A stretch of 64,000 nucleotides of DNA, taken from Acidobacteriota bacterium. GTDB lineage: Bacteria > Acidobacteriota > Thermoanaerobaculia > Multivoradales > JBCCEF01. Both the position numbers and the translations under genes were made by a program. Under the pieces are notes generated by a model. That model was not told the DNA's origin. It made no database searches and saw only the letters and a program-made list of their open reading frames with translations. The stretch covers positions 1-64,000 of the forward strand of contig JBCCHV010000032.1 in the NCBI GenBank assembly GCA_039028635.1, given 5' to 3'. Positions within the stretch are counted from its first letter, which is position 1, and each line of letters opens with the position of its first letter. Positions 1 to 64,000 of the stretch are shown here, in pieces.

Positions 1-275
1 GGAGCGAAAGCGGTCAAAAATCGACCGAGCCCTCCGAGAGGAGGGCGAGCGAGCCGAAGGCTCGTTCTTGGGGGTGAGAGCCAACGACATGTGCGTTGGC
101 TCGAGGGGGTCTGGAACAGACCCCAAAGATCAACATACGACAGAGCTCAGCGGAGCGAAAGCGGTCAAAAATCGACCGAGCCCTCCGAGAGGAGGGCGAG
201 CGAGCCGAAGGCTCGTTCTTGGGGGTGAGAGCCAACGACATGTGCGTTGGCTCGAGGGGGTCTGGAACAGACCCC
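1..275. repeat. Tandem 124-bp structured repeat (two copies, 151-bp period)
   Basis: Bases 1-124 recur identically at 152-275. Each copy is a chain of five perfect hairpins. In the first copy these are: 11-15/23-27 (CGGTC/GACCG); 29-35/40-46 (GCCCTCC, GAGA loop, GGAGGGC); 50-55/59-64 (CGAGCC, GAA, GGCTCG); 78-86/94-102 (GAGCCAACG/CGTTGGCTC); 106-113/117-124 (GGGGTCTG, GAA, CAGACCCC). The 78-102 module with its flanks recurs at 23818-23842 inside another intergenic element. No coding potential is convincing. The left copy may continue beyond the window. Function is unknown. Confidence 0.9.
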
Positions 276-441
276 CTGAAGGAAGGAGCCCCCTCCCCGC
301 CTCGCAAGCGAGACGGAGAGGGGGCCGAGGGAGGGAGGAGGGAAATGAAGGCTCTCGGGTGACTCACCTCGCTCTGTGAAGCAGACTTGGCCGAACAGCT
401 GGACAGTGCGAACCGCAGCGCTTCACCGCGAGAGCCGTATT
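276..441. other. Non-coding gap with one GC-rich hairpin
   Basis: No gene is seen. A hairpin lies at 288-325: outer stem GCCCCCTC/GAGGGGGC, inner stem CTCGC-AA-GCGAG. Together with the tandem repeat to its left it makes the first 441 bases one structured non-coding block. Confidence 0.6.
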
Positions 442-840
442 TTATAGCGATGCGAGGCCGGTGCCGGCGATGGTCAGTTGACCAGCGCAGGTCCCCGTCT
501 CTCCGATGACCCAGACCGACCAGGTGCCCGACTTGGCGGCCGTGGTGTCGGCCTCCAGGCGCAGGGTCAAGCCATCCTCGGCGTCCATCGCCGAGATCGT
601 CAGGCCGCTCTCGGGATCGATCTCGATCTCCTCGACGGCACCGACCGGCTCCGACAGCGCGACGGCGATCGCGACATCTTCACCCTTGGTCTCGACGGCT
701 CCCGGCTCGAAGGAAGCCTTGCAAGTGGCTTCATCAGTCTTCGGCGTTTCGCCGTCTTCGGCGGTCACGGCCGGTACCACCAGCACGGTGGCGAGGGCGA
801 GGCCGCAGGTCATCAACATCGAAAGAGTCCTATTCCGCAT
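442..840 (-). CDS. Small secreted protein of unknown function
   Basis: A 132-residue protein with an N-terminal signal peptide: charged MRNR, then a hydrophobic stretch to about residue 26, with a likely cut after VTAED-type residues. The mature part is acidic and contains two cysteines that could form a disulphide. The start at 840 is favoured over longer upstream options because GGAGGT lies six bases before the ATG and the signal peptide begins there. It is transcribed away from the sigma54-regulator gene at 1167. No family is recognised. Export to the periplasm or outside is inferred from the signal peptide only. Confidence 0.7.
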   Translation of the reverse strand: MRNRTLSMLMTCGLALATVLVVPAVTAEDGETPKTDEATCKASFEPGAVETKGEDVAIAVALSEPVGAVEEIEIDPESGLTISAMDAEDGLTLRLEADTTAAKSGTWSVWVIGETGTCAGQLTIAGTGLASL

Positions 841-1166
841 GGTGTACCTCCTTGGCAGTCGGTTCATGCTCGTCCACCGGCCGTTTCGTTCGAAGCGTTG
901 GGCGGACACTCCCTCAAATAGCAATGGCCGTGCCACCCATCCGGGAATCCTCGAGAAGGCCCATAGCCAAAGGGAAAAGCATCGATCCGCCCTGGCGACG
1001 ACACCACCTCCGGCGGGCCTTCGGTGGCGGGGAAAGATTCCCCGATTCCCGGTTCGCCGCCGGCCAGGGACCGGCCGAGGGTGGCGCCGCGGCGGAAATA
1101 GGGCCATTACAATGGGCGCCTATTCGGCGAAGGCCGGTTCGGGATCCACGAGAGGACGGCTGATCG
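841..1166. other. Divergent intergenic region
   Basis: This 326-base gap separates a leftward secreted-protein gene from the rightward regulator operon, so it should hold promoters for both. A TACAAT at 1108-1113 is a possible -10 box for the rightward operon, but no convincing -35 box precedes it. No sigma54 (GG-N10-GC type) site was identified with confidence. Confidence 0.4.
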
Positions 1167-2533
<1,367 letters not shown>

Positions 2534-2537
<4 letters not shown>

Positions 2538-4093
2538 GGGTGGCGAGCAAGGTCGCCACCGGCTCCGGGCTGGTGGTGCTGCTGCTCGGTGCCGCCCTGG
2601 TTTACCAGGTGTCCTTCGCGCGCCAGGTCGCCGGCGCCACCGACCGGGTGTCTTCGGACTACTTCCGGGTCGCCATCGTGTCGGTCGAGGGCTCGCGGCT
2701 GCTCGAGCAAATCGAGGAGTTCCTCAGGAAGCTGCCGGTGGTCAAAGACCCGCGCTATGCGGAGAAGATCAAGGCCACCGCCGAAAGCTTCGAGAGCGAT
2801 CTCGCCGGCCTCGGCGACCTGGTGCTGCCGTCGACGGAAGTGAAGGAAGAGGTCGAGCGCTTCCGTCGCCTGTGGGCGGAGTTTCCCCTCGCCGGCGAGC
2901 TCGGCCAGCCGGAAGGCCTCTTGAGCCTCGAGCCGGAAGCGCAGGCGGAAGCCGTCAAGCCGCTCCTCGAGGAGCTCGACGAGATCAAGAACAAGGCCAT
3001 CGCGGTGCGCGATGCGACCCAATATGCCATCAACGAAGAGTCGCGCGCCTTCCTGCTGGAGAGCGTGCGGGCGGAGCGTCTGTCGTGGACCGTCCTGGGC
3101 ATCGCCTTCGCCCTCTCGATTCTGGTTCTGCTGCTCACGGTGCGCTCCATCAACGAGCCCCTGAAGCGCCTCACGGAGGGCACCCGGGCGGTGCGCGGCG
3201 GCAAACTCTCGGTGCGCCTGACGCCGGGCGAAGACGACGAGTTCTCGGTGCTGGCGGCGGACTTCAACCGCATGGTGGAAACCCTCAGCGAGCTCGACCA
3301 GCTCAAGAAGGAGTTCCTGTCGCGGGTCTCCCACGAGCTCAAGACACCCCTGGTGGCGATGCAGGAGACCAATCAACTACTCCTCGACGGCCTGCCCGGT
3401 CCCCTCTCCGAGCGCCAGCGGCGCCTGGTCGAGCTCAACCTGCAGAGCGGCCGCCGCCTGTCCGGCATGATCGTCAAGCTGCTCGATCTCTCGACCCTCG
3501 AGACCGGCGCCGTGCAGTACGACCTCAAGCCGCGCGACCTCACCGACCTGCTGCGCCTCGCCATCGACCAGTTCGACGCCCAGGCCCGCGAGCGCGAAAT
3601 CGAGCTCCGGCTGCAGGTCGCAGAGCCGACGCTGGTCGCCCGCTGCGATGGCGATCGCCTCTACCAGGTGTTCGAGAACCTGCTCGAAAATGCCCTCAAG
3701 TTCTCCGCCCGCGGCAGCCGCGTCGAGGTCCACGCCGACCTCGTCGCCGAGGCCCCGACCGGACTACCCGCAGGCTGGACCCGCAGCCACGGCTGGCCCT
3801 CCGACGACACCATGATCCTGGTGCGGGTGATCGACCAGGGGCCAGGGGTCGGCGATCACCAGAAAGAGAAGATCTTCGAAAAGTTCCACCAGGCCAACCG
3901 GCGCTCCGGCTCGGGAACCGGCGTTGGTCTCGGCCTCGCCATCTGCCGCGAGGTGGTGGAAGCCCACCGCGGAGCGATCTGGGTCGCCGACGGCACCGAC
4001 GGCGGCAGCGTCTTCCACGTCCTCCTCCACCCGGTGCGCGAAGAGGCTTCCGTCACGACTTTGCGCCCGGCCGCCGGAGGGCGGTTCGCATGA
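2534..4093 (+). CDS. Sensor histidine kinase (GlrK/QseE-like)
   Basis: A 519-residue inner-membrane kinase. It has an N-terminal membrane helix (about 8-30), a mostly helical extracytoplasmic domain of about 150 residues, a second helix (about 182-202), HAMP, a HisKA domain with phosphoacceptor H267 in VSHELKTPL, and a HATPase_c domain with an N box (ENLLENALKFS), a G1 box (DQGPGV) and a G2 box (GVGLGLAIC). It overlaps the regulator upstream and the lipoprotein downstream by ATGA, indicating translational coupling. By analogy with QseE/QseG, the periplasmic part could be modulated by the lipoprotein; that is inference. Confidence 0.92.
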
Positions 4094-4674
4094 GGCCCGG
4101 AATCCTGGCCACGGCCCTCCTCCTGCTGTCGGCCGCCTGCAGTCTGCCGCCAACTCCGGACCAGCTCTTCGACGACGGCCGCCTCGGCGCCGCCGCGGCC
4201 GCCTACGAGGCCATCTTGGTAGACACGACGGACGGCATCGCCCGCGAGCGCGCCGCCTTCCGGCTGGCCCTGATCTACGAGCTCCCCGCCGGGCCCCGCT
4301 ACGCTCCCGAGAAAAGCCTCGCCCTCCTCGAAGAGCTCGCCGCCGTCTCCGACTCGCCCTACGGCCGGCAGGCGCGTCAGCTCCTCGCCGGGCGCAAGCG
4401 CATCGAGCGCCTGCGTCGCAGCCTGTTCGAGCGCCGCGACCGCATCCACCGCCTCCACGCCGAGATCCAGGATCTCCTGGTAGAGCTCGCCGAGCACGAG
4501 GCCAGGCTGAGCGAAGAGCTCGAGAAAAACCAGCGCCTCGACGACACCGTCGAACAGCTCGAAGGCCGTCTCAGCAGCCTGCGCGGGCGCCTCGATGAAC
4601 ACCGCCGAGAAGCCGACCGCCTGAGCATCGAGCTCGAGAAGCTCAAGGAAATCGATCTCTTGAGCCCGCCTTGA
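4090..4674 (+). CDS. Coiled-coil lipoprotein, QseG-like third partner of the two-component system
   Basis: A 194-residue protein with a type II signal peptide ending in a lipobox (LSAAC, lipidated Cys near residue 17). A TPR-like helical region follows (about 20-95), then a long Lys/Glu/Arg-rich coiled coil (about 100-190). The ATG overlaps the kinase stop. In enterobacteria the kinase QseE and regulator QseF are encoded with the lipoprotein QseG, which affects kinase activity. Size class, lipobox and coil fit that role here, but primary-sequence homology was not tested. It could instead be a general envelope lipoprotein. Confidence 0.75.
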   Translation: MRPGILATALLLLSAACSLPPTPDQLFDDGRLGAAAAAYEAILVDTTDGIARERAAFRLALIYELPAGPRYAPEKSLALLEELAAVSDSPYGRQARQLLAGRKRIERLRRSLFERRDRIHRLHAEIQDLLVELAEHEARLSEELEKNQRLDDTVEQLEGRLSSLRGRLDEHRREADRLSIELEKLKEIDLLSPP

Positions 4675-4881
4675 GGCAGGCTGGCTGTTTCATGGAGGGC
4701 TGGTCTGACCTGCCCCACCCCTCACAGCCAACTCTCGACAGACGTTGAAGAGTTGGAGTGATTGCTGACCGGAGCTAGAATCAATCTCGCTAGAAATCGA
4801 AGCTCGTGCAAGAAAGTCGTTCCCCAGCAACGGGTTGCTGCAGTACAAGGGGAACCTCGATCGAGCTTGCGAGAAACCACC

Positions 4882-5157
4882 ATGAGCACACCTCTGATCT
4901 CCAGCCCTCTTTTTTCCCTCGCGGGAGCATTGCTCAACGCCCTCGGAGCGATCGGCGCTGCCTTGATGCATGCCCGTGCCGTCCGGCGAGGCTCCGAAGA
5001 CCCTCACTTCCCAAAGGGCCCAGGCGAGCTCCTCGGCATGGGCAAGGACCGCCCACCCGGCACACGGGGGTTCACCGCTAGCTGGAAGACCTGCGCCCTG
5101 GCCTTCGAAGTGATCGCCATCTTCTTTGGAGCTCAGTTCATCATGCGCACCCTCTGA
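4882..5157 (+). CDS. Small two-helix membrane protein, hypothetical
   Basis: Encodes 91 residues with a hydrophobic segment at about 6-30 and a second near the C terminus (about 70-88), joined by a polar, Gly/Pro-rich loop. The start at 4882 gives a clean N-terminal membrane segment. An in-frame upstream start at 4762 would add an unconvincing basic extension. The ribosome binding site is weak. No family is recognised. It stands alone between the kinase operon and the leftward DinB gene. The call rests on the hydrophobic pattern and open frame, so a spurious ORF cannot be excluded. Confidence 0.45.
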   Translation: MSTPLISSPLFSLAGALLNALGAIGAALMHARAVRRGSEDPHFPKGPGELLGMGKDRPPGTRGFTASWKTCALAFEVIAIFFGAQFIMRTL

Positions 5158-5236
5158 GGAGATTTTCCACAGAACGCCGGGCTCGGGCCGATGCACCGCT
5201 CCGCGGGCCGGGCTCGGCGGACCAGGCTCGGCCGCC

Positions 5237-5704
5237 TCAGTCCCTCGGCCGCGAGGCGAGCTGGGCGATCTGGCCGGCGTGGTAGACGTGGTGCTGAATC
5301 AGGCCGCGGAGCATCTCGTGGACCGACCAGGGCAATCCCGGAACGGTGGCCGCTTGCTCCTCCGGTGAGAGCGACGAGATTCTCGTCAGCAGCCGGAGGT
5401 GGCCCTCCTCGAGACGTCGGCGGTACCGTTGCCAGATCTCCTCTGACGCTTCTCCGGCCTCCGGCCAGTTGACCTCCGGAGCCATCTCGAGGTGGCGTGG
5501 GCTGTCCAAGCGCGCCAGCACCAGCCGCTGCCAGGCATCGAGGTGGAGCACCAGGTCGACGATGCGGTGCCGACCCATCGCCGGCGAGCACCAGGCGGTG
5601 TCGGCGTCGAGGCTGGCGAGCAGCGTTTCGAGGGACGGCCCGTACCAGGGCTCGCCCGCCATCACTTCCTGCAGACCGTCCGTGATCTCGCGCCGCTGGT
5701 CCAT
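5237..5704 (-). CDS. DinB-family protein (DUF664-like four-helix metal-binding fold)
   Basis: A 155-residue soluble protein. Conserved His positions typical of DinB/YfiT-like four-helix bundles are visible: HLDAW near residue 50 and HHVYHAGQ near residue 140, where the last two His would complete a metal site. Family members include thiol-dependent transferases and many proteins of unknown substrate, so no reaction is assigned. The start at 5704 is supported by GGAGGAG seven bases upstream. It is transcribed divergently from the secreted protein gene at 5780. Confidence 0.85.
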   Translation of the reverse strand: MDQRREITDGLQEVMAGEPWYGPSLETLLASLDADTAWCSPAMGRHRIVDLVLHLDAWQRLVLARLDSPRHLEMAPEVNWPEAGEASEEIWQRYRRRLEEGHLRLLTRISSLSPEEQAATVPGLPWSVHEMLRGLIQHHVYHAGQIAQLASRPRD

Positions 5705-5779
5705 TTCTCCTCCGCTCTTTTCCAACCCTTCGGCCGCCACCAGCGTACAGGAGAGCAACGAATCCGAAAGGAGGCGATC

Positions 5780-6334
5780 ATGAAGTGGAAGACCCTGGGG
5801 GCCGCCGCCCTCGCCCTGAGTCTCGTCACCGGCACCGCCTGGGCCGGCGATTTCGCCGAGGAGTACCCACGGGCACCCGCCCCGATGGGCCAGTTCGCAC
5901 CCCTGGTCGGCGACTGGGACTGTACCCTCGAGCAGCTCCAGCAGGATGGCAGCTACGCGCCCAGAAAGGCCACCTGGAAGTTCTGGTACATCCTCGATGG
6001 CCATGCCTTGATGGACGAATGGCGTGCCACCCTGCCGGACGGCAGCCCGATGGCCGGAATCAACATCCGCCACTACAACCCCGAATCCAAGACCTTCGAG
6101 GCGCGCTGGCTGCCGACCAACGGTCTCGAGTGGAAGACCTACCCGTCTCGCTTCGAAGACGGTCAATTCATCATGACCGGCAAGAGCACCACGCCGAGCG
6201 GCCAGGAGGGCGACATGCGGGTGACCTTCTACGACATGAAGAAGGACACCTTCCGGTGGAAGATGGACTGGTCCACGGACGGCGGCAAGACCTGGACCCC
6301 GGAGGTGGTCAAGATCAGCGCCAAGCGTCGCTGA
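5780..6334 (+). CDS. Secreted DUF1579-like protein
   Basis: A 184-residue exported protein. The signal peptide spans residues 1-22 (MKWKT, hydrophobic core, cut after TAWA). The mature part has the Gly-Asp-Trp-Asp opening and repeated aromatic beta strands (WKFWYILDG, WKTYPSRF, FRWKMDWSTDGG) of a lipocalin-like barrel as in DUF1579 proteins. A GGAGG lies about six bases before the ATG. Function in the family is unknown; binding of a small hydrophobic ligand is possible but inferred from fold only. It is followed by a strong hairpin and then the OmpR-type regulator. Confidence 0.7.
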   Translation: MKWKTLGAAALALSLVTGTAWAGDFAEEYPRAPAPMGQFAPLVGDWDCTLEQLQQDGSYAPRKATWKFWYILDGHALMDEWRATLPDGSPMAGINIRHYNPESKTFEARWLPTNGLEWKTYPSRFEDGQFIMTGKSTTPSGQEGDMRVTFYDMKKDTFRWKMDWSTDGGKTWTPEVVKISAKRR

Positions 6335-6366
6335 GGGCCCTGCTGCAGGGTCTCGAGCGGGCCCTC
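6333..6366 (+). terminator. Nested hairpin after the DUF1579-like gene
   Basis: Outer stem GAGGGCCC (6333-6340) pairs with GGGCCCTC (6359-6366), and an inner CCCTGC/GCAGGG stem sits in the loop. It begins at the stop codon. No U tract follows, so termination efficiency is uncertain. Confidence 0.45.
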
Positions 6367-6421
6367 CCGGGGCCTGCGCCACGCTCCGACCGAGGGGCGC
6401 GATCGGAGGCGATTTCTGGAC

Positions 6422-6468
6422 CGTTTCGTGAGAGTTGACGGTACCGCCCGTGATCGTTTCGTGAGAGT
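6422..6468 (+). promoter_or_regulatory. Direct-repeat operator upstream of the OmpR-type regulator
   Basis: CGTTTCGTGAGAGT occurs at 6422-6435 and again, identically, at 6455-6468. The start-to-start distance is 33 bp, about three helical turns, so both copies face the same side of the DNA. Winged-helix OmpR/PhoB regulators commonly bind tandem direct half-sites, so autoregulation by the gene 40 bp downstream is the simplest reading. Confidence 0.6.
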
Positions 6469-6506
6469 CGGCCGCTAGACTCGTGGTCGAAGGGAGTTTT
6501 TCGACC

Positions 6507-7229
6507 ATGATGGACAAACGCATTCTCGTCATCGAAGACGAGCCCGAAATAGCCCGCCTCGCCGAGCTCCACCTGAAGGATCTCGGCTGCGAGGTCACCC
6601 TCGCCGCCGACGGCACGACCGGCTTGGCGGAAGCCCTCAAGGCCGAGCACGACCTGATGATCCTCGACCTGATGCTTCCCGGCGTCGACGGTCTCGAGAT
6701 CTGCCGCCGGGTGCGCTCCGCCGGCGGCGCCTACACCCCCATCCTGATGCTCACCGCCCGCTCCGGCGAGGTCGATCGGGTGCTGGGCCTCGAGATGGGG
6801 GCCGACGACTACCTCACCAAGCCGTTCAGCATTCGCGAGCTGATCGCGCGGGTCAAGGCGATCTTTCGCCGCCTCGACGCCGTCGGCCAGCCGGCCATCG
6901 AAGAGGAAGACGACCGCTTGGCGATCGAAGACCTGGTGATCGAGCCGAGCAGCCGGCGGGTCACCATCGACAGCCGCGCCGTCCACCTGACGGCCCGCGA
7001 GTTCGACCTGCTACTGCACTTCGCCCGTCATCCGGGCCGGGTCTACACCCGCGGCGAGCTCCTCGACAAGGTTTGGGGATACGGCCACGACGGTTACGAG
7101 CACACCGTCAACTCGCACATCAATCGCCTGCGGTCGAAAATCGAAGAGGATCCGGCGCGTCCCCACTACGTGCAGACCGTCTGGGGCGTCGGCTACCGCT
7201 TCGTCGACCCGGCCGAGGGGGGCGCATGA
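6507..7229 (+). CDS. OmpR/PhoB-family response regulator
   Basis: A 240-residue two-domain regulator. The receiver (about 5-120) has an acidic pair, phosphoacceptor D54 (LDLMLPG) and a Lys in LTKPF. The DNA-binding winged helix (about 145-235) includes LTAREFDLL, the recognition helix region HTVNSHINRLRSKIE and a C-terminal hairpin GVGYRFV. AGGGAG precedes the chosen ATG at 6507; an adjacent ATG at 6510 is equally usable, while a GTG at 6483 lacks a site. The stop overlaps the kinase ATG at 7226. Two 14-bp direct repeats upstream are probably its own binding site. Confidence 0.93.
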   Translation: MMDKRILVIEDEPEIARLAELHLKDLGCEVTLAADGTTGLAEALKAEHDLMILDLMLPGVDGLEICRRVRSAGGAYTPILMLTARSGEVDRVLGLEMGADDYLTKPFSIRELIARVKAIFRRLDAVGQPAIEEEDDRLAIEDLVIEPSSRRVTIDSRAVHLTAREFDLLLHFARHPGRVYTRGELLDKVWGYGHDGYEHTVNSHINRLRSKIEEDPARPHYVQTVWGVGYRFVDPAEGGA

Positions 7230-8692
7230 TCCGCACCCTCTACGGCAAGCTGGCCGCCGTCTTTCTGGTGCTCCTGGTGCTCGCCGGCACCGCCGGTGCG
7301 GCTGCCTCCGCCACCGCCGTGAGCCTCTATCTCAACGAGGTCTCGCAGCGCCTCAACCGCGACCTGGCGGCCCACCTGATCGCCGACTCGGAGCTGGTCG
7401 AAGACGGTCAGTTGCGCGAAGCGGGCCTGAAGCACATCTTCCACATGCTGATGGTGATCAACCCCCGCATCGAGGTCTACCTGCTCGATCCCCAGGGCGA
7501 GATCCTGGCCTTCGACGCCCCCCATGGGCAAGTGCTCAAGCCGCGCGTCGACCTGCGGCCGGTGCAGACCCTGATGACCGGCGACGAGCCGCTGCCGATC
7601 CTCGGCGACGATCCCCGCAGCATGGATCGCCGCAAGGTCTTCTCGGTCGCGCCGGTGCTCGACGACCAGGGCAGCCGGCTGGGCTTCCTCTACGTCGTCC
7701 TCGGCGGCCAGCGCTACGACTCGGTGGCCGACATGATGCGCGACAGCTACATCCTGCGCCTCGGTCTGTGGGGCGCCTTCGGTGCCCTGCTGGCGACCGT
7801 CGCCGCCGGCCTGCTGGTGTTCCGCCTCCTCACCCGGCGCCTGCGGCGCCTCGACTGCCGCATGCGGCGCTTCGCCGATCAGGAGCTCAAGACCAAGGCC
7901 GCCTTCACCGAGAGCGGCGGCGACGAGGTCGACCGCCTCGACAGCACCTTCCACCAGATGGCGGAGCTGATCGCGCGCCAGATGAAGGACCTCGAAACCG
8001 CCGACCGTACCCGTCGCGAGCTGGTGGTCGGCGTCTCCCATGATCTGCGCACCCCGCTGGCCTCGATGCGTGGCTATCTCGAGACGCTGCTCCTCAAGGA
8101 GGCGTCGCTGAGCGCCAGCGCGCGCCGCGAGTATCTGCAGATCGCCCTCGACCAGAGCGAGCGTCTGGCACGGCTGGTCGACGAGCTCTTCGAGCTGTCG
8201 CGGCTGGAAGCCGGCGAGACGCGCCTCGAGCGCGAACCCTTCTCGCTGCCGGAGCTGGTCCAGGACGTGGTGCAGAAGGTTCAGATCGAGGCCGCCAAGG
8301 GCCAGATCGAGATCACCTCCGAGCTGCCCTGGGACTTGCCCTTCGTCGACGGCGACCTGCGGCTGATCGAGCGAGTGCTCGAGAACCTGCTCCACAACGC
8401 CCTGCGCTACACCCCCGCCGGCGGCAAGATCCACGTCGCCCTCGATGAAGGCGAGGGGCGCATCGCGGTGCGCGTCGCCGACACCGGCCAGGGCATTCCG
8501 CAGGACGACCTGCCGAAGATCTTCGACCAGTTCTACCGCGGCAGCAACAACCGCACCGGCTCGCGCGACGGCACCGGCCTCGGCCTCGCCATCGCGAAGC
8601 GTATTCTCGACCTCCATGGCGGTCCGATCGGCGTCGAGAGCCAGACCGGCCGCGGGTCGACCTTCCGCTTCGAGCTCCCCGCCGCCAGCTAG
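7226..8692 (+). CDS. Sensor histidine kinase with HAMP domain
   Basis: A 488-residue inner-membrane kinase paired with the regulator upstream (ATGA overlap). It has membrane helix 1 (about 8-32), a periplasmic sensor of about 140 residues, helix 2 (about 180-202) followed by an Arg-rich HAMP, a HisKA domain with H272 in VSHDLRTPLASM, and a HATPase_c domain (ENLLHNALRYT, DTGQGI, GTGLGLAIAKR). The final codon is a TAG that belongs to the CTAG border of a repeat element (8689-8692), so the element defines the 3' end of the gene. The signal sensed is unknown. Confidence 0.93.
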   Translation: MIRTLYGKLAAVFLVLLVLAGTAGAAASATAVSLYLNEVSQRLNRDLAAHLIADSELVEDGQLREAGLKHIFHMLMVINPRIEVYLLDPQGEILAFDAPHGQVLKPRVDLRPVQTLMTGDEPLPILGDDPRSMDRRKVFSVAPVLDDQGSRLGFLYVVLGGQRYDSVADMMRDSYILRLGLWGAFGALLATVAAGLLVFRLLTRRLRRLDCRMRRFADQELKTKAAFTESGGDEVDRLDSTFHQMAELIARQMKDLETADRTRRELVVGVSHDLRTPLASMRGYLETLLLKEASLSASARREYLQIALDQSERLARLVDELFELSRLEAGETRLEREPFSLPELVQDVVQKVQIEAAKGQIEITSELPWDLPFVDGDLRLIERVLENLLHNALRYTPAGGKIHVALDEGEGRIAVRVADTGQGIPQDDLPKIFDQFYRGSNNRTGSRDGTGLGLAIAKRILDLHGGPIGVESQTGRGSTFRFELPAAS

Positions 8693-8887
8693 CAGGCTGC
8701 TGAAAAAGCCGCGTGGCGGCTTATTCAGCGCCTGCTGTTGTCTCAGGGGGGCTAAAGGCGCCCCCCTCGGCCGCGCGCGCATGTCGCGCGCCCACACCCC
8801 CGTCCTCGGCGCCCGCAGGGCGCCGCCTCGCCCTTGAGGCTCGGGGTCTCGTGCTGGTCCCCGAGGAGTTTTTCAACGACCTGCTAG
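8689..8887. mobile_element. MITE-like palindromic element, copy A
   Basis: A 191-bp unit (8693-8883) bordered on both sides by CTAG (8689-8692, 8884-8887). Its terminal inverted repeats are imperfect: CAGGCTGCTGAAAAA on the left, and on the right TTTTTCAACGACCTG, which is its inverse at 12 of 15 positions. The left part folds into a long hairpin (8693-8740) and a second one rich in G6/C6. About 80 bp of the left end recurs nearly unchanged, inverted, at the right end of copy B near 23.9 kb. There is no transposase, so it would have to move in trans. It may also act as a terminator for the kinase gene. Confidence 0.75.
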
Positions 8888-9424
8888 CAGACTGCTGAGA
8901 AATTCCGCTTCGCGCCCCCTTCCAGCGCTGCTAGCAATCTGTTTCGAGAGGGGCTTCGCGCCCCTGACTGCGCGTCCCGCTCCGGCCCAAGAAACGCGGT
9001 TCTTGGGCCTCTTCTCCCGTCGCGGCGACAGAGCTGCCGCCTCGTCTTGCCGCGGTATCTCTGGGCTCACGGTCCCCCCGAAAGAGTGCAGCGCACTCTT
9101 ACAAGCCGTGCGACCTTTCTCCAACCTCGGACCGATGCGATGCCCATTTACGGGCACCGATTCTTGCTCCGATCCCGGTGCTGCTCTGAAAAGCGAGGGG
9201 CTCTCCCGCAACGACCCGGACCCGGCGAATCTGAAGGATCAGAGCATGGCCTTGCCGGCGCTGTTCGGGGCTTTTCATCGCGATATGAGCATTCGTGATC
9301 AAAGCGTGAGATTTGCGTGAAGGCCCCGTGAATGGGGGTCGTCAGAGTAGCTCTCGAAGGCGGGAGACGGGTTCTCGATCCGCCAACTTGAAGCAACCAC
9401 AACACACACCCGATGGGGAGAGTC
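8888..9424. other. Hairpin-rich non-coding region
   Basis: No credible gene in 537 bases. Just right of copy A another CAGACTGCTGAGAAA resembles the element terminus (8888-8902), and a CTAG follows near 8932. Further perfect hairpins are AGGGGC/GCCCCT (about 8950-8966), GGCCCAAGAA/TTCTTGGGCC (8985-8994/9001-9010) and AAGAGTGC-AGC-GCACTCTT (9082-9100). The last 300 bases look unstructured and should contain the promoter of the spondin-domain gene. Confidence 0.55.
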
Positions 9425-10090
9425 ATGAAAGCCAATACCTGGACCCGTATCGCCGTCATCGCGGTCATCGCCGCCCTGTTCAGCCTGCCGGCCTTCGCGC
9501 AGAACAACACCGAGTTCCGCGTCACCATCACCAACCTCACCAAGGGCCAGATCTTCAGCCCGCCGCTGGTGGTGAGCCACAGCAGGGATGTCGCCGTCTT
9601 CCAGTCCGGCTCGCCGGCCCTGCCGGAGCTCGGCATCCTCGCCGAGGATGGTGACCCGGCGCCCCTGCGCGGCGTCCTCGACACGCTGCCGCAGGTCTTC
9701 GAGACCGCCGTCGCTGGCGGCCCGGTGCTCCCCGGCCAGACCGTCACGGTGCTGATCAACGCCCGTTTCCCCTATGACCGCATCAGCGCCGTCGGCATGC
9801 TGATTCAGACCAACGACGCTTTCTTCGGCCTCAACTCGGTGGAGATCCCGGAGCGTCGCATGCGCGGCGTCTACTCGGTCCCCGCCTATGATGCCGGCAC
9901 CGAGGCCAACAACGAGCTGTGCGCCTTCATCCCGGGTCCGCCGTGCGGCTCCGGCGGCGTGCGCGACACCGCCGACGCCGAGGGCTACGTCTACATCAAC
10001 AACGGCATCACCGGCATCGGCGACCTCGAGCCTTCGGAGTTCACCTGGCTCAACCCGTCGGCCCGCATCACCATCCGCCGCACCCGCTAG
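9425..10090 (+). CDS. Secreted spondin-domain protein
   Basis: A 221-residue exported protein with a signal peptide (about 1-25, cut after PAFA). It is followed by one spondin_N-type domain: opening FRVTITNLTKGQIFSPPLVVSH, then AVFQSG, ELGILAEDGD, PGQTVTVLI and the NDAFFGLNSV region that is characteristic of bacterial spondin proteins. Two Cys near 165-175 may form a disulphide. GGGGAGAG precedes the ATG. In animals the domain occurs in F-spondin; in bacteria the role is uncharacterised and probably involves binding at or outside the cell surface. A strong terminator follows. Confidence 0.85.
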   Translation: MKANTWTRIAVIAVIAALFSLPAFAQNNTEFRVTITNLTKGQIFSPPLVVSHSRDVAVFQSGSPALPELGILAEDGDPAPLRGVLDTLPQVFETAVAGGPVLPGQTVTVLINARFPYDRISAVGMLIQTNDAFFGLNSVEIPERRMRGVYSVPAYDAGTEANNELCAFIPGPPCGSGGVRDTADAEGYVYINNGITGIGDLEPSEFTWLNPSARITIRRTR

Positions 10091-10111
10091 GGGCGGAAGC
10101 GAGTCTCACCG

Positions 10112-10146
10112 AACGGGCGGCTCCGAGACGGACGGTACCGCCCGTT
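10112..10146 (+). terminator. Rho-independent-like terminator
   Basis: AACGGGCGG (10112-10120) pairs perfectly with CCGCCCGTT (10138-10146) and is followed by a pyrimidine-rich run. It lies just after the spondin-domain gene and between convergent genes, so it may serve both strands. Confidence 0.7.
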
Positions 10147-10167
10147 TCCCTTCCCCTTCCCCCTCCC

Positions 10168-11631
10168 TCATGGAGGGGGACTTTTTTGTTTTGCAGAAAC
10201 GGCTTCGTCCGGAGCCGACAGGCGCCCTAGCAGTCGCCGATAGCGCTCCTCGCCGCGCAGGCTGGCGAGGTCCGGATCCCGAGCCAGGTGGGCGGCGTCT
10301 CGGTAGCCCGCCGCGATCGCCCGCTCGAGGGCATCGAAGGCCGGACCGCGGCGCCCCTGGCGCGCCAGCGCACAGGCCAGGTTGTAGAGGGTGCGAACGT
10401 CCTGCGGTCTCACCTCCAGGGCCAAGGAGAGACTGGCCGCCGCGCCACCGAAGTTCTGGCGCGCAATGAAGTCCCGGTAATAGTAGAAAGAGGTTCGAAC
10501 CCAGATCAGCTCCAGGGTTCGGCGGGCGGCGTCGGCCCGCTGTTGCCGGCGGCGATCTGCGGCGGCCTTCTGCAGCCGGTGGATCTGGCGCTCGCGTTGC
10601 GTGCGTTCGGCCGCCGTCGCCGGTCGCCCGAGATTGCCGAACAGGGACTCGACCTCGCGCCGGCGAGTTTCCTCCCAGGCGGCCACTCGCTGCATCTCGG
10701 CGAGCCCTTCCCGCACCTCCGGGTGCTTGGCGAGAGCGATCAGGCGCCGCTCGAGCGCGGTCTGATCGGCGCCTTCGGCATCCACCAGGCCAGCGAGGTC
10801 TTCGTGCAGGGAACGCAGGCGACGGAAGGCGGCAAGCCGATCGCCCTGCGCCTCGAGCCCTGCCACCTGCTCGAGGGCCTGCCGCCGGAGCTGCTCGACC
10901 AAGGCATCGTCCCGGGGACGCAGGCCGGACCGCATCGCCTGGACCTCGAACCAGCCGAAGGCTGCCTCGACGATCGCCGCCGGCGGCCAGTCGTGCCCGC
11001 CGGCGAAACGCTCGAAGCGGTGGGCCTTGCCGAGGGCCCGCAGGCGCTCGTCGAGACGCTCCATCTCCCAGTAGTTGAAGTCTTCGCTGCCGGCGGTGCC
11101 GAAGTGGACGAAGGAGAGATCGCTCTCCGGCGGCAGCTTGCGGGGAAAGGCACCGCTCGCCCCGAGAACTCCGGCGACCTGCCCCGGCAGCGCGTAGGCC
11201 ACCGCCGTGGCGCCACGGGAGGTTCCCGAGAATCCCGCCACGTAGTAGCGACGAGGATCGATCGCAAAGCGCCGCGGCAGATCGTCGAGCAGCGCATCGA
11301 CGGCGGCTTCGATCGGCTCCCAACCGTCATCGCTGCGCGAGCCGTTGGAGCTCGCCACGATGTAGCCGAAGCGCTCTGCTCCGGCGCGGAAGCGCTCCGC
11401 CGTCGAGGCTCCCCGGCCGCGCGCGTCGAGCACCACCATCACCGGCCACGGACGATCCGCCACATAGCCGGTGGGTAGGTAGACGGCATAGGTTTGCTCG
11501 GCATCGCTGGCGCAGACCAGACCATCGACCAGCTCACCGGCCACGGCTCGACCTTCGTCGGCGCTTGCCGAGACCTGCAGCAGAAGGCCCATCGCGACGG
11601 CCGACAGCAGAGCCCTTCTCCCGTGCCTCAT
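10168..11631 (-). CDS. Secreted alpha/beta-hydrolase (esterase) with C-terminal TPR-like region
   Basis: 487 residues with a signal peptide at about 1-28. The N-terminal half is an alpha/beta-hydrolase: YAVYLPTGY, PVMVVLDARG, the nucleophile elbow AGFSGTSRGA and a late GGHDW that would supply the catalytic His. The C-terminal half (about 260-480) is Arg/Leu-rich and helical, ending in a TPR-like segment (VRTLYNLACALARQGR). The start at 11631 is fixed by its ATGA overlap with the upstream hydrolase gene. Substrate unknown; periplasmic ester hydrolysis is inferred. It may be an accessory of the preceding hydrolase. Confidence 0.8.
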   Translation of the reverse strand: MRHGRRALLSAVAMGLLLQVSASADEGRAVAGELVDGLVCASDAEQTYAVYLPTGYVADRPWPVMVVLDARGRGASTAERFRAGAERFGYIVASSNGSRSDDGWEPIEAAVDALLDDLPRRFAIDPRRYYVAGFSGTSRGATAVAYALPGQVAGVLGASGAFPRKLPPESDLSFVHFGTAGSEDFNYWEMERLDERLRALGKAHRFERFAGGHDWPPAAIVEAAFGWFEVQAMRSGLRPRDDALVEQLRRQALEQVAGLEAQGDRLAAFRRLRSLHEDLAGLVDAEGADQTALERRLIALAKHPEVREGLAEMQRVAAWEETRRREVESLFGNLGRPATAAERTQRERQIHRLQKAAADRRRQQRADAARRTLELIWVRTSFYYYRDFIARQNFGGAAASLSLALEVRPQDVRTLYNLACALARQGRRGPAFDALERAIAAGYRDAAHLARDPDLASLRGEERYRRLLGRLSAPDEAVSAKQKSPPP

Positions 11632-12812
11632 GGTGAAGGGTACGCAGCTCCTGCGGTCGAGTTCTCCACCTCCCGGCGACGCAGATCGGCCCGTCCGCCG
11701 CTGGCCTCGGCGAGGGCGTCCGAGGCCAGATACCGCTGGGCCTTCGGCTCCTCCTTGAGGTAGGCGTCCCAGAAGGCCACCGTCGCCGAGACGATCCACT
11801 CGAAGAGACGACGCTCGTCGTCGACGTCGCGCTGCCGGCGCTGCGCCGCGGAGTCCTGCGTCAGGCGGCCGGTGAAGGAGGCGTGGGCGGCACCGTCGAT
11901 CATCAAACCGAGCTTGTCCTCTGGGGGACCGAAGCGATAGGGGTCAAGCTTGTCCTCTCCGCTCTGGCCGGTGAAGCCGCCGTCCTCACTGCCGCTGACC
12001 GCCAGCATCGGTCGCCGACAGTCGTCCCAGGAGGAATCCGCCAGCCCCTGCTGCCCGCGGCCCTGGGGGGACAGTAGAACGAAGGCTCGCGGCCGCGGGT
12101 CGGCGACGGAGCCGTCGAGGGCGAAGGACCGAGCTCCCGCCATCAACTGGCTGGTGAAGGCACCGAAGGAGTGGCCGCCGACCCCGATCCGTTCGCGATC
12201 GAGGCGCCCGGCGAGGGCCGGGATCTGGGCCTCGACCCGATCCAGGTGATCCAAGATGTCCTGCAGATCGGCGACCCGCCGACGCCAGGTCTCCGGGTCC
12301 TGCAACATCTGCCGCATCCTCTGTCGCAGCTCCCCGCCCCGGCTGCCGCCGCGCCGCGATCGAGGACGGCTCTGGCCCGCTCCCAAGGCGCCGCTTCGGG
12401 ATCCCGCCCGGGGACTGGCAACCGCCCCACCGCGGCCACCCCGGCGACGCGGTCCAGGCTCGGTGGCACCCTCGGCGCCCGGGCTTCCTTCCAAGGCGGC
12501 TCGCCGCAGTTGGTCGCGATCGTCATGATCCGGTTCGATGACCACGTAGCCGGCCGCGGCCCAAGCCGTCACGATCGGCTTCTCGTTCTCCTTCGAGCCG
12601 CCGGCGCCGTGGGAGAAGAGGATCACCGGCAGCTTGCCGGTCGCCGCCTTCGACGGATAGGTCACGCGCACCGGGATCTGCACCATCGGCTCGTCGACCA
12701 GCAGGAGCTCGTCCGACCTCGTCACTGCCTCGCGATCCCCCACCTCGGCGTACCCCTGCGCTACCAGCGGCAGAGAGATCGCCCCCAGCACCAGCAATCC
12801 TCGCAGCACCAT
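11628..12812 (-). CDS. Secreted alpha/beta-hydrolase (PAF-acetylhydrolase/dienelactone-hydrolase-like)
   Basis: 394 residues with an N-terminal signal peptide (about 1-22). The hydrolase core includes LPVILFSHGAGGSKEN (oxyanion region), GVGGHSFGAFTS (nucleophile Ser in GHSFG), SGSEDG (acid region) and GAAHASF (catalytic His). Between about residues 105 and 155 sits a low-complexity Arg/Gly/Pro/Ala insertion not expected in the family. The start is supported by AAAGGAGTC upstream. It is translationally coupled to the second hydrolase downstream. Related enzymes cleave short acyl esters such as PAF or chlorophyll-type esters; the actual substrate is unknown. Confidence 0.85.
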   Translation of the reverse strand: MVLRGLLVLGAISLPLVAQGYAEVGDREAVTRSDELLLVDEPMVQIPVRVTYPSKAATGKLPVILFSHGAGGSKENEKPIVTAWAAAGYVVIEPDHDDRDQLRRAALEGSPGAEGATEPGPRRRGGRGGAVASPRAGSRSGALGAGQSRPRSRRGGSRGGELRQRMRQMLQDPETWRRRVADLQDILDHLDRVEAQIPALAGRLDRERIGVGGHSFGAFTSQLMAGARSFALDGSVADPRPRAFVLLSPQGRGQQGLADSSWDDCRRPMLAVSGSEDGGFTGQSGEDKLDPYRFGPPEDKLGLMIDGAAHASFTGRLTQDSAAQRRQRDVDDERRLFEWIVSATVAFWDAYLKEEPKAQRYLASDALAEASGGRADLRRREVENSTAGAAYPSP

Positions 12813-12908
12813 CGGGACTCCTTTCCACCGGCTTCACCCACCGGCGCCTCTGGAACTCCCGACCGGGCGCGATCTTGCGGACCGCTGACTTGCGCCGGGC
12901 CCCTGCGG

Positions 12909-14684
12909 TCAATCGCCGGGCGGCGAGTCGCCCACTAGCTCGATCTGCCGTAGCCCGCGCAGCGCGCTCAACAAGCGCAGCCGGGGCGCCGCCGCTAGCT
13001 CTTGCGTCGTGATCACTCCCTCGAACAGCTCGCCGCGCGCCAGCAACTCGGCCCGCAGGGTGCCGCCGAGCAGGCCGCAGGTCACCGGCGGCGTGATCCA
13101 GCGACCATCCCGCTCGAGCGCCACATTGGCCCGGCAAGACTCGGTGAGCTCGCGGCGTTCGTTCCACAACAAGACGTCGTCGCAGCCCTCAGGGACTGCC
13201 GCCAGGGCTTCGTCATAGACCCGCCGGCGGGTCGTCTTGTGGAACAGAAAGGGGTCCTGGGAATCCACCGGTCGCTGCGCCAAGACGACCTTCTCCGGTG
13301 CTGCAGAGGGCATGGCCTCGACCTCCAGCCGAACCTTGCCGCGACGGCTCAAGCGCAGGCGCAGGCGACGCGGTCCAGAGGCCTCGAAGGCGGTCAGCAG
13401 CGAGCGGATCAGCGGCAGATCACAGGCGAAGTCGAAGTACTCGGCCGAGCGCGCCAGCCGTTCGAGGTGCCGCTCGAGCAGATAGCAGCCGTCGGTGGCA
13501 GTCCAGCGCATCGTCTCGAAGAGCTCGAAGGTCGGCTCCGGATAGCGCAGGGCGCGGCTCAGCACCTTGGCCTTGACCTTGGTCTCGCGGTACTCCGCCG
13601 CAGCCCGTGAATCCCACACGATGCCGCCGCCGACGCCGAACACCACTTCACTTCGGGCCGGCTGGACCACCGCCGTCCGGATCGCCACCGAGAAGCGCGC
13701 CCGACGATCCGGCGCGATGAAGCCGACGGCCCCGGTGTAGACGCCCCGCGGCTCGTCCTCGAGGCGAGCGATGATCTGGCTGGTACGGGCCTTCGGAGCG
13801 CCGGTGATGGAGGCACACGGGAAGAGCGCTCGAAACAGCTCGACCACGCCCACCGAGCTGCGCGCCTGCACCGTCGAGGTCATCTGCAACACCGTCGGGT
13901 AGCGCTCGACGTCGAACAGTCGCGACACGGCGACGCTGCCGGGCTCGGCGATGCGGCCGAGATCGTTGCGCATCATGTCGACGATCATGACGTTCTCGGC
14001 CCGCTCCTTCGGCGAGTCGGCCAAGGAGCCACGACGCTCGAGATCCTCGTCGAGGGTGCGACCACGGGGCGCCGTGCCCTTCATCGGCCGAGTGGTGATG
14101 CGGTCCCCGTCACGCTCGAAGAAGAGCTCCGGGGAGGCCGAGCAGACCTGGAACCCGGGTCCTTCGAGGTAGCCGCCGTAGCGACAGCGCTGGGCCCGAA
14201 TCAAGGCGTTGAAAAGGCCCCGCGAATCGCCTTCGAAGGCGGCCCGAAGACGATAGGTGTAGTTGACCTGGTAGGTCTCGCCGCGCCCGATGGCGCGCTT
14301 GAGGATCCCGATCTTGCGTCCGAAGGCGACCCGATCGACGGATTCCTCCCAGGGGCCGACCTGGCATGCCGCAGCGGCCTGGAACGGCTCCTCGGAGAAA
14401 CGCCGTTCGACCTTGGCGAAGAGCCCGAACCAAAGCACCGGATGGCGCATCCCGGAGGGATCGTGGGCCGCCAGGGCAGAGTCGAAGGCCGGAGCCGCCT
14501 CGTAGGCCACGAAGCCGGCCGCCCACAACCCTTCTGCCTCGACTCGCCGCGCCACGGCCTCGAGGGTCGGAACGACGTCGACCACACGGTGGGCGGCGAG
14601 CACATCGACCGGCTCGACGAAAGTCAACCAGCGATTCTCGGCTCCGTCCTGGAGCAGGGCAAACGGCTTCGAGGGAGAGTCCAA
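12909..14684 (-). CDS. pabBC: Aminodeoxychorismate synthase component I fused to aminodeoxychorismate lyase
   Basis: A 591-residue fusion for p-aminobenzoate synthesis (folate branch). Residues about 1-370 are the chorismate-binding PabB domain, with YQVNYTYRL, SPELFF, RPMKGTAPRG, DMMRNDLGRI, CASITGAPK and GVGGGIVWDS. Residues about 380-590 are a PabC-like PLP lyase, with FELFETMRW, HKTTRR and CRANV. PabB makes aminodeoxychorismate and PabC releases pyruvate to give pABA; the glutaminase PabA must lie elsewhere. The most likely start is a TTG at 14684, with only a weak AGG upstream, so the N terminus is uncertain by a few residues. Confidence 0.92.
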   Translation of the reverse strand: MDSPSKPFALLQDGAENRWLTFVEPVDVLAAHRVVDVVPTLEAVARRVEAEGLWAAGFVAYEAAPAFDSALAAHDPSGMRHPVLWFGLFAKVERRFSEEPFQAAAACQVGPWEESVDRVAFGRKIGILKRAIGRGETYQVNYTYRLRAAFEGDSRGLFNALIRAQRCRYGGYLEGPGFQVCSASPELFFERDGDRITTRPMKGTAPRGRTLDEDLERRGSLADSPKERAENVMIVDMMRNDLGRIAEPGSVAVSRLFDVERYPTVLQMTSTVQARSSVGVVELFRALFPCASITGAPKARTSQIIARLEDEPRGVYTGAVGFIAPDRRARFSVAIRTAVVQPARSEVVFGVGGGIVWDSRAAAEYRETKVKAKVLSRALRYPEPTFELFETMRWTATDGCYLLERHLERLARSAEYFDFACDLPLIRSLLTAFEASGPRRLRLRLSRRGKVRLEVEAMPSAAPEKVVLAQRPVDSQDPFLFHKTTRRRVYDEALAAVPEGCDDVLLWNERRELTESCRANVALERDGRWITPPVTCGLLGGTLRAELLARGELFEGVITTQELAAAPRLRLLSALRGLRQIELVGDSPPGD

Positions 14685-14873
14685 GACCTGTGGAAAACCT
14701 CCGCAAAAAGCGCCCTATGGCTTGTGGAAAGATGACCGAAATGCTGTGGAATCGAAGCCCTGGGAGCAGCTTCTTCCAAAGCTACCACGAGCGACGAGAC
14801 GCGCCCGCAGGATTCCGATACGATTCCACCGCTGACGCAAACCACCCCCGACCAACCGCCGAGTGAGCCCGAC

Positions 14874-16085
14874 GTGCCGACCCTCGCCGACATCCGTGCC
14901 GCCCACGACCGCATTGCACCGGAGCTGCCGGCCACCCCCTGCCGCGAAGCCCTCGGCTACGCGCCGGCGATTCCGGGACGCATCTTCCTCAAGCTCGAAA
15001 ACCTACACCGCACCGGCTCCTTCAAGGAACGGGGCGCCCTCAATCGGCTGCTCACCATGAGCCCCGAGGACCGCGCGCGCGGCGTGATCACCGCCAGCGC
15101 CGGCAACCACGCCCAGGCCCTCGCCCTACACGCCCAGCGCCTCGGCATCGACACCCTGGTCGTGATGCCCGAGGCCACCCCCCTGATCAAGGTCAGCAAC
15201 ACCCGTCAGTACGGCGCCCGGGTGGTACTCCACGGCGCCACCTTCGACGACGCCGTCGACGAAGCGCTGCGGCGGCGCGAGGCGGAAGGCCGCATCCTGG
15301 TGCCGGCCTTCAACGACGAAGCGGTGATCGCCGGCCAGGGCACCCTCGGCCTGGAGCTCGACCAGCAGCTCGAGCGCATCGACCGGGTGGTGGTGCCAAT
15401 CGGCGGTGGCGGCCTGATCTCGGGCATCGCACTGGCGATCAAGGCGCTGCGTCCGAAGGTCAAAGTGATCGGCGTCGAGGCCACCGCCGCGCCCTCGGCC
15501 CTGACTTCCCGACGCGCCGGTGAGATCGTCACCGTCACCAGCACCGAGACCATCGCCGACGGCATCGCCGTCAAACGGATCGGCGATCTCACCTTCCCGC
15601 TCATCGAAGATCTGGTCGACGACATCGTCACCGTCGACGAACCGCAGATCGCCTCCGCCGTGATGCAGCTGCTGGAGCGCCAGAAGACCCTCACCGAGGG
15701 GGCCGGCGCCGCCGGCATGGCGGCCCTGCTGGCCGGCAAGATCGCCACCCGACCGAGTGACCACACGGTGGTGGTGTTGTGCGGTGGCAACATCGACATC
15801 AACATCTTGGCGCGCATCATCGACCGTGGCCTGGTCGCCGACGGACGCCTGGTGCGCCTCAAGGTGACCGGCATCGATCGCCCGGGCCTGCTAGCGGAAG
15901 TCACCGCCAGCGTCGCCGAGCACGGCGCCAACGTCCTCGAGATCGCCCACTCGCGGGAGTTCGCCGACATCTCCGTCGGCCATGTCGAGGTGCTGCTGAC
16001 CCTCGAGACCCGCGGCCGCGAGCACATCGCAGAGCTCATCGACTCGCTGTCCCACGATGGCGACCGTGCCGTCGCCCTGAGCTGA
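14874..16085 (+). CDS. ilvA: Threonine dehydratase (threonine ammonia-lyase) with ACT domain
   Basis: 403 residues. The N-terminal PLP fold-type II domain (about 1-320) has SFKERGA with Schiff-base K51, the ASAGNHAQ substrate loop, the phosphate-binding GGGGL and CGGN near the end. The C-terminal ACT domain (about 328-403) is the usual site of allosteric amino-acid control. It converts threonine to 2-oxobutyrate. The ACT arrangement matches the shorter TdcB/IlvA-type enzymes with a single ACT domain, so an isoleucine-biosynthetic or catabolic role is open. The start is a GTG at 14874. Confidence 0.9.
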   Translation: MPTLADIRAAHDRIAPELPATPCREALGYAPAIPGRIFLKLENLHRTGSFKERGALNRLLTMSPEDRARGVITASAGNHAQALALHAQRLGIDTLVVMPEATPLIKVSNTRQYGARVVLHGATFDDAVDEALRRREAEGRILVPAFNDEAVIAGQGTLGLELDQQLERIDRVVVPIGGGGLISGIALAIKALRPKVKVIGVEATAAPSALTSRRAGEIVTVTSTETIADGIAVKRIGDLTFPLIEDLVDDIVTVDEPQIASAVMQLLERQKTLTEGAGAAGMAALLAGKIATRPSDHTVVVLCGGNIDINILARIIDRGLVADGRLVRLKVTGIDRPGLLAEVTASVAEHGANVLEIAHSREFADISVGHVEVLLTLETRGREHIAELIDSLSHDGDRAVALS

Positions 16086-16169
16086 AGGCGTTCCGATGGT
16101 GCCGAATCCCAGAACCCTGCCGATCCCCACCAACCCGACTGCGGCCTGCGCCGCCAGGAGCCTCGCGCG

Positions 16170-16660
<491 letters not shown>

Positions 16661-16664
<4 letters not shown>

Positions 16665-17800
16665 ATCCGATCCTGCCCGGCGCGACCGTCGGCGTCCTCG
16701 GCAGCGGTCAGCTCGGTCGCATGTTGGCCCTGTCGGCCCGGGCCATGGGGTATCGCATCCACACCCTGTCGCCGCAGAGTGACACGCCCACCGGTCAGGT
16801 CGCCGACCGCGAAGTGGTCGCCGCCTACGACGACCTCGAGGCGGTTCGCGAGTTCGCCCGGCGGGTGGACGTGGTGACCTTCGAGTTCGAGAACGTCGCC
16901 GCCGACGCCACCGCCGTCGCCGCCGAGGAAGGGCCCGTGAGGCCGGCCGGCGAGATCCTCCACATCACCCAGAATCGACGCCGCGAGAAGGCCTTCCTGG
17001 CGCGCCACGGATTTCCTCTACCGCCCTACCGGGAGGTCACCTCGGCCGCCGAGCTGGACACCGCCCTGGCAGAGATCGGCACGCCGGCGGTGCTCAAGAC
17101 GGCCGGTTTCGGTTACGACGGCAAGGGTCAGGTCAAGCTCGCCGCCGGTGACGATCCGGAGGCCGCCTGGCGGGGTCTCGCCACCGACGAGGCGGTTCTC
17201 GAAGCCTTCGTCGACTTCGTCGGCGAGCTCTCGGTGGTGGTGGCCCGGGCAGTCGATGGCTCGATAGTGGACTACGGCCCAGTGGCCAACGACCACGTCC
17301 GGCACATCCTGGATCTCTCGCTGGCCCCCGCACCGGTGCCGCCGCCGGTCGCCAGTGAAGCTCGCGCCATCGCCCACGGCGTCGCTGAGCAGCTCGACCT
17401 GGTGGGAGTGCTGTGTGTCGAGCTGTTTCGCACCAGCGACGATCGGCTGCTGGTCAACGAGCTGGCACCGCGGCCTCACAACTCCGGCCACTGGACCATC
17501 GAAGGCTGCACCACCAGCCAGTTCGAGCAACAGCTCCGCGCCGCCTGTGGCCTCGCCCTCGGTGAAGTCCACATCCCGCGCCCGGTGGCGATGGTCAACC
17601 TCCTCGGCGACCTGTGGCAGCACGGCGAGCCGAACTGGGACGTCCTGCTCGCCGAGCCCGGCGTCAAGCTCCAACTCTACGGCAAGGCCGAGGCCCGGGT
17701 CGGCCGCAAGATGGGGCACCTGACGGTGGTCGACGACGAGGCGGCGCGGGCCAAGGAGCGCGCCATCGCCGCCCGGGAGCTTTTGCGACGCTCGCCCTGA
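16661..17800 (+). CDS. purK: 5-(carboxyamino)imidazole ribonucleotide synthase
   Basis: A 379-residue ATP-grasp enzyme. It shows [12 protein letters not shown] at the N terminus, [20 protein letters not shown] (ATP-grasp loop), ELSVVVAR and [17 protein letters not shown]. It uses ATP and bicarbonate to make N5-CAIR from AIR, feeding PurE. The start is a GTG at 16661 overlapping the purE stop (GTGA). The next gene, a methyltransferase, begins at or inside its 3' end. Confidence 0.97.
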
Positions 17801-18600
17801 GGCGCTGGTCCCAATGGCTACCGCCGGCGGCCAAGGGGGCTCTCTGGCGACTGGCCGACCGGCTCGGTGACCGCCGCACCAAGATTCGCCGCGGCCCGGC
17901 CCGAGGAGTCACCATCGTGGCACCGCTGCGCCGCTGGCGCGGTTATCGCCAGGGCCTCTACGAGGCACCACTCCTGGCCGCCGTGGCGGCAGACCTCGCG
18001 GCCGGCGATTGCGCCCTCGACATCGGCGCCGCCTACGGCTACTTCACCCTCGCGATGGCGGCGCGGGTCGGCGAAACCGGCCGGGTGGTGGCCTTCGAGC
18101 CGGCCCCCGAGACCGCCGCGGCCCTCACCCGCACCCTGCGGCTCAATCGCGTAAAGCACGTCGAGCAGGTACAGGCGGCCCTCACCGCCGGTAGCGGCGA
18201 GAACCGGTTGCTGGTGCCCGCCAATCCGACCATGGCCCGCCTGTCGCCCCGCGGCGGCGTCTCCGTCGCCACCCTCCGGCTCGACGATTGGATGGCGGGA
18301 CCGTCGGCGCCGGAGCGCCTCGACCTGATCAAGATCGACGTCGAAGGCGCCGAGCTGGAGGTGCTCGAAGGCGGCTGCCGCAGTCTCGAGAAGCATCGTC
18401 CGACGGTGCTGTGCGAGCTCCACCGGGGACGCGGCCTGGAGGCTTCCCCGAGGAGCTGCGCGGAGCGCCTGCAAGAGCTCGGCTACCGCCTGCAGGCGAT
18501 CCCGAACGACCAGCCCTTCGAGCAACGGCTCGCCAAGCTCGAAGCCCGGCCTCTCGGTGATCGCGTCTTGACCCTTCACCTGCGAGCCACCGCGCGATGA
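17797..18600 (+). CDS. FkbM-family SAM-dependent methyltransferase
   Basis: About 267 residues. SAM-binding motif I is ALDIGAAYGYFTLAMAA, the acidic loop is FEPAPE, and the FkbM-typical LIKIDVEGAELEVLEG lies near the middle of the C-terminal half. FkbM enzymes O-methylate sugars or secondary metabolites. The start is unclear. The open frame reaches back to a GTG at 17614 well inside purK; no ATG or GTG lies at the purK stop, but a CTG overlaps it (CTGA). I give the position that removes most overlap; the true N terminus may be longer. Confidence 0.8.
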   Translation: MRRWSQWLPPAAKGALWRLADRLGDRRTKIRRGPARGVTIVAPLRRWRGYRQGLYEAPLLAAVAADLAAGDCALDIGAAYGYFTLAMAARVGETGRVVAFEPAPETAAALTRTLRLNRVKHVEQVQAALTAGSGENRLLVPANPTMARLSPRGGVSVATLRLDDWMAGPSAPERLDLIKIDVEGAELEVLEGGCRSLEKHRPTVLCELHRGRGLEASPRSCAERLQELGYRLQAIPNDQPFEQRLAKLEARPLGDRVLTLHLRATAR

Positions 18601-18645
18601 GCATTCGAGCCGCCGGGTTGGCAATCCCGCCGAAGAGGCCGTGAG

Positions 18646-19254
18646 ATGGAGGCTCTCCTCCTCGGCCTCAGCTTCGGTTTCGCTTCCGGATTCAGCCCGG
18701 GGCCGCTGTTCACCCTGGTGATCACCAGTACCCTGGAGCGCGGCCTGGGGGCAGGCCTGAGGGTTTCCTTGGCCCCTCTGGTGACGGACGCTCCGATCAT
18801 TCTGCTGTCGGTGCTTTTCCTGCGTTCCCTGCCGCCGTCGTTCCTCACCGTCATCACCATCGCCGGCGCCGGCGTGGTGTTCTATCTCGCCTTCGACACC
18901 CTGCGCACCGCCCGCCGGCGCAGCTCCATCGAGCAGGCGACGGCGGCCACCAAGGCACCGCGGGATCTCCTGCGGGCCGTGCTGGTCAACGGCCTGAGCC
19001 CTCATCCCTGGCTCTTCTGGGTCAGCATCGGCGGCCCGGCCCTGATCCAGGCGTGGCGCCGCTCGCCGGTCGACGGCAGCGCCTTCCTGCTCGGTTTCTT
19101 CCCCCTGCTGGTGGGCGCCAAGATGCTGCTCGCCTGGCTGGCGGCCCGTGGGCGCCCTTATCTCAAAGGTCCCCTCTACGGCCGCGTGCTCACCGCCTGC
19201 GGTCTGCTGCTCCTCGTCCTCGGCGTTCTGTTGCTGCGCCACGCGGTGCGCTGA
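18646..19254 (+). CDS. LysE/RhtB-family amino-acid exporter
   Basis: 202 residues with about six hydrophobic segments, the standard size of the LysE/RhtB translocator family. The N-terminal GFASGFSPGPLFTLV contains the family Gly-x-x-x-Gly-x-x-Pro-Gly-Pro signature, and NGLSPHPWLFW is the conserved loop near the middle. It sits in the inner membrane; members export amino acids or their derivatives. The neighbouring threonine dehydratase is 2.5 kb away and gives no firm substrate clue. The ribosome binding site is weak. Confidence 0.85.
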   Translation: MEALLLGLSFGFASGFSPGPLFTLVITSTLERGLGAGLRVSLAPLVTDAPIILLSVLFLRSLPPSFLTVITIAGAGVVFYLAFDTLRTARRRSSIEQATAATKAPRDLLRAVLVNGLSPHPWLFWVSIGGPALIQAWRRSPVDGSAFLLGFFPLLVGAKMLLAWLAARGRPYLKGPLYGRVLTACGLLLLVLGVLLLRHAVR

Positions 19255-19277
19255 GCGACCGCTCGAAGCCATCCCGA

Positions 19278-19304
19278 TGTCACGTTTCTTTCTCCTCTCC
19301 CGTC
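19278..19304 (+). promoter_or_regulatory. Predicted ECF41 sigma-factor promoter
   Basis: TGTCACG at 19278-19284, a 16-bp spacer, then CGTC at 19301-19304. This matches, except for the last base of the first box, the TGTCACA-N16-CGTC signature known for ECF41 sigma factors. It lies 56 bp upstream of the epimerase start, and the epimerase is co-transcribed with an ECF41 sigma gene. The site therefore predicts positive autoregulation. Confidence 0.75.
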
Positions 19305-19359
19305 TCCCGGCCAGCGGCGGAAGCCTTCGCCGCGACACCTGACGAAAAGGAGACGCGAG

Positions 19360-20337
19360 ATGAAGATATTCATCGCCGGAGGAACCGGCGTGATCGGTCG
19401 AGCGTTGGTTCCCCGACTGCTCGCCCAAGGCCACCAGATCACCATCCTCAGCCGGCACCCGGAGCGGGCGGACGAGCTACGAGGGCGCGGCGTGGATGTC
19501 GTCAGTGGCGACGTCTACGATCGGCGTCGGCTCGAGGAAATCCTGCTGGCCAGCCGGCCGCAAGCCCTCGTCCACCAGCTCACCGCCCTGCCGGCGGCGA
19601 TCGATCCGCGGCGCATCGAGGATCAGCTCGCCGCCAACGATCGCATCCGTCGTGAGGGCACCGCCAACCTTTTGGCCGCTGCGGACCGGGCCGGCGTCGA
19701 GCGCATCGTGGCCCAGAGCATCGCCTTCGCCTATGCCCCGATCGGCGGTGCCGTCAAGAACGAAGAAGAACCCCTTTGGCACGCCGCCCCCTGGCCCTGG
19801 CGGCGCTCCGTCGAGGCGATCGCGGAGCTCGAAGCCCGGGTTCGAGAGGCCGACGGCACCGTGCTGCGCTACGGCTACTTCTACGGCCCCGGCACCGCCT
19901 ACGATCGCAACGGTTCGATGGCCGAGATGGTGCGGCAGCGGAAGCTGCCGATCGCCGCCGGGGGTCACGGAGTCTTCTCCTTCGTGCATGTCGACGACGC
20001 CGCCGAGGCCACGGTCCGGGCGATCGCGAACGGTTCGCCGGAGGTCTTCAATATCGTCGACGACGAGCCTGCCCCCCTCCACCAGTGGCTGCCCGTCTAC
20101 GCCGCCGCCCTGCAGGCTCCACCACCACGCCGCCTTCCGGCCTGGTTGACTCGCCTCTTCGCGGGCCGCTTCGGTCTCTACACCATGACCGAGCAGCGCG
20201 GTGCGGCCAATGGACGGGCTCGACGCAGGCTGTCATGGGAGCCACAATTCAAGACCTGGCGGGTGGGATTCGAGCAGGCCTTGAGGCCCGATCCCAGCCC
20301 CCCTCGCAGCGTCACCTCCGAGGCCTCGGGGCGATGA
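19360..20337 (+). CDS. NAD(P)-dependent epimerase/dehydratase, ECF41-linked
   Basis: A 325-residue extended short-chain dehydrogenase. The Rossmann motif GGTGVIGRAL is at residues 7-16. SIAFAY and RYGYFYGPG are the usual substrate-side positions, but the canonical YxxxK is not obvious, so catalytic type is uncertain. AAGGAG precedes the ATG. The stop overlaps the ATG of the sigma-factor gene. ECF41 sigma genes are characteristically next to carboxymuconolactone decarboxylase, oxidoreductase or epimerase genes, which makes this the probable target and partner. Substrate unknown. Confidence 0.85.
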   Translation: MKIFIAGGTGVIGRALVPRLLAQGHQITILSRHPERADELRGRGVDVVSGDVYDRRRLEEILLASRPQALVHQLTALPAAIDPRRIEDQLAANDRIRREGTANLLAAADRAGVERIVAQSIAFAYAPIGGAVKNEEEPLWHAAPWPWRRSVEAIAELEARVREADGTVLRYGYFYGPGTAYDRNGSMAEMVRQRKLPIAAGGHGVFSFVHVDDAAEATVRAIANGSPEVFNIVDDEPAPLHQWLPVYAAALQAPPPRRLPAWLTRLFAGRFGLYTMTEQRGAANGRARRRLSWEPQFKTWRVGFEQALRPDPSPPRSVTSEASGR

Positions 20338-21242
20338 CCTCGAGCTCGGGCAACAACGGCGGCGAGATCTCAGACGAGCTGGCCGCCCTCTTCGGCCACC
20401 ATCGCCCGTACCTTTTCGCCGTCGCCTATCGCTTTCTGGGCATCGCCGAGGACGCCGAAGATGTCCTGCAAGAGGCCTGGCTGCGCTTGGCCTCGGCCCG
20501 CCCCGACGACCTCGAAGAGCCGCGCGCCTACCTCGTCACCATCGTCAGCCGCCTCTGCCTCGATCTGCTGCGCTCGGCGCGGCGGCGGCGGGAAGAGTAC
20601 GTCGGTGTCTGGCTGCCGGAACCGGTTCCGAGCCCACAAGCCCTTCCGGAAGGCGAAGTCCTGGCTCGCGAGTCAGCCTCCTTCGCCTTCCTGCTCCTGC
20701 TCGAAAGGCTGAGCCCACGGCAGCGGGTCGTGCTGGTTCTCCATGACGTCTTCGATTTCCGCCATCGCGAAATCGCCACCATCATCGGAAGCAGCCTCGA
20801 CGCCAGCCGCCAGATCCTACGCCGGGCACGGCGCGCCCTGGTCTTGCCGCGGCCGCCCGTACCGACCGCCTCCCCCGAGCTCATCGACCGCTTCTACACC
20901 GCCACCCGCGAGGGCGATCTCGAAGCGCTCCTCGCCACCCTGGCACCGGACGTCGTCTTGCTCAGTGACGGCGGAGGGCGCGTGTCGGCCCTGCCACAGC
21001 CACTGGCGGGCCGCTGGCGGGTCGGACGCTTCCTGATCGGAGTCAGTATCAAGACCGCCTGGGGCCCGGTCCAGCTCCAGGAGCTCAATGCCCAGCCGGC
21101 GCTGCTGATCTATCAGCAAGGAAAGCTGACCAACGCCATGCTCCTCGAGGCCGGTGCGGACGGCGTCCGCGCCCTCTACGTGGTGCGCAATCCGGACAAG
21201 CTGGCCGCCTTGGGGGCGAGATGGGAGATCGAGTTGGCGTAG
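20334..21242 (+). CDS. ECF41-family RNA polymerase sigma factor (SigJ-like)
   Basis: 302 residues. Sigma region 2 (about 15-85, AYRFLGIAEDAEDVLQEAWLR) and region 4 (about 110-165, LSPRQRVVLVLHDVF) are followed by a SnoaL-like C-terminal extension. All three diagnostic ECF41 motifs are present: WLPEP at 93-97, DGGGR at 212-216 and NPDKL at 286-290. In this group the extension replaces a separate anti-sigma factor. It is coupled to the epimerase by ATGA, and a matching promoter stands upstream of the pair. Its 3' end overlaps the end of the convergent acyltransferase gene by 67 bp. Confidence 0.95.
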   Translation: MTSSSGNNGGEISDELAALFGHHRPYLFAVAYRFLGIAEDAEDVLQEAWLRLASARPDDLEEPRAYLVTIVSRLCLDLLRSARRRREEYVGVWLPEPVPSPQALPEGEVLARESASFAFLLLLERLSPRQRVVLVLHDVFDFRHREIATIIGSSLDASRQILRRARRALVLPRPPVPTASPELIDRFYTATREGDLEALLATLAPDVVLLSDGGGRVSALPQPLAGRWRVGRFLIGVSIKTAWGPVQLQELNAQPALLIYQQGKLTNAMLLEAGADGVRALYVVRNPDKLAALGARWEIELA

Positions 21243-22627
21243 TAGCGCAGCACCGGTAGCTCGGCCTCGACGGCGGAGTAGAGACCCTCCTCCTCGGCCA
21301 CCAGGTGGCGCAGGATGAGCATGCGCAGCCCGAAATCGACGGCGTAGTCCTGGTCCTGGCGTGGAATGTAGACGTGGGCCCCGGAGCTCGCCAGGTGGTC
21401 CCGCAGAGCCAAGACTCGAGCCTTGAGCTCGAGGCTCGAGAGGGGTGAGCCGCCGGCCTCGTAGTTCTCGACCAGAACCGTTGCCACCAGCGGCACCGGC
21501 ACCACCGGGATCACCTTGCCGACGGCCGCCATCAGCTCCTCGGCGAGCGCTCCCACCTGCACGAAACGCTCTTCCTTCGAGAGCTCGCGGAGATCGACCC
21601 CTGTACGAGCCAACCATTGCCGAACCGACACCGGAGTGCCGAAGTTGACGCAGGCATAGCCGAACCGGAACCAGCGGTTGGTGACGATCTGGCGAAAGTT
21701 GCGCCCGATGAAGCGCAGCGTCGTCCAGGCGGCCTCGCCGGCGCCGCGCCGTTCGGCCTCGGGGTCGAGGTCGCGCAGCAGGGTGCGGTCCTCGAGCACC
21801 CGGTCGTAGTTGAGGCCGACCGGCACGAAGACCACGTCCCGCTCGCCCTGCGGATCGAAGGAGCGCAGCATGTAGTCGAGCAGACCGAGCTTCGGTGGCA
21901 ACAAGGCGCCGTCGCGGCTCAACCCACCCTCGGGATAGACCGCCTGGGTGACGCCGGATTTGGTCGCCATGTGGACATAGCGCTCGAGGACTCGCCGATA
22001 GAGGGCGTTGCGCGAGCGCCGGCGCACGAAGTAGGCCCCCATCGAGCGAATCAGCGTCTGCAGCGGCCAGATGCGGGCCCATTCACCGACGGCATAGGAA
22101 AGGGCGGTGCTCGCCGCCGCCAGATAGGCGACCAGGACGTAGTCCATGTTGCTGCGGTGGTTCATGATGAAGACCACCGTCGAGCGCGGATCGACCTGCG
22201 CCAGGGATTCTTCGTCCGTGTAGCCGACCCGCACCCGGTAGAGAAAGCGCGCCACCGAGCGGCCGATGCCGTAGCCGAATCGAAAGTAGAGGTAGGCGTT
22301 GAAGGCCGGAACGATCTCGCGGGCATAGCGCCGCACCCGGTCCATCGCGGCGGCCCGCGGGATGTCCTCCTCGCGGGCCAGGGTCTCCACCGTCTCCATC
22401 ACCTGGGGATCGAAGCGCAGGCGATCGATCAGCACCTGCCGCTTGGTGAGCTTGAAGGGCTGGACCTGAATTCGCAGGCGGGTGTTGAGCTCGTCCAGCA
22501 CCCGATTGACCCGCCGCCGGATGACATAGCGCACGCTCGGCATCAGCAGCCGGTCGAGCAGCGCCAGCGCCGCCGCAACCACCAGCAGAACGACCAGCCA
22601 GAGAGGAAGCGATATTTCCTGGGTCAT
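21176..22627 (-). CDS. PlsB-like glycerol-3-phosphate acyltransferase
   Basis: 483 residues with an N-terminal membrane helix (about 7-28). The acyltransferase core has block I NHRSNMDYVL (HX4D catalytic pair), block II with MGAYFVRR and block III VYPEGGLSRDG. These blocks resemble PlsB (HRSHMDY, EGGRSR) more than PlsC, although the protein is shorter than the 800-residue E. coli PlsB. Expected reaction: acylation of glycerol-3-phosphate at the inner membrane. The next gene on the same strand upstream is a PlsC-like enzyme that could perform the second acylation. No clear ribosome binding site is seen. Confidence 0.82.
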   Translation of the reverse strand: MTQEISLPLWLVVLLVVAAALALLDRLLMPSVRYVIRRRVNRVLDELNTRLRIQVQPFKLTKRQVLIDRLRFDPQVMETVETLAREEDIPRAAAMDRVRRYAREIVPAFNAYLYFRFGYGIGRSVARFLYRVRVGYTDEESLAQVDPRSTVVFIMNHRSNMDYVLVAYLAAASTALSYAVGEWARIWPLQTLIRSMGAYFVRRRSRNALYRRVLERYVHMATKSGVTQAVYPEGGLSRDGALLPPKLGLLDYMLRSFDPQGERDVVFVPVGLNYDRVLEDRTLLRDLDPEAERRGAGEAAWTTLRFIGRNFRQIVTNRWFRFGYACVNFGTPVSVRQWLARTGVDLRELSKEERFVQVGALAEELMAAVGKVIPVVPVPLVATVLVENYEAGGSPLSSLELKARVLALRDHLASSGAHVYIPRQDQDYAVDFGLRMLILRHLVAEEEGLYSAVEAELPVLRYYANSISHLAPKAASLSGLRTT

Positions 22628-22726
22628 GGAGATGAAGGCATCTTACTGCACCGCCCGGCCCACCAGCGCAGCCCGTCTCACGGCTTCGCCGCCGGACCGG
22701 GGGCGCCCAGCTCTCTCGGGCCCGGA

Positions 22727-22761
22727 AGCAGGTTGCCGATGGGTTTTCGGCAACCTGCTAG
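22727..22761. repeat. Short palindromic element at the 3' end of the PlsC-like gene
   Basis: AGCAGGTTGCCGA (22727-22739) pairs perfectly with TCGGCAACCTGCT (22747-22759), with a seven-base loop. The right border is CTAG (22758-22761), whose complement gives the TAG stop of the PlsC-like gene. A related CATCGGCAACCTGCTTCCGGGCC string occurs near 23625 inside copy B. It is probably a reduced member of the same element family and a likely terminator. Confidence 0.7.
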
Positions 22762-23504
22762 TCGGTGACCACGAACTGTCGCGCCATCGCCTGCCGCAAG
22801 GCGGCGGCGAGCTGCTTGCGGTCCTCACCCACCAAGGGCTGGTCGCCGAAGGTCACCGTAGCCTCGAAGCCACGCAGCCGCTGAAAGCGCTTGAAGTGCG
22901 GCGCCAGCTCCTCGTCCCCGTACCAGCAGATGGCGTCACGGGCCCGCTGCGCCCCCGGCGGCGTGCGGTAGGCCAGGGTGGCGTAGTGCACGGGATAGCC
23001 CGCCCTCACCGCCACCTCGAGGAGCGAAGCCTTGAACGGCAGCAGCTCCGAGCCATCCCCGGTCGTGCCTTCGCCGAACAGGATGATGCCGCCGCCATGG
23101 TTCAAGCGCTCTTCGGCGAGAGCACCGATGCGCAGCAGATCCCGTTTGGTCCCACGATCGATCAGCAGCGTGTCCGAAGCCCGGCAGATGGACCCCACCA
23201 CCGGCCAGGCCCCGAGGTCGGCTTTGGCGACGAAGGTTCCCCCGACCAGGCTTCCGAGGAGCGGAATGTCGACATAGCTGAGGTGATTCGTGACCAGGAA
23301 GAAGGGCGGCTCGGGGAGATTGCCCTGCACCGTCAGCTCGAGGCCGAAGGCGCGGCACAGGCTCGCGCCCCAGCGGCGCATGATGCGGTCTTGATGGGCG
23401 ATGCGTTGGGTCGGCCGATGACGCCGGCGCCAGGAGCCCAAGCTCACCGAGAGGTAGTCGCGACCGGTCGCCAGCGCCACCGCGAGGAGGCCACTGGCCT
23501 TCAC
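22758..23504 (-). CDS. 1-acylglycerol-3-phosphate O-acyltransferase-like protein
   Basis: About 248 residues, PlsC-sized. Block I NHLSYVDIPLLG holds the catalytic HX4D, block II is AKADLGAWPVVG, and block III FGEGTTGDG is the substrate-binding EGT motif. A weakly hydrophobic segment lies near the N terminus. Likely role: transfer of an acyl chain to lysophosphatidate or a related lipid at the inner membrane. The frame stays open upstream into the repeat element but has no ATG; GTG at 23504 is chosen without ribosome-site support. The stop TAG belongs to a repeat border. Confidence 0.8.
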   Translation of the reverse strand: MKASGLLAVALATGRDYLSVSLGSWRRRHRPTQRIAHQDRIMRRWGASLCRAFGLELTVQGNLPEPPFFLVTNHLSYVDIPLLGSLVGGTFVAKADLGAWPVVGSICRASDTLLIDRGTKRDLLRIGALAEERLNHGGGIILFGEGTTGDGSELLPFKASLLEVAVRAGYPVHYATLAYRTPPGAQRARDAICWYGDEELAPHFKRFQRLRGFEATVTFGDQPLVGEDRKQLAAALRQAMARQFVVTD

Positions 23505-23602
23505 CAGAAAGGGCCGTTCAGAATTGCCGTCGGCGGAGCGAATGCGGCTCGTGAAGAGGAGGCCGGAGGCAGCACGGCGGGGAGTATACCCGCCGTGCCC
23601 CG

Positions 23603-23924
23603 CTAGCTGCCTGCTGAAAAACTCATCGGCAACCTGCTTCCGGGCCTGAGAGGGCCCGGCGGCGGCAGAGGCTTGAAGGGGCCGCCCTGGATTGGGCCGA
23701 GGACGGGGCGGCCTGCCGACAGTAGGCACCGTCTGCTACTCCAGCAGACGGTCTCCGAGCCCAAAGGGCGAGGCGGCGCCGAAGGCGCCGAGGTCGGGGG
23801 CGCCCGGCCAGGGGTGAGAGCCAACGACATGTGCGTTGGCTCGAGGGGGGCGCCTTTTAGCCCCCCTGAAATAAACAGCAGGCGCTGAAGAAGCCGCCAC
23901 GCGGCTTTTTCAGCAGCCTGCTAG
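23603..23924. mobile_element. MITE-like palindromic element, copy B
   Basis: A 314-bp unit (23607-23920) with CTAG on both sides (23603-23606, 23921-23924). The terminal repeats CTGCCTGCTGAAAAA and TTTTTCAGCAGCCTG are inverse at 13 of 15 positions. The right 75-80 bp is the near-identical inverse of the left end of copy A at 8.7 kb. Inside are GGGGGG/CCCCCC hairpins, a GCGCC-rich stem block and the GAGCCAACG/CGTTGGCTC module (23818-23842) also found twice at the start of the window. The right border supplies the TAG stop of the M56-M23 gene. No transposase is present. Confidence 0.78.
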
Positions 23925-25903
23925 CAGTTGTCGTCGTCTCGCAGTTCCGGCAGGAGCAGCGCCGGATCGATCGGCTCGCCCTGGCGATGGACCTCGAAGT
24001 GGAGGTGCGGCCCGGTGGTTCGGCCGGTCATGCCGACGGTTCCCACCGCCTGCCCCATCGCCACCTCGTCTCCGACGACGACCAGCGAGGTGTCGAGATG
24101 GGCATAGAGGGTCTCGATGCCCTCGCCATGATCGACGATCACCGTCAGGCCGTAGGCTCCGTCCTCGCCAAAGGCGACGTCGACTTCGGTCACGCGGCCG
24201 GCGGCGGCAGATCGCACCGAGGTGCCGCGGGCGGCCCGCAGATCAACCCCGCGGTGATGTTTGCGGTCGCCATCGCGCGGATCGGGACGCATGCCGAAGG
24301 TGCTGGTCAAGATACCGCCACCGAGGGGATGGGCCGAGCTCAGACCACCCACCGTCGGACCTCTCCGGCCGCGCCCCGCCGAGCCTCCTTCACCCTGCCA
24401 AAAGGGAACGAAGGAGCCGACATCGAAAGATCGGGCCGGCTGGACCGGCTGCACGGGCTGGACCGGCTGGACGGGCTGAGGTGGCTGCACCGGTTGCGAG
24501 GACGGCGGTGCCCATTGCGGAGTCGGCGGCGGCGCCGGTCGCGCAGCTCGCGGCGCCACCGCTGGCCGAGGAGCCACTTCGAAAACCTCCGCCGACGGCG
24601 CTACCGATGGCGGCAGCGGGCGCGGCACGAGGACGCGGGGGGTTCCGGGCGCCGCAACCACGGCATCCGGGGCCACCGCCACTCCAGGTACCGCAGGTAA
24701 GGAGCCATCGGGCACCGGCACCGCTGGTGGGCTCACGGGCGGCGCGGCGGGTGCGGCCTTGGCGCTCGGTGCGGCCTTGGGCCTCGGCACGGCCACCGCG
24801 AACGGCTCGACGACCGGGGCCACCACAGGCGACGGTGCCGGAGGGGCCACGACGGGCGACGGTGCCGGCGGCGCCACCACCGGTTGGACCGCGAATCCTG
24901 CAGCGCCGCCAACGCCGGCCATCGGCAGGAGCAAGAGGCCGAAGGCGGCACAAAACCACCAACCGGAAGCGCGGGTGGGTCGATTCTCGAGGATGTTCTT
25001 CATGCGCACGGTGAGTCTCCTATGGGAATCCCCCATGCCCGGCGCCGCCGGTAGCGTTTTCGGGGCCGCCGGCAGGCCCAGCACGGCGAGCAAGCTGGCG
25101 GCGTACTCGCGCCGCGTCAGGCGGCCACAGGCCAGCACCGCCGCATCGACACCACGCTCGCGGGCATCGTTGAGATAGGCCGCCGCCCGCCAGGCGAGGG
25201 GGTTGAAGAAGTGAAGGATTTGAACGACGTTTTGAAATCCCAGTCGCAGGACGTCGAAGCGCTGGACATGGACCAGCTCATGGGCCAGCACAGCCTCCGC
25301 GGTCCGCCCTCCGATGGCGACCAGCGCCGCCGGCAGGTAGATCACGGGGCGCCGCAGGCCCCAGGTGAAGGGCTGACCGTGACGACCGACGATCAAACGC
25401 ACCGGCCGCCGAATGCCCAGCTCGCGGCGCCAGCTCGCGAGCTGGTCGATGAGCTCGCCGGCGCGGACTTCCTGCCCTGCCGCCAGATAGCTCCGGAAGA
25501 GACGTCGGCGCCGTCCCAGCAGCCATCCTCCGAAGAGAATCCCGCCTCCCCACAGAGCACAGCCGAGGCCGGCCAACAGGGCCCCGGAGGCCACCGTGGG
25601 TTCCGCAGGTCCAGCGAGGGACGTCCGAACCGCGATCTCGCTGGCGACCGGCGCCAGCGGCAGAACCCATTCGAGGGCCTCTCCCGGCGGCACCGTCAGG
25701 CGCTCCGCCAAGGCCCTCAGGCTCCAGGGAGCCGCCCAGTCGAGGGGCAGGACGAGACGCAGCAGAACGAGTCCCCAAAGACCAGCCTGCAGCCGGGGCG
25801 GCGCGGTCTTCCAGACCCTGAGCAGGGCCCAGACGGCGGCGAAGGCGAGAGCTCCGTAGAAAGTCTGCAGACCCACCGCCCGCATCACATCGAGGGTCGC
25901 CAT
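23921..25903 (-). CDS. BlaR1-type M56 metallopeptidase fused to an M23 (LytM) peptidase
   Basis: 660 residues. The N-terminal half is a BlaR1/MecR1-like M56 integral membrane protease: several membrane helices, zinc motif HELVH at 208-212 and FNPLAWRA. A further helix near 350-375 leads into a low-complexity Pro/Val/Ala/Gln linker (about 380-510, repeats such as VVAPPAPSP and QPVQP). The C-terminal 140 residues are an M23 endopeptidase with HRGVD (H550, D554) and HLH (H633, H635), a complete zinc site. The usual penicillin-binding sensor is absent. The ATG at 25903 follows the blaI stop by one base. An envelope sensor that reads or cuts peptidoglycan is inferred. Confidence 0.88.
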   Translation of the reverse strand: MATLDVMRAVGLQTFYGALAFAAVWALLRVWKTAPPRLQAGLWGLVLLRLVLPLDWAAPWSLRALAERLTVPPGEALEWVLPLAPVASEIAVRTSLAGPAEPTVASGALLAGLGCALWGGGILFGGWLLGRRRRLFRSYLAAGQEVRAGELIDQLASWRRELGIRRPVRLIVGRHGQPFTWGLRRPVIYLPAALVAIGGRTAEAVLAHELVHVQRFDVLRLGFQNVVQILHFFNPLAWRAAAYLNDARERGVDAAVLACGRLTRREYAASLLAVLGLPAAPKTLPAAPGMGDSHRRLTVRMKNILENRPTRASGWWFCAAFGLLLLPMAGVGGAAGFAVQPVVAPPAPSPVVAPPAPSPVVAPVVEPFAVAVPRPKAAPSAKAAPAAPPVSPPAVPVPDGSLPAVPGVAVAPDAVVAAPGTPRVLVPRPLPPSVAPSAEVFEVAPRPAVAPRAARPAPPPTPQWAPPSSQPVQPPQPVQPVQPVQPVQPARSFDVGSFVPFWQGEGGSAGRGRRGPTVGGLSSAHPLGGGILTSTFGMRPDPRDGDRKHHRGVDLRAARGTSVRSAAAGRVTEVDVAFGEDGAYGLTVIVDHGEGIETLYAHLDTSLVVVGDEVAMGQAVGTVGMTGRTTGPHLHFEVHRQGEPIDPALLLPELRDDDNC

Positions 25904-25904
25904 C

Positions 25905-26303
25905 TCAGTCCTCTCTCTCCAGCAGCCGGGTGAGCTCGGCGAGCTCGTCCTCGGACAGGGACCCGCCACGGGCGAACAAGGGAACGACGGCGACGGCATC
26001 GAGCTCGAGAACCTTCTCGGCGAAGTCACGCACCCGCCGGGCCAAACCCTGCGGCCGGCTGATGCGAGGGTCGTAGAGCCAGACACCATGGAAGCTCTTC
26101 TTCTCCAGGTGTCCTTTCTTGACCAAGCGCTCGAGCACGGTCCGGGTCGTCGAGTAGGCCCAGTCGTGACGGCTGCGAAGCTGATCGTGGACTTCCCGAG
26201 CGCTGAGAGCCCCGGCCTTCCACAGCACGGACATGGCATCGAGCTCAGAGCTGGCGAGCTCCGGGAGGGGCTGATCGGTCAATGGGGTCTCCGTTTCGGG
26301 CAT
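25905..26303 (-). CDS. BlaI/MecI-family transcriptional repressor
   Basis: 132 residues. The winged-helix domain (about 12-85) has the family pattern LPELASSELDAMSVLWKAG, STTRTVLERLVKKGHLE and GVWLYDPR, followed by a helical C-terminal dimerisation region. BlaI repressors are inactivated by proteolysis triggered by the partner M56 membrane protease, here the next gene one base away. A palindromic BlaI-type site (TACATTTGTA) lies 45 bp upstream. The start at 26303 has CAGGAA upstream; an in-frame ATG at 26339 would add 12 residues and is the main alternative. Confidence 0.92.
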   Translation of the reverse strand: MPETETPLTDQPLPELASSELDAMSVLWKAGALSAREVHDQLRSRHDWAYSTTRTVLERLVKKGHLEKKSFHGVWLYDPRISRPQGLARRVRDFAEKVLELDAVAVVPLFARGGSLSEDELAELTRLLERED

Positions 26304-26347
26304 CGGGCAATTCCTGGGGACGAACGCTTCGCTCGTCATCGATTCGC

Positions 26348-26357
26348 TACATTTGTA
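26348..26357. promoter_or_regulatory. BlaI-type operator upstream of the blaI-M56/M23 operon
   Basis: TACATTTGTA is a perfect TACA/TGTA dyad. BlaI and MecI operators contain TACA-NN-TGTA cores, for example TACATATGTA. Its place just before the repressor gene predicts autorepression of the operon, and possibly of the divergent ferredoxin gene. Confidence 0.7.
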
Positions 26358-26501
26358 ACACATCTCTGACACGCTCGCAAGACCAACCCTTCGGCACAGT
26401 TTTGTTAGCCTGAGCCCGCCGAGACTTTCCACCGGTTCCTCGGCTGCGAGCCTGGGGTGGAATTTCGGGCCGAGACGACCAACTCCAGGGAGAGCGACGG
26501 C

Positions 26502-26858
26502 GTGCCGAAGATCGAAGTCGAGGAATTCGGGAGCATCGAAGTCGCGAAGGGAGCCCGGCTGGTCAATGCCCTCGCCGAGGCCGGCATCGACATCAGCTAT
26601 CGCTGCGGAGGCTGGGGCGGCTGCACCACCTGCCTGGTGCAGTTCTTGGCCGGCGAGCCTTGCCGAATGACCGCGGCGGAACACAAGAAGCTCACCGCCA
26701 GCAAACTCTTGGGCAAAGCGAGAATGGCCTGCCAGACCCTGGTCGAAGGCGACGCTCGCCTCAAGGTCCTGCTGCGAGTCTCGGAGCAGAGCTGGAATCT
26801 GCCGGGCACCAAGCCCGAACCGAAGATCACACCGGAGCCGGTCTGGAGAGAGAGGTAG
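26502..26858 (+). CDS. 2Fe-2S ferredoxin
   Basis: 118 residues with a plant-type beta-grasp ferredoxin fold. The cluster ligands are CGGWGGCTTC (C-x5-C-x2-C) around residues 36-45 and a final Cys in ARMACQT about 30 residues later. It is a soluble electron carrier; its redox partner is not encoded nearby. A GTG at 26502, nine bases after AGGGAG, is preferred over an upstream GTG at 26457, which lacks a site. It is divergent from blaI and convergent with the SGNH hydrolase gene. Confidence 0.88.
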   Translation: MPKIEVEEFGSIEVAKGARLVNALAEAGIDISYRCGGWGGCTTCLVQFLAGEPCRMTAAEHKKLTASKLLGKARMACQTLVEGDARLKVLLRVSEQSWNLPGTKPEPKITPEPVWRER

Positions 26859-26875
26859 GGCTCTCCGAAGAGCCC
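26858..26875. terminator. Hairpin between convergent genes
   Basis: GGGCTCT (26858-26864), loop CCGA, AGAGCCC (26869-26875): a perfect seven-pair stem between the ferredoxin stop and the SGNH-hydrolase stop. It probably helps end both transcripts. No clear U tract on either side. Confidence 0.5.
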
Positions 26876-28159
26876 TCAGGGGGCGGAATCGAGCTCCGCC
26901 TCCAAGATCTCACCGATGGCCGCCGCCATCAGCTCGTTGCCGCGCTGATTGAGGTGGCAACAATCGTCGATGTAGAGGGTTTCCTCGACCTGCGCGAACA
27001 GCATGGTCAGATCGTGAAAGGCGACGCCGTCGGCCACCAGCCTCGCGCCGGCCTGCTGCAGCAGCGGATAACCGGCCTGCACCACGGCCCGATAGCGGCG
27101 CTCGGTGGAATAGGCCTTCTGGCGCTCCTCGCGCGACAGCGGCTTGGCCCCTTCGGGGTACTGGTTGGGCTGCAGGAAGTGGTAGTAGCGAATGCCGCGC
27201 GCGGCGCACAGGTCGTGCATCAAGCGCGACGACCGCTCCCACAAGGACACCAGATCGCCCACCAGATCGGCCCCGCGGTAGCGGTAGGTCGGCCCCCGCT
27301 CGAGAAAGCCCGCCGACTCCTCCCCGGCAAGCTCCGCCGCCGCCGCCTCGGCCCGTGCCACCGCCTGCGCCGCGCGGCGATCGAGGGCCAGCCAGAGGAG
27401 GTTGGCGGTCGCGCTCCAGCGCCAAGGCCGGGCCGAAAAGCGCTCCGCCCGGAGCTGCCGGCGCTGGCGTTCGAACGCCACCCGACCGACCCGCGCCGCC
27501 GCCTCACCGGCCGGAACCCCGGCAACGCGGACGTCCCAACTGCGGGGATAGAACGGCGACACCTGGCGGAATCGGTTCTCGGTCTGGGCCAGCGCGATGT
27601 CGTTGAAGCCATCGAGATTGATCACCACGTCAAGCTCGTGGCCGCGGGCCAGGAGCCAGTTGAGGGTCATCAGCTGCTGCGGCTGTTTGTAGCCTCCCAA
27701 GGCCCAGCTCTCGACCGCGACCCCGCTCTCCGCGAAGCCCTCCAAGGACTGCAATCGCTGGCTCAAGACCTCGCCACCGCGGAACGAGAAGACGAAGGCG
27801 ACGGAGCCCCCGAACACCCCGATGCGCAAGGGATCGTCGGACGGCAGCGCCTTCGCCTGTCGCCGGCGGTAAAAGCCCTCCGGTCCGATCTCGAGGGGCC
27901 CACGGGTCTTCTTCTGGTTGAGGTTGGGATCGATCACGAAACCCAAGAAGGGCTGCAGCACCTCGTCCGGGAAGGCCTGGATGCGCTCCTCGAGGGCCGG
28001 TGCTCCCGGCACCAGCCCGGCACTGCGGGCGCGCATGGCGTTCGCCTTCGACCATCGAAAGGGCTCGCCCTCCTGCCACCAGAAGAGGCCGAAGGACAGG
28101 ACCTCGAGCACGGCGAGCAGAACGGCGCCGAGCAGGCCGCTGAGGACGAGCTTGCGCAC
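26876..28159 (-). CDS. Membrane-anchored SGNH/GDSL-like hydrolase
   Basis: 427 residues. An N-terminal membrane helix (about 3-22, KLVLSGLLGAVLLAVLEVLSF) is followed by an extracytoplasmic domain with SGNH-type blocks: IGVFGGSVAF (block I, nucleophile Ser), a Gly-containing VESWALGGYKQ, VINLDGFND (block III Asn) and DDCCHLNQRGNE (block V Asp/His). Likely an esterase or acyltransferase acting on a periplasmic or surface glycan; substrate unknown. The start is a GTG at 28159, five bases after the pepE stop, so it is probably co-transcribed with pepE and the DUF1684 gene. Confidence 0.8.
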   Translation of the reverse strand: MRKLVLSGLLGAVLLAVLEVLSFGLFWWQEGEPFRWSKANAMRARSAGLVPGAPALEERIQAFPDEVLQPFLGFVIDPNLNQKKTRGPLEIGPEGFYRRRQAKALPSDDPLRIGVFGGSVAFVFSFRGGEVLSQRLQSLEGFAESGVAVESWALGGYKQPQQLMTLNWLLARGHELDVVINLDGFNDIALAQTENRFRQVSPFYPRSWDVRVAGVPAGEAAARVGRVAFERQRRQLRAERFSARPWRWSATANLLWLALDRRAAQAVARAEAAAAELAGEESAGFLERGPTYRYRGADLVGDLVSLWERSSRLMHDLCAARGIRYYHFLQPNQYPEGAKPLSREERQKAYSTERRYRAVVQAGYPLLQQAGARLVADGVAFHDLTMLFAQVEETLYIDDCCHLNQRGNELMAAAIGEILEAELDSAP

Positions 28160-28164
28160 GACGA

Positions 28165-28866
28165 TCAGCTCAGCAGGAAGTCGAGACTCTCGCCGCTGGC
28201 GATCTCCCGAGGCTCCTGACCGCGGCCGAAGAGACGAGCCCCGACAATCCCCTCGAGGGTGACGGTCGAACCGGCCACCCGCAGCCAGGCGCCTTCGCGC
28301 AGGCCCACCACCCAACGGTCGTTCTCTTCCAGGAACTCCCGAATCCGGTCTTCACGGGTCTCGCCCTGGTGAGTCGAGGTGGGGTCCGGGTCGAGGTAAT
28401 GGGGATTGATGTTGAAGGGCACCAGATCGAGAGCATCGAAGGTCGGTGGCTCGACGATCGGCATGTCGTTGGTGGTCCGGATCGAGACGCAGGCGACGTT
28501 GGAGCCGGCACTGGTGCCAGCGTAGGGCAAACCGTCGGCGACCCGTTCGCGGATGGCGGTCACCACGTCGAGCTCGTGCAGGCGCTTGAGCAGCCGAAAG
28601 GTATTGCCCCCACCGATGAACACACCGCCCGCCTCGGCGACCGCCTGGGCCGGATTCTCGGCGCGATGCAGCGAGCGCAGCTCGAGGCCCATGGCGGCAA
28701 AGCGCTCACGGGCTTTGGCCTCGTAGGCTTCGTGGTCGGCGAGGGCGAAGGGCACGAAGAGAATCGGCGAACGACCGGCGAAGTGGGCCGCGAGGGCTTC
28801 CTCACAGTGATCGAGGTAGCCGTAGCCGTGGCAGGTCGAGTTGCTGATCAGCAGAACCCGCTTCAT
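28165..28866 (-). CDS. pepE: Dipeptidase E (alpha-aspartyl dipeptidase), family S51
   Basis: 233 residues, close to the 229 of E. coli PepE. The catalytic Ser lies in the nucleophile elbow AGTSAGSNV near residue 120; VFIGGGNTFRL and NINPHYLDP are also characteristic. The enzyme cleaves N-terminal aspartyl dipeptides in the cytoplasm. The ATG overlaps the stop of the DUF1684 lipoprotein gene (ATGA), and the SGNH hydrolase follows closely. Confidence 0.95.
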   Translation of the reverse strand: MKRVLLISNSTCHGYGYLDHCEEALAAHFAGRSPILFVPFALADHEAYEAKARERFAAMGLELRSLHRAENPAQAVAEAGGVFIGGGNTFRLLKRLHELDVVTAIRERVADGLPYAGTSAGSNVACVSIRTTNDMPIVEPPTFDALDLVPFNINPHYLDPDPTSTHQGETREDRIREFLEENDRWVVGLREGAWLRVAGSTVTLEGIVGARLFGRGQEPREIASGESLDFLLS

Positions 28867-29786
28867 GCGCCGTGATCTCCATCGCCCGAGTAACGCTCAC
28901 CGGCCAACAGGTCGAAGGGAAGCTTGTTCTGGCGCGGCGGCAGCGGGCAGGTGGAAAAGGCCGTGAAGGCGCACGGAGGGTTGTAGGCACGGTTGAAGTC
29001 GAGCTCGAGGCGGCCGTCGGCGTCGGGCACCGGCGCATAGAGGAAACGGCCCCCGCCGTAGGTGTCGTGGCCGTTGGTGGGATCTCCGATCACCAGGAAG
29101 AGGCTCTCGTCGGCGGTGCCGATGATGTCGAGGCGATGGGTCTCGCCGTCGTGCTCGAAAACCACCGCGCCATGGCTCTCCTCGTTGTCGATGTTGCCGA
29201 GAATGCTGGGCACCTGCACCGTTCGGGGCGGATCGTAGGGTTCGAAGGTGGCGTCGAAGCGCCAGTCATAGGACACCGGGAAATGCTCGATGCCGGCGAA
29301 CTCGAGGCGCGTCGCGCTCTGCCGATCCTTGACCCGCATGCCGATCCGACCACCCCGTTCGATCAAGAAAAACTGTAGAGCCTGCCACTCGATCATCGAC
29401 GGTTCGCCCTCCGCATCGGAGGCCAGGGCCAGGCGCTGGCCGGCCTCCAAAGGGGCTCCGTCGACGATCAGGCCGGCGCCTTCGGGGAGCACCTCGAGCT
29501 CGGCGAGCTGCTCCGAGAAATGGATCAAGGCGAGCTGCTCCGGCGCCTTGCCAGCCGGCAGCTCGACCTCCGCCTCAGGGCTGGCGCCGCAGCGATTGAC
29601 ACCTTCCTCGAGCCACTCGAGGCCTACCAAACTGAGCCAGCCGTATTCGGCCGTCAGGTTGTCGAGGCGCGACGCCCGCCACTCCTCGACGGCGGCGAGG
29701 TGGTCGGAGATCTGCTGCGGGCTCGGCCCGACGTCGGCACAGGCCAGCAGGAAGAGCGTCAGGACGCCAGGAACGACTGCTTTCAT
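28863..29786 (-). CDS. DUF1684 lipoprotein
   Basis: 307 residues. A type II signal peptide with lipobox FLLACAD (Cys near residue 16) predicts a lipoprotein. The rest has the DUF1684 pattern: WRASRLDNLTAEYGWLSLVGLEWL near the N terminus, RIGMRVKDRQS, FPVSYDWRF, then GGGRFLYAP, LDFNRAYNPPCAF and LPPRQNKLPF near the C terminus. Function of the family is unknown. GAGGAGAG precedes the ATG. It is coupled to pepE downstream and lies 78 bases after the cytochrome operon, so it may share that transcript. Confidence 0.9.
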   Translation of the reverse strand: MKAVVPGVLTLFLLACADVGPSPQQISDHLAAVEEWRASRLDNLTAEYGWLSLVGLEWLEEGVNRCGASPEAEVELPAGKAPEQLALIHFSEQLAELEVLPEGAGLIVDGAPLEAGQRLALASDAEGEPSMIEWQALQFFLIERGGRIGMRVKDRQSATRLEFAGIEHFPVSYDWRFDATFEPYDPPRTVQVPSILGNIDNEESHGAVVFEHDGETHRLDIIGTADESLFLVIGDPTNGHDTYGGGRFLYAPVPDADGRLELDFNRAYNPPCAFTAFSTCPLPPRQNKLPFDLLAGERYSGDGDHGA

Positions 29787-29864
29787 GGTGATCTCTCCTC
29801 GAATATGGACCCTGCGGTCATCTTCTCAGAGGTCGCCCCGGAAAGCATCCCCGGAGCCCGCCCG

Positions 29865-30350
29865 CTACTCGTAATAGAAAACGAACCAGATGTGGTAAGC
29901 CACCACCACCGTGATCAGCACCGACAGAGCGACATGCGCCACCATCCACGGGAAGGCATAGAGCTTCGGCTTGATGCCGAGCGAGATCGGGTGCACATAG
30001 CCCACCAGCATATTGGCCAGATAGACAGTGCTGAGCAGCAGGAGATAGCCGTAGCCGAGGTGGATCGAGTGCAGGTAGAAAACCACCGGCGCCGCCAGTC
30101 CGAGGATCTTGTGATGCTGGTAGCCCTTCTTGGCCAGCTTGGCCCAGCCCATCACCCGGCTCAGAGACAGCAGCCACTGGTGGCCCAGGTAGATCAACAG
30201 CACCACGCCGGTCCAGCGCCGGAAGTTTTGTTCGACCTGACGCTCCGCCAGCCAGGTCCACTCGAGCCCGAGCAGCGCCTGCAGGAGGTAAGCGGCGAGC
30301 AGGCTCACGCCGACGGCGGCCTTGATCCGCTCACGCTGCAGCAGCTTCAT
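29865..30350 (-). CDS. Four-helix membrane protein, probable b-type cytochrome
   Basis: 161 residues with four to five hydrophobic helices and seven or more histidines (H57, H79, H80, H94, H97, H120, H139, H153). His94/His97 and His139/His153 sit in or next to helices, as expected for heme b ligands of cytochrome b561 or ferric-reductase-like domains. Its ATG overlaps the stop of the Tll0287-like cytochrome gene, and a pentaheme cytochrome lies before that. A quinone-linked membrane step passing electrons to or from the two c-type cytochromes is inferred. No exact family is recognised. Confidence 0.7.
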   Translation of the reverse strand: MKLLQRERIKAAVGVSLLAAYLLQALLGLEWTWLAERQVEQNFRRWTGVVLLIYLGHQWLLSLSRVMGWAKLAKKGYQHHKILGLAAPVVFYLHSIHLGYGYLLLLSTVYLANMLVGYVHPISLGIKPKLYAFPWMVAHVALSVLITVVVAYHIWFVFYYE

Positions 30351-31177
30351 CCAGCGCTCTCCGGCGACGCGATCGAGGCCGACAGCAGGCGATCCAAGGA
30401 CTCGACCGACGACCGCCGCTCGAGCTCCTCCATGAAGACATCGACGCTCGGCAGGTAGTAGCCGTCCCGCGGCCAGCGATCACCGATCTCCGGCCGCCGA
30501 TCAAAGGTCTCGGTCTCCGCAATGTACTGACCATAGGCGTCCCGGAAGGACCGTCGCAGGGCCGCCAAGACGTCCATCATCTCGTCGAAGCTGACCTCCG
30601 CCTTGGGATAGGTCCAGGTGGTCGCGCCCATCACATCGCCGAGCTTCCAGTCGGTTTTCGGGCTGGAGGGGTGGTCGTTGTGACAGGACACGCAAGGCTG
30701 GGCCATCGCCAGGTCGGCGAACATGGCGGTGTGCAGACCGGTATCCGGCGTCACGAAGAACCGCGGCTGCTGATCTTGGCGGATGAGCTGGAACTTGGCG
30801 AGCTGCTCGCCTTCGAACAGATTCGACTGCTCGATCGGAAAATCGGACCCCAAGAACAGGCCGAGGCGCACCGGATCCTTCTCCAGGCTCATGGCGGCGG
30901 CACGCAGGAAGAGGGCCGGCAGAGGCCCGGCCTGAACATCCTCGTCGCGCCACTCCTCTTTGAACTGGAAGCCGACCCGCCCCCCGGCACCGACGATCTC
31001 TTTGGTGTACAGCTCGCGCACCTTGGCGTTCTCGGCGGCACAGATGCGCAACACGTCGGACACCGAAAGGGTGCGACCGACCACCGCTCCTTCTTCGGCG
31101 AGGGGCGGTGGAGCGGTGGCGAAGAGATAGACGGCGACCACCAAGAGACTCAGAACCACCAGCGCGAAGGGCTTCAA
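30347..31177 (-). CDS. Tll0287-like (DUF3365) monoheme c-type cytochrome
   Basis: 276 residues. An N-terminal membrane anchor (about 4-22) is followed by a DUF3365/Tll0287-like domain that ends in heme motif CVSCH (162-166) with NDHPSSPKTDWKLGDVMG after it. Cys46 in the early helix (RICAAENAK) is in the right region to be the second axial ligand, as reported for the cyanobacterial family member. The 80-residue C-terminal extension is not recognised. It overlaps both its operon neighbours by ATGA. Probably periplasmic; the domain may sense redox or carry electrons. Confidence 0.8.
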   Translation of the reverse strand: MKPFALVVLSLLVVAVYLFATAPPPLAEEGAVVGRTLSVSDVLRICAAENAKVRELYTKEIVGAGGRVGFQFKEEWRDEDVQAGPLPALFLRAAAMSLEKDPVRLGLFLGSDFPIEQSNLFEGEQLAKFQLIRQDQQPRFFVTPDTGLHTAMFADLAMAQPCVSCHNDHPSSPKTDWKLGDVMGATTWTYPKAEVSFDEMMDVLAALRRSFRDAYGQYIAETETFDRRPEIGDRWPRDGYYLPSVDVFMEELERRSSVESLDRLLSASIASPESAG

Positions 31178-31962
31178 GGGGCTGCCCCTCCGCCGGCCGC
31201 CGTGCCCCCTCCGCCAGCTTCAACTTCCTCTCGAGCCAAGACCTCGATGGGACGTTCGGTGGCGGTGGCGCGGTAGACCTTGCGCTCCGAATAGGGCGAG
31301 TCGCCGCCTTCGAAGTAGTCCTCGATCTCGGCCTCGGCGAGGGCCGCGGCGATCTCCGTCGGGGTATCGCGCACGTGGTTGCCGTGAAAATCGTGACAGC
31401 CCAAGCAGCTCTCCCAGCGCGCCTCGGCCACCAGCACCTGATGAGAAACGTCGAGCGGATCGGATTTCATCTCGAGCTCTCCATGACACTCGGAACAATA
31501 GGTCTTGGCCACCGTCACCCGCACTCCGGAGTGCTCCTGATGACAGGAGATGCAGGTCTCCGGCTGCAGGTTGCGGCGGGCTTCGGCAAAGCGCGGCTCA
31601 TTGAACCGGAAGACCGGATGGCGATCGTTGTCGCGCTGGTGGCAGTCGATGCAGGCATCGTGGTTGACGTTCTGAAGACCGAAGTCCGCCGGCTCGCTGC
31701 GCAGCCCGAGGGCGAAGCGCGCATTGGCCTGCATCTGCTGGCGAAAGGTGCCCGGCGCCTTGACGTGACAGGCCGAGCACTGCACCTCCGCGTGACCGGT
31801 GTTCATCGGCCCGAGGGCGTGGAAGCTCTCCTGCCCGGGAACGAACAGAACCGCCGCGACGAGGGTCGCGCCGATGCTCCCGGAAAGCCAGCCCAGCCGT
31901 TGACGACGGCGGGTATTCCGGGTACGCCGCTTGGTCTTCCAGGTCTTTTGGTTGTCAACCAT
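31174..31962 (-). CDS. Membrane-anchored pentaheme cytochrome c (NapC/NrfH or split-Soret-like multiheme)
   Basis: 262 residues: a very basic N terminus, one membrane helix (about 24-42), then five CxxCH heme motifs starting at Cys62, 104, 137, 156 and 186. Extra His (for example H57, H101, H115, H144, H174, H193) could be distal ligands. The C-terminal tail is Gly/Ala-rich. GGAGGG six bases upstream supports the ATG at 31962. It is first in a three-gene coupled operon with a Tll0287-like cytochrome and a b-type membrane protein. The terminal acceptor or donor is unknown. Confidence 0.88.
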   Translation of the reverse strand: MVDNQKTWKTKRRTRNTRRRQRLGWLSGSIGATLVAAVLFVPGQESFHALGPMNTGHAEVQCSACHVKAPGTFRQQMQANARFALGLRSEPADFGLQNVNHDACIDCHQRDNDRHPVFRFNEPRFAEARRNLQPETCISCHQEHSGVRVTVAKTYCSECHGELEMKSDPLDVSHQVLVAEARWESCLGCHDFHGNHVRDTPTEIAAALAEAEIEDYFEGGDSPYSERKVYRATATERPIEVLAREEVEAGGGGTAAGGGAAP

Positions 31963-32183
31963 GCAAGTCCCTCCAGTACGAGTCTCAGGGCCTGCGATCA
32001 ATCATCGACGGGATCGAACAGCGGTCTTCGAGTCGCTCCCGTTTCAGCGATGCCACTAGTGCATTGATCCGGCAATTCCTACAAAATCTGACGCTCGAAC
32101 AACAACTTTTCCTCCTTTCGAAAGCCCTCCGGGAGGCTCTCCGCGCAAGATAAGATAGGCCTCGACGAAGGCCAATCCGAGCC

Positions 32184-33683
<1,500 letters not shown>

Positions 33684-34093
33684 GCGATAGTTCGCTCCTA
33701 AGGAATTCATCACCTCAGGGTTTCTGCAACTCCTATACCGAAAAGGTGAACTGGCTTCCCTGCTGGTTCTGCGCAACGTCTTCGAACCCCCGCCTCCCCC
33801 CGAGCCAGGGAAAATTTCCACCCCCGGGTAGGATCTTCCTCACCTTTTGCGGATCCTCTTGAGGGTCTCAGCTCTAAAATAAGGGGTGCTTGGCCCGCCA
33901 ATGGTTGAGACAAGGGACGTCAGGAAAGCGTCAGGTAGATATCCAGAAAGGATGACGACTGTCGCCTCCGGTGGACACTGGTCGCCGGAGGCGACGACTC
34001 CAGACGCAGCACCGAAAGCCCCACCGGGCCCGATCCATCGATGAATCGAGCGTTGGAGGGTGCAGCGGGCAGAGCTTCGCTTGGAAGGCCGGT
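33684..34093. other. Convergent intergenic region with no gene
   Basis: 410 bases between two gene ends. No credible ORF. TCTAAAATAAGG near 33870 is locally AT-rich but leads to no gene. The only clear structure is the hairpin at 33961-33995, listed separately. Confidence 0.6.
33961..33995. terminator. Bidirectional hairpin
   Basis: GTCGCCTCCGG (33961-33971) pairs with CCGGAGGCGAC (33985-33995). It lies between convergent genes, so it is a likely terminator for the R3H-ATPase or VWFA transcripts. The same GCCTCCGG/CCGGAGGC stem occurs between dnaK and hspR. Confidence 0.6.
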
Positions 34094-37021
34094 CTAGCGA
34101 TCGAAGCCGGCGACGGTGCGGGCCGAGAGACCGCGGCCCTGAACATCGACCTCGACTCCGCGCCAGCCGCGCAGGCCCTGGGTGTCGGAGTAGTAGGTCA
34201 GCAGGTACTGGCTCGACAGCTCGCGTTCGATCTCGCGGTAGACGTCGCCGAGATCCTGACCCGACCGCACCAGGTAGGTCTTGCCCCCGACCGCCGAGGT
34301 CAGCCGTTCGAGCCGATCGCCGAAGGTCCGCAGACCCAAGCCCTCGGTGCGCACCGCCTCGTTGTTGGAAACGATGACGTAGACCGGAATGCCGAGCTTG
34401 CGAGCGAACCGCAGGCAGGTGCGGTAGCGGAAGCCCTTGTCTTGATCGGCGCCGTCCGAGTAGACCACCAGGGCCTTGCGCCCACGCGAGCCCTGAAGCT
34501 GCACGAGGGAGAAAACGATCGACTCCCAGAGCGAGGTCTGGCCTCCGGCCTCCAGGCCGGAGACCGCCTCGGCGACCCGCCCGAGGTCGTCGGTGGGGGC
34601 CGAGGCGAGCGAAGGCCGGCTGTCGAACTCGACCAGAAAGGCGCGATCGCGACCGGCCTCGAGGCCGTCGAGGAAAGCCCGCGCCGCCTCCTGAACGGCG
34701 GGCAGCTTGGCGAACATGCTGGCCGAGGAGTCGATCGCCATGCCGACCGTCATCGGCATGTCGCTGGCATCGCTGAATCCCGCCAACGCCATGGTCTGCC
34801 CCCCTTCGCGGACTTCGAAGACATCGCGCTCGAGCCCCTTGACCGGCCGTCCAGCGCGATCCGCCACCACCACGTAGAGCTCCACCAGATTGACCTCCAC
34901 CCGCTCGCTGCTGCCTTGGCCGAGGACCATCGAGTCCTCGGCGATGGTGCCGTCGTCGAGGCGCGCCGCCACCCGTACGAAGCCGGCATCGCCCTCGATC
35001 GCCGGCATGCGGTGACGGAAGGGGGGGCTGAAGAGGGTCGCCATCAGCCGATCGTTCCAGAACAGCTCGACCCGCTCGAGACGGCGCCCCTCGGGCACGT
35101 CGATCTCCGCAGCGACGTCGAAGGAGCGGGCGATGGCGGTGGGATCGACCGGCTCGGTGATCCGAACCGTCAGCTCGCGACCACCCTCGTTGACGGCCAG
35201 CTCGTCACGACCGACGAGCTGGCCGGCGGCCTCGTAGGCGAGCGCCTCGATGACGCGTCGCAGCGGCAGCCGTCCGAGACCGATGGGAACCGCATAAGGA
35301 GCGCTCGAGCGCTCGCCGACGGTGCGACCATCGAGCAGGAACTCGACGCGACGAACGGCGGGATCGGAGACCACGGTCTCGAAGGTCACCTCGCCCCGCA
35401 GGACCCCGCCTTCGGGACGCAAGAGATTGACCGCCTTGGGGGCCGGTAGCAGTCCGAGATCGGCATCGAAGAAGGCGTCGCGGGCGGCCTCCGACTCCTC
35501 GCCGCGCACCACCAAGCCGGCGAGGGTGCCGCCCCACCGTCCACTGGCGAGATCTTCCACCAACACCGCGACGCGATCGACCCCGGGCGCCAGATCGATG
35601 GGCAGCGAAAGACGCAGTTGGGCCGCGTCCTCGCCGCGCACCCCATCGACTCGCTGATGGATCACCTGGCGCTTGCCCTCGCCGTCGATCGCCACCAAAG
35701 TGACGCGGGGCAAAGGACTCGAGGTTGGCCCGACCGCCACCCGAGCCTCGAGCCGCGGCTGGGGGGGATCCTTCTCGACCACCGCCACCACCTCGAGATC
35801 GGAGGGTAGATCGTCGCCGGCGAGGAGCCGATCAGCGCGCAGCGCGGCCACCGCCGACGGCGTCGCACCACCGACCCAACGGGGCCCGCGAACCTGCCAG
35901 CGCGTCGTTTGAGGCCGCACCTCGAGCAAACTGCCTTCGCTGGCCGGATGGCGCGCTCCGGAAAAGCGCAGCTCCCAACGAGTCGCGAGCCGTGCCAGCG
36001 CATCACCGACGGCGGCGGTCTCGGCCAGCACTTCACCGCCGGTGGTCTGAGCCAACGCCCGCAGCCCGTCATAGGGCTGCGCAGGGAACGGATCGACCTC
36101 GTCCTCGGCCGCCCGCTCTTCGGCGCTGCGCCGGCCGGGGAGACGAATGGTGCCGAGCACGGGAACGTCTTCCCCGCCGGGATCGTCGCCCCGATAGACC
36201 GCTCCGAAGCGCGACCCCTGACTATCCCGCGCCTGGCGCAGCGCCACCGGCAGGGCGACCCAGCCATAGGCGGCGAGGGCACGCGCCAGATCCTGGGAGG
36301 GCTCGAGCAGGGAGCGCTCGGGCGCCAGCTCGAGACCGGCGAGGGCTCCCAGGCCGGCGGCCGGATCGAGGTCGTAGCCATCGTTCACCAGCAGCACCGC
36401 CTGGGGACCGCGCGGCGGAGCCGCCGCCAGCCAGCTCAGCCACACCCGGTGGCGTTCCAGCACCAGCGCTTCCTCCCGCTGCACCGCCTCGACCAGAGCC
36501 TCTTGGCGCTCCTCGGGATCGCCGATGGCGGCCAGTAGGCGGAGCGTCTCTCGCCGCTCGCGGGTCAGAGCATCGGAAGCTTCTTCGAGCAGCGAGACCC
36601 GTCCCAGAGCGTTCGACAGAGCCACCGCGTCGCGGCTCGCCGGCAGCACCAGCCGCGGCTCCGGGTCGGCCACCACGACCTCCACCCAACCCAGATCGGC
36701 GAGCGCCTCGGCCTGCTCTTCGAGCACCCGCGCCGAGCGCGCCATCGAGCCGTCGCCGGTGAGCACGGCATCGAAGAGAAGGGTGATGCGCCAAGGCTCC
36801 CGGCCGGTGGCGCCGGGCGCCAGCAGCTCGAGGGCGGAGCGCTTCTCGCCGGCCTCGAGAATCTCGAGGTCGTCGCCGGACAGCTCCTCGACGGCGCGAC
36901 CACGGCCATCGAGCACTTCGATCATCACGCGGTCGCTGGTCAGCCGCAGCTCGTCCGCCTGCAGGGCGGGGAAGGCTGCCAACCCGAGGGCAACGAGGAG
37001 AGTGACGAGGTTCCTCTTCAA
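34094..37021 (-). CDS. Large secreted VWFA-domain protein
   Basis: 975 residues with a signal peptide (about 1-22). The C-terminal von Willebrand A domain (about 755-950) has a complete MIDAS start DSSAS (D764, S766, S768) and matches the VWFA-related family common in Acidobacteriota: a VxV-rich strand, PVKGLERDVFEVREGG, then MTVGMAIDSSASM. The N-terminal 250 residues look like a second, degenerate VWFA-like unit (LTSDRVMIEVLDGRGR, LLFDAVLTGDGSM). The middle is beta-rich, Ig-like. The start is a TTG at 37021 with poor ribosome-site support. A metal-dependent adhesion role outside the inner membrane is inferred. Confidence 0.85.
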   Translation of the reverse strand: MKRNLVTLLVALGLAAFPALQADELRLTSDRVMIEVLDGRGRAVEELSGDDLEILEAGEKRSALELLAPGATGREPWRITLLFDAVLTGDGSMARSARVLEEQAEALADLGWVEVVVADPEPRLVLPASRDAVALSNALGRVSLLEEASDALTRERRETLRLLAAIGDPEERQEALVEAVQREEALVLERHRVWLSWLAAAPPRGPQAVLLVNDGYDLDPAAGLGALAGLELAPERSLLEPSQDLARALAAYGWVALPVALRQARDSQGSRFGAVYRGDDPGGEDVPVLGTIRLPGRRSAEERAAEDEVDPFPAQPYDGLRALAQTTGGEVLAETAAVGDALARLATRWELRFSGARHPASEGSLLEVRPQTTRWQVRGPRWVGGATPSAVAALRADRLLAGDDLPSDLEVVAVVEKDPPQPRLEARVAVGPTSSPLPRVTLVAIDGEGKRQVIHQRVDGVRGEDAAQLRLSLPIDLAPGVDRVAVLVEDLASGRWGGTLAGLVVRGEESEAARDAFFDADLGLLPAPKAVNLLRPEGGVLRGEVTFETVVSDPAVRRVEFLLDGRTVGERSSAPYAVPIGLGRLPLRRVIEALAYEAAGQLVGRDELAVNEGGRELTVRITEPVDPTAIARSFDVAAEIDVPEGRRLERVELFWNDRLMATLFSPPFRHRMPAIEGDAGFVRVAARLDDGTIAEDSMVLGQGSSERVEVNLVELYVVVADRAGRPVKGLERDVFEVREGGQTMALAGFSDASDMPMTVGMAIDSSASMFAKLPAVQEAARAFLDGLEAGRDRAFLVEFDSRPSLASAPTDDLGRVAEAVSGLEAGGQTSLWESIVFSLVQLQGSRGRKALVVYSDGADQDKGFRYRTCLRFARKLGIPVYVIVSNNEAVRTEGLGLRTFGDRLERLTSAVGGKTYLVRSGQDLGDVYREIERELSSQYLLTYYSDTQGLRGWRGVEVDVQGRGLSARTVAGFDR

Positions 37022-37137
37022 GATATTCGATTCCCGGTTCGGTGAAGTCTTCGGCTCAGGGGTCCTCGAGCCTGATCTCAGAGCATTGGACTCGGTGCCG
37101 GCGCGCCGCGGGGCGGCGGCCGCCGTCCGTCTCTATT

Positions 37138-38130
37138 CTACGGTGATGGCGTCGGAAGGGTCTGATCGATCCAGGGCAGACGTTCGAGATCGACATTGCC
37201 ACCGGTGAGCACGATGGCGATGCGCTCGTCCGGCTGCGGGGGATGCTCGAGGAGAGCGGCGACGGGCACCGCGGCGGAGGGCTCGACCACCACCTTGAGG
37301 CGCTCCCAGAGCATCCTCATGGCCTTCACGATCGCCTCTTCACTGACCGTCATGACAGCACTCACGCGCTCTCGAAGGGCCCGGAAGGTGCGCGGCGACA
37401 GGCCGGTGCGCAGACCATCCGCCAGGGTCGGCGCGACCACCGCCGGTTGCCGCTCGCCGCTGGTGAAGGAGCGCGCCGCATCGTCGACGGCGAGGGGCTC
37501 GGCGGCCTCCACTCGCACATCCGATGTGGTCTCGGTCACGGCGATGGCGGTGCCGCTCAGCAACCCGCCGCCGCCCACCGGCACGATCAGCCGCGAGAGA
37601 TCGTCCACGTCGTCGAGGATCTCGAGGGCCACCGTGCCTTGGCCAGCGATGACACGCACGTCATCGAAGGGATGGACGAAGGTCGCACCGGTCTCGGCGA
37701 GCAGCTCGGCGGCGGTTGCTTCGCGCGCCGCCGGCGTCGGCTCACAGGGCACCAGGGTGGCCCCGTAGGCGGCCATGGCGGCTTGCTTCACCTGCGGCGC
37801 ATCGCGCGGCATCACCACCCAGGAGCGCGCCCCTCGCAGCCGGGCGGCGAGGGCGAGGGCCGCTCCATGATTGCCGGAAGAGTGGGTCAACACGCCGCGC
37901 GCGACCTCGTCTTCGGACAAGGAGAAGACCGTGTTGCAAGCGCCACGAAACTTGAAGGCGCCGGCTTTCTGAAAGCACTCGACCTTGAAGAACAAACGCG
38001 CCCCGAGCCAATCGTCGAGGGCCCGCGAGGTCAACAGAGGCGTCCGGTGGGCTCGGCTGGCGATCGTTTCGGCGGCTTTTCGTATATCCCCAAGGGAGGG
38101 CAGAGCGGTAGCATTGGGAGGCGCGATCAT
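37138..38130 (-). CDS. Threonine/serine dehydratase or serine racemase-like PLP enzyme
   Basis: 330 residues of fold-type II PLP enzyme without an ACT domain. Motifs: AFKFRGACN (Schiff-base Lys), SSGNHGAALA, the phosphate loop GGGGLLSG and LTGGNVDL at the end. It is distinct from the ACT-bearing dehydratase at 14.9 kb and closer to the serine racemase or catabolic threonine dehydratase branch. The ATG at 38130 removes an unlikely Arg-rich extension. Reaction: deamination of Thr or Ser to oxoacids, or racemisation of Ser; the choice cannot be made from sequence reading. Confidence 0.88.
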   Translation of the reverse strand: MIAPPNATALPSLGDIRKAAETIASRAHRTPLLTSRALDDWLGARLFFKVECFQKAGAFKFRGACNTVFSLSEDEVARGVLTHSSGNHGAALALAARLRGARSWVVMPRDAPQVKQAAMAAYGATLVPCEPTPAAREATAAELLAETGATFVHPFDDVRVIAGQGTVALEILDDVDDLSRLIVPVGGGGLLSGTAIAVTETTSDVRVEAAEPLAVDDAARSFTSGERQPAVVAPTLADGLRTGLSPRTFRALRERVSAVMTVSEEAIVKAMRMLWERLKVVVEPSAAVPVAALLEHPPQPDERIAIVLTGGNVDLERLPWIDQTLPTPSP

Positions 38131-38254
38131 GAGCCCCAGCTTATACCCGCGAAGGCGGTTCCAGCTCGCCAGCGGACGGCCGCCACGAAAACTCAATTGT
38201 CGAATAAAACGACTTGCTTACAAGCGACAGAACCGATAGGATGAAACACCAATT

Positions 38255-38611
38255 ATGAACGCCCAGCGAGAGGCTATGGAGGTCATTGGCCTGCTGGCGA
38301 TCAAGGTCGAGCACAGCGAACTTTCTCGTGAAGACCTGTGCCAAGCCATCGATCGTTCGACACAGTGGCTCGATGACGTGTTCCATGGGCGAAGCGGATT
38401 GACTCTGGAAGAGTTCTTCTCCCTCCTGAGAGCTCTCGACGAGGATCCCGGTGAGTTCTTCGCCGCTCACTACGATATGTACTGCACCGAGAAACTGGGC
38501 AAGGAGCTGGCACCGGGAGTCTTCGCTGGTCCCGTGAATCGCTTCGTCGAGGAGGTGGCGCAGCGCGCGGTGACCCTGGAGCGCGACCGGACCGGTGAAA
38601 CCGATCGATGA
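38255..38611 (+). CDS. Small XRE-like helix-turn-helix protein
   Basis: 118 residues, mostly helical. Residues about 12-70 follow the XRE/Cro helix pattern (LAIKVEHSELSREDLCQAIDRS, then LTLEEFFSLLRALDEDPGEFF, the typical last helix). It would be a DNA-binding protein or a protein-binding relative. The upstream site is weak. It stops 16 bases before the ATG of a TPR protein gene, so the two are an operon. A split regulator, with DNA binding here and TPR sensing in the partner, is a plausible inference. Confidence 0.7.
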   Translation: MNAQREAMEVIGLLAIKVEHSELSREDLCQAIDRSTQWLDDVFHGRSGLTLEEFFSLLRALDEDPGEFFAAHYDMYCTEKLGKELAPGVFAGPVNRFVEEVAQRAVTLERDRTGETDR

Positions 38612-38627
38612 CCTCCGGGAGCACACC

Positions 38628-39926
38628 ATGAACGCCCCTCGACATCCCACGGCCGCCCTCGACCATCTGCTGGAAGGTCAATGCGACCAGCACGAGCGCC
38701 AAACCGTGGTCCGCCACCTCCTGGCCGGCTGCCCAGAGTGTTCGCAACGGGCCTCGCGAGCTCTCCGCATCTCGCAACAGGAGAAACCGTCGGAAAAGGC
38801 TCTGGACAGCATCTTCGACCGTTTGGTCGAGAAGTCCGGTGAGCTGATCGAGCTGGTCGATCGCGAGCATCTCGAAGCCGAAGCGCTACTCGCCGACATC
38901 GAGGCGCTGCCCCTCGGTCGCCGCGCCATGGTGTTGCAAAACTCCTCCAAGTACCGCCGCCGGGCGGTCTGCCACCTGCTGATCGAGCGCAGTATCGCCC
39001 TGCGCCACGAGGACCCCGCCGAAGGCCTCCACCAGGCCGAGCTGGCGGTGGCCATCGCGCGTCAGCTAGCCATCAAAGGAGACGAAGAGCTGCTCGCCCG
39101 CGCCCTCCTCGAGCTCGCCAACGGCAAACGCATCACCGGCGACCCCCACGGGGCCGATCGTGAATTCCGCGCCGCAGCCTTGGTTATCGAGCGTGCCGCC
39201 AGCGACCCCCAGCTCCAGGCCGATTTCCTTTTCTTCCTGGCCTCTCAGCGCTACTCCCAGAGCCGCTGGCCGGAAGCCCTCGATCTCCTGCGCGAAGCCG
39301 AGCGCGCCTACCGCCGCCTCGGCGACAGCCCGTCGGCCGCCCAGTGCCTGATCAAGGCTTCGATGTGTCTGACTGATCTCGAACGCCACGAAGAAGCCAT
39401 TTCGACGGTCTGGAAGGCCCTCGAGCAGATCGGTCCGAACGGCGATCTCAAGGCTCTTCTGTCGGGGATTCACAACCTCGCTTTCATGCTGTCGCGGACG
39501 GGAGCCCTCGACGAGGCGATCGGCCTGATCGACCGCGCGCGACCGATCTACCGAGTCGGCGCCGGCGAAACGGATCGGCTAAGGCTCGATTGGACCGAGG
39601 CCAAGATCTACCGCGATCTGTCTCAGTTCCAAGACAGCGAGCGCATCCTCCTGCGGGTGAGGGAGCGCTTCGTCGAGGAGGAGTTTCTCCACGATGCGGC
39701 GCTGGTTTCCCTCGACTTGGCGGAGCTTTTCGTTCATCAGGGTCGGGTCGGAGACTTGCAGGAGCTCGCCCGCGAGATGTTCTCGGTGTTCAGCAGTCTG
39801 GGCATCGCTCCAGAAGCCCTCACCGCCCTCGCCATGCTGCGGCAGTCGGTCGCCCATGGCGCCGAAACACTGGCTCAGATCCAGCAGATCGCGGGAGCGA
39901 TCGAGCAGGCTCGCCAAAGCGCCTGA
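38628..39926 (+). CDS. TPR protein with N-terminal zinc-finger-like motif
   Basis: 432 residues. Near residues 22-36 a His and two Cys (RHLLAGCPEC) resemble the zinc-binding motif of anti-sigma factors. From about 95 onward the protein is a continuous alpha-solenoid of TPR-like helices (EGLHQAELAVAIARQL, DLLREAERAYRRLGD, HEEAISTVWKALEQ). No catalytic domain. GGGAG seven bases before the ATG at 38628 fixes the start. It follows the XRE-like gene and ends with a strong terminator; a small secreted protein is encoded convergently beyond it. TPR proteins in such pairs often bind peptides or proteins. Confidence 0.8.
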   Translation: MNAPRHPTAALDHLLEGQCDQHERQTVVRHLLAGCPECSQRASRALRISQQEKPSEKALDSIFDRLVEKSGELIELVDREHLEAEALLADIEALPLGRRAMVLQNSSKYRRRAVCHLLIERSIALRHEDPAEGLHQAELAVAIARQLAIKGDEELLARALLELANGKRITGDPHGADREFRAAALVIERAASDPQLQADFLFFLASQRYSQSRWPEALDLLREAERAYRRLGDSPSAAQCLIKASMCLTDLERHEEAISTVWKALEQIGPNGDLKALLSGIHNLAFMLSRTGALDEAIGLIDRARPIYRVGAGETDRLRLDWTEAKIYRDLSQFQDSERILLRVRERFVEEEFLHDAALVSLDLAELFVHQGRVGDLQELAREMFSVFSSLGIAPEALTALAMLRQSVAHGAETLAQIQQIAGAIEQARQSA

Positions 39927-39962
39927 GTCGCTGACCGCAGGACAAAGCCTCGGGAAGCAAGA

Positions 39963-40003
39963 AAAGGCTCGCCACCGTCGATTAAGGACGTGGGCGAGCC
40001 TTT
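39963..40003 (+). terminator. Rho-independent terminator after the TPR gene
   Basis: AAAGGCTCGCC (39963-39973) pairs with GGCGAGCCTTT (39993-40003). The stem is 11 bp, and the descending arm ends in TTTC. It sits 37 bp past the stop. Confidence 0.75.
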
Positions 40004-40116
40004 CTGAAGCCATCGGAAGTGCTGCGAACCCAGGATCAGAGCCCTCGACGAGGAGAACTCCGATCCAAGAAGCAAGGCTCTCGGCCTGCTCTTCCGTCGT
40101 AGCAGCTTCGCCGGTG

Positions 40117-40173
40117 CCGGGCCCTCTCAGGCCCGGGAACCGATAGCCAACGAGTCCTTCAGCAACCAGCTAG
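40117..40173. repeat. Remnant of the CTAG-bordered element
   Basis: CCGGGCCCTCTCAGGCCCGGG (40117-40137) is a hairpin also present in copy B (about 23637-23660, inverted). CTTCAGCAACCAGCTAG (40157-40173) resembles the element terminus. The CTAG again supplies the TAG stop of the small secreted protein gene on the minus strand. Confidence 0.6.
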
Positions 40174-40448
40174 TGGAATGAGTGGCCGGAGGGATCGATC
40201 ATCGGGCCGGTCTCGTTGTTGTCCGACTCTCCCGCTCCGGGCTCCCCCGAATCGGGAGGGGTCGATCGTGACTCGGTGCGGCTGCTCTGGCCCGCACCGA
40301 CAAAGCTCTCCACCCAATCCCAAACTCGCTCGATCCACCCCACTTTCGGCGTTCCCTGCGCCGCCATCGGCTCTCCCCAGGTGATGGGAACCACCAACAG
40401 ACTCAGCACCAGAGCGACACTCCAAATCCAACGCATACCTCTCCGCAT
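40170..40448 (-). CDS. Small secreted protein, possible peptide precursor
   Basis: 92 residues with a signal peptide (about 1-29: MRRGMRW, hydrophobic VALVLSLLVVPITW). The mature chain is short, polar, Ser/Glu/Pro-rich and looks disordered. It ends with ETGPMIDPSGHSFH. GAGGAG seven bases before the ATG supports real translation. The TAG stop is part of a repeat border. Convergent with the XRE/TPR pair. A secreted precursor processed to a signalling or structural peptide is a hypothesis, not a finding. Confidence 0.65.
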   Translation of the reverse strand: MRRGMRWIWSVALVLSLLVVPITWGEPMAAQGTPKVGWIERVWDWVESFVGAGQSSRTESRSTPPDSGEPGAGESDNNETGPMIDPSGHSFH

Positions 40449-40702
40449 TACGATCTCCTCACAAGACGCTCATGTAATTCATGGCCCTCACATCGAGCCA
40501 TGTGTAAAGAATGGTGCCGTAGGAGGCGAAAACAGGGCAGCTTTTTCCAAGAATCGGTCATGATTCCCGCCGGAATCCTGCCCTTCCGAGTCGGAATTCC
40601 CGACTTTCGCGACCGTCCGACGGCGGCGCCATTGGTCCGGCCTCTACCTTGAGCTCTTGCTCGAGTCGAGACCACATGAAGCTTCCTTGGGTTGCAAAGA
40701 AG

Positions 40703-40984
40703 TTACGTCTCGGCCTCGTCGGCGGATCGGACCGCTTGCCGAAGGTCCGCCTTGACCTCGGCCGGCAAGTCGATCCAGGAGACGTTCCAGAGAGCGCCGT
40801 GGAGGGCGTAGAGAAGATTGAGACTGACGGCGAGGCCGGCACCGCGGATTCGCCGGTAGGCTTCGACAGCGCCCAGGGTCTCGAGATCCGAGGGGCGTTC
40901 GATCCCGACCTCGACCAACCAACGAACACTGGTCGGACCGAGATTCGACAGCGCCAGCAAGTCGGCCGGCAGGGCCTTTTCCAT
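40703..40984 (-). CDS. TfoX C-terminal domain protein
   Basis: 93 residues matching the stand-alone TfoX_C domain: LSNLGPTSVRWLVEVGI (helix-hairpin-helix-like start), LETLGAVEAYRRI and LLYALHGALWNVSWIDLP at the usual place. TfoX/Sxy is the competence regulator of gammaproteobacteria; lone C-terminal domains occur widely with unknown function. The start at 40984 is chosen because the domain begins directly after it. It is divergent from the aminotransferase gene 35 bases away. Confidence 0.88.
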   Translation of the reverse strand: MEKALPADLLALSNLGPTSVRWLVEVGIERPSDLETLGAVEAYRRIRGAGLAVSLNLLYALHGALWNVSWIDLPAEVKADLRQAVRSADEAET

Positions 40985-41019
40985 GTCCCGAGCATAGCCG
41001 CAGGCGATATCGTTGCGGG

Positions 41020-42174
41020 ATGCCGAAATACCCCGATTTCTCGTCGACGGTCCAGGGGATCTCGGGATCGGTGTTTTCCGCCCTCGCGGCGCGCATCGCC
41101 GATTTCCCCGGGGAGGTCTACCCCCTACACGTCGGCGATACCTGGCTCGAGCCAGCGATCGGCGCCCGCATGGAAGACCTCCAGGTGGCCGATCATCCGG
41201 GCATGCATCGCTACGCAACGCCCCATGGCCTTCCGGAGCTGATCGCGACCCTCCACCAGCGGGTGGCCGAACGCACCGGCATCGTCACTTCAGCCGACTC
41301 GGTGTTGATGACCACCGGCGCCACCGGTGCCCTCGGAGCCGTAACCGGCGCGCTTCTCGAACCCGGCGACGAAGTGCTGATCCTGGCTCCCTATTGGCCC
41401 CTGATCGCCGGCATCGTGCGGGCTGCCCGGGCACGCGCCGTCGCCGTGCCGGTGTTCGAGCGCAACGGGGCCGCCGACGACACCCTGCAACGCCTCGACG
41501 GCGCGGTGACTCGACGCACCGTCGCGCTCTATCTCAACACTCCCAACAACCCCTCTGGGCATCTCCTGCCACCGGCCCTGCTCGAGGAGATCTGCGGCTG
41601 GGCTCGGCGCCGCGGCCTGTGGCTGCTGTCGGACGAGGTCTACGAGGACCTGCAGTACAGCGGCGAGCCGGCCTACTGCCGACGCTACGCTTCCGAACGG
41701 ACCTTCTCGGCCTACTCCTTTTCGAAGGCCTTCGGCATGGCCGGCAATCGTTGCGGTTACCTGGTAGGACCGGCAGCAGCCATGGCCGAAGTCCGCAAGG
41801 TGTCGACCCATACTTTCTACAGCGCTCCGACGGCCGGTCAGCTCGCCGCCCAGGCGGTGCTCTCGCCGGCGGGCGATGGTTGGCTCGAGGCGGCCCGCCG
41901 ACGCTACTCGGATCTCGGCCGGAGAGCCGCCGAATCCCTCGACCTTCCGGCCCCGGCCGGGGGCACGTTCCTGTTCTTCGACGTCAGCGCCAAGCTCGAC
42001 GAACGCGGCCTGCTGGGATTTCTCGAAGACTGCGCCGACCACGGCCTGTTCCTGGCTCCGGGACCGAGCTTCGGTCCCTTCCCGAATCACGTGCGGCTGT
42101 GCTTCACGTCGGCTTCACCAGAGGTCGTGGAGCGCGGAGTCGAGGTGCTTCGAAAGCTGCTATCGGGCGCCTGA
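41020..42174 (+). CDS. PLP-dependent class I/II aminotransferase
   Basis: 384 residues of fold-type I aminotransferase. Motifs: TTGATGALGAV (phosphate-binding loop), LYLNTPNNPSGH, LLSDEVYEDL (Asp to the PLP ring nitrogen), SFSKAFGMAGNRCGY (Schiff-base Lys) and a C-terminal VRLCFTSA with the substrate carboxylate-binding Arg. Members transaminate aspartate, aromatic amino acids or related substrates; specificity cannot be read here. The ribosome site is weak. Confidence 0.92.
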   Translation: MPKYPDFSSTVQGISGSVFSALAARIADFPGEVYPLHVGDTWLEPAIGARMEDLQVADHPGMHRYATPHGLPELIATLHQRVAERTGIVTSADSVLMTTGATGALGAVTGALLEPGDEVLILAPYWPLIAGIVRAARARAVAVPVFERNGAADDTLQRLDGAVTRRTVALYLNTPNNPSGHLLPPALLEEICGWARRRGLWLLSDEVYEDLQYSGEPAYCRRYASERTFSAYSFSKAFGMAGNRCGYLVGPAAAMAEVRKVSTHTFYSAPTAGQLAAQAVLSPAGDGWLEAARRRYSDLGRRAAESLDLPAPAGGTFLFFDVSAKLDERGLLGFLEDCADHGLFLAPGPSFGPFPNHVRLCFTSASPEVVERGVEVLRKLLSGA

Positions 42175-42208
42175 GGAACGCCCTTCGGAAGCTCGGTGTT
42201 CCCCTCAG
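42171..42208. terminator. Imperfect hairpin between convergent genes
   Basis: CTGAGGAAC (42171-42179) faces GTTCCCCTCAG (42198-42208) with a two-base bulge. It overlaps both stop regions of the aminotransferase and beta-propeller genes, so it is a candidate bidirectional terminator. Confidence 0.4.
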
Positions 42209-43464
42209 CGGAGAGCGAGCGACAGCACCACCGGATCCCGCCCTTCACCTCCCGTGGCCAAGGTCTCCCACTGGCTGTTGGCGATGATCAGGAGGCGCCG
42301 ACCGGTGCGCAAGGCCAAGGTCGGCTCGTCGAAGTCCGGGTGGTGGCGCAGCAGCACCTTCTCGTCCACAATGCGGTCGCCTTGCAGCTTCCAGGAGATC
42401 ACCCGGTGGGGCCGGAAGCCGTTCTGGACGGCGATCAGGCGATCGCCATCGCGCACCAGACCATCGACCCCACGCAAGATCGATCTGTCCTCACCCAGGA
42501 TCGGGTGAGCCTCCCCGGACTCGATCTCGATCCGCCACAGACCTCGCGACCAGTCGGCGACCCACAGGGAACGCTGATCGGCGCTCAGCGCCAGGCCTCC
42601 CGGCGCGCGCAGGGTACCGGCCGACAGCAGCGTCTCGAAGCTCTCTCCACCCGCAGCCAGCCGTAGGACCATGCCACCGCGATTGGTGGCCACGAAGACT
42701 CCCCCATCGTCGGCCACGATCAGATCATTGCAATCCCGCGCCGCCTCCGGCAGGAGCAGCCGACGATCGATCACGCCATCGTCGAGGCCTACCGCCAGCA
42801 GCTCCGCTCGGTTGGCCTGGTCGGCGTCGTAGCCGACCATCTCGGGCACCGCGGCACTGCACAGCCAGAGGCGCCGGCGAGGGCTGTCGACGGCCATGCC
42901 GAAAACTCCCTGCAGGCCCTCTTTCGGCCCCAGCCAAGCCTCGCTCCGGCCATCGCTGATGCGGTACAGAGTTCGTCCTCGCACGGTTCCCACGAACAAC
43001 GTGCGGCTGGTCTCGTCGTAGGCGATGCCTTCCGGCAGGGCACCGGCTGCCCTCAAGGTGGCTTCCCGCGACGCCCGACCGACCGGTTTCTCGAGCTTCG
43101 CCATCGCACGACGGGCGCGCCGGAAGGAACGGGTCGCCCGGATGGGATCGAAGTCCTTCTCGGAATCGAGATCGAAATGAGCTCCTCCGGCGGCCAGCTC
43201 GCGTAGCGTCTTGCCGGCGGCCGCGGCATCGCCGGTCAGGGACTGGCCGCAGGCCAGGTTGTAGCGCAATCTCAGATGATCCGGCGCCAGCTCGAGGGCG
43301 GCTCCGGTGGCGGCGAGAAAGCCTTCGAAGTCACCGGCCTCGTAGCGTTCCACGGACGCCGCATAGCGCTCCTGCAGTCCCTGGCCGAACCCAGGGGAAG
43401 AGGCAAAGAAGAGCGTACATGCTAAAATTAAATTGAAGGCTGTTCTCTTACTTTGATTTCTCAT
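42205..43464 (-). CDS. Secreted TPR/beta-propeller (NHL/SMP-30-like) protein
   Basis: 419 residues. Signal peptide (about 1-28), then one or two TPR-like helices (about 30-95: YEAGDFEGFLAATGAALELAPDHLRLRYNLAC). From about 140 onward it is a six-bladed propeller with blades of the type LPEGIAYDETSRTLFVGTV, GVFGMAVDSPRRRLWLC and PGGLALSADQRSLWVAD. SMP-30/NHL propellers include gluconolactonases and protein-binding scaffolds; metal-site residues were not confirmed. ATG at 43464 is used; a GTG two codons earlier is possible. Confidence 0.8.
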   Translation of the reverse strand: MRNQSKRTAFNLILACTLFFASSPGFGQGLQERYAASVERYEAGDFEGFLAATGAALELAPDHLRLRYNLACGQSLTGDAAAAGKTLRELAAGGAHFDLDSEKDFDPIRATRSFRRARRAMAKLEKPVGRASREATLRAAGALPEGIAYDETSRTLFVGTVRGRTLYRISDGRSEAWLGPKEGLQGVFGMAVDSPRRRLWLCSAAVPEMVGYDADQANRAELLAVGLDDGVIDRRLLLPEAARDCNDLIVADDGGVFVATNRGGMVLRLAAGGESFETLLSAGTLRAPGGLALSADQRSLWVADWSRGLWRIEIESGEAHPILGEDRSILRGVDGLVRDGDRLIAVQNGFRPHRVISWKLQGDRIVDEKVLLRHHPDFDEPTLALRTGRRLLIIANSQWETLATGGEGRDPVVLSLALR

Positions 43465-43672
43465 CGCCACGCCTACCTACGAGCATCCTGATCCAGGGTT
43501 GCTGTTCCGAATCGAAACGGCCGGGTGCCTCATCGCTGGTCGAAGCGACACACCATGGCGGCGTCGAAGCGCCAAGCGCCGGTTCTATCCCGCGGGATGA
43601 GCTGGCAAACGTCTTGCTATCTACACCGGTAGCACCGCCTTCGACGGCCGTGCCGAACAAGGAGGTCAACGG

Positions 43673-44011
43673 ATGCTCAAAACCCGATCCGAGGGGCCGA
43701 TCGAGGTCGTCGCCCTGAGCGGAGACATCGATTCCAGCGCCACCCCGGTCCTGCGTAACGAACTGACCGATCTCGTGGACTCCGGCAATCCCCTGCTGAT
43801 CCTCAACCTGTCAAAGGTGAGATTCGTCGATTCGAGCGCACTGTTCTTGTTTGTCACCCTGCTCAAGCGCTGCCGCGCCGTCGGTGGTGACATCGCTCTC
43901 GTCGGCCCCAATCCGACGGTGCGCTCGATCATTCAGCTCACCCGTCTTCACCGGGTGCTGGGAGTCTTCGAGGACGAGGCGCTCGCCATCGGCCGCATGA
44001 TGCCCAACTGA
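43673..44011 (+). CDS. STAS-domain anti-anti-sigma factor
   Basis: 112 residues, a single STAS domain. LSGDIDSSATPVLRNEL and VRFVDSSALFLFVTLLKR are the family hallmarks; a Ser in the DSSA motif is the residue that SpoIIAB-type kinases phosphorylate. It would release a sigma factor or other partner by binding an anti-sigma kinase; no such kinase is encoded nearby. AAGGAGGT eight bases before the ATG is one of the strongest ribosome sites in the window. Confidence 0.92.
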   Translation: MLKTRSEGPIEVVALSGDIDSSATPVLRNELTDLVDSGNPLLILNLSKVRFVDSSALFLFVTLLKRCRAVGGDIALVGPNPTVRSIIQLTRLHRVLGVFEDEALAIGRMMPN

Positions 44012-44020
44012 GAAGGGGAC

Positions 44021-44347
44021 TCAGGAAGGAACTTCGCCGTCGTCGCCCCGGCAGTAGTCTTCAACGCTCATCCCCACCCGGCGGTAGAAGCGCTGACAGT
44101 AGGACTCGACCTGGCCGATCGGCTCGTCGAGGAAAATTCTCTCCACCCGAAAAAGCGGAATGAACATCGTCGAGAGCCCAAGGCTCGGGGGCTCTCGCCG
44201 CGCCGCCTGGGCGAGGAAATCGTCGAAGGACGAGACGTTGATCGCCCGCAGGGTGACGCCGGCGACGCCGAGCTCCTGCAAGATCCCCCAGAATTTCTCC
44301 GTCGGGTTGACCAGGTGGGCCAACACCACATTGCCCGGCGAGATCAC
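44021..44347 (-). CDS. Conserved-looking small protein coupled to methylmalonyl-CoA epimerase
   Basis: 108 residues: a hydrophobic N-terminal part (VVLAHLVNPTEKFWGILQELGVAGVTLRAI) and a C-terminal region with aromatic and charged residues ending in GDDGEVPS. No signal peptide, no known motif. The GTG at 44347 overlaps the stop of the epimerase gene (GTGA), so expression is tied to it. Function is unknown; the location suggests a role around acyl-CoA metabolism. Confidence 0.75.
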   Translation of the reverse strand: MISPGNVVLAHLVNPTEKFWGILQELGVAGVTLRAINVSSFDDFLAQAARREPPSLGLSTMFIPLFRVERIFLDEPIGQVESYCQRFYRRVGMSVEDYCRGDDGEVPS

Positions 44348-44735
44348 TTCTGAGACAGCTCCACCAACACTCCGCCGGCGCTCTTCGGGTGGACGAACTG
44401 CACCCAGCAACCTCCGGCACCGCGGGTCGGTTCCGGCCGCAGTAGCCGATACCCCTGCTCGCGCAGAGCCCCCTCGTCGGTGTTGATGTCGGAGCTGCGC
44501 AGGCAGAGATGATGGATTCCCGGTCCCCGAGTTTCCAGGAATCGCGCGATCGGCGAGTCCTCGCGGGTCGGCTCCAGCAGCTCGATACAGCTTTCGCCGC
44601 AGGGAATCATCGCCACCCGAACCCCTTCTCGAGGAACCTCTTCGATCTCTTCGACGGCGAGGCCGAGGGCTTCGTAGAAACCACGCGCTTCGGCGATCGA
44701 GCGCACTGCGATGCCGATATGGTCGACGCCTTGAA

Positions 44736-44739
<4 letters not shown>
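44344..44739 (-). CDS. mce: Methylmalonyl-CoA epimerase
   Basis: 131 residues of the vicinal-oxygen-chelate fold. VDHIGIAV (first metal His), CIELLEP (Glu), GIHHLCLRSSDI (second His) and a C-terminal VLVEL (Glu) supply the metal ligands. It interconverts (R)- and (S)-methylmalonyl-CoA in propionyl-CoA metabolism. GGGAGAAGG lies just before the ATG. Its ATG overlaps the stop of the MeaB gene, and an acyl-CoA dehydrogenase precedes that. The mutase itself is not in this window. Confidence 0.95.
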
Positions 44740-45734
<995 letters not shown>

Positions 45735-45737
45735 CGC

Positions 45738-46916
45738 TCAGGCCCCTTTGAGGAGCTGACGAGCGATCACCATGCGCTGGATCTCGCTGGTGCCCTCGCC
45801 GATGGTGCAGATCTTGGCGTCGCGGTAGTACTTCTCGGCCCGGTAATCCTTGATGAAGCCATAGCCGCCGTGAATCTGGACCCCACGCTCGGAGCAGAAC
45901 ACCGCCGTCTCGCTGGTGTAGAGCTTGGCCTGCGAAGACAGCCGGGTGACGCGCTCACCGCGATCCATCGCCAAGGCCGCCTGGAAGGTCAGCGCCTCGG
46001 CGGCGGCGATGCGGGTCGCCATCTCGGCGAAGTGGAAACGCACCGCCTGGAACTGGCTGATCGGCCGCCCGAATTGCTCCCGCTGCTTGGCATAGTCGCG
46101 AGCCGTGTCGAAGGCCCCGAGGGAGACCGCCAATCCGAGAGCCGCGATCGAAATTCGACCGCCATCGAGGATGCCGAGGGCCTGCTGGAATCCGGAGCCT
46201 TCCTCGCCGAGAAGATAATCCTCGGGAACGAAGCAGTTCTCCATCACCACCTCGGCGGTGTCCGAGGCGCGACAGCCGAGCTTGTCTTCCTTCTTTCCGG
46301 AGCGGAAGCCATCCATGCCCTTCTCGACCACGAAGGCGGAGACATTGCGATGGCGGCCGGCGGCCGGATCGGTCACCGCGAAGACCACACAGACGTCGCC
46401 GACGGTGCCGTGGGTGGTGAAGGTCTTCGAGCCGTTGAGCACCCAGCCACCATCGACTTTCTCGGCGCGGGTGCGGGTGCCGGCGGCGTCGGAGCCGGCG
46501 TCGGGCTCGGTCAGGCTCCAGGCACCGATCTTCTCACCGGCGGCGAGCGGTCGGACCCAGCGCTGACGCTGGTCGTCGCTGCCGTACTTGTAAATGTGAT
46601 TGGTGCACAGCGAGTTGTGGGCCGCCACGCTGAGGCCGAGAGACGGGTCGACGCGGCCGATCTCGTTGATCACGAGAACGTACTCGACGTAGCCCATGCC
46701 GGCGCCACCCAGCTCCTCCGGGAAGATCACCCCGAGGAAACCGAGCTCACCGGCCTTCTTGAACAGGCCGACCGGAAAAGTCTGGCTCTCGTCGATCTCC
46801 TCGACGATGGGATCGAGCTCCTTGCGGGCGAAGTCGCGGGCCGCATCGCGGACGGCGCGCTGTTCTTCGGTGAGGGCGAAATCGATCGACGGAGATTCCT
46901 CGAGAAGGGCTGTCAT
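45738..46916 (-). CDS. Acyl-CoA dehydrogenase
   Basis: 392 residues with the standard three domains: N-terminal helices (LTEEQRAVRDAARDFA), middle beta domain (WSLTEPDAGSDAAGTRTRA) and C-terminal helices ending ICTIGEGTSEIQRMVIA, where the Glu is in the position of the catalytic base of short/medium-chain enzymes. FAD-dependent alpha,beta-dehydrogenation of an acyl-CoA, with electrons passed to ETF. GAGGTG precedes the ATG at 46916. In operon with meaB and mce, so a branched-chain or propionate route is likely. Confidence 0.94.
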   Translation of the reverse strand: MTALLEESPSIDFALTEEQRAVRDAARDFARKELDPIVEEIDESQTFPVGLFKKAGELGFLGVIFPEELGGAGMGYVEYVLVINEIGRVDPSLGLSVAAHNSLCTNHIYKYGSDDQRQRWVRPLAAGEKIGAWSLTEPDAGSDAAGTRTRAEKVDGGWVLNGSKTFTTHGTVGDVCVVFAVTDPAAGRHRNVSAFVVEKGMDGFRSGKKEDKLGCRASDTAEVVMENCFVPEDYLLGEEGSGFQQALGILDGGRISIAALGLAVSLGAFDTARDYAKQREQFGRPISQFQAVRFHFAEMATRIAAAEALTFQAALAMDRGERVTRLSSQAKLYTSETAVFCSERGVQIHGGYGFIKDYRAEKYYRDAKICTIGEGTSEIQRMVIARQLLKGA

Positions 46917-46974
46917 GACACCTCGAAGGGGAGAGAAGTGGGAGCGATCCAACAACGGCTCAGAGCGTTGGATG

Positions 46975-49248
46975 CTATCGCGCCGCCGGGTCCACCCGCA
47001 ACGGCGCGACGGCCCGGCCGCGGGCCCTCGCCAGGGTCACCCCGCTGTAGTAATGCTCGAGGATCTGGCGGTAGTCGTGGCTGCGCAACGCCATCGCGAA
47101 AGCCCCTGTCTGGCACATGCCAACCCCGTGGCCGAGGCCACTGCCGGAGAAGAAGTAGCCCGGCGCCCCTTGGCGCGAGCGGGTGCGACGCAGCTCGAAG
47201 CGGGTGTCCGGCAGCGCCAGGGTCCAGCGGATCGCCAGTCCCTCGACCTCGATCGAGCGATCGTCCCGGCCGAGGATGCGCAGCTTGGCGACCCGTCCGG
47301 AGACTCCCCGCTCGAGCACCTCGAGGCCGGTGAAACCGAGACCGGGATAGCGCTCCTCCACCTGCCGGGCCAAGCGCTGGTCGCTGCGGAAGCGGCTCCA
47401 GGATCGCCAGCGATTGGCGGGAGCACGGAAGTCCCGCTCGCTGACGAAGGGCTGAACCACCGCCACCAGCCGATCGCGCCACCACACCATGCGCACCGGG
47501 TCTCCCGCCATCAGGAAGAGGGAGTCGGAGGCCAACCCATCCTCGACCGGTCGAAAGGCCGCCAGGCCGCGTGGCAGCTCGACGGTCTGCTCCCGGCCCT
47601 CGAGGCGGATGCGCCAGCCGGTGTCGTCGAGGGCGCGGTGAGTGGCCTTCTTCTCGACCAGCAAGCCCACGGTGCGGGCGAAGGAGTAGAGAACCATTTC
47701 GAGCTGTGACGGCGTGAGCTGGCGCTCGTCGTCCTCGCGCCACAGGCCGCTGGCGTAGAGCGCCCGAGCCCGCCGCACCTCCTCCGTCGACCAGCTCGCC
47801 GGCGGCTGCTCCACCCATTCCGGCAAAGAGGTCGCGACCCGCGGATCGAGCACCAGGTCGAGCAACGCCAGCAGGAAACGCCGCAGGTCGCCCTGCCGCA
47901 GGCTCGCCAGGCGCCCCGTTGGCGGCGTCAGGCCGGCCTGCTGGGCCGCCGTCAGCAAGCGGGCTTCGAACGCTCCCAGGGAATTCCCCGGCGGCGCCGG
48001 CAAGAATTGACGGGTGATGGCTTCCGGATAGCGCGCCCCGGGACGGAGATGATTGCTCAGGGCAATGCTGCCCGCCTCCAGGCACGGCACACCGCGCAAG
48101 TAGGGATAGTTCTCCTGCGGGAAGACCACTTCGATGTCCTCCGTGTGGCCACCGCAGGTCGAGCTGTAGCGGGCATCCACCAGCTCGCCGTCGAACAACA
48201 GCACCTGGTGGGCGGTATCGGTGATGGCCTGGTCCGACAGCGGATGCTCGATGGACATGCCACCGTACACCTGGCACCGGGGCGTGGCGCAGATGTCATA
48301 GCCCTCGCGCTCGAACTCGCCGAGGTTGCGCAGAGTGTAGGTTCGGGCGGCCACCGCCTGGGCCTTGAGGGCCTCGATGCGGTCATAGAGGTTGGGCCCC
48401 ATTTCCCCCGGCACCACCCCGCGCAGATAGCTCTCAAGGGGCAGCTCGTTGATCACGTTGAGGCGCCCGCGCTCATTCAGGAATACCTGTAGCCGACCGC
48501 GATAGCGGCGATCTCCGAAGACCAAGCCGCGCTCGTCCTCCGCGGCGGCGAGGGTCGACGCATCGCGCCGGCGCTCGACGGTCAACCTGCGACCCTCGAC
48601 CCGCCGCTGCTCGTCGCCGCGGCCAAGGACCAGCGCCGCATCCCCCGCCTCGGCCACCACCCAGGCTTCGGCGAGGTCGAGGGAGCGCCACCGCTGGCGA
48701 GCGGCGAGGGCCCGCTGGCGGGACTCGAAACGGCCCAGCCGCACCTGGTAGAGCCCGGTCGCGGCATCGATGTGACTCGAGGCCGGCTCCCCGGTGAGGC
48801 GCTCCAGGCGGGCGGCGAGCTGGGCTCCCTGAGCTTCGTCCCGCAGCGCCGCGACCTGCAGTCGGAAGGTCGTCGCCGCCCCGGGCCCCGGACGCACCAC
48901 CACCTTCTCGTCGAGCCCCAGGGAAGCTTCCCCGAAGGTCAAAACCAGATCCTGACCGCAGCATGGAAGCTCGACCTCGGCGAGATCGCTCGCCAGCCCG
49001 ACCCGCAGGCGAATCGGCGCCTGCGGCGACCGGGTCACCACCTCCGGCACCGGCTGCCGCGGTGCTTCGGCGGCGGCCTCCGGCAACGGCAGGGCCGTCG
49101 GCGCGGCCACGGCCGGCGGAGCCTCCGCCGGCCGCTCGCTGCTCGGTGTGGTTTCGACCGGCGTCAGCGGGGGGGCCACGGAGCGGGCGCAGCCGGCCAC
49201 CAGCCAGGGCAGCGCCAGCGCCGCTAGCCAGGTCCAGACGCGCTTCAC
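46975..49248 (-). CDS. SpoIID/LytB-domain lipoprotein with SPOR-like repeat
   Basis: 757 residues. A lipoprotein signal with lipobox LVAGCAR (Cys near 20), then a Pro/Ala/Glu-rich linker (about 25-80). A SPOR-like segment (about 128-200: FRLQVAALRDEAQGAQLAARLERL) would bind denuded glycan. The SpoIID/LytB domain begins at about 255 (LNVINELPLESYLRGVVPGEMG, QAVAARTYTLRN, YSSTCGGHTED) and reaches the end (GHGVGMCQTGAFAMA). SpoIID is a lytic transglycosylase acting on stem-free glycan. The GTG at 49248 overlaps the stop of the membrane protein gene. Likely a periplasmic wall-remodelling factor. Confidence 0.88.
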   Translation of the reverse strand: MKRVWTWLAALALPWLVAGCARSVAPPLTPVETTPSSERPAEAPPAVAAPTALPLPEAAAEAPRQPVPEVVTRSPQAPIRLRVGLASDLAEVELPCCGQDLVLTFGEASLGLDEKVVVRPGPGAATTFRLQVAALRDEAQGAQLAARLERLTGEPASSHIDAATGLYQVRLGRFESRQRALAARQRWRSLDLAEAWVVAEAGDAALVLGRGDEQRRVEGRRLTVERRRDASTLAAAEDERGLVFGDRRYRGRLQVFLNERGRLNVINELPLESYLRGVVPGEMGPNLYDRIEALKAQAVAARTYTLRNLGEFEREGYDICATPRCQVYGGMSIEHPLSDQAITDTAHQVLLFDGELVDARYSSTCGGHTEDIEVVFPQENYPYLRGVPCLEAGSIALSNHLRPGARYPEAITRQFLPAPPGNSLGAFEARLLTAAQQAGLTPPTGRLASLRQGDLRRFLLALLDLVLDPRVATSLPEWVEQPPASWSTEEVRRARALYASGLWREDDERQLTPSQLEMVLYSFARTVGLLVEKKATHRALDDTGWRIRLEGREQTVELPRGLAAFRPVEDGLASDSLFLMAGDPVRMVWWRDRLVAVVQPFVSERDFRAPANRWRSWSRFRSDQRLARQVEERYPGLGFTGLEVLERGVSGRVAKLRILGRDDRSIEVEGLAIRWTLALPDTRFELRRTRSRQGAPGYFFSGSGLGHGVGMCQTGAFAMALRSHDYRQILEHYYSGVTLARARGRAVAPLRVDPAAR

Positions 49249-50123
49249 GGGGCGGTCTCCATCGCCGGCCGCAGGAGGTTCACCAGGGCAGCCGCATGGA
49301 GGGTGGCCAGAAAGGCGGTGACCACCCCCTGGAGCAGCCCGAGGACGAGCTGAACGGCGAAGGCGAGCCTGCCGAGGGTGGCCGAGAGCAGACTGGCGAC
49401 GGCGCTCGACAGCAGGCCCGCCAAGGCCACCAGCGCCGCCAACAGAAGCACCGCCGCAAAGCGCTGGCGGAGGAGCCCGAGGCCCCGCCGCAGGGAGCTG
49501 CCCAACCCGTTCGAAGGCCAAGCCAGGGCCGCCCGCCCGGGTCCGTACCAGAGGTGCACCACCAGCAGCGCGATGGCGACGGCGAAGATTCCGCAGGCCG
49601 CCAGGAGCTGGGCCGCCAGAGCGCCGCGAACCCCCAGCGCCAGGGCCACCACCGCCAGCAGGAGCAGAGCCGAGGCGACCACCGCATAGAGGTTGACGAA
49701 CCAGAAGAAGGGCGCGAACAGGCGCTTGCCCCAGTGCACCAGCCGGGCGGCCTCCAGACGGCTCTCGAGGCCCCGCCGCCGGAGCTCGCCAAGGCTGCCC
49801 CACAGTCCCGCTTGAGCGAAGCAATAGAGCACCAGCGCCGCCGTCCACAGGACCAGCGCCAGCGACGTTCCGGTCACCACCGCCGAGCGGTCGAAGGCGT
49901 CCTCGAGGACGATCACCGCATCGGCCACCGCCTCGACGCTGCGGCTCGCCGCCAGCGGCGCGAGATCGCTCTGGAAGTCCCAGCCGAGGGCCGTCAACAG
50001 CGGCGCGACGGCGCCGGCGACGGTGAGAATCAACACCGCTCCCATGGTGAGCAGAGTCCAAGCCACCAGGGCGGGGTTCGCCCGGGTCACCGACCAGCCG
50101 CGAGCCAAGGCCGCCGCGCTCAC
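49245..50123 (-). CDS. Polytopic membrane protein of unknown function
   Basis: 292 residues, very hydrophobic, with about six membrane segments (for example around 20-42, 90-112, 140-165, 168-190, 225-250 and 258-280). No motif recognised. Coupled on both sides: its GTG at 50123 overlaps the DnaC-like stop and its own stop overlaps the SpoIID-lipoprotein start. The neighbour suggests an envelope function, but this is only context. Confidence 0.8.
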   Translation of the reverse strand: MSAAALARGWSVTRANPALVAWTLLTMGAVLILTVAGAVAPLLTALGWDFQSDLAPLAASRSVEAVADAVIVLEDAFDRSAVVTGTSLALVLWTAALVLYCFAQAGLWGSLGELRRRGLESRLEAARLVHWGKRLFAPFFWFVNLYAVVASALLLLAVVALALGVRGALAAQLLAACGIFAVAIALLVVHLWYGPGRAALAWPSNGLGSSLRRGLGLLRQRFAAVLLLAALVALAGLLSSAVASLLSATLGRLAFAVQLVLGLLQGVVTAFLATLHAAALVNLLRPAMETAP

Positions 50124-50968
50124 GGCGCCAACCGGTGTTGATGCAGCTTCACTTCGCGGCGGAAATCCTCCACCGCGAGCATTTCGACCGGTTGCGCCAT
50201 CTCGAACAGACGGCTGACCAACATCGGCGTCAAGCGGGCGGACAGGGAGGCCACCGCAGGCTCGCGTCCCGAGGGACGGTCGGAGGCACCGGCGGATCGA
50301 TAGCCGAACTCCCCGCCGGGGTTCTTGCGGGGCTCTGCCGCAGCGACCTCCTGCAGCCGGTAGTTGGTGGTGAAGAGGGTCGGCCGCCGCTCCGTGTAGC
50401 GCGTGTTGATGATCAGGTAGAGGGTGTCCATCACCCACGGGGTCGGCTTCTGGGCGCCGAGCTCATCGAGCACCAGGAGCTCGGCGCCGATCACCGGATC
50501 GAGGATCTGGCGCTTCGAGTCCGGCGAGCCGGGATCGAAGCTCGACTGGATCTGGTGGATCAGCGAGGTGAAGTCGACGAAGCGGCCGCGCAGGCGATAG
50601 CGCTGGATCAAGTGACGCAGGACCGCCACCGAAAGGTGCGTCTTGCCGGCCCCCGGGGGCCCGACGAACAGCAGGCCGGACTCCCGCATGACGCCATCGA
50701 CGGTGAAGAAGGCATCGCAGTACTGCTGGCACAGGGAACGCGCCTTGAGCAGAGATGCCTTCGCCTCTCCGCGGTTGACGTTGAATTTTTCGAGGGTACA
50801 GGCGGAGTAGCGCTGGGGAATGCCCGCGGCGGCGAGGCGACGCGCCACCAGATCGCGATCACGGCACTCACAGGGCCGAGCGCTGCCGGCTCCGCCATCG
50901 GCTCCGAGAATCCATCCCCGGCCGCCGCACGAGGCACACGGTTCGGGCGTCCCTGGGCTCGCCGGCAT
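50120..50968 (-). CDS. DnaC/IstB-like AAA+ ATPase with N-terminal zinc motif
   Basis: 282 residues. Four Cys near the N terminus (C11, C14, C33, C35) form a likely zinc knuckle, as in DnaC/DnaI-type loaders. The AAA+ core has LLFVGPPGAGKTHLSVAVL (Walker A), AELLVLDELGAQ (Walker B) and LFTTNYRL (sensor I). A roughly 35-residue Gly/Ser/Pro/Arg-rich insert separates sensor I from the arginine-finger region. It could load replicative helicase; an IstB-type transposition role is unlikely as no IstA is nearby. ATG at 50968. Confidence 0.85.
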   Translation of the reverse strand: MPASPGTPEPCASCGGRGWILGADGGAGSARPCECRDRDLVARRLAAAGIPQRYSACTLEKFNVNRGEAKASLLKARSLCQQYCDAFFTVDGVMRESGLLFVGPPGAGKTHLSVAVLRHLIQRYRLRGRFVDFTSLIHQIQSSFDPGSPDSKRQILDPVIGAELLVLDELGAQKPTPWVMDTLYLIINTRYTERRPTLFTTNYRLQEVAAAEPRKNPGGEFGYRSAGASDRPSGREPAVASLSARLTPMLVSRLFEMAQPVEMLAVEDFRREVKLHQHRLAP

Positions 50969-51032
50969 GGGCGGATGGTAGCACGAGGAAAGGGCCCCGA
51001 CACGCCGTGTGGGGGGCCCAATCGGGGGCGGC

Positions 51033-51431
51033 CTAACCGCCGTCGTCGTCGTCGCGCTCGATGGTCACCGGCACGCTGCTCTGGATGCGCACCAGGGCGT
51101 GTCGCCGGTCGATCCCGGCGCGCCGATCGATCGTCTCCTGCTTGACTTGCTCGAGCAGGCGGTCGACCTCGACCTGCATGCTCTCCATCTGTTCCTTCAT
51201 GTTGAGGATCACTTCGACGCCGGCGAGGTTGACGCCGAGCTCCCGGGTGAGGGTCAGAATGGTCTCGAGGCGAGACAGCGACCGCTCATCGTAGAGGCGG
51301 GTATTGCCGGCGCTGCGGTGCGGTGAAATCAAACCCTCGCGCTCGTAGAGACGCAGGGTCTGGGGGTGGATGTCGAACCGCTCCGCCACCACGCTGATCA
51401 TCACGTAGGACGTTTTTCCCTTGCGAGCCAT
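51033..51431 (-). CDS. hspR: MerR-family heat-shock repressor HspR
   Basis: 132 residues. MerR-type winged helix at the N terminus (MISVVAERFDIHPQTLRLYEREGLI, then AGNTRLYDERSLSRLETI), followed by a coiled coil. QTLRLYEREGLI and NTRLYDE are highly typical of HspR, which represses dnaK operons together with DnaK. Located 133 bases after dnaK on the same strand. GGAGGT before the ATG (a GTG one codon earlier is possible). No Cys-based metal site is present, as expected for HspR. Confidence 0.92.
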   Translation of the reverse strand: MARKGKTSYVMISVVAERFDIHPQTLRLYEREGLISPHRSAGNTRLYDERSLSRLETILTLTRELGVNLAGVEVILNMKEQMESMQVEVDRLLEQVKQETIDRRAGIDRRHALVRIQSSVPVTIERDDDDGG

Positions 51432-51525
51432 CACCTACCTCCGGTTCGAGATCACCGGGAGGACCGTCGGGCGCGCCGCTGTGAGAGAGCAGGCAGCCGA
51501 CGGACCGCCCGGAAGAGGGGGCCAA

Positions 51526-51555
51526 GGCCTCCGGCGAGTCGCCCCACCGGAGGCC
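51526..51555 (-). terminator. Hairpin between dnaK and hspR
   Basis: GGCCTCCGG (51526-51534) pairs with CCGGAGGCC (51547-51555), a nine-pair stem with a 12-base loop just after the dnaK stop. It may partly terminate or stabilise the dnaK mRNA, giving less HspR than DnaK. Nearly the same stem occurs at 33961-33995. Confidence 0.55.
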
Positions 51556-51564
51556 GCATCCTGA

Positions 51565-53472
<1,908 letters not shown>

Positions 53473-53577
53473 ATCGTCTTCACTCCTTCGCTTAGAAATC
53501 TCAGCGGCCCTCCCCAGCGAAGCCCGCGAGAAGCTCTCGCACAGCCCCGTGACGGCGAATCGGCCGGTCGCTTGGCA

Positions 53578-53630
53578 AGACTAAGACCTTAGTGATCCGC
53601 TGTCAAGCAAGCCATTCGCCATACTTGACA
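53578..53630 (-). promoter_or_regulatory. dnaK promoter with inverted repeat
   Basis: On the minus strand TTGACA (53606-53601), a 17-base spacer and TAGTCT (53583-53578) form a good housekeeping promoter about 105 bases before dnaK. The -35 box is one arm of the inverted repeat TGTCAAG (53601-53607)/CTTGACA (53624-53630). This could be the HspR operator, although HAIR elements are arranged as CTTGAGT-N7-ACTCAAG, with the half-sites in the opposite order. Confidence 0.6.
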
Positions 53631-53875
53631 ATTACTGGCTAAGATTTATTCCCGACCTGAAGAGAACGGGCGATCGAAGGGAAGATTCGTCACAAACTTG
53701 GGCGCTACTCGGCAGCCGACGCGGAAGCGCGAGGTAGCGGAAGCCGCTGAGGATGGGAGTGCCTGGCCGGCCGCGAGACGCACGACGCGTGCATGCGGGC
53801 CGGGCTCCGTAGGCGGGCCGCCCCGTAGGCGAGGGTGGCGCCTCGAACCCCTGCTAACCAAGCAGCACTAGCGGA
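53631..53875. other. Intergenic region downstream of the DUF4388 gene
   Basis: Contains no gene. CCGTAGGCG occurs twice (around 53806 and 53823). Several GC-rich short stems are possible but no clear terminator is defined. It also lies directly upstream of the dnaK promoter. Confidence 0.5.
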
Positions 53876-55351
53876 CTAATCCAGCAGCACCAGCGGCGCC
53901 GTCGCGCCCTCGTCGTCGAGGCCGACGAAGGCGGGATCGAGAAAGAAGTTCTCGATCACCGTTTCGCTCGCCGTCGGTCCCCCGCCGGCGCTGTCGAGGG
54001 TCAGGTCGTAGCCCCCCTCGGTGGTCTGCCAAAGCACCCGCCGACCGTCGCCGGAGTCGAGATCGGGCTCTTCCAGCAACTTGGCCTCGATCGGCCGATT
54101 GAGGTTCGGCGGGAACGAGCCATCGAGCAGGAAGAGGGTTTTGAGGGCACGGTCGATCTTGAGGAAGGACGCCCCCAACCGGCCCTTGACCAACGCCTCG
54201 CGCTCCGCCTCTTGCCACGGGAAGGGCGACAGCAGGCGCAGCGGGCCGGGAACCAACTGCGAGACGAAGAGCAGCGCGAGCAGCAGGCCGAGCCCCCGCC
54301 CGACCCAGCCTTCGAGACCCCGAAACCGCACTCGGCGGCGTAGAGCCGGCGCCGGGACCGGGGCAGAAGCCTGGCCCTGTAGGGTGAGATCGAGGTCGAT
54401 CTCCGGCAGCGAGTCGTCGCTCTCGGGCTCCGCCGGGCGAGCCTCTTCCACCACCGGCTCCTCGGCTGCCGGCTCCGGCGTCTGGGCCTGAGCCGGGGCC
54501 TCCTCGGTCAGCGGCAGATCGCCGAGGAGAGATTCGTCTTCGTCGTCGACGCCGAGATCCGGCGGCGGCTCGATATCCGCCAGCACCGGCACGTCAAAGA
54601 GCTGCTCGACCTCCTCGTCGCGCTGCGCGTCGAAGGGCGCGACCACCTCGCGTTCGAGCAATCGGTAGAGGGCGAGCCGCACCTTGTACTCGTCGAGATC
54701 CGTGTCGCCGACCACCTGCTCGACGGAGCGTGCCTCGGCCAGGCTGTCGAGGACCAGGCGCTCATCGGGCACCAGGAAGAGCACTCCAGGCACCTCGTCC
54801 GGCGGCGCCACCCCGGGAACCCGGTCACGAATCTCCACCGGCAGCGGATCGAGACGCCGATAGCGACCGCCGTACTCGGGCACCGCCTCCGGCTCGTCGT
54901 CCTGGATCGAGCGCACCAGCAGCTCCTCGATCGAGATCGGCCGAATCCCCTCCTCGTAGGACACCTCGTCCCCGGAGTAGAACTTGAACTCGCCTTGGGT
55001 CCAGCCGAGCAGGCCCTGGAGGACTTCGAAGGTCTGACCCCGCAGGCCGCGCAACACCTGGTCGCGGCTCACCAGGCCGGCCTCGACCCAGCGATCCATC
55101 GGCCGGCCGTCCCCATCCTCCCCGGCGAGCTGCTCGGCGGTCGCCACGCCCTCTCGCACCAGCACGTCGCGCAGACCATCCTCGACGGTGCGATCGAGGG
55201 CGTCGGCGGCCACCACCTCGCCCTGCAGGAAGGAGATCGCGACGATGTTGCTCTCCCCCTGGACCGTCAGGATGCCGGTCTTGCGCTGCTGCCCGATGAG
55301 CTGCAGGATCTCCGGCAGATTGAAGACGTCGAGGGTGCCTTCTACGGTCAT
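53876..55351 (-). CDS. DUF4388-domain membrane protein
   Basis: 491 residues. The N terminus is a clear DUF4388 (PatA N-terminal-like) domain: GTLDVFNLPEILQLIGQQRKTG, then a strand-rich part and a helical extension with TQGEFKFYSGDE. Acidic linkers (about 270-350, Glu/Asp/Pro) lead to one membrane helix (about 372-392) and a C-terminal domain of about 100 residues with no match recognised. DUF4388 proteins occur in signalling and gliding-type systems. Just after the TPR membrane protein gene on the same strand, so co-transcribed. Confidence 0.85.
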   Translation of the reverse strand: MTVEGTLDVFNLPEILQLIGQQRKTGILTVQGESNIVAISFLQGEVVAADALDRTVEDGLRDVLVREGVATAEQLAGEDGDGRPMDRWVEAGLVSRDQVLRGLRGQTFEVLQGLLGWTQGEFKFYSGDEVSYEEGIRPISIEELLVRSIQDDEPEAVPEYGGRYRRLDPLPVEIRDRVPGVAPPDEVPGVLFLVPDERLVLDSLAEARSVEQVVGDTDLDEYKVRLALYRLLEREVVAPFDAQRDEEVEQLFDVPVLADIEPPPDLGVDDEDESLLGDLPLTEEAPAQAQTPEPAAEEPVVEEARPAEPESDDSLPEIDLDLTLQGQASAPVPAPALRRRVRFRGLEGWVGRGLGLLLALLFVSQLVPGPLRLLSPFPWQEAEREALVKGRLGASFLKIDRALKTLFLLDGSFPPNLNRPIEAKLLEEPDLDSGDGRRVLWQTTEGGYDLTLDSAGGGPTASETVIENFFLDPAFVGLDDEGATAPLVLLD

Positions 55352-55362
55352 CAGTTCACTCG

Positions 55363-57141
55363 CTAAGCAGGGTTGCGCAGTTCCACGACCAGGCGCAGAC
55401 CATAGAACAGGGCGAGCCCGCCCAGGCACAGGGCCCACATCAGCTCCGGCCCCGGGTCGACGCCCACCGGCACCACGAAGCTGAAGTGGCGCGCCAGCGG
55501 CAAGAGCACCAAGACCACGGGAATCAGCAGGGTGAGGTAGGCGCGAGCTCCATAGCCGACCTCCGCCGAGAAGAAGCCCGGCACCAGGAAGCGCACGGCG
55601 CGATCGATGCGCCCGCCGCCGACGTCCGAAAGGGCCGGATTGGCGTAGCCGAAGGGACGCCGCAGCAAGTGCAGGGCGAGGGCCGCCAGCAGCAGGAGCC
55701 CGGCGACCGCCGGGCCGAACCAGCGCCGCGCCGCCGACAATCGGCCGGTCAGGCTGTCGTCGCCACGCTGCAAAGCGAGCAGCCGGCGGCGGATCTCGGG
55801 AAGGCGATCGAGACCGGCCTCGGAGGTTCGCACCTGCTCCTTCTCGGTCTCGCGAATCCACTGCCCGACCAGACCGCGGTCGAGCTCCTGGGCGCGCTGA
55901 AAGGCGGCACTCTGCTCGCTGAAGTAGTAGCTCTCGGCGTAGGCCTTGCTGAGGTTGAAGTGCGCCAGCACATTGTCCGGCGCCAACTCCGTCGCCTTCT
56001 TGAAGTGGTTCACCGCATCCGGGAACTTGTTCTGCTGGAAGTAGTAGACCCCGAGGTTGATCTGGGCGTCGACGGCGCCGGCATCCTCTTCCGCCATCTG
56101 CTCGTAGAGATTGCGTGCCACCGGCCAATAGTCGAGCTTGCGGTGCACGTCGGCCATCAAGTGCTGCACCGCGGCTTCCTCCGGGAACAGCGCCGGCAGG
56201 CTGCCGAGATCGCTGAAGATCTCGCCGTAGAGGCGGCCCTCGATCAGGCTGTCGAGGGCCCGCGCCGGCGGCGCCAGCGCCACCTCCAGGCGCGCCCGCT
56301 GCTCCGCCAGCAGCAGCGGCGTCACGCCGAGCAGAAGCCAGAGGCCGATCAGCACCGTCCGCTCGCTCCCGGAGCCGTAGCCCCACAACAACACCGACCA
56401 GAAGATCGCCAGCCACAGCAGCCCCTGGGGCAAGGCCAGCGGCCAGAGCAAGGCGAGGGCGGCGAGGGGATAGGCCAGCGCCGCCGGCAGCACCCGGCCG
56501 AGAGGCTTGACGACATCGGCGAAGAGAGAGCCTCCCTTGGTCGCCATCTGGAGGGCGAGGAAGAGAAAACCCGCACACAGCAGGGCGAAGAGAACGAAGA
56601 ACAGCGCGCCGTGCAGCATCACCCGCCGTTCCAGGCGCTGACTGAGGAGCCGCAGGTAACCGCGCGACGAAGCCTGCAGGGCGGGCCACCAGCTACCGTC
56701 GTGGCGATGGACCGCAGCTTCCCCGAAGGCCACCTCGGGCGCCCCCGGGTCGAGGCGCTCGGCATCCTCGAGAGCCCAACGGGCTTTGACCAGGTCGCCG
56801 TCGACGGCGACCTCCACGGCACGCGAGACGGCCGCCCGACTGAGATCCGCAAGGGCCTCGAAGCCGAGCAGCTCGGCGGTCGCCAGGAGCTCGTCGACAG
56901 AGGCCCCGGCGAGGTCCCTTTGATCGCCCGCCACCGCCCCTTCCCAACGCGCCCAATGCTCACGCAACAGCACCAGATTCTGCTGCGCGGCGAGCGGCAT
57001 CTCGATGGCGCCGATGCGCCGAACCTCGTCTTGGGCACTGAGCGTCGGAGTCAGCGCCAGGGCCAGGAGCAGGCCGAGCCCGACGAGCCCCAGCGGGCGC
57101 CCCGGGGCACCCGGCGGTCCCTCAGCCGCGCTTTTGGACAT
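55363..57141 (-). CDS. TPR-containing polytopic membrane protein
   Basis: 592 residues. Signal-like first helix (about 15-36), a periplasmic helical part, then four membrane helices clustered at about 190-310, a TPR block (about 345-440: VARNLYEQMAEEDAGAVDAQINLGVYYFQQNKFPDAVNHFKKATEL), and further helices at about 500-590. No catalytic motif. Such proteins scaffold envelope assemblies. The ATG at 57141 lies inside the end of the DUF1844 gene (20-base overlap), and the DUF4388 gene follows 11 bases after the stop. Confidence 0.82.
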   Translation of the reverse strand: MSKSAAEGPPGAPGRPLGLVGLGLLLALALTPTLSAQDEVRRIGAIEMPLAAQQNLVLLREHWARWEGAVAGDQRDLAGASVDELLATAELLGFEALADLSRAAVSRAVEVAVDGDLVKARWALEDAERLDPGAPEVAFGEAAVHRHDGSWWPALQASSRGYLRLLSQRLERRVMLHGALFFVLFALLCAGFLFLALQMATKGGSLFADVVKPLGRVLPAALAYPLAALALLWPLALPQGLLWLAIFWSVLLWGYGSGSERTVLIGLWLLLGVTPLLLAEQRARLEVALAPPARALDSLIEGRLYGEIFSDLGSLPALFPEEAAVQHLMADVHRKLDYWPVARNLYEQMAEEDAGAVDAQINLGVYYFQQNKFPDAVNHFKKATELAPDNVLAHFNLSKAYAESYYFSEQSAAFQRAQELDRGLVGQWIRETEKEQVRTSEAGLDRLPEIRRRLLALQRGDDSLTGRLSAARRWFGPAVAGLLLLAALALHLLRRPFGYANPALSDVGGGRIDRAVRFLVPGFFSAEVGYGARAYLTLLIPVVLVLLPLARHFSFVVPVGVDPGPELMWALCLGGLALFYGLRLVVELRNPA

Positions 57142-57544
57142 AGCGCATCTGCAGGCGATAGACGACGTCCTCGAGGGCAGAGCTTTCTTCCATGGAGAGA
57201 TTGCCGGCGGTCTTCTTCTTGAGCACTTCGAGCAGATCGATGTGCATGCGAGCCATGTCGAGATTCTCGGTGCGGCGTCCGTCCGGCAACGGAACGTCGC
57301 CGAGAAAGATCGCCGCCGGCTCGGCGAGCATCGAGAGCAGCTCGAGGAAGGCCTGGGTCTCGGCCGGGTCGGGACGCTCGATCTCCGGCTTCTCCTCCTC
57401 CGCAGTCTCGACCGGAGGTTCGGCAACGGGCTCCGGAGCGGCCTCCTTGTCGCCGAGGGAACGAAACTCCTCCCGCAGCTCGCCATCGGGGGTGAACATC
57501 CGCTTGTCGGTCACCTTGATGTCGCCGTCGCCCAAGATTTTCAC
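57122..57544 (-). CDS. DUF1844 protein
   Basis: 140 residues. N-terminal KVTDKRMFTPDGELR and the C-terminal helical domain (AFLELLSMLAEPAAIFLGDVPLPDGRRTENLDMARMHIDLLEVLKKKT) are characteristic of DUF1844; a Pro/Glu-rich linker joins them. Function of the family is unknown. The start is uncertain: GTG at 57544 is given, but the GGAG there fits a TTG at 57535 better in spacing. It is first in a three-gene operon with the TPR and DUF4388 membrane proteins and divergent from mazG. Confidence 0.85.
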   Translation of the reverse strand: MKILGDGDIKVTDKRMFTPDGELREEFRSLGDKEAAPEPVAEPPVETAEEEKPEIERPDPAETQAFLELLSMLAEPAAIFLGDVPLPDGRRTENLDMARMHIDLLEVLKKKTAGNLSMEESSALEDVVYRLQMRYVQKRG

Positions 57545-57648
57545 TCCGTCTCGAATTTTTCGGGTAGTGCCGCGGTGCGCTATCGTAGCAAGCGCAAATC
57601 CCTGGGAGCAAGGCGCATCCCGCCCCTCGCCACACCACCTGAGACACC

Positions 57649-58443
57649 ATGAAGCCAACTTCCGAGCTCGCCGAGCTGGTCGCCCTGGTCCGCCGCCTGC
57701 GAGCGCCCGATGGTTGCCCCTGGGACCGCGAGCAAAGCCTCGCCAGCGTGCGGCCGTATCTCCTCGAAGAAGCCCACGAGCTCGCCGATGCCCTGGACGA
57801 GGGCCGTTGGCCGGAGATCCGCGAAGAGCTCGGCGACCTGCTCTTCCAGGGCGCCTTCATCGCTTGCCTGGCGGAGGAAGCGGACGCCTTCACCGTCGGC
57901 GATGCGATCGACGCCGTCGAGCGCAAGATGATCGATCGTCACCCCCATGTCTTCGGAAACGAGAAGCTCGTCGATCGCGAGGCCGTCGAGCGGGCCTGGG
58001 AACGCCGCAAGCTGGACCGGCGGCAGGATGGCGGTCTCCTCGCCGGTGTACCGCGCTCCCTGCCGGCCCTCAACGGCGCCTACCGGCTGACCCAGAAAGC
58101 CGCCGGCGTGGGCTTCGACTGGGCCACTCCGGCGGAGGTCCTGGACAAGATCGACGAGGAGGTCGGTGAGCTGCGCGAGGCCCTGGCGTCAGGCCTCGGC
58201 CAAGCCGCCGCCGCCGAGGAGATCGGGGACCTGTTCTTCGCCCTCGCCAACCTGGCGCGCAAGCTCGAGATCGATCCCGAGGCGGCGGCAGCGGCCTGCA
58301 ATCGCAAGTTCGTGCGCCGCTTCCGCTATATCGAGCGGGGCCTGCAGGAGCGCGGACGGCCCTTGGCCGAAGCCAGCCTCGACGAAATGGAGGCGCTGTG
58401 GCAGGAGGCCAAGGCCTCAGAGGCCGGCGAGAACTCGGCGTAG
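57649..58443 (+). CDS. mazG: Nucleoside triphosphate pyrophosphohydrolase
   Basis: 264 residues, like E. coli MazG (263). Two tandem MazG domains: the first has LRAPDGCPWDREQSL, YLLEEAHELADAL and EELGDLLFQ (metal-binding ExxE/ExxD), the second has EEVGELREAL and EEIGDLFFALANLAR. It hydrolyses NTPs to NMP and pyrophosphate and can lower ppGpp-related stress signals. Its last 27 bases overlap the end of the convergent tesA-like gene. Confidence 0.96.
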   Translation: MKPTSELAELVALVRRLRAPDGCPWDREQSLASVRPYLLEEAHELADALDEGRWPEIREELGDLLFQGAFIACLAEEADAFTVGDAIDAVERKMIDRHPHVFGNEKLVDREAVERAWERRKLDRRQDGGLLAGVPRSLPALNGAYRLTQKAAGVGFDWATPAEVLDKIDEEVGELREALASGLGQAAAAEEIGDLFFALANLARKLEIDPEAAAAACNRKFVRRFRYIERGLQERGRPLAEASLDEMEALWQEAKASEAGENSA

Positions 58444-59073
58444 GGCCGGCAGCACGGTGTCGGCGATCCGCTGGTGGCCCTCGACGTTGGGGTGGATACC
58501 GTCGGCGAGATTGAGCTCCGGCTCACCTCCCACCCCCTCGAGCAGAAACGGCAGCAGGGCGACGCCGGTGGCGGTGGCCACTTCGCCATAGAGGGCGCGA
58601 AACCCGGCGGTGTACTCGGGGCCATGGCTGGGAGGCATCTCCATGCCGGCGATCAACACCCGAGCCCCCGCCTCCTGACAACGCTCGACGATGGCGCGCA
58701 GGTTGGACTCGATGCCCTCGAGGGGCTGCCCCCGCAAGCCGTCGTTGGCTCCCAATGCCACCACCACCACGTCCGGCCGCTGGCGCAACAGCCAGTCGAT
58801 GCGCGACAGACCGCCGGCGCTGGTGTCGCCGCTGACGCCGGCATTGATCAGGCGGATCGGCTCGCCCGCCGCCGCCAGCGCCTCGGAGATCAGAGCGGGA
58901 AAGGCCTGTCCCTCTTCCAGGCCATAGCCGGCGGTCAGGCTGTCACCGAGAAAGACCACCAGCGGGCCCGAAGGCTCGGCCGGCGCCGGGGCTTCGACGA
59001 CCGGCGGCGAGCCACAGGCGAGGCTGAGAGCGAGGCATGCGACGAGGGCGCCGGCAAAAGGTCGGAAAGTCAT
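58417..59073 (-). CDS. tesA: TesA-like arylesterase / lysophospholipase (SGNH), lipoprotein
   Basis: 218 residues. GDSL block I VVFLGDSLTAGYG, block II NAGVSGDTSAGG, block III VALGANDGLRG and block V DGIHPNVEGH are all intact, so the Ser-Asp-His triad is complete. A lipobox (LSLACGS, Cys near 20) suggests a lipoprotein, unlike soluble E. coli TesA. Divergent from the YbbA/YbbP-like ABC pair, the same arrangement as in E. coli. A TAGAAT (minus strand, 59085-59080) ends six bases before the ATG, so the transcript may lack a leader. Confidence 0.93.
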   Translation of the reverse strand: MTFRPFAGALVACLALSLACGSPPVVEAPAPAEPSGPLVVFLGDSLTAGYGLEEGQAFPALISEALAAAGEPIRLINAGVSGDTSAGGLSRIDWLLRQRPDVVVVALGANDGLRGQPLEGIESNLRAIVERCQEAGARVLIAGMEMPPSHGPEYTAGFRALYGEVATATGVALLPFLLEGVGGEPELNLADGIHPNVEGHQRIADTVLPALRRVLAGL

Positions 59074-59079
59074 GGAATT

Positions 59080-59085
59080 ATTCTA
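59080..59085 (-). promoter_or_regulatory. Possible -10 box for a leaderless tesA transcript
   Basis: TAGAAT on the minus strand ends six bases before the tesA ATG. Transcription would then start at or next to the ATG. No good -35 box at 16-18 bases upstream, and no Shine-Dalgarno sequence in the gap. Confidence 0.35.
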
Positions 59086-59185
59086 GTGTCGCCTCGGGTT
59101 GATCGGTCCAGCGGCAAACGCCGCGCCCCCTGCATCAACTCGCGATTCGCCATCCGCTTCCAGTCCTTCCGTCTGCCGTCACGAG

Positions 59186-59890
59186 ATGCCCAAGACCTCC
59201 GAATCCCCACGTATCGAGCTTCGTTCCCTCACCCGACAACTGCCCTCCGGGGACCGCCTCCTCACCCTCGTCGACGACATCGACCTGACGGTCGCGGCGG
59301 GAGAATCGGTGGCCGTCCTGGGGCCCTCCGGCAGTGGCAAGTCGACCCTCTTGGCGCTGATGGCCGGCCTCGATCGACCGACCTCTGGGGAGGTGCTGAT
59401 CGACGGCGAGGCGATCCAGGGCTGGTCCGAGGATCGCCTGGCGCGACTCCGCCGGCACCGCATCGGGTTCGTCTTCCAGTCCTTTCAGCTACTGCCCAAC
59501 CTCACCGCCCGCGAGAACGTCTCGCTGCCCCTCGAGCTGATCGCCGACGCGGCACCCCGGCAGCGCGCCGACGAGCTGCTCGCCGCCGTCGGCCTGTCGG
59601 CCCGCGGTCACCACTACCCGGCGCAGCTCTCCGGCGGTGAGCAGCAGCGGGTCGCCATCGCCCGCGCCTTCGCGGCACGGCCCGCGATCCTGCTCGCCGA
59701 CGAGCCCACCGGCAACCTCGACAGCGCCACCGGCCAGCGCGTCCTCGAGCTCCTCGGCGAGCTGCGGACGGAGCAGGGCACGACCCTCGTGATGGTGACC
59801 CACGACCCCGCCGTGGCGCGCCACTGTGACCGCCAGATCCACCTCCGCGACGGGCGCCTGGAGCGCCAGGAAACGGCCGTTGCGTCTTGA
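59186..59890 (+). CDS. ybbA: ABC transporter ATP-binding protein (YbbA/LolD type)
   Basis: 234 residues. Walker A LGPSGSGKST, Q loop FVFQSFQLLPNLTARENV (typical for LolD/MacB/YbbA), signature LSGGEQQRVAIARA, Walker B ILLADEPTGNLDS and H loop VTHD. It powers the permease that follows. The start at 59186 is preferred to an earlier in-frame TTG because the conserved part begins there. The permease TTG at 59880 overlaps its end. Confidence 0.95.
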   Translation: MPKTSESPRIELRSLTRQLPSGDRLLTLVDDIDLTVAAGESVAVLGPSGSGKSTLLALMAGLDRPTSGEVLIDGEAIQGWSEDRLARLRRHRIGFVFQSFQLLPNLTARENVSLPLELIADAAPRQRADELLAAVGLSARGHHYPAQLSGGEQQRVAIARAFAARPAILLADEPTGNLDSATGQRVLELLGELRTEQGTTLVMVTHDPAVARHCDRQIHLRDGRLERQETAVAS

Positions 59891-62399
59891 TCTCTACGGC
59901 CGCCTGCTGCTGCGCGAGTCGCGCGGTACGCGGCGCCCGCTGGCCTTCTTCGTCGCCTGCCTGGCGGTCGGCGTCACCGCCGTGGTGGCGGTGGCCGGCC
60001 TCTCCGCCGGCCTCGACGCCGGCATCCGCTCCCAGGCCCGCAACCTGCTGGCGGCGGACCTCGCCCTCGAGGGGCGCCGTCCGCTGCCGGACGAGATCCA
60101 GGCCCGCCTCGCCGACCCCCGGATCGCGGCGCGCGTCGAGATCAAGGAGATGGTCACCCTGGTGGCGGCGCCCGGCAGCGGCGAAAGCCAGCTCGCCGAG
60201 CTCAAGGCGGTCGGCTCCGGCTACCCCTTCTACGGCGAGATCGAGCTCCTTCCGGATCGCCCCATCGCCGAGCTGCTCAGCGCCGAGACCGCCCTCGCCG
60301 CCCCCGAGCTGCTGGCGCGCCTCGGCCTCGCCATCGGCGATGGCCTGGCCATCGGCGGCGAGCGCTTTGTCATCGCCGGTGAGATCGAGCGCGAGCCGGA
60401 CCGCCTGCAGGTCGGCCTCGCCATGGGACCGCGGGTGATGATCTCCCTCGACGGTCTGGCCCGCACCAGCCTGGCGCAGAAGGGCAGCCGCATCGAGCAC
60501 CGCACCCTGCTGCAACTGGCCGACGCCGGTGCCGATCCGGAAGCCCTCGCCGAAGATCTCGCCGCGGAGCTGCCGCCCTACTACCGGGTCGAGACCTCGC
60601 GCCAGGCACAACCTTCGCTGCGCCAGGGAGTCGATCGCGTCGACCGGTTTCTCGGCCTCACGGCCCTGCTCTCACTGCTCGTCGGCGGCCTCGGCATCGG
60701 TCAGACGGTGCGCGCCTGGTTGGTCAGCCGCTACGACTCCCTCGCCATCCTCAAGTGCCTCGGCGTGCGGCCCCGGGAGCTCTTCGGTCTCTACCTCACC
60801 CAGACCGCCCTCCTCGCCCTCGCCGGTAGCCTGGTCGGGCTGCTCGCCGGCAGTGCCCTGCAGCGCATCGTGCCGGCCCTGTTCCCGGATCTGGTGCCCG
60901 TCGACCTGCTCGATCCCTGGCAGCCGGAAGCGCTGCTGCGCGGCCTCGCCCTCGGCCTCGGGGTGGCCTTGATCTTCGCCATCGCACCGCTGACCTCGAT
61001 CCTCCGGCTGCCGCCGGCGCGCGCCTTCCGGCAAAGCGTCGAGCCGCCCCCGCCGAGCCGGGGAGCGACCCTCGGCACCGCCGCCCTGCTGCTCGGCGGC
61101 ATCACCCTGTTCGCCATCGGCCAAGCCCGCGACGGCCTCCTCGGCGGCGCCTTCACGCTGGTTCTGCTGGCCACCGGCGGCGCCCTCGCGCTGGCCTCGA
61201 GCCTGACCACCGGAACCCTCGCCCGCCTGCCGGAGAGCTTCGGCGGCACCGCCCTGCGCCACGGCCTCAAGGCGCTGCTGCGCCCCGGCGCCGGCACCCG
61301 CGGCGCCATGGTCGCCCTCGGCCTGGGCGTGCTGGTGGTCGCCACCATGGCCCAGGTCGAGAGTCAGCTCGGACACCGTTTGACCACCCAGGTGCCGGAC
61401 GATGCCCCGTCGGCCTTCCTGGTCGACATCCAGCCGGACCAGTGGAGCGGCGTGCAGTCGCTGCTCGGCGAGGCCGGCGCCCGCGGCATCGACTCGGTGC
61501 CGGTGGTGATGGCCCGGCTGCGCTCGATCGACGGCGTCGGCATCTCCTCGGCCGCCGAGGCCGACGAGGAAACCAACGACAACGCCCGCCGCTGGGCCCT
61601 CACTCGGGAACAGCGACTGACCTACCTCGACCGCCTACCGGACGACAATCGCATCGTCGCCGGTGCCCTGTGGAACGATCCACAGGCGCTGGAAGTCAGC
61701 GTCGAGCGCGACTTCGCCGAAGACCTCGGCGTCGAGCTCGGCTCGCGTCTGCTGTTCGACATCCAGGGAGTGCCGCTGGAGCTGGTGGTCTCCAGCCTGC
61801 GCACCGTCGAATGGGAAACCTTCGGCCTCAACTTCTTCCTGGTCGCCGAGCCGGCGGCCCTCGACGCCGCTCCTCACCTGCGAGTCGCCACCTTTCGCCT
61901 GGCTCCGGAGGTCGAGCGCCAGACCCAGAACCGCCTCGCCGCCGCCTACCCCAACATCACCATGCTGCGCATCGGTGAGCTGCTCGACAAGGTCACCACC
62001 CTGCTCACCCGGATCGGCCTGGCGGTGCGCTTGCTGGGCGCCTTCACGGTGCTGTCGGGCCTCGCCATCCTGGCCGGCGCCATCGCCGCCGGGGCCGCCC
62101 GCCGGGGCAGCGAAGTGGCTCTGCTCAAAACCCTCGGCGTCACCCGCTGGGGAGTGGTGGCACGATTCGCTCTCGAGTACTCGCTGATCGGCGCCGTCGC
62201 CGGCGTGGTCGGCCTGGCCAGCTCGACCCTGCTCTCCTGGGGCATCCTCGAGAAGGGCCTCGAGGTCGGTTGGTCACCGCAGCCGGCGCTGCTGGTGATG
62301 GCCTTCGCCGTCACCGTCGGCCTGAGCACCCTCGCCGGCCTCGGCGCCAGCGCGCGGGCCCTGGCGGTGCGTCCCCTGGCGGTCCTGCGCCAGCCCTGA
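59880..62399 (+). CDS. ybbP: FtsX-like ABC permease (YbbP type)
   Basis: 839 residues, close to E. coli YbbP (804). One N-terminal helix, a large periplasmic domain, three helices around 255-370 (FtsX core with SLLVGGLGIGQTVRAWLVSRYDSLAILKCLGV), a second set of helices near 400-440, a second periplasmic domain and a final three-helix FtsX core (IAAGAARRGSEVALLKTLGV). Start: a TTG at 59880 with CAGGAA seven bases upstream. With YbbA it is a type VII (mechanotransmission-like) transporter; substrate unknown, lipid or lipoprotein handling is suspected from the TesA neighbour. Confidence 0.93.
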   Translation: MRLDLYGRLLLRESRGTRRPLAFFVACLAVGVTAVVAVAGLSAGLDAGIRSQARNLLAADLALEGRRPLPDEIQARLADPRIAARVEIKEMVTLVAAPGSGESQLAELKAVGSGYPFYGEIELLPDRPIAELLSAETALAAPELLARLGLAIGDGLAIGGERFVIAGEIEREPDRLQVGLAMGPRVMISLDGLARTSLAQKGSRIEHRTLLQLADAGADPEALAEDLAAELPPYYRVETSRQAQPSLRQGVDRVDRFLGLTALLSLLVGGLGIGQTVRAWLVSRYDSLAILKCLGVRPRELFGLYLTQTALLALAGSLVGLLAGSALQRIVPALFPDLVPVDLLDPWQPEALLRGLALGLGVALIFAIAPLTSILRLPPARAFRQSVEPPPPSRGATLGTAALLLGGITLFAIGQARDGLLGGAFTLVLLATGGALALASSLTTGTLARLPESFGGTALRHGLKALLRPGAGTRGAMVALGLGVLVVATMAQVESQLGHRLTTQVPDDAPSAFLVDIQPDQWSGVQSLLGEAGARGIDSVPVVMARLRSIDGVGISSAAEADEETNDNARRWALTREQRLTYLDRLPDDNRIVAGALWNDPQALEVSVERDFAEDLGVELGSRLLFDIQGVPLELVVSSLRTVEWETFGLNFFLVAEPAALDAAPHLRVATFRLAPEVERQTQNRLAAAYPNITMLRIGELLDKVTTLLTRIGLAVRLLGAFTVLSGLAILAGAIAAGAARRGSEVALLKTLGVTRWGVVARFALEYSLIGAVAGVVGLASSTLLSWGILEKGLEVGWSPQPALLVMAFAVTVGLSTLAGLGASARALAVRPLAVLRQP

Positions 62400-62436
62400 C
62401 GGCTCAGGCCGCGAGCCTCAACCCTGGTCGATGGCT

Positions 62437-63393
62437 TCAGGGCGGCAGGCCGGTGCGCTCGAGTAGCTCGCTCACCGGAACAAAGCGATAACCCAGCTCA
62501 CGGGCTCGCGGTACCTCCTGGCGCAACACCTCCAGGGTCGCCGGATGGGGGTGGCCGATGGCGATGGCGGCGCCGCGGTCACGGCTCACCCCGAGGAGCC
62601 GCCGAAACTGGAAGCGCACCGCCTCCGGCGCAGGATCGGGATCGAGGAACACCTGGCGCTCGGCGGTCGGAATCCCGAGATCGACGGCGGTGCGAAAAGC
62701 GACACTCTGCGGGCTGGTGCGGGAATCGAGGAAGAACAGGCCGCGCTCCGCAACCACTTCGAGAACCGCCCGCATCGACAAGGCATCGGCGGTCAACACG
62801 GAGCCCATGTGATTGTTGACCCCGCGGGCGGTCGGCACCGCCTCGAGGGCGCGGCCGGTCGCCGCCGCCAGCTCGGCGGCGGCCATCCCGGCGCGCAGGG
62901 CGCCGGGGCCCGGGGTCGCTCCGTCTCGGCCCTCCATGGGGAGATGGAGCAGAACCTCGGCGCCGTGATCCTCGAGCGCCGCGAGGACTTGGGGAGTGCG
63001 GCTCTCGAAGGGCAGCACCGCGTAGGACACGGGCACTCCAAGGGCCTCCAGGTCGTGGACGTCGGCGACCCTCCGGCCGAGATCGTCGATCACCAGGGCG
63101 ATGCGAGCCTCACCGCTCGCCGGCAAGGCTTCGGGAAGGGACTCGGGCTGAGACTGCGGTGTGACCGGAGCCACCACCTCGGGCTCGGAGGAGGGGACAG
63201 GTCGCTCTTGCGCCGGCGGCACCGAAGGCGCGGCGGCCGGCTCCTCCTCGACCACCACCGGTTCAGCGGGCGGACCCGCCGTGCGATAGGCGAGATAGAC
63301 CGCCGCCACCACCACCATGGCCAGGAACAGGAAGAGCAGCACTCCTCCCAGACCGACCTGCTTGCGCCGCCGACGACGCCCCTTCTTCGCCAT
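62437..63393 (-). CDS. yibQ: Divergent polysaccharide deacetylase family protein (YibQ, DUF610)
   Basis: 318 residues. Basic N terminus, one membrane helix (about 12-35), a Pro/Glu/Val-rich linker (about 45-95), then the YibQ deacetylase-like fold: RIALVIDDLGR, VSYAVLPF, VLLHLPMEG, GVNNHMGS, LFFLDSRTSPQSVA and AIAIGHPHPATLEVL. Asp and His positions of the metal site are present. YibQ genes typically follow CtpA and an M23 protein; here the CtpA-like gene precedes it. A role in cell-wall glycan modification is inferred. ATG at 63393. Confidence 0.92.
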   Translation of the reverse strand: MAKKGRRRRRKQVGLGGVLLFLFLAMVVVAAVYLAYRTAGPPAEPVVVEEEPAAAPSVPPAQERPVPSSEPEVVAPVTPQSQPESLPEALPASGEARIALVIDDLGRRVADVHDLEALGVPVSYAVLPFESRTPQVLAALEDHGAEVLLHLPMEGRDGATPGPGALRAGMAAAELAAATGRALEAVPTARGVNNHMGSVLTADALSMRAVLEVVAERGLFFLDSRTSPQSVAFRTAVDLGIPTAERQVFLDPDPAPEAVRFQFRRLLGVSRDRGAAIAIGHPHPATLEVLRQEVPRARELGYRFVPVSELLERTGLPP

Positions 63394-63500
63394 GTCTCGA
63401 TTCGCCGAAAATGGAGCCCGAGGCACCCGGCCGATGGCGGCGGGCGGCGCAGCCGCCCACCTTTCCCAGCGCCGTCCCGCGCTTCAGGACGGTGGCCTCG

Positions 63501-64000
63501 TCAGGCGGCTTTCTGCTCCGTGGATTCCAGGGGCTCGTCGTCCTTCAATCGCTCGATGCCACGCTGCAGGATGAGATCTTCGAAATCCGTCTCACCCGCC
63601 GAGAATCCGGCGGTTCCGGGGCGCACCCGAACGTCCGGCTCGAGGCTCGACGACAGCGGCTCACCGTCCGGCCCGGTGTAGAAAGCCGAGGTGTAGAACA
63701 GGCTGCCGCCGCTCGCCAGGGCCGAAGAATCGCGCTGGCCGGCCCAGCCGAAGGTGCGATCACCGACCAGCTCGGCCCCCGCCTTCTGGCGCAGAACGGT
63801 GGCGAGGATCTCCGACGGCCCGAGGGTTCCGCGGCTCACCAACACCACCATCCGGCCCTGCCAGACCACCTCGTCGCGACCGGCAAAGCTCACCAGATCT
63901 TCGTCCTTGCGCACCAGCTTGCCGAGCTCGCCACGAGCAAACAGGTCCGCCAAGCGATAGGCGACGTTGGCATCGCCACCGGCGGAGCGGCGCAGGTCGA
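63501..64000 (-). CDS. CtpA-like S41 family protein lacking the catalytic Ser and Lys (partial)
   Basis: The 5' end lies beyond the window; 166 C-terminal codons are seen. The S41 fold is clear: DLRRSAGGDANVAYRLADLF, VVLVSRGTLGPSEILATVL, ELVGDRTFG and YTGPDGEPLSSSLEPDVRV. Aligned with tail-specific protease (SASASEI ... TFGKG), the nucleophile Ser position is Gly (codon at 63819-63821) and the Lys 25 residues later is Trp (63744-63746). It is therefore probably inactive as a protease. It is upstream of yibQ on the same strand, as active CtpA genes usually are. Confidence 0.85.
   Translation of the reverse strand, partial: DLRRSAGGDANVAYRLADLFARGELGKLVRKDEDLVSFAGRDEVVWQGRMVVLVSRGTLGPSEILATVLRQKAGAELVGDRTFGWAGQRDSSALASGGSLFYTSAFYTGPDGEPLSSSLEPDVRVRPGTAGFSAGETDFEDLILQRGIERLKDDEPLESTEQKAA

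Follow-up and report, generated by a model that had tools for sequence, protein, structure and literature searches.

A BlaI-paired M56 membrane protease carrying an M23 domain in Acidobacteriota: a candidate BlaR1-type switch independent of beta-lactams

The closest described systems are BlaR1/BlaI and MecR1/MecI of Staphylococcus, in which a BlaI-family repressor with a dyad operator lies beside an M56 membrane protease. In BlaR1 the residues His201, Glu202, His205, Asp210, Glu242, Asp246, Tyr261 and Arg294 matter, and the protease cleaves BlaI between Asn101 and Phe102, a site at which the P1' Phe is almost invariant (PMC9834060). A precedent for another input is provided by PetR/PetP of cyanobacteria, a BlaI/M56-type pair in which a BlaI-like factor stands under a BlaR1-like protease and the input is copper rather than a beta-lactam; unlike the system described below, it controls petE and petJ through a proposed copper-dependent protease, and the account of the pair, as far as it goes into domains, does not mention M23 (PMC7896320). 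The picture of how Gram-negative bacteria sense wall state is incomplete, and for BlaR1 it is solely the form with a beta-lactam sensor that is understood; a relative of BlaR1 that naturally bears an M23 domain offers a well-defined candidate for a wall-state receptor that can be put to the test. Here we describe such a protein from an Acidobacteriota bacterium (assembly GCA_039028635.1). The window analysed is the whole stretch of 64,000 nucleotides at positions 1 to 64,000 of contig JBCCHV010000032.1, and the locus within it consists of the following features.

26348-26357, strand not applicable: predicted BlaI-type operator, a perfect dyad TACAAATGTA lying 5' of the BlaI gene (motif counts)
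about 25905-26303, minus strand: BlaI/MecI-family repressor (PF03965, E 4.7e-25; MecI 1okr, E 3e-12; Phe at the BlaR1 cleavage-site P1')
23921-25903, minus strand: whole M56-M23 protein, 660 residues
24917-25903, minus strand: M56 (BlaR1-type) part, with predicted TM1-TM3, predicted cytosolic gluzincin domain and most of TM4 (PF05569; profile match to BlaR1 8exs; AF2)
24302-24916, minus strand: end of TM4 and Pro-rich linker (AF2 pLDDT, length, Pro content)
23921-24301, minus strand: M23 (LytM) domain with zinc ligands and both catalytic His (PF01551; alignment; Foldseek)

A single G separates the TGA of the BlaI gene from the M56 protein's start codon, an ATG at 25903, and translation from this ATG gives 660 aa in a frame uninterrupted by any stop down to 23921; the mechanically called ORF (772 aa, to 26239) has its start over-extended into the BlaI gene. 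The BlaI start was set at the ATG at 26303 because AGGA precedes it, a second in-frame ATG being present at 26339. Pfam placed Penicillinase_R (PF03965) at BlaI residues 25-136 (E 4.7e-25, 88.6 bits against a cut-off of 22.6), and Peptidase_M56 and Peptidase_M23 at residues 15-304 (E 2.2e-31) and 549-647 (E 9.3e-32) of the long protein, all three well over their gathering scores. The initial annotation, made from the sequence, had described a BlaI gene one base from an M56 protein with a Pro-rich linker and an M23 domain, and translation and Pfam bear it out, as they do the positions of HELVH (208-212) and of the two M23 zinc motifs (HHRGVD, 549-554; PHLHFE, 632-637). The stop or frameshift between the halves that it had considered is absent: the frame is open, and the fusion with its upstream BlaI recurs in other genomes. 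An assembly artefact was likewise ruled out by the same fusion at 15 other loci on independent contigs, and for this reason the M56 and M23 halves are regarded as one real protein. A scan of the locus for sigma-70 promoters and terminators found none. Two acyltransferases lie downstream (within 21176-23729) and likewise adjoin the fusion in a same-genus genome, and a divergent gene at 26457-26858 encodes a 2Fe-2S ferredoxin-like protein.

The M56 half is supported as BlaR1-like in sequence, predicted topology and fold. It has all eight gluzincin residues of BlaR1 named above (as HELVH 208-212, D217, E249xxxD253, Y267 and R300), and in the alignment these are invariant in 15/15 fusions; its profile matches S. 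aureus BlaR1 (8exs) with E 1.8e-10. The M56 part was modelled alone because a full-length fold search gave only M23 proteins among the 50 matches listed. The AlphaFold (AF2) model of residues 1-339 has a mean pLDDT of 83; the PDB entries that it matches best are BlaR1 cryo-EM structures, with moderate TM-scores (0.44-0.52 by query). Hydropathy peaks at 10-28, 107-126 and 316-339, together with AF2 helices including 36-51, fit the predicted four-TM layout; on the pattern of BlaR1 (N-out, C-out), the C-terminal part would be periplasmic. At the autocleavage P1' position the window protein has Met where BlaR1 has Phe (Phe284), and Phe, Met, Leu or Trp occupy it in 12/15 fusions, in a part of the alignment that is gappy.

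The resemblance to BlaR1 and MecR1 ends at the sensor. No penicillin-binding or class D beta-lactamase-like sensor was found in the window protein, in which Pfam gives M56 and M23 only, and the NCBIfam BlaR1 model covers just residues 140-305 with 38.9 bits against a cut-off of 400. Replacement of the sensor, as first proposed from the sequence, is supported, its place on what is predicted to be the periplasmic face being taken by an M23 domain on a Pro-rich linker. Lacking a penicillin-binding sensor, the window protein falls outside the strict definition of a BlaR1 receptor; also unlike the BlaR1/MecR1 systems, no beta-lactamase or PBP gene was noticed beside the operon. The same genome encodes five other M56 proteins (L001, L002, L004, L005, L006), whose C-termini carry HEAT, ankyrin, other or no domains; HEAT or ankyrin repeats, present in two of them, would be unusual as periplasmic input domains.

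Between TM4 and the M23 domain lies a linker of about 200 residues with 25% Pro, for which AF2 pLDDT is mostly below 50 (348-538) and disorder is predicted; in most relatives the linker has 40-80 residues. A permissive motif search, run without a control, found small-x-Ala motifs after TM4 in most Acidobacteriota fusions (VHA/DDD, ASA/EAP, ASA/EST) and a signal-peptidase-like GFA/VQP after the last TM helix of the window protein. Signal peptidase sheds the BlaR1 sensor at the equivalent place (PMC9834060), and these motifs would allow the M23 domain to be shed in the same way, as it may be.

The M23 domain shares its fold and zinc motifs with EnvC, DipM, ShyA and LytM, which are among its best matches by fold (Foldseek) or sequence, the best structural match being the LytM domain of EnvC bound to AmiB. 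To our knowledge, none of these four has an M56 protease joined to it or a BlaI partner. In the window protein the zinc ligands are H550, D554 and H635, and alignment gives the His of YAHL and H633 as the catalytic histidines, with motif roles as set out in the M23 review, in the part dealing with these motifs (PMC9662197); the domain looks catalytically complete by this prediction. The zinc ligands are retained in all readable fusions. Both catalytic histidines are intact in eight readable Acidobacteriota proteins (window included), in one Gilvimarinus copy and in the protein of G1388, whereas one of them is replaced in 4/5 readable Gammaproteobacterial proteins (RLH, NLH, YVRL, YAPL). The M56 HExxH is lost in no fusion. 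Since the zinc ligands stay despite loss of a catalytic His, while the HExxH always stays, an input role for the M23 domain is favoured; and since four of the five Gammaproteobacterial homologues are without a catalytic His, binding rather than cutting suggests itself as the conserved role. On the simplest reading of these residues, binding of the wall or of a partner would be constant and cutting optional.

In total, 16 M56-M23 fusions were found: nine in the Acidobacteriota order of the window, six in Gammaproteobacteria (two each in Parahaliea mediterranea and Gilvimarinus algae, one each in G843 and G984) and one in another Pseudomonadota genome, G1388. Within the 72 genomes of the order, the nine closest M56 relatives (E <= 1e-60; weakest 3e-108) are all M23 fusions, and with nine of the 72 genomes carrying one, a unique oddity is ruled out. 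The fusion is rare, with at least four confirmed in 396 genomes of the phylum, a presence in at least one of 369 genomes sampled from the gammaproteobacterial class (as two copies) and in at least two of 399 Pseudomonadota genomes, all of these being lower bounds as the search thresholds miss weak relatives. M56 proteins abound in a second order of Gammaproteobacteria, and none of those fetched has an M23 domain. Spread by plasmid was considered and set aside, no plasmid record covering 80% of the M56-M23 protein.

BlaI lies directly upstream of all 16 fusions, which answers in the affirmative the question raised at the outset of whether it always precedes them. BlaI also precedes 85 of 93 non-fusion M56 proteins, so adjacency by itself says little, being a necessary feature with no discriminating force. 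The M56-domain and BlaI trees each place the fusion set in a group that has just two further rows, L131, whose contig ends before any M23 domain could appear, and L132, which ends in TonB_C. The fusion BlaIs and these two form one clade (SH-aLRT 97); support in the M56 tree is weaker, at 83 for the full fusion group and 98 for the majority of its Acidobacteriota members, long branches occur in several places, and G1388 has no assignable position. A single origin of the fusions is likely on these trees, not proven.

The partner repressors carry the best sequence evidence that the M56 proteins of the fusions may cut BlaI in the BlaR1 manner. With positions set by alignment on LNF of MecI, the P1' Phe is found in 15/15 fusion-partner BlaIs, across two phyla, and in 4/85 BlaIs partnered with non-fusion M56 proteins, a contrast inflated by kinship because the fusion BlaIs form one clade; two of the four exceptions are L131 and L132, sisters of that clade. 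The P1 residue differs from the Asn of the staphylococcal repressors, being Leu or Met in the fusion partners and Leu in the window (PL/F at the LN/F position of MecI).

The dyad TACAAATGTA at 26348-26357 is the sole TACANNTGTA in the window, where 0.01 is expected, and TACANATGTA occurs three times in 6.28 Mb. Similar dyads precede the BlaI genes of G001, G016, G022, G023, G040, L131 and L132, several being marginal (0.04-0.08) in single-sequence tests with mononucleotide shuffles; no recognisable operator was found upstream of the fusions in G005, G027 and most Gammaproteobacteria. In relatives, some paralogous BlaI genes have palindromic sites as well. Searching with SYTACANNTGTNGC, a motif derived from the family, gave one site in G001 (same genus) and two in G000, the fusion operon being among them in both genomes, and as the motif was drawn from these very sites, the absence of other targets is the point worth noting. 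Strict operator scans of these two same-genus genomes gave no convincing second target, and a looser scan, which added a few sites in G000, gave fewer matches than the control in 6/6 genomes. A wider regulon was rejected, as in G000 the strict scans hit only a BrnT-like gene, a mobile-looking region with no convincing gene and a site within a coding frame. The first of these, the additional SYTACANNTGTNGC site, is either a chance match or the BrnT-like system's own operator; around L161:1501 (contig 70), the operator-like GTTACAGTTGTCGC overlaps the start of the BrnT-toxin-like gene. A further perfect copy of the TACAAATGTA dyad, at L010:4011-4020 (contig 7, about 44510), lies between TTGACA and TAAAGT hexamers, in AT-rich, mobile-looking surroundings near DprA-like and phosphoribosyltransferase-like genes and with no convincing gene downstream. 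An operator at the promoter with no convincing second target in G000 or G001 suggests autoregulation, and the window operon is probably autoregulated through this predicted operator.

In the parts of the 2022 M23 review that deal with co-domains, M56 is listed as a rare one with no function given, such co-domain types together making up less than 1% of M23 proteins; those proteins have the same two catalytic domains in one chain as the window protein, and there BlaR1 and MecR1 are named as M56 members with no BlaI pairing or signalling role (PMC9662197). Our literature search returned no paper joining M56, M23, BlaI and peptidoglycan, and none on the function of the fusion. The product name 'M23/M56 family metallopeptidase' is in use at NCBI, and the domain pair itself is already listed; what appears to be new here is the evidence, at the sequence level, that BlaI, M56 and M23 form a conserved module, backed by the cleavage site and the operator.

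Our best explanation, to which we give somewhat better than an even chance, is a two-gene switch of the BlaR1 type that is independent of beta-lactams and whose M23 domain makes contact, in the periplasm, with the wall or a partner associated with it. It draws on the anatomy, the residue conservation, the operator and the three-part co-occurrence, and its topology, BlaI cleavage, ligand, direction of signalling and autoregulation would be as follows. BlaI would repress its own operon from the TACAAATGTA operator, and the M56 protein would span the membrane with its zinc protease in the cytosol and its M23 domain in the periplasm on a long tether. Engagement of a ligand by the M23 domain, be it peptidoglycan, a muropeptide or a wall-associated protein, would release the M56 protease for cleavage of BlaI at its conserved hydrophobic-Phe bond, and the operon would be derepressed, so that more receptor, M23 domain included, is made. 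Against this stand the several fusions with no recognisable operator and two of the closest M56 relatives, one with a TonB_C terminus and one cut off by a contig edge, and with a disordered linker of some 200 residues a rigid sensor-protease coupling in the style of BlaR1 is hard to picture in the window protein. The fusion suggests that an M56 protease can couple to another outer domain, and it hints at how antibiotic-sensing BlaR1 might have arisen by outer-domain exchange. The wider proposal of a dispersed BlaR1-type family that senses wall structure or muropeptides, not beta-lactams, via a peptidoglycan-binding M23 domain and so triggers BlaI cleavage, the sensor in some members being also an active hydrolase in control of its own production, is possible but rather doubtful.

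Intact M23 catalytic residues in the eight readable Acidobacteriota proteins weigh against the sensor reading, as they are equally expected of a plain hydrolase. The M23 domain could then be the output, BlaI and M56 setting the level of a self-controlled supply of wall hydrolase that stays tethered or is shed by signal peptidase after TM4; the long flexible linker fits this, as do the small-x-Ala motifs at the place where the BlaR1 sensor is shed and the fact that the operon's own genes are the only convincing operator-linked ones in G000 and G001. We nevertheless consider it unlikely, since the whole system persists in four of the five readable Gammaproteobacterial homologues despite the loss of a catalytic His, the trigger of the M56 protease is left unexplained and the shedding motifs come from a permissive search with no control. 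Partial degeneracy of the Gammaproteobacterial copies, and the match to EnvC bound to AmiB, would instead suit a docking domain of the EnvC/NlpD kind, whose target for sensing or recruitment is a protein, such as an amidase or division factor, and not peptidoglycan; degenerate M23 folds typically act through protein-protein contact, according to the review section on them (PMC9662197). Such a role is improbable here, as the window domain has the full catalytic set, which EnvC does not, and no partner gene is conserved beside the fusions across most genomes, where only a PF00756 esterase recurs, in three. Least probable of the readings considered is ordinary domain shuffling, by which M56 proteins would exchange their C-terminal parts freely, with no dedicated signalling role for that part at this locus. 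It is in keeping with the varied C-termini of the five other M56 proteins of the genome and with the close relative ending in TonB_C, but the M23 fusion recurs across two phyla with one BlaI clade keeping the cleavage-site Phe, and the M23 zinc ligands are preserved throughout.

Several features of individual relatives were also recorded. The PF00756 esterase adjoins the fusion in three distant genomes (L163:7549-8493, L167:3899-5101, L173:3058-4404), once directly downstream on the same strand. Both Parahaliea fusions are flanked by related TonB-dependent-receptor-like genes (L170:2410-4917, L171:7062-9323), one directly downstream and one divergent. In G984 (L174:5303-6846) the M23 part is frameshifted, by sequencing error or in a decaying gene, and the Pseudomonadota M56-M23 protein at L180:1429-3813 has an extra charged, coiled-coil-like tail of 300 residues past its M23 domain.
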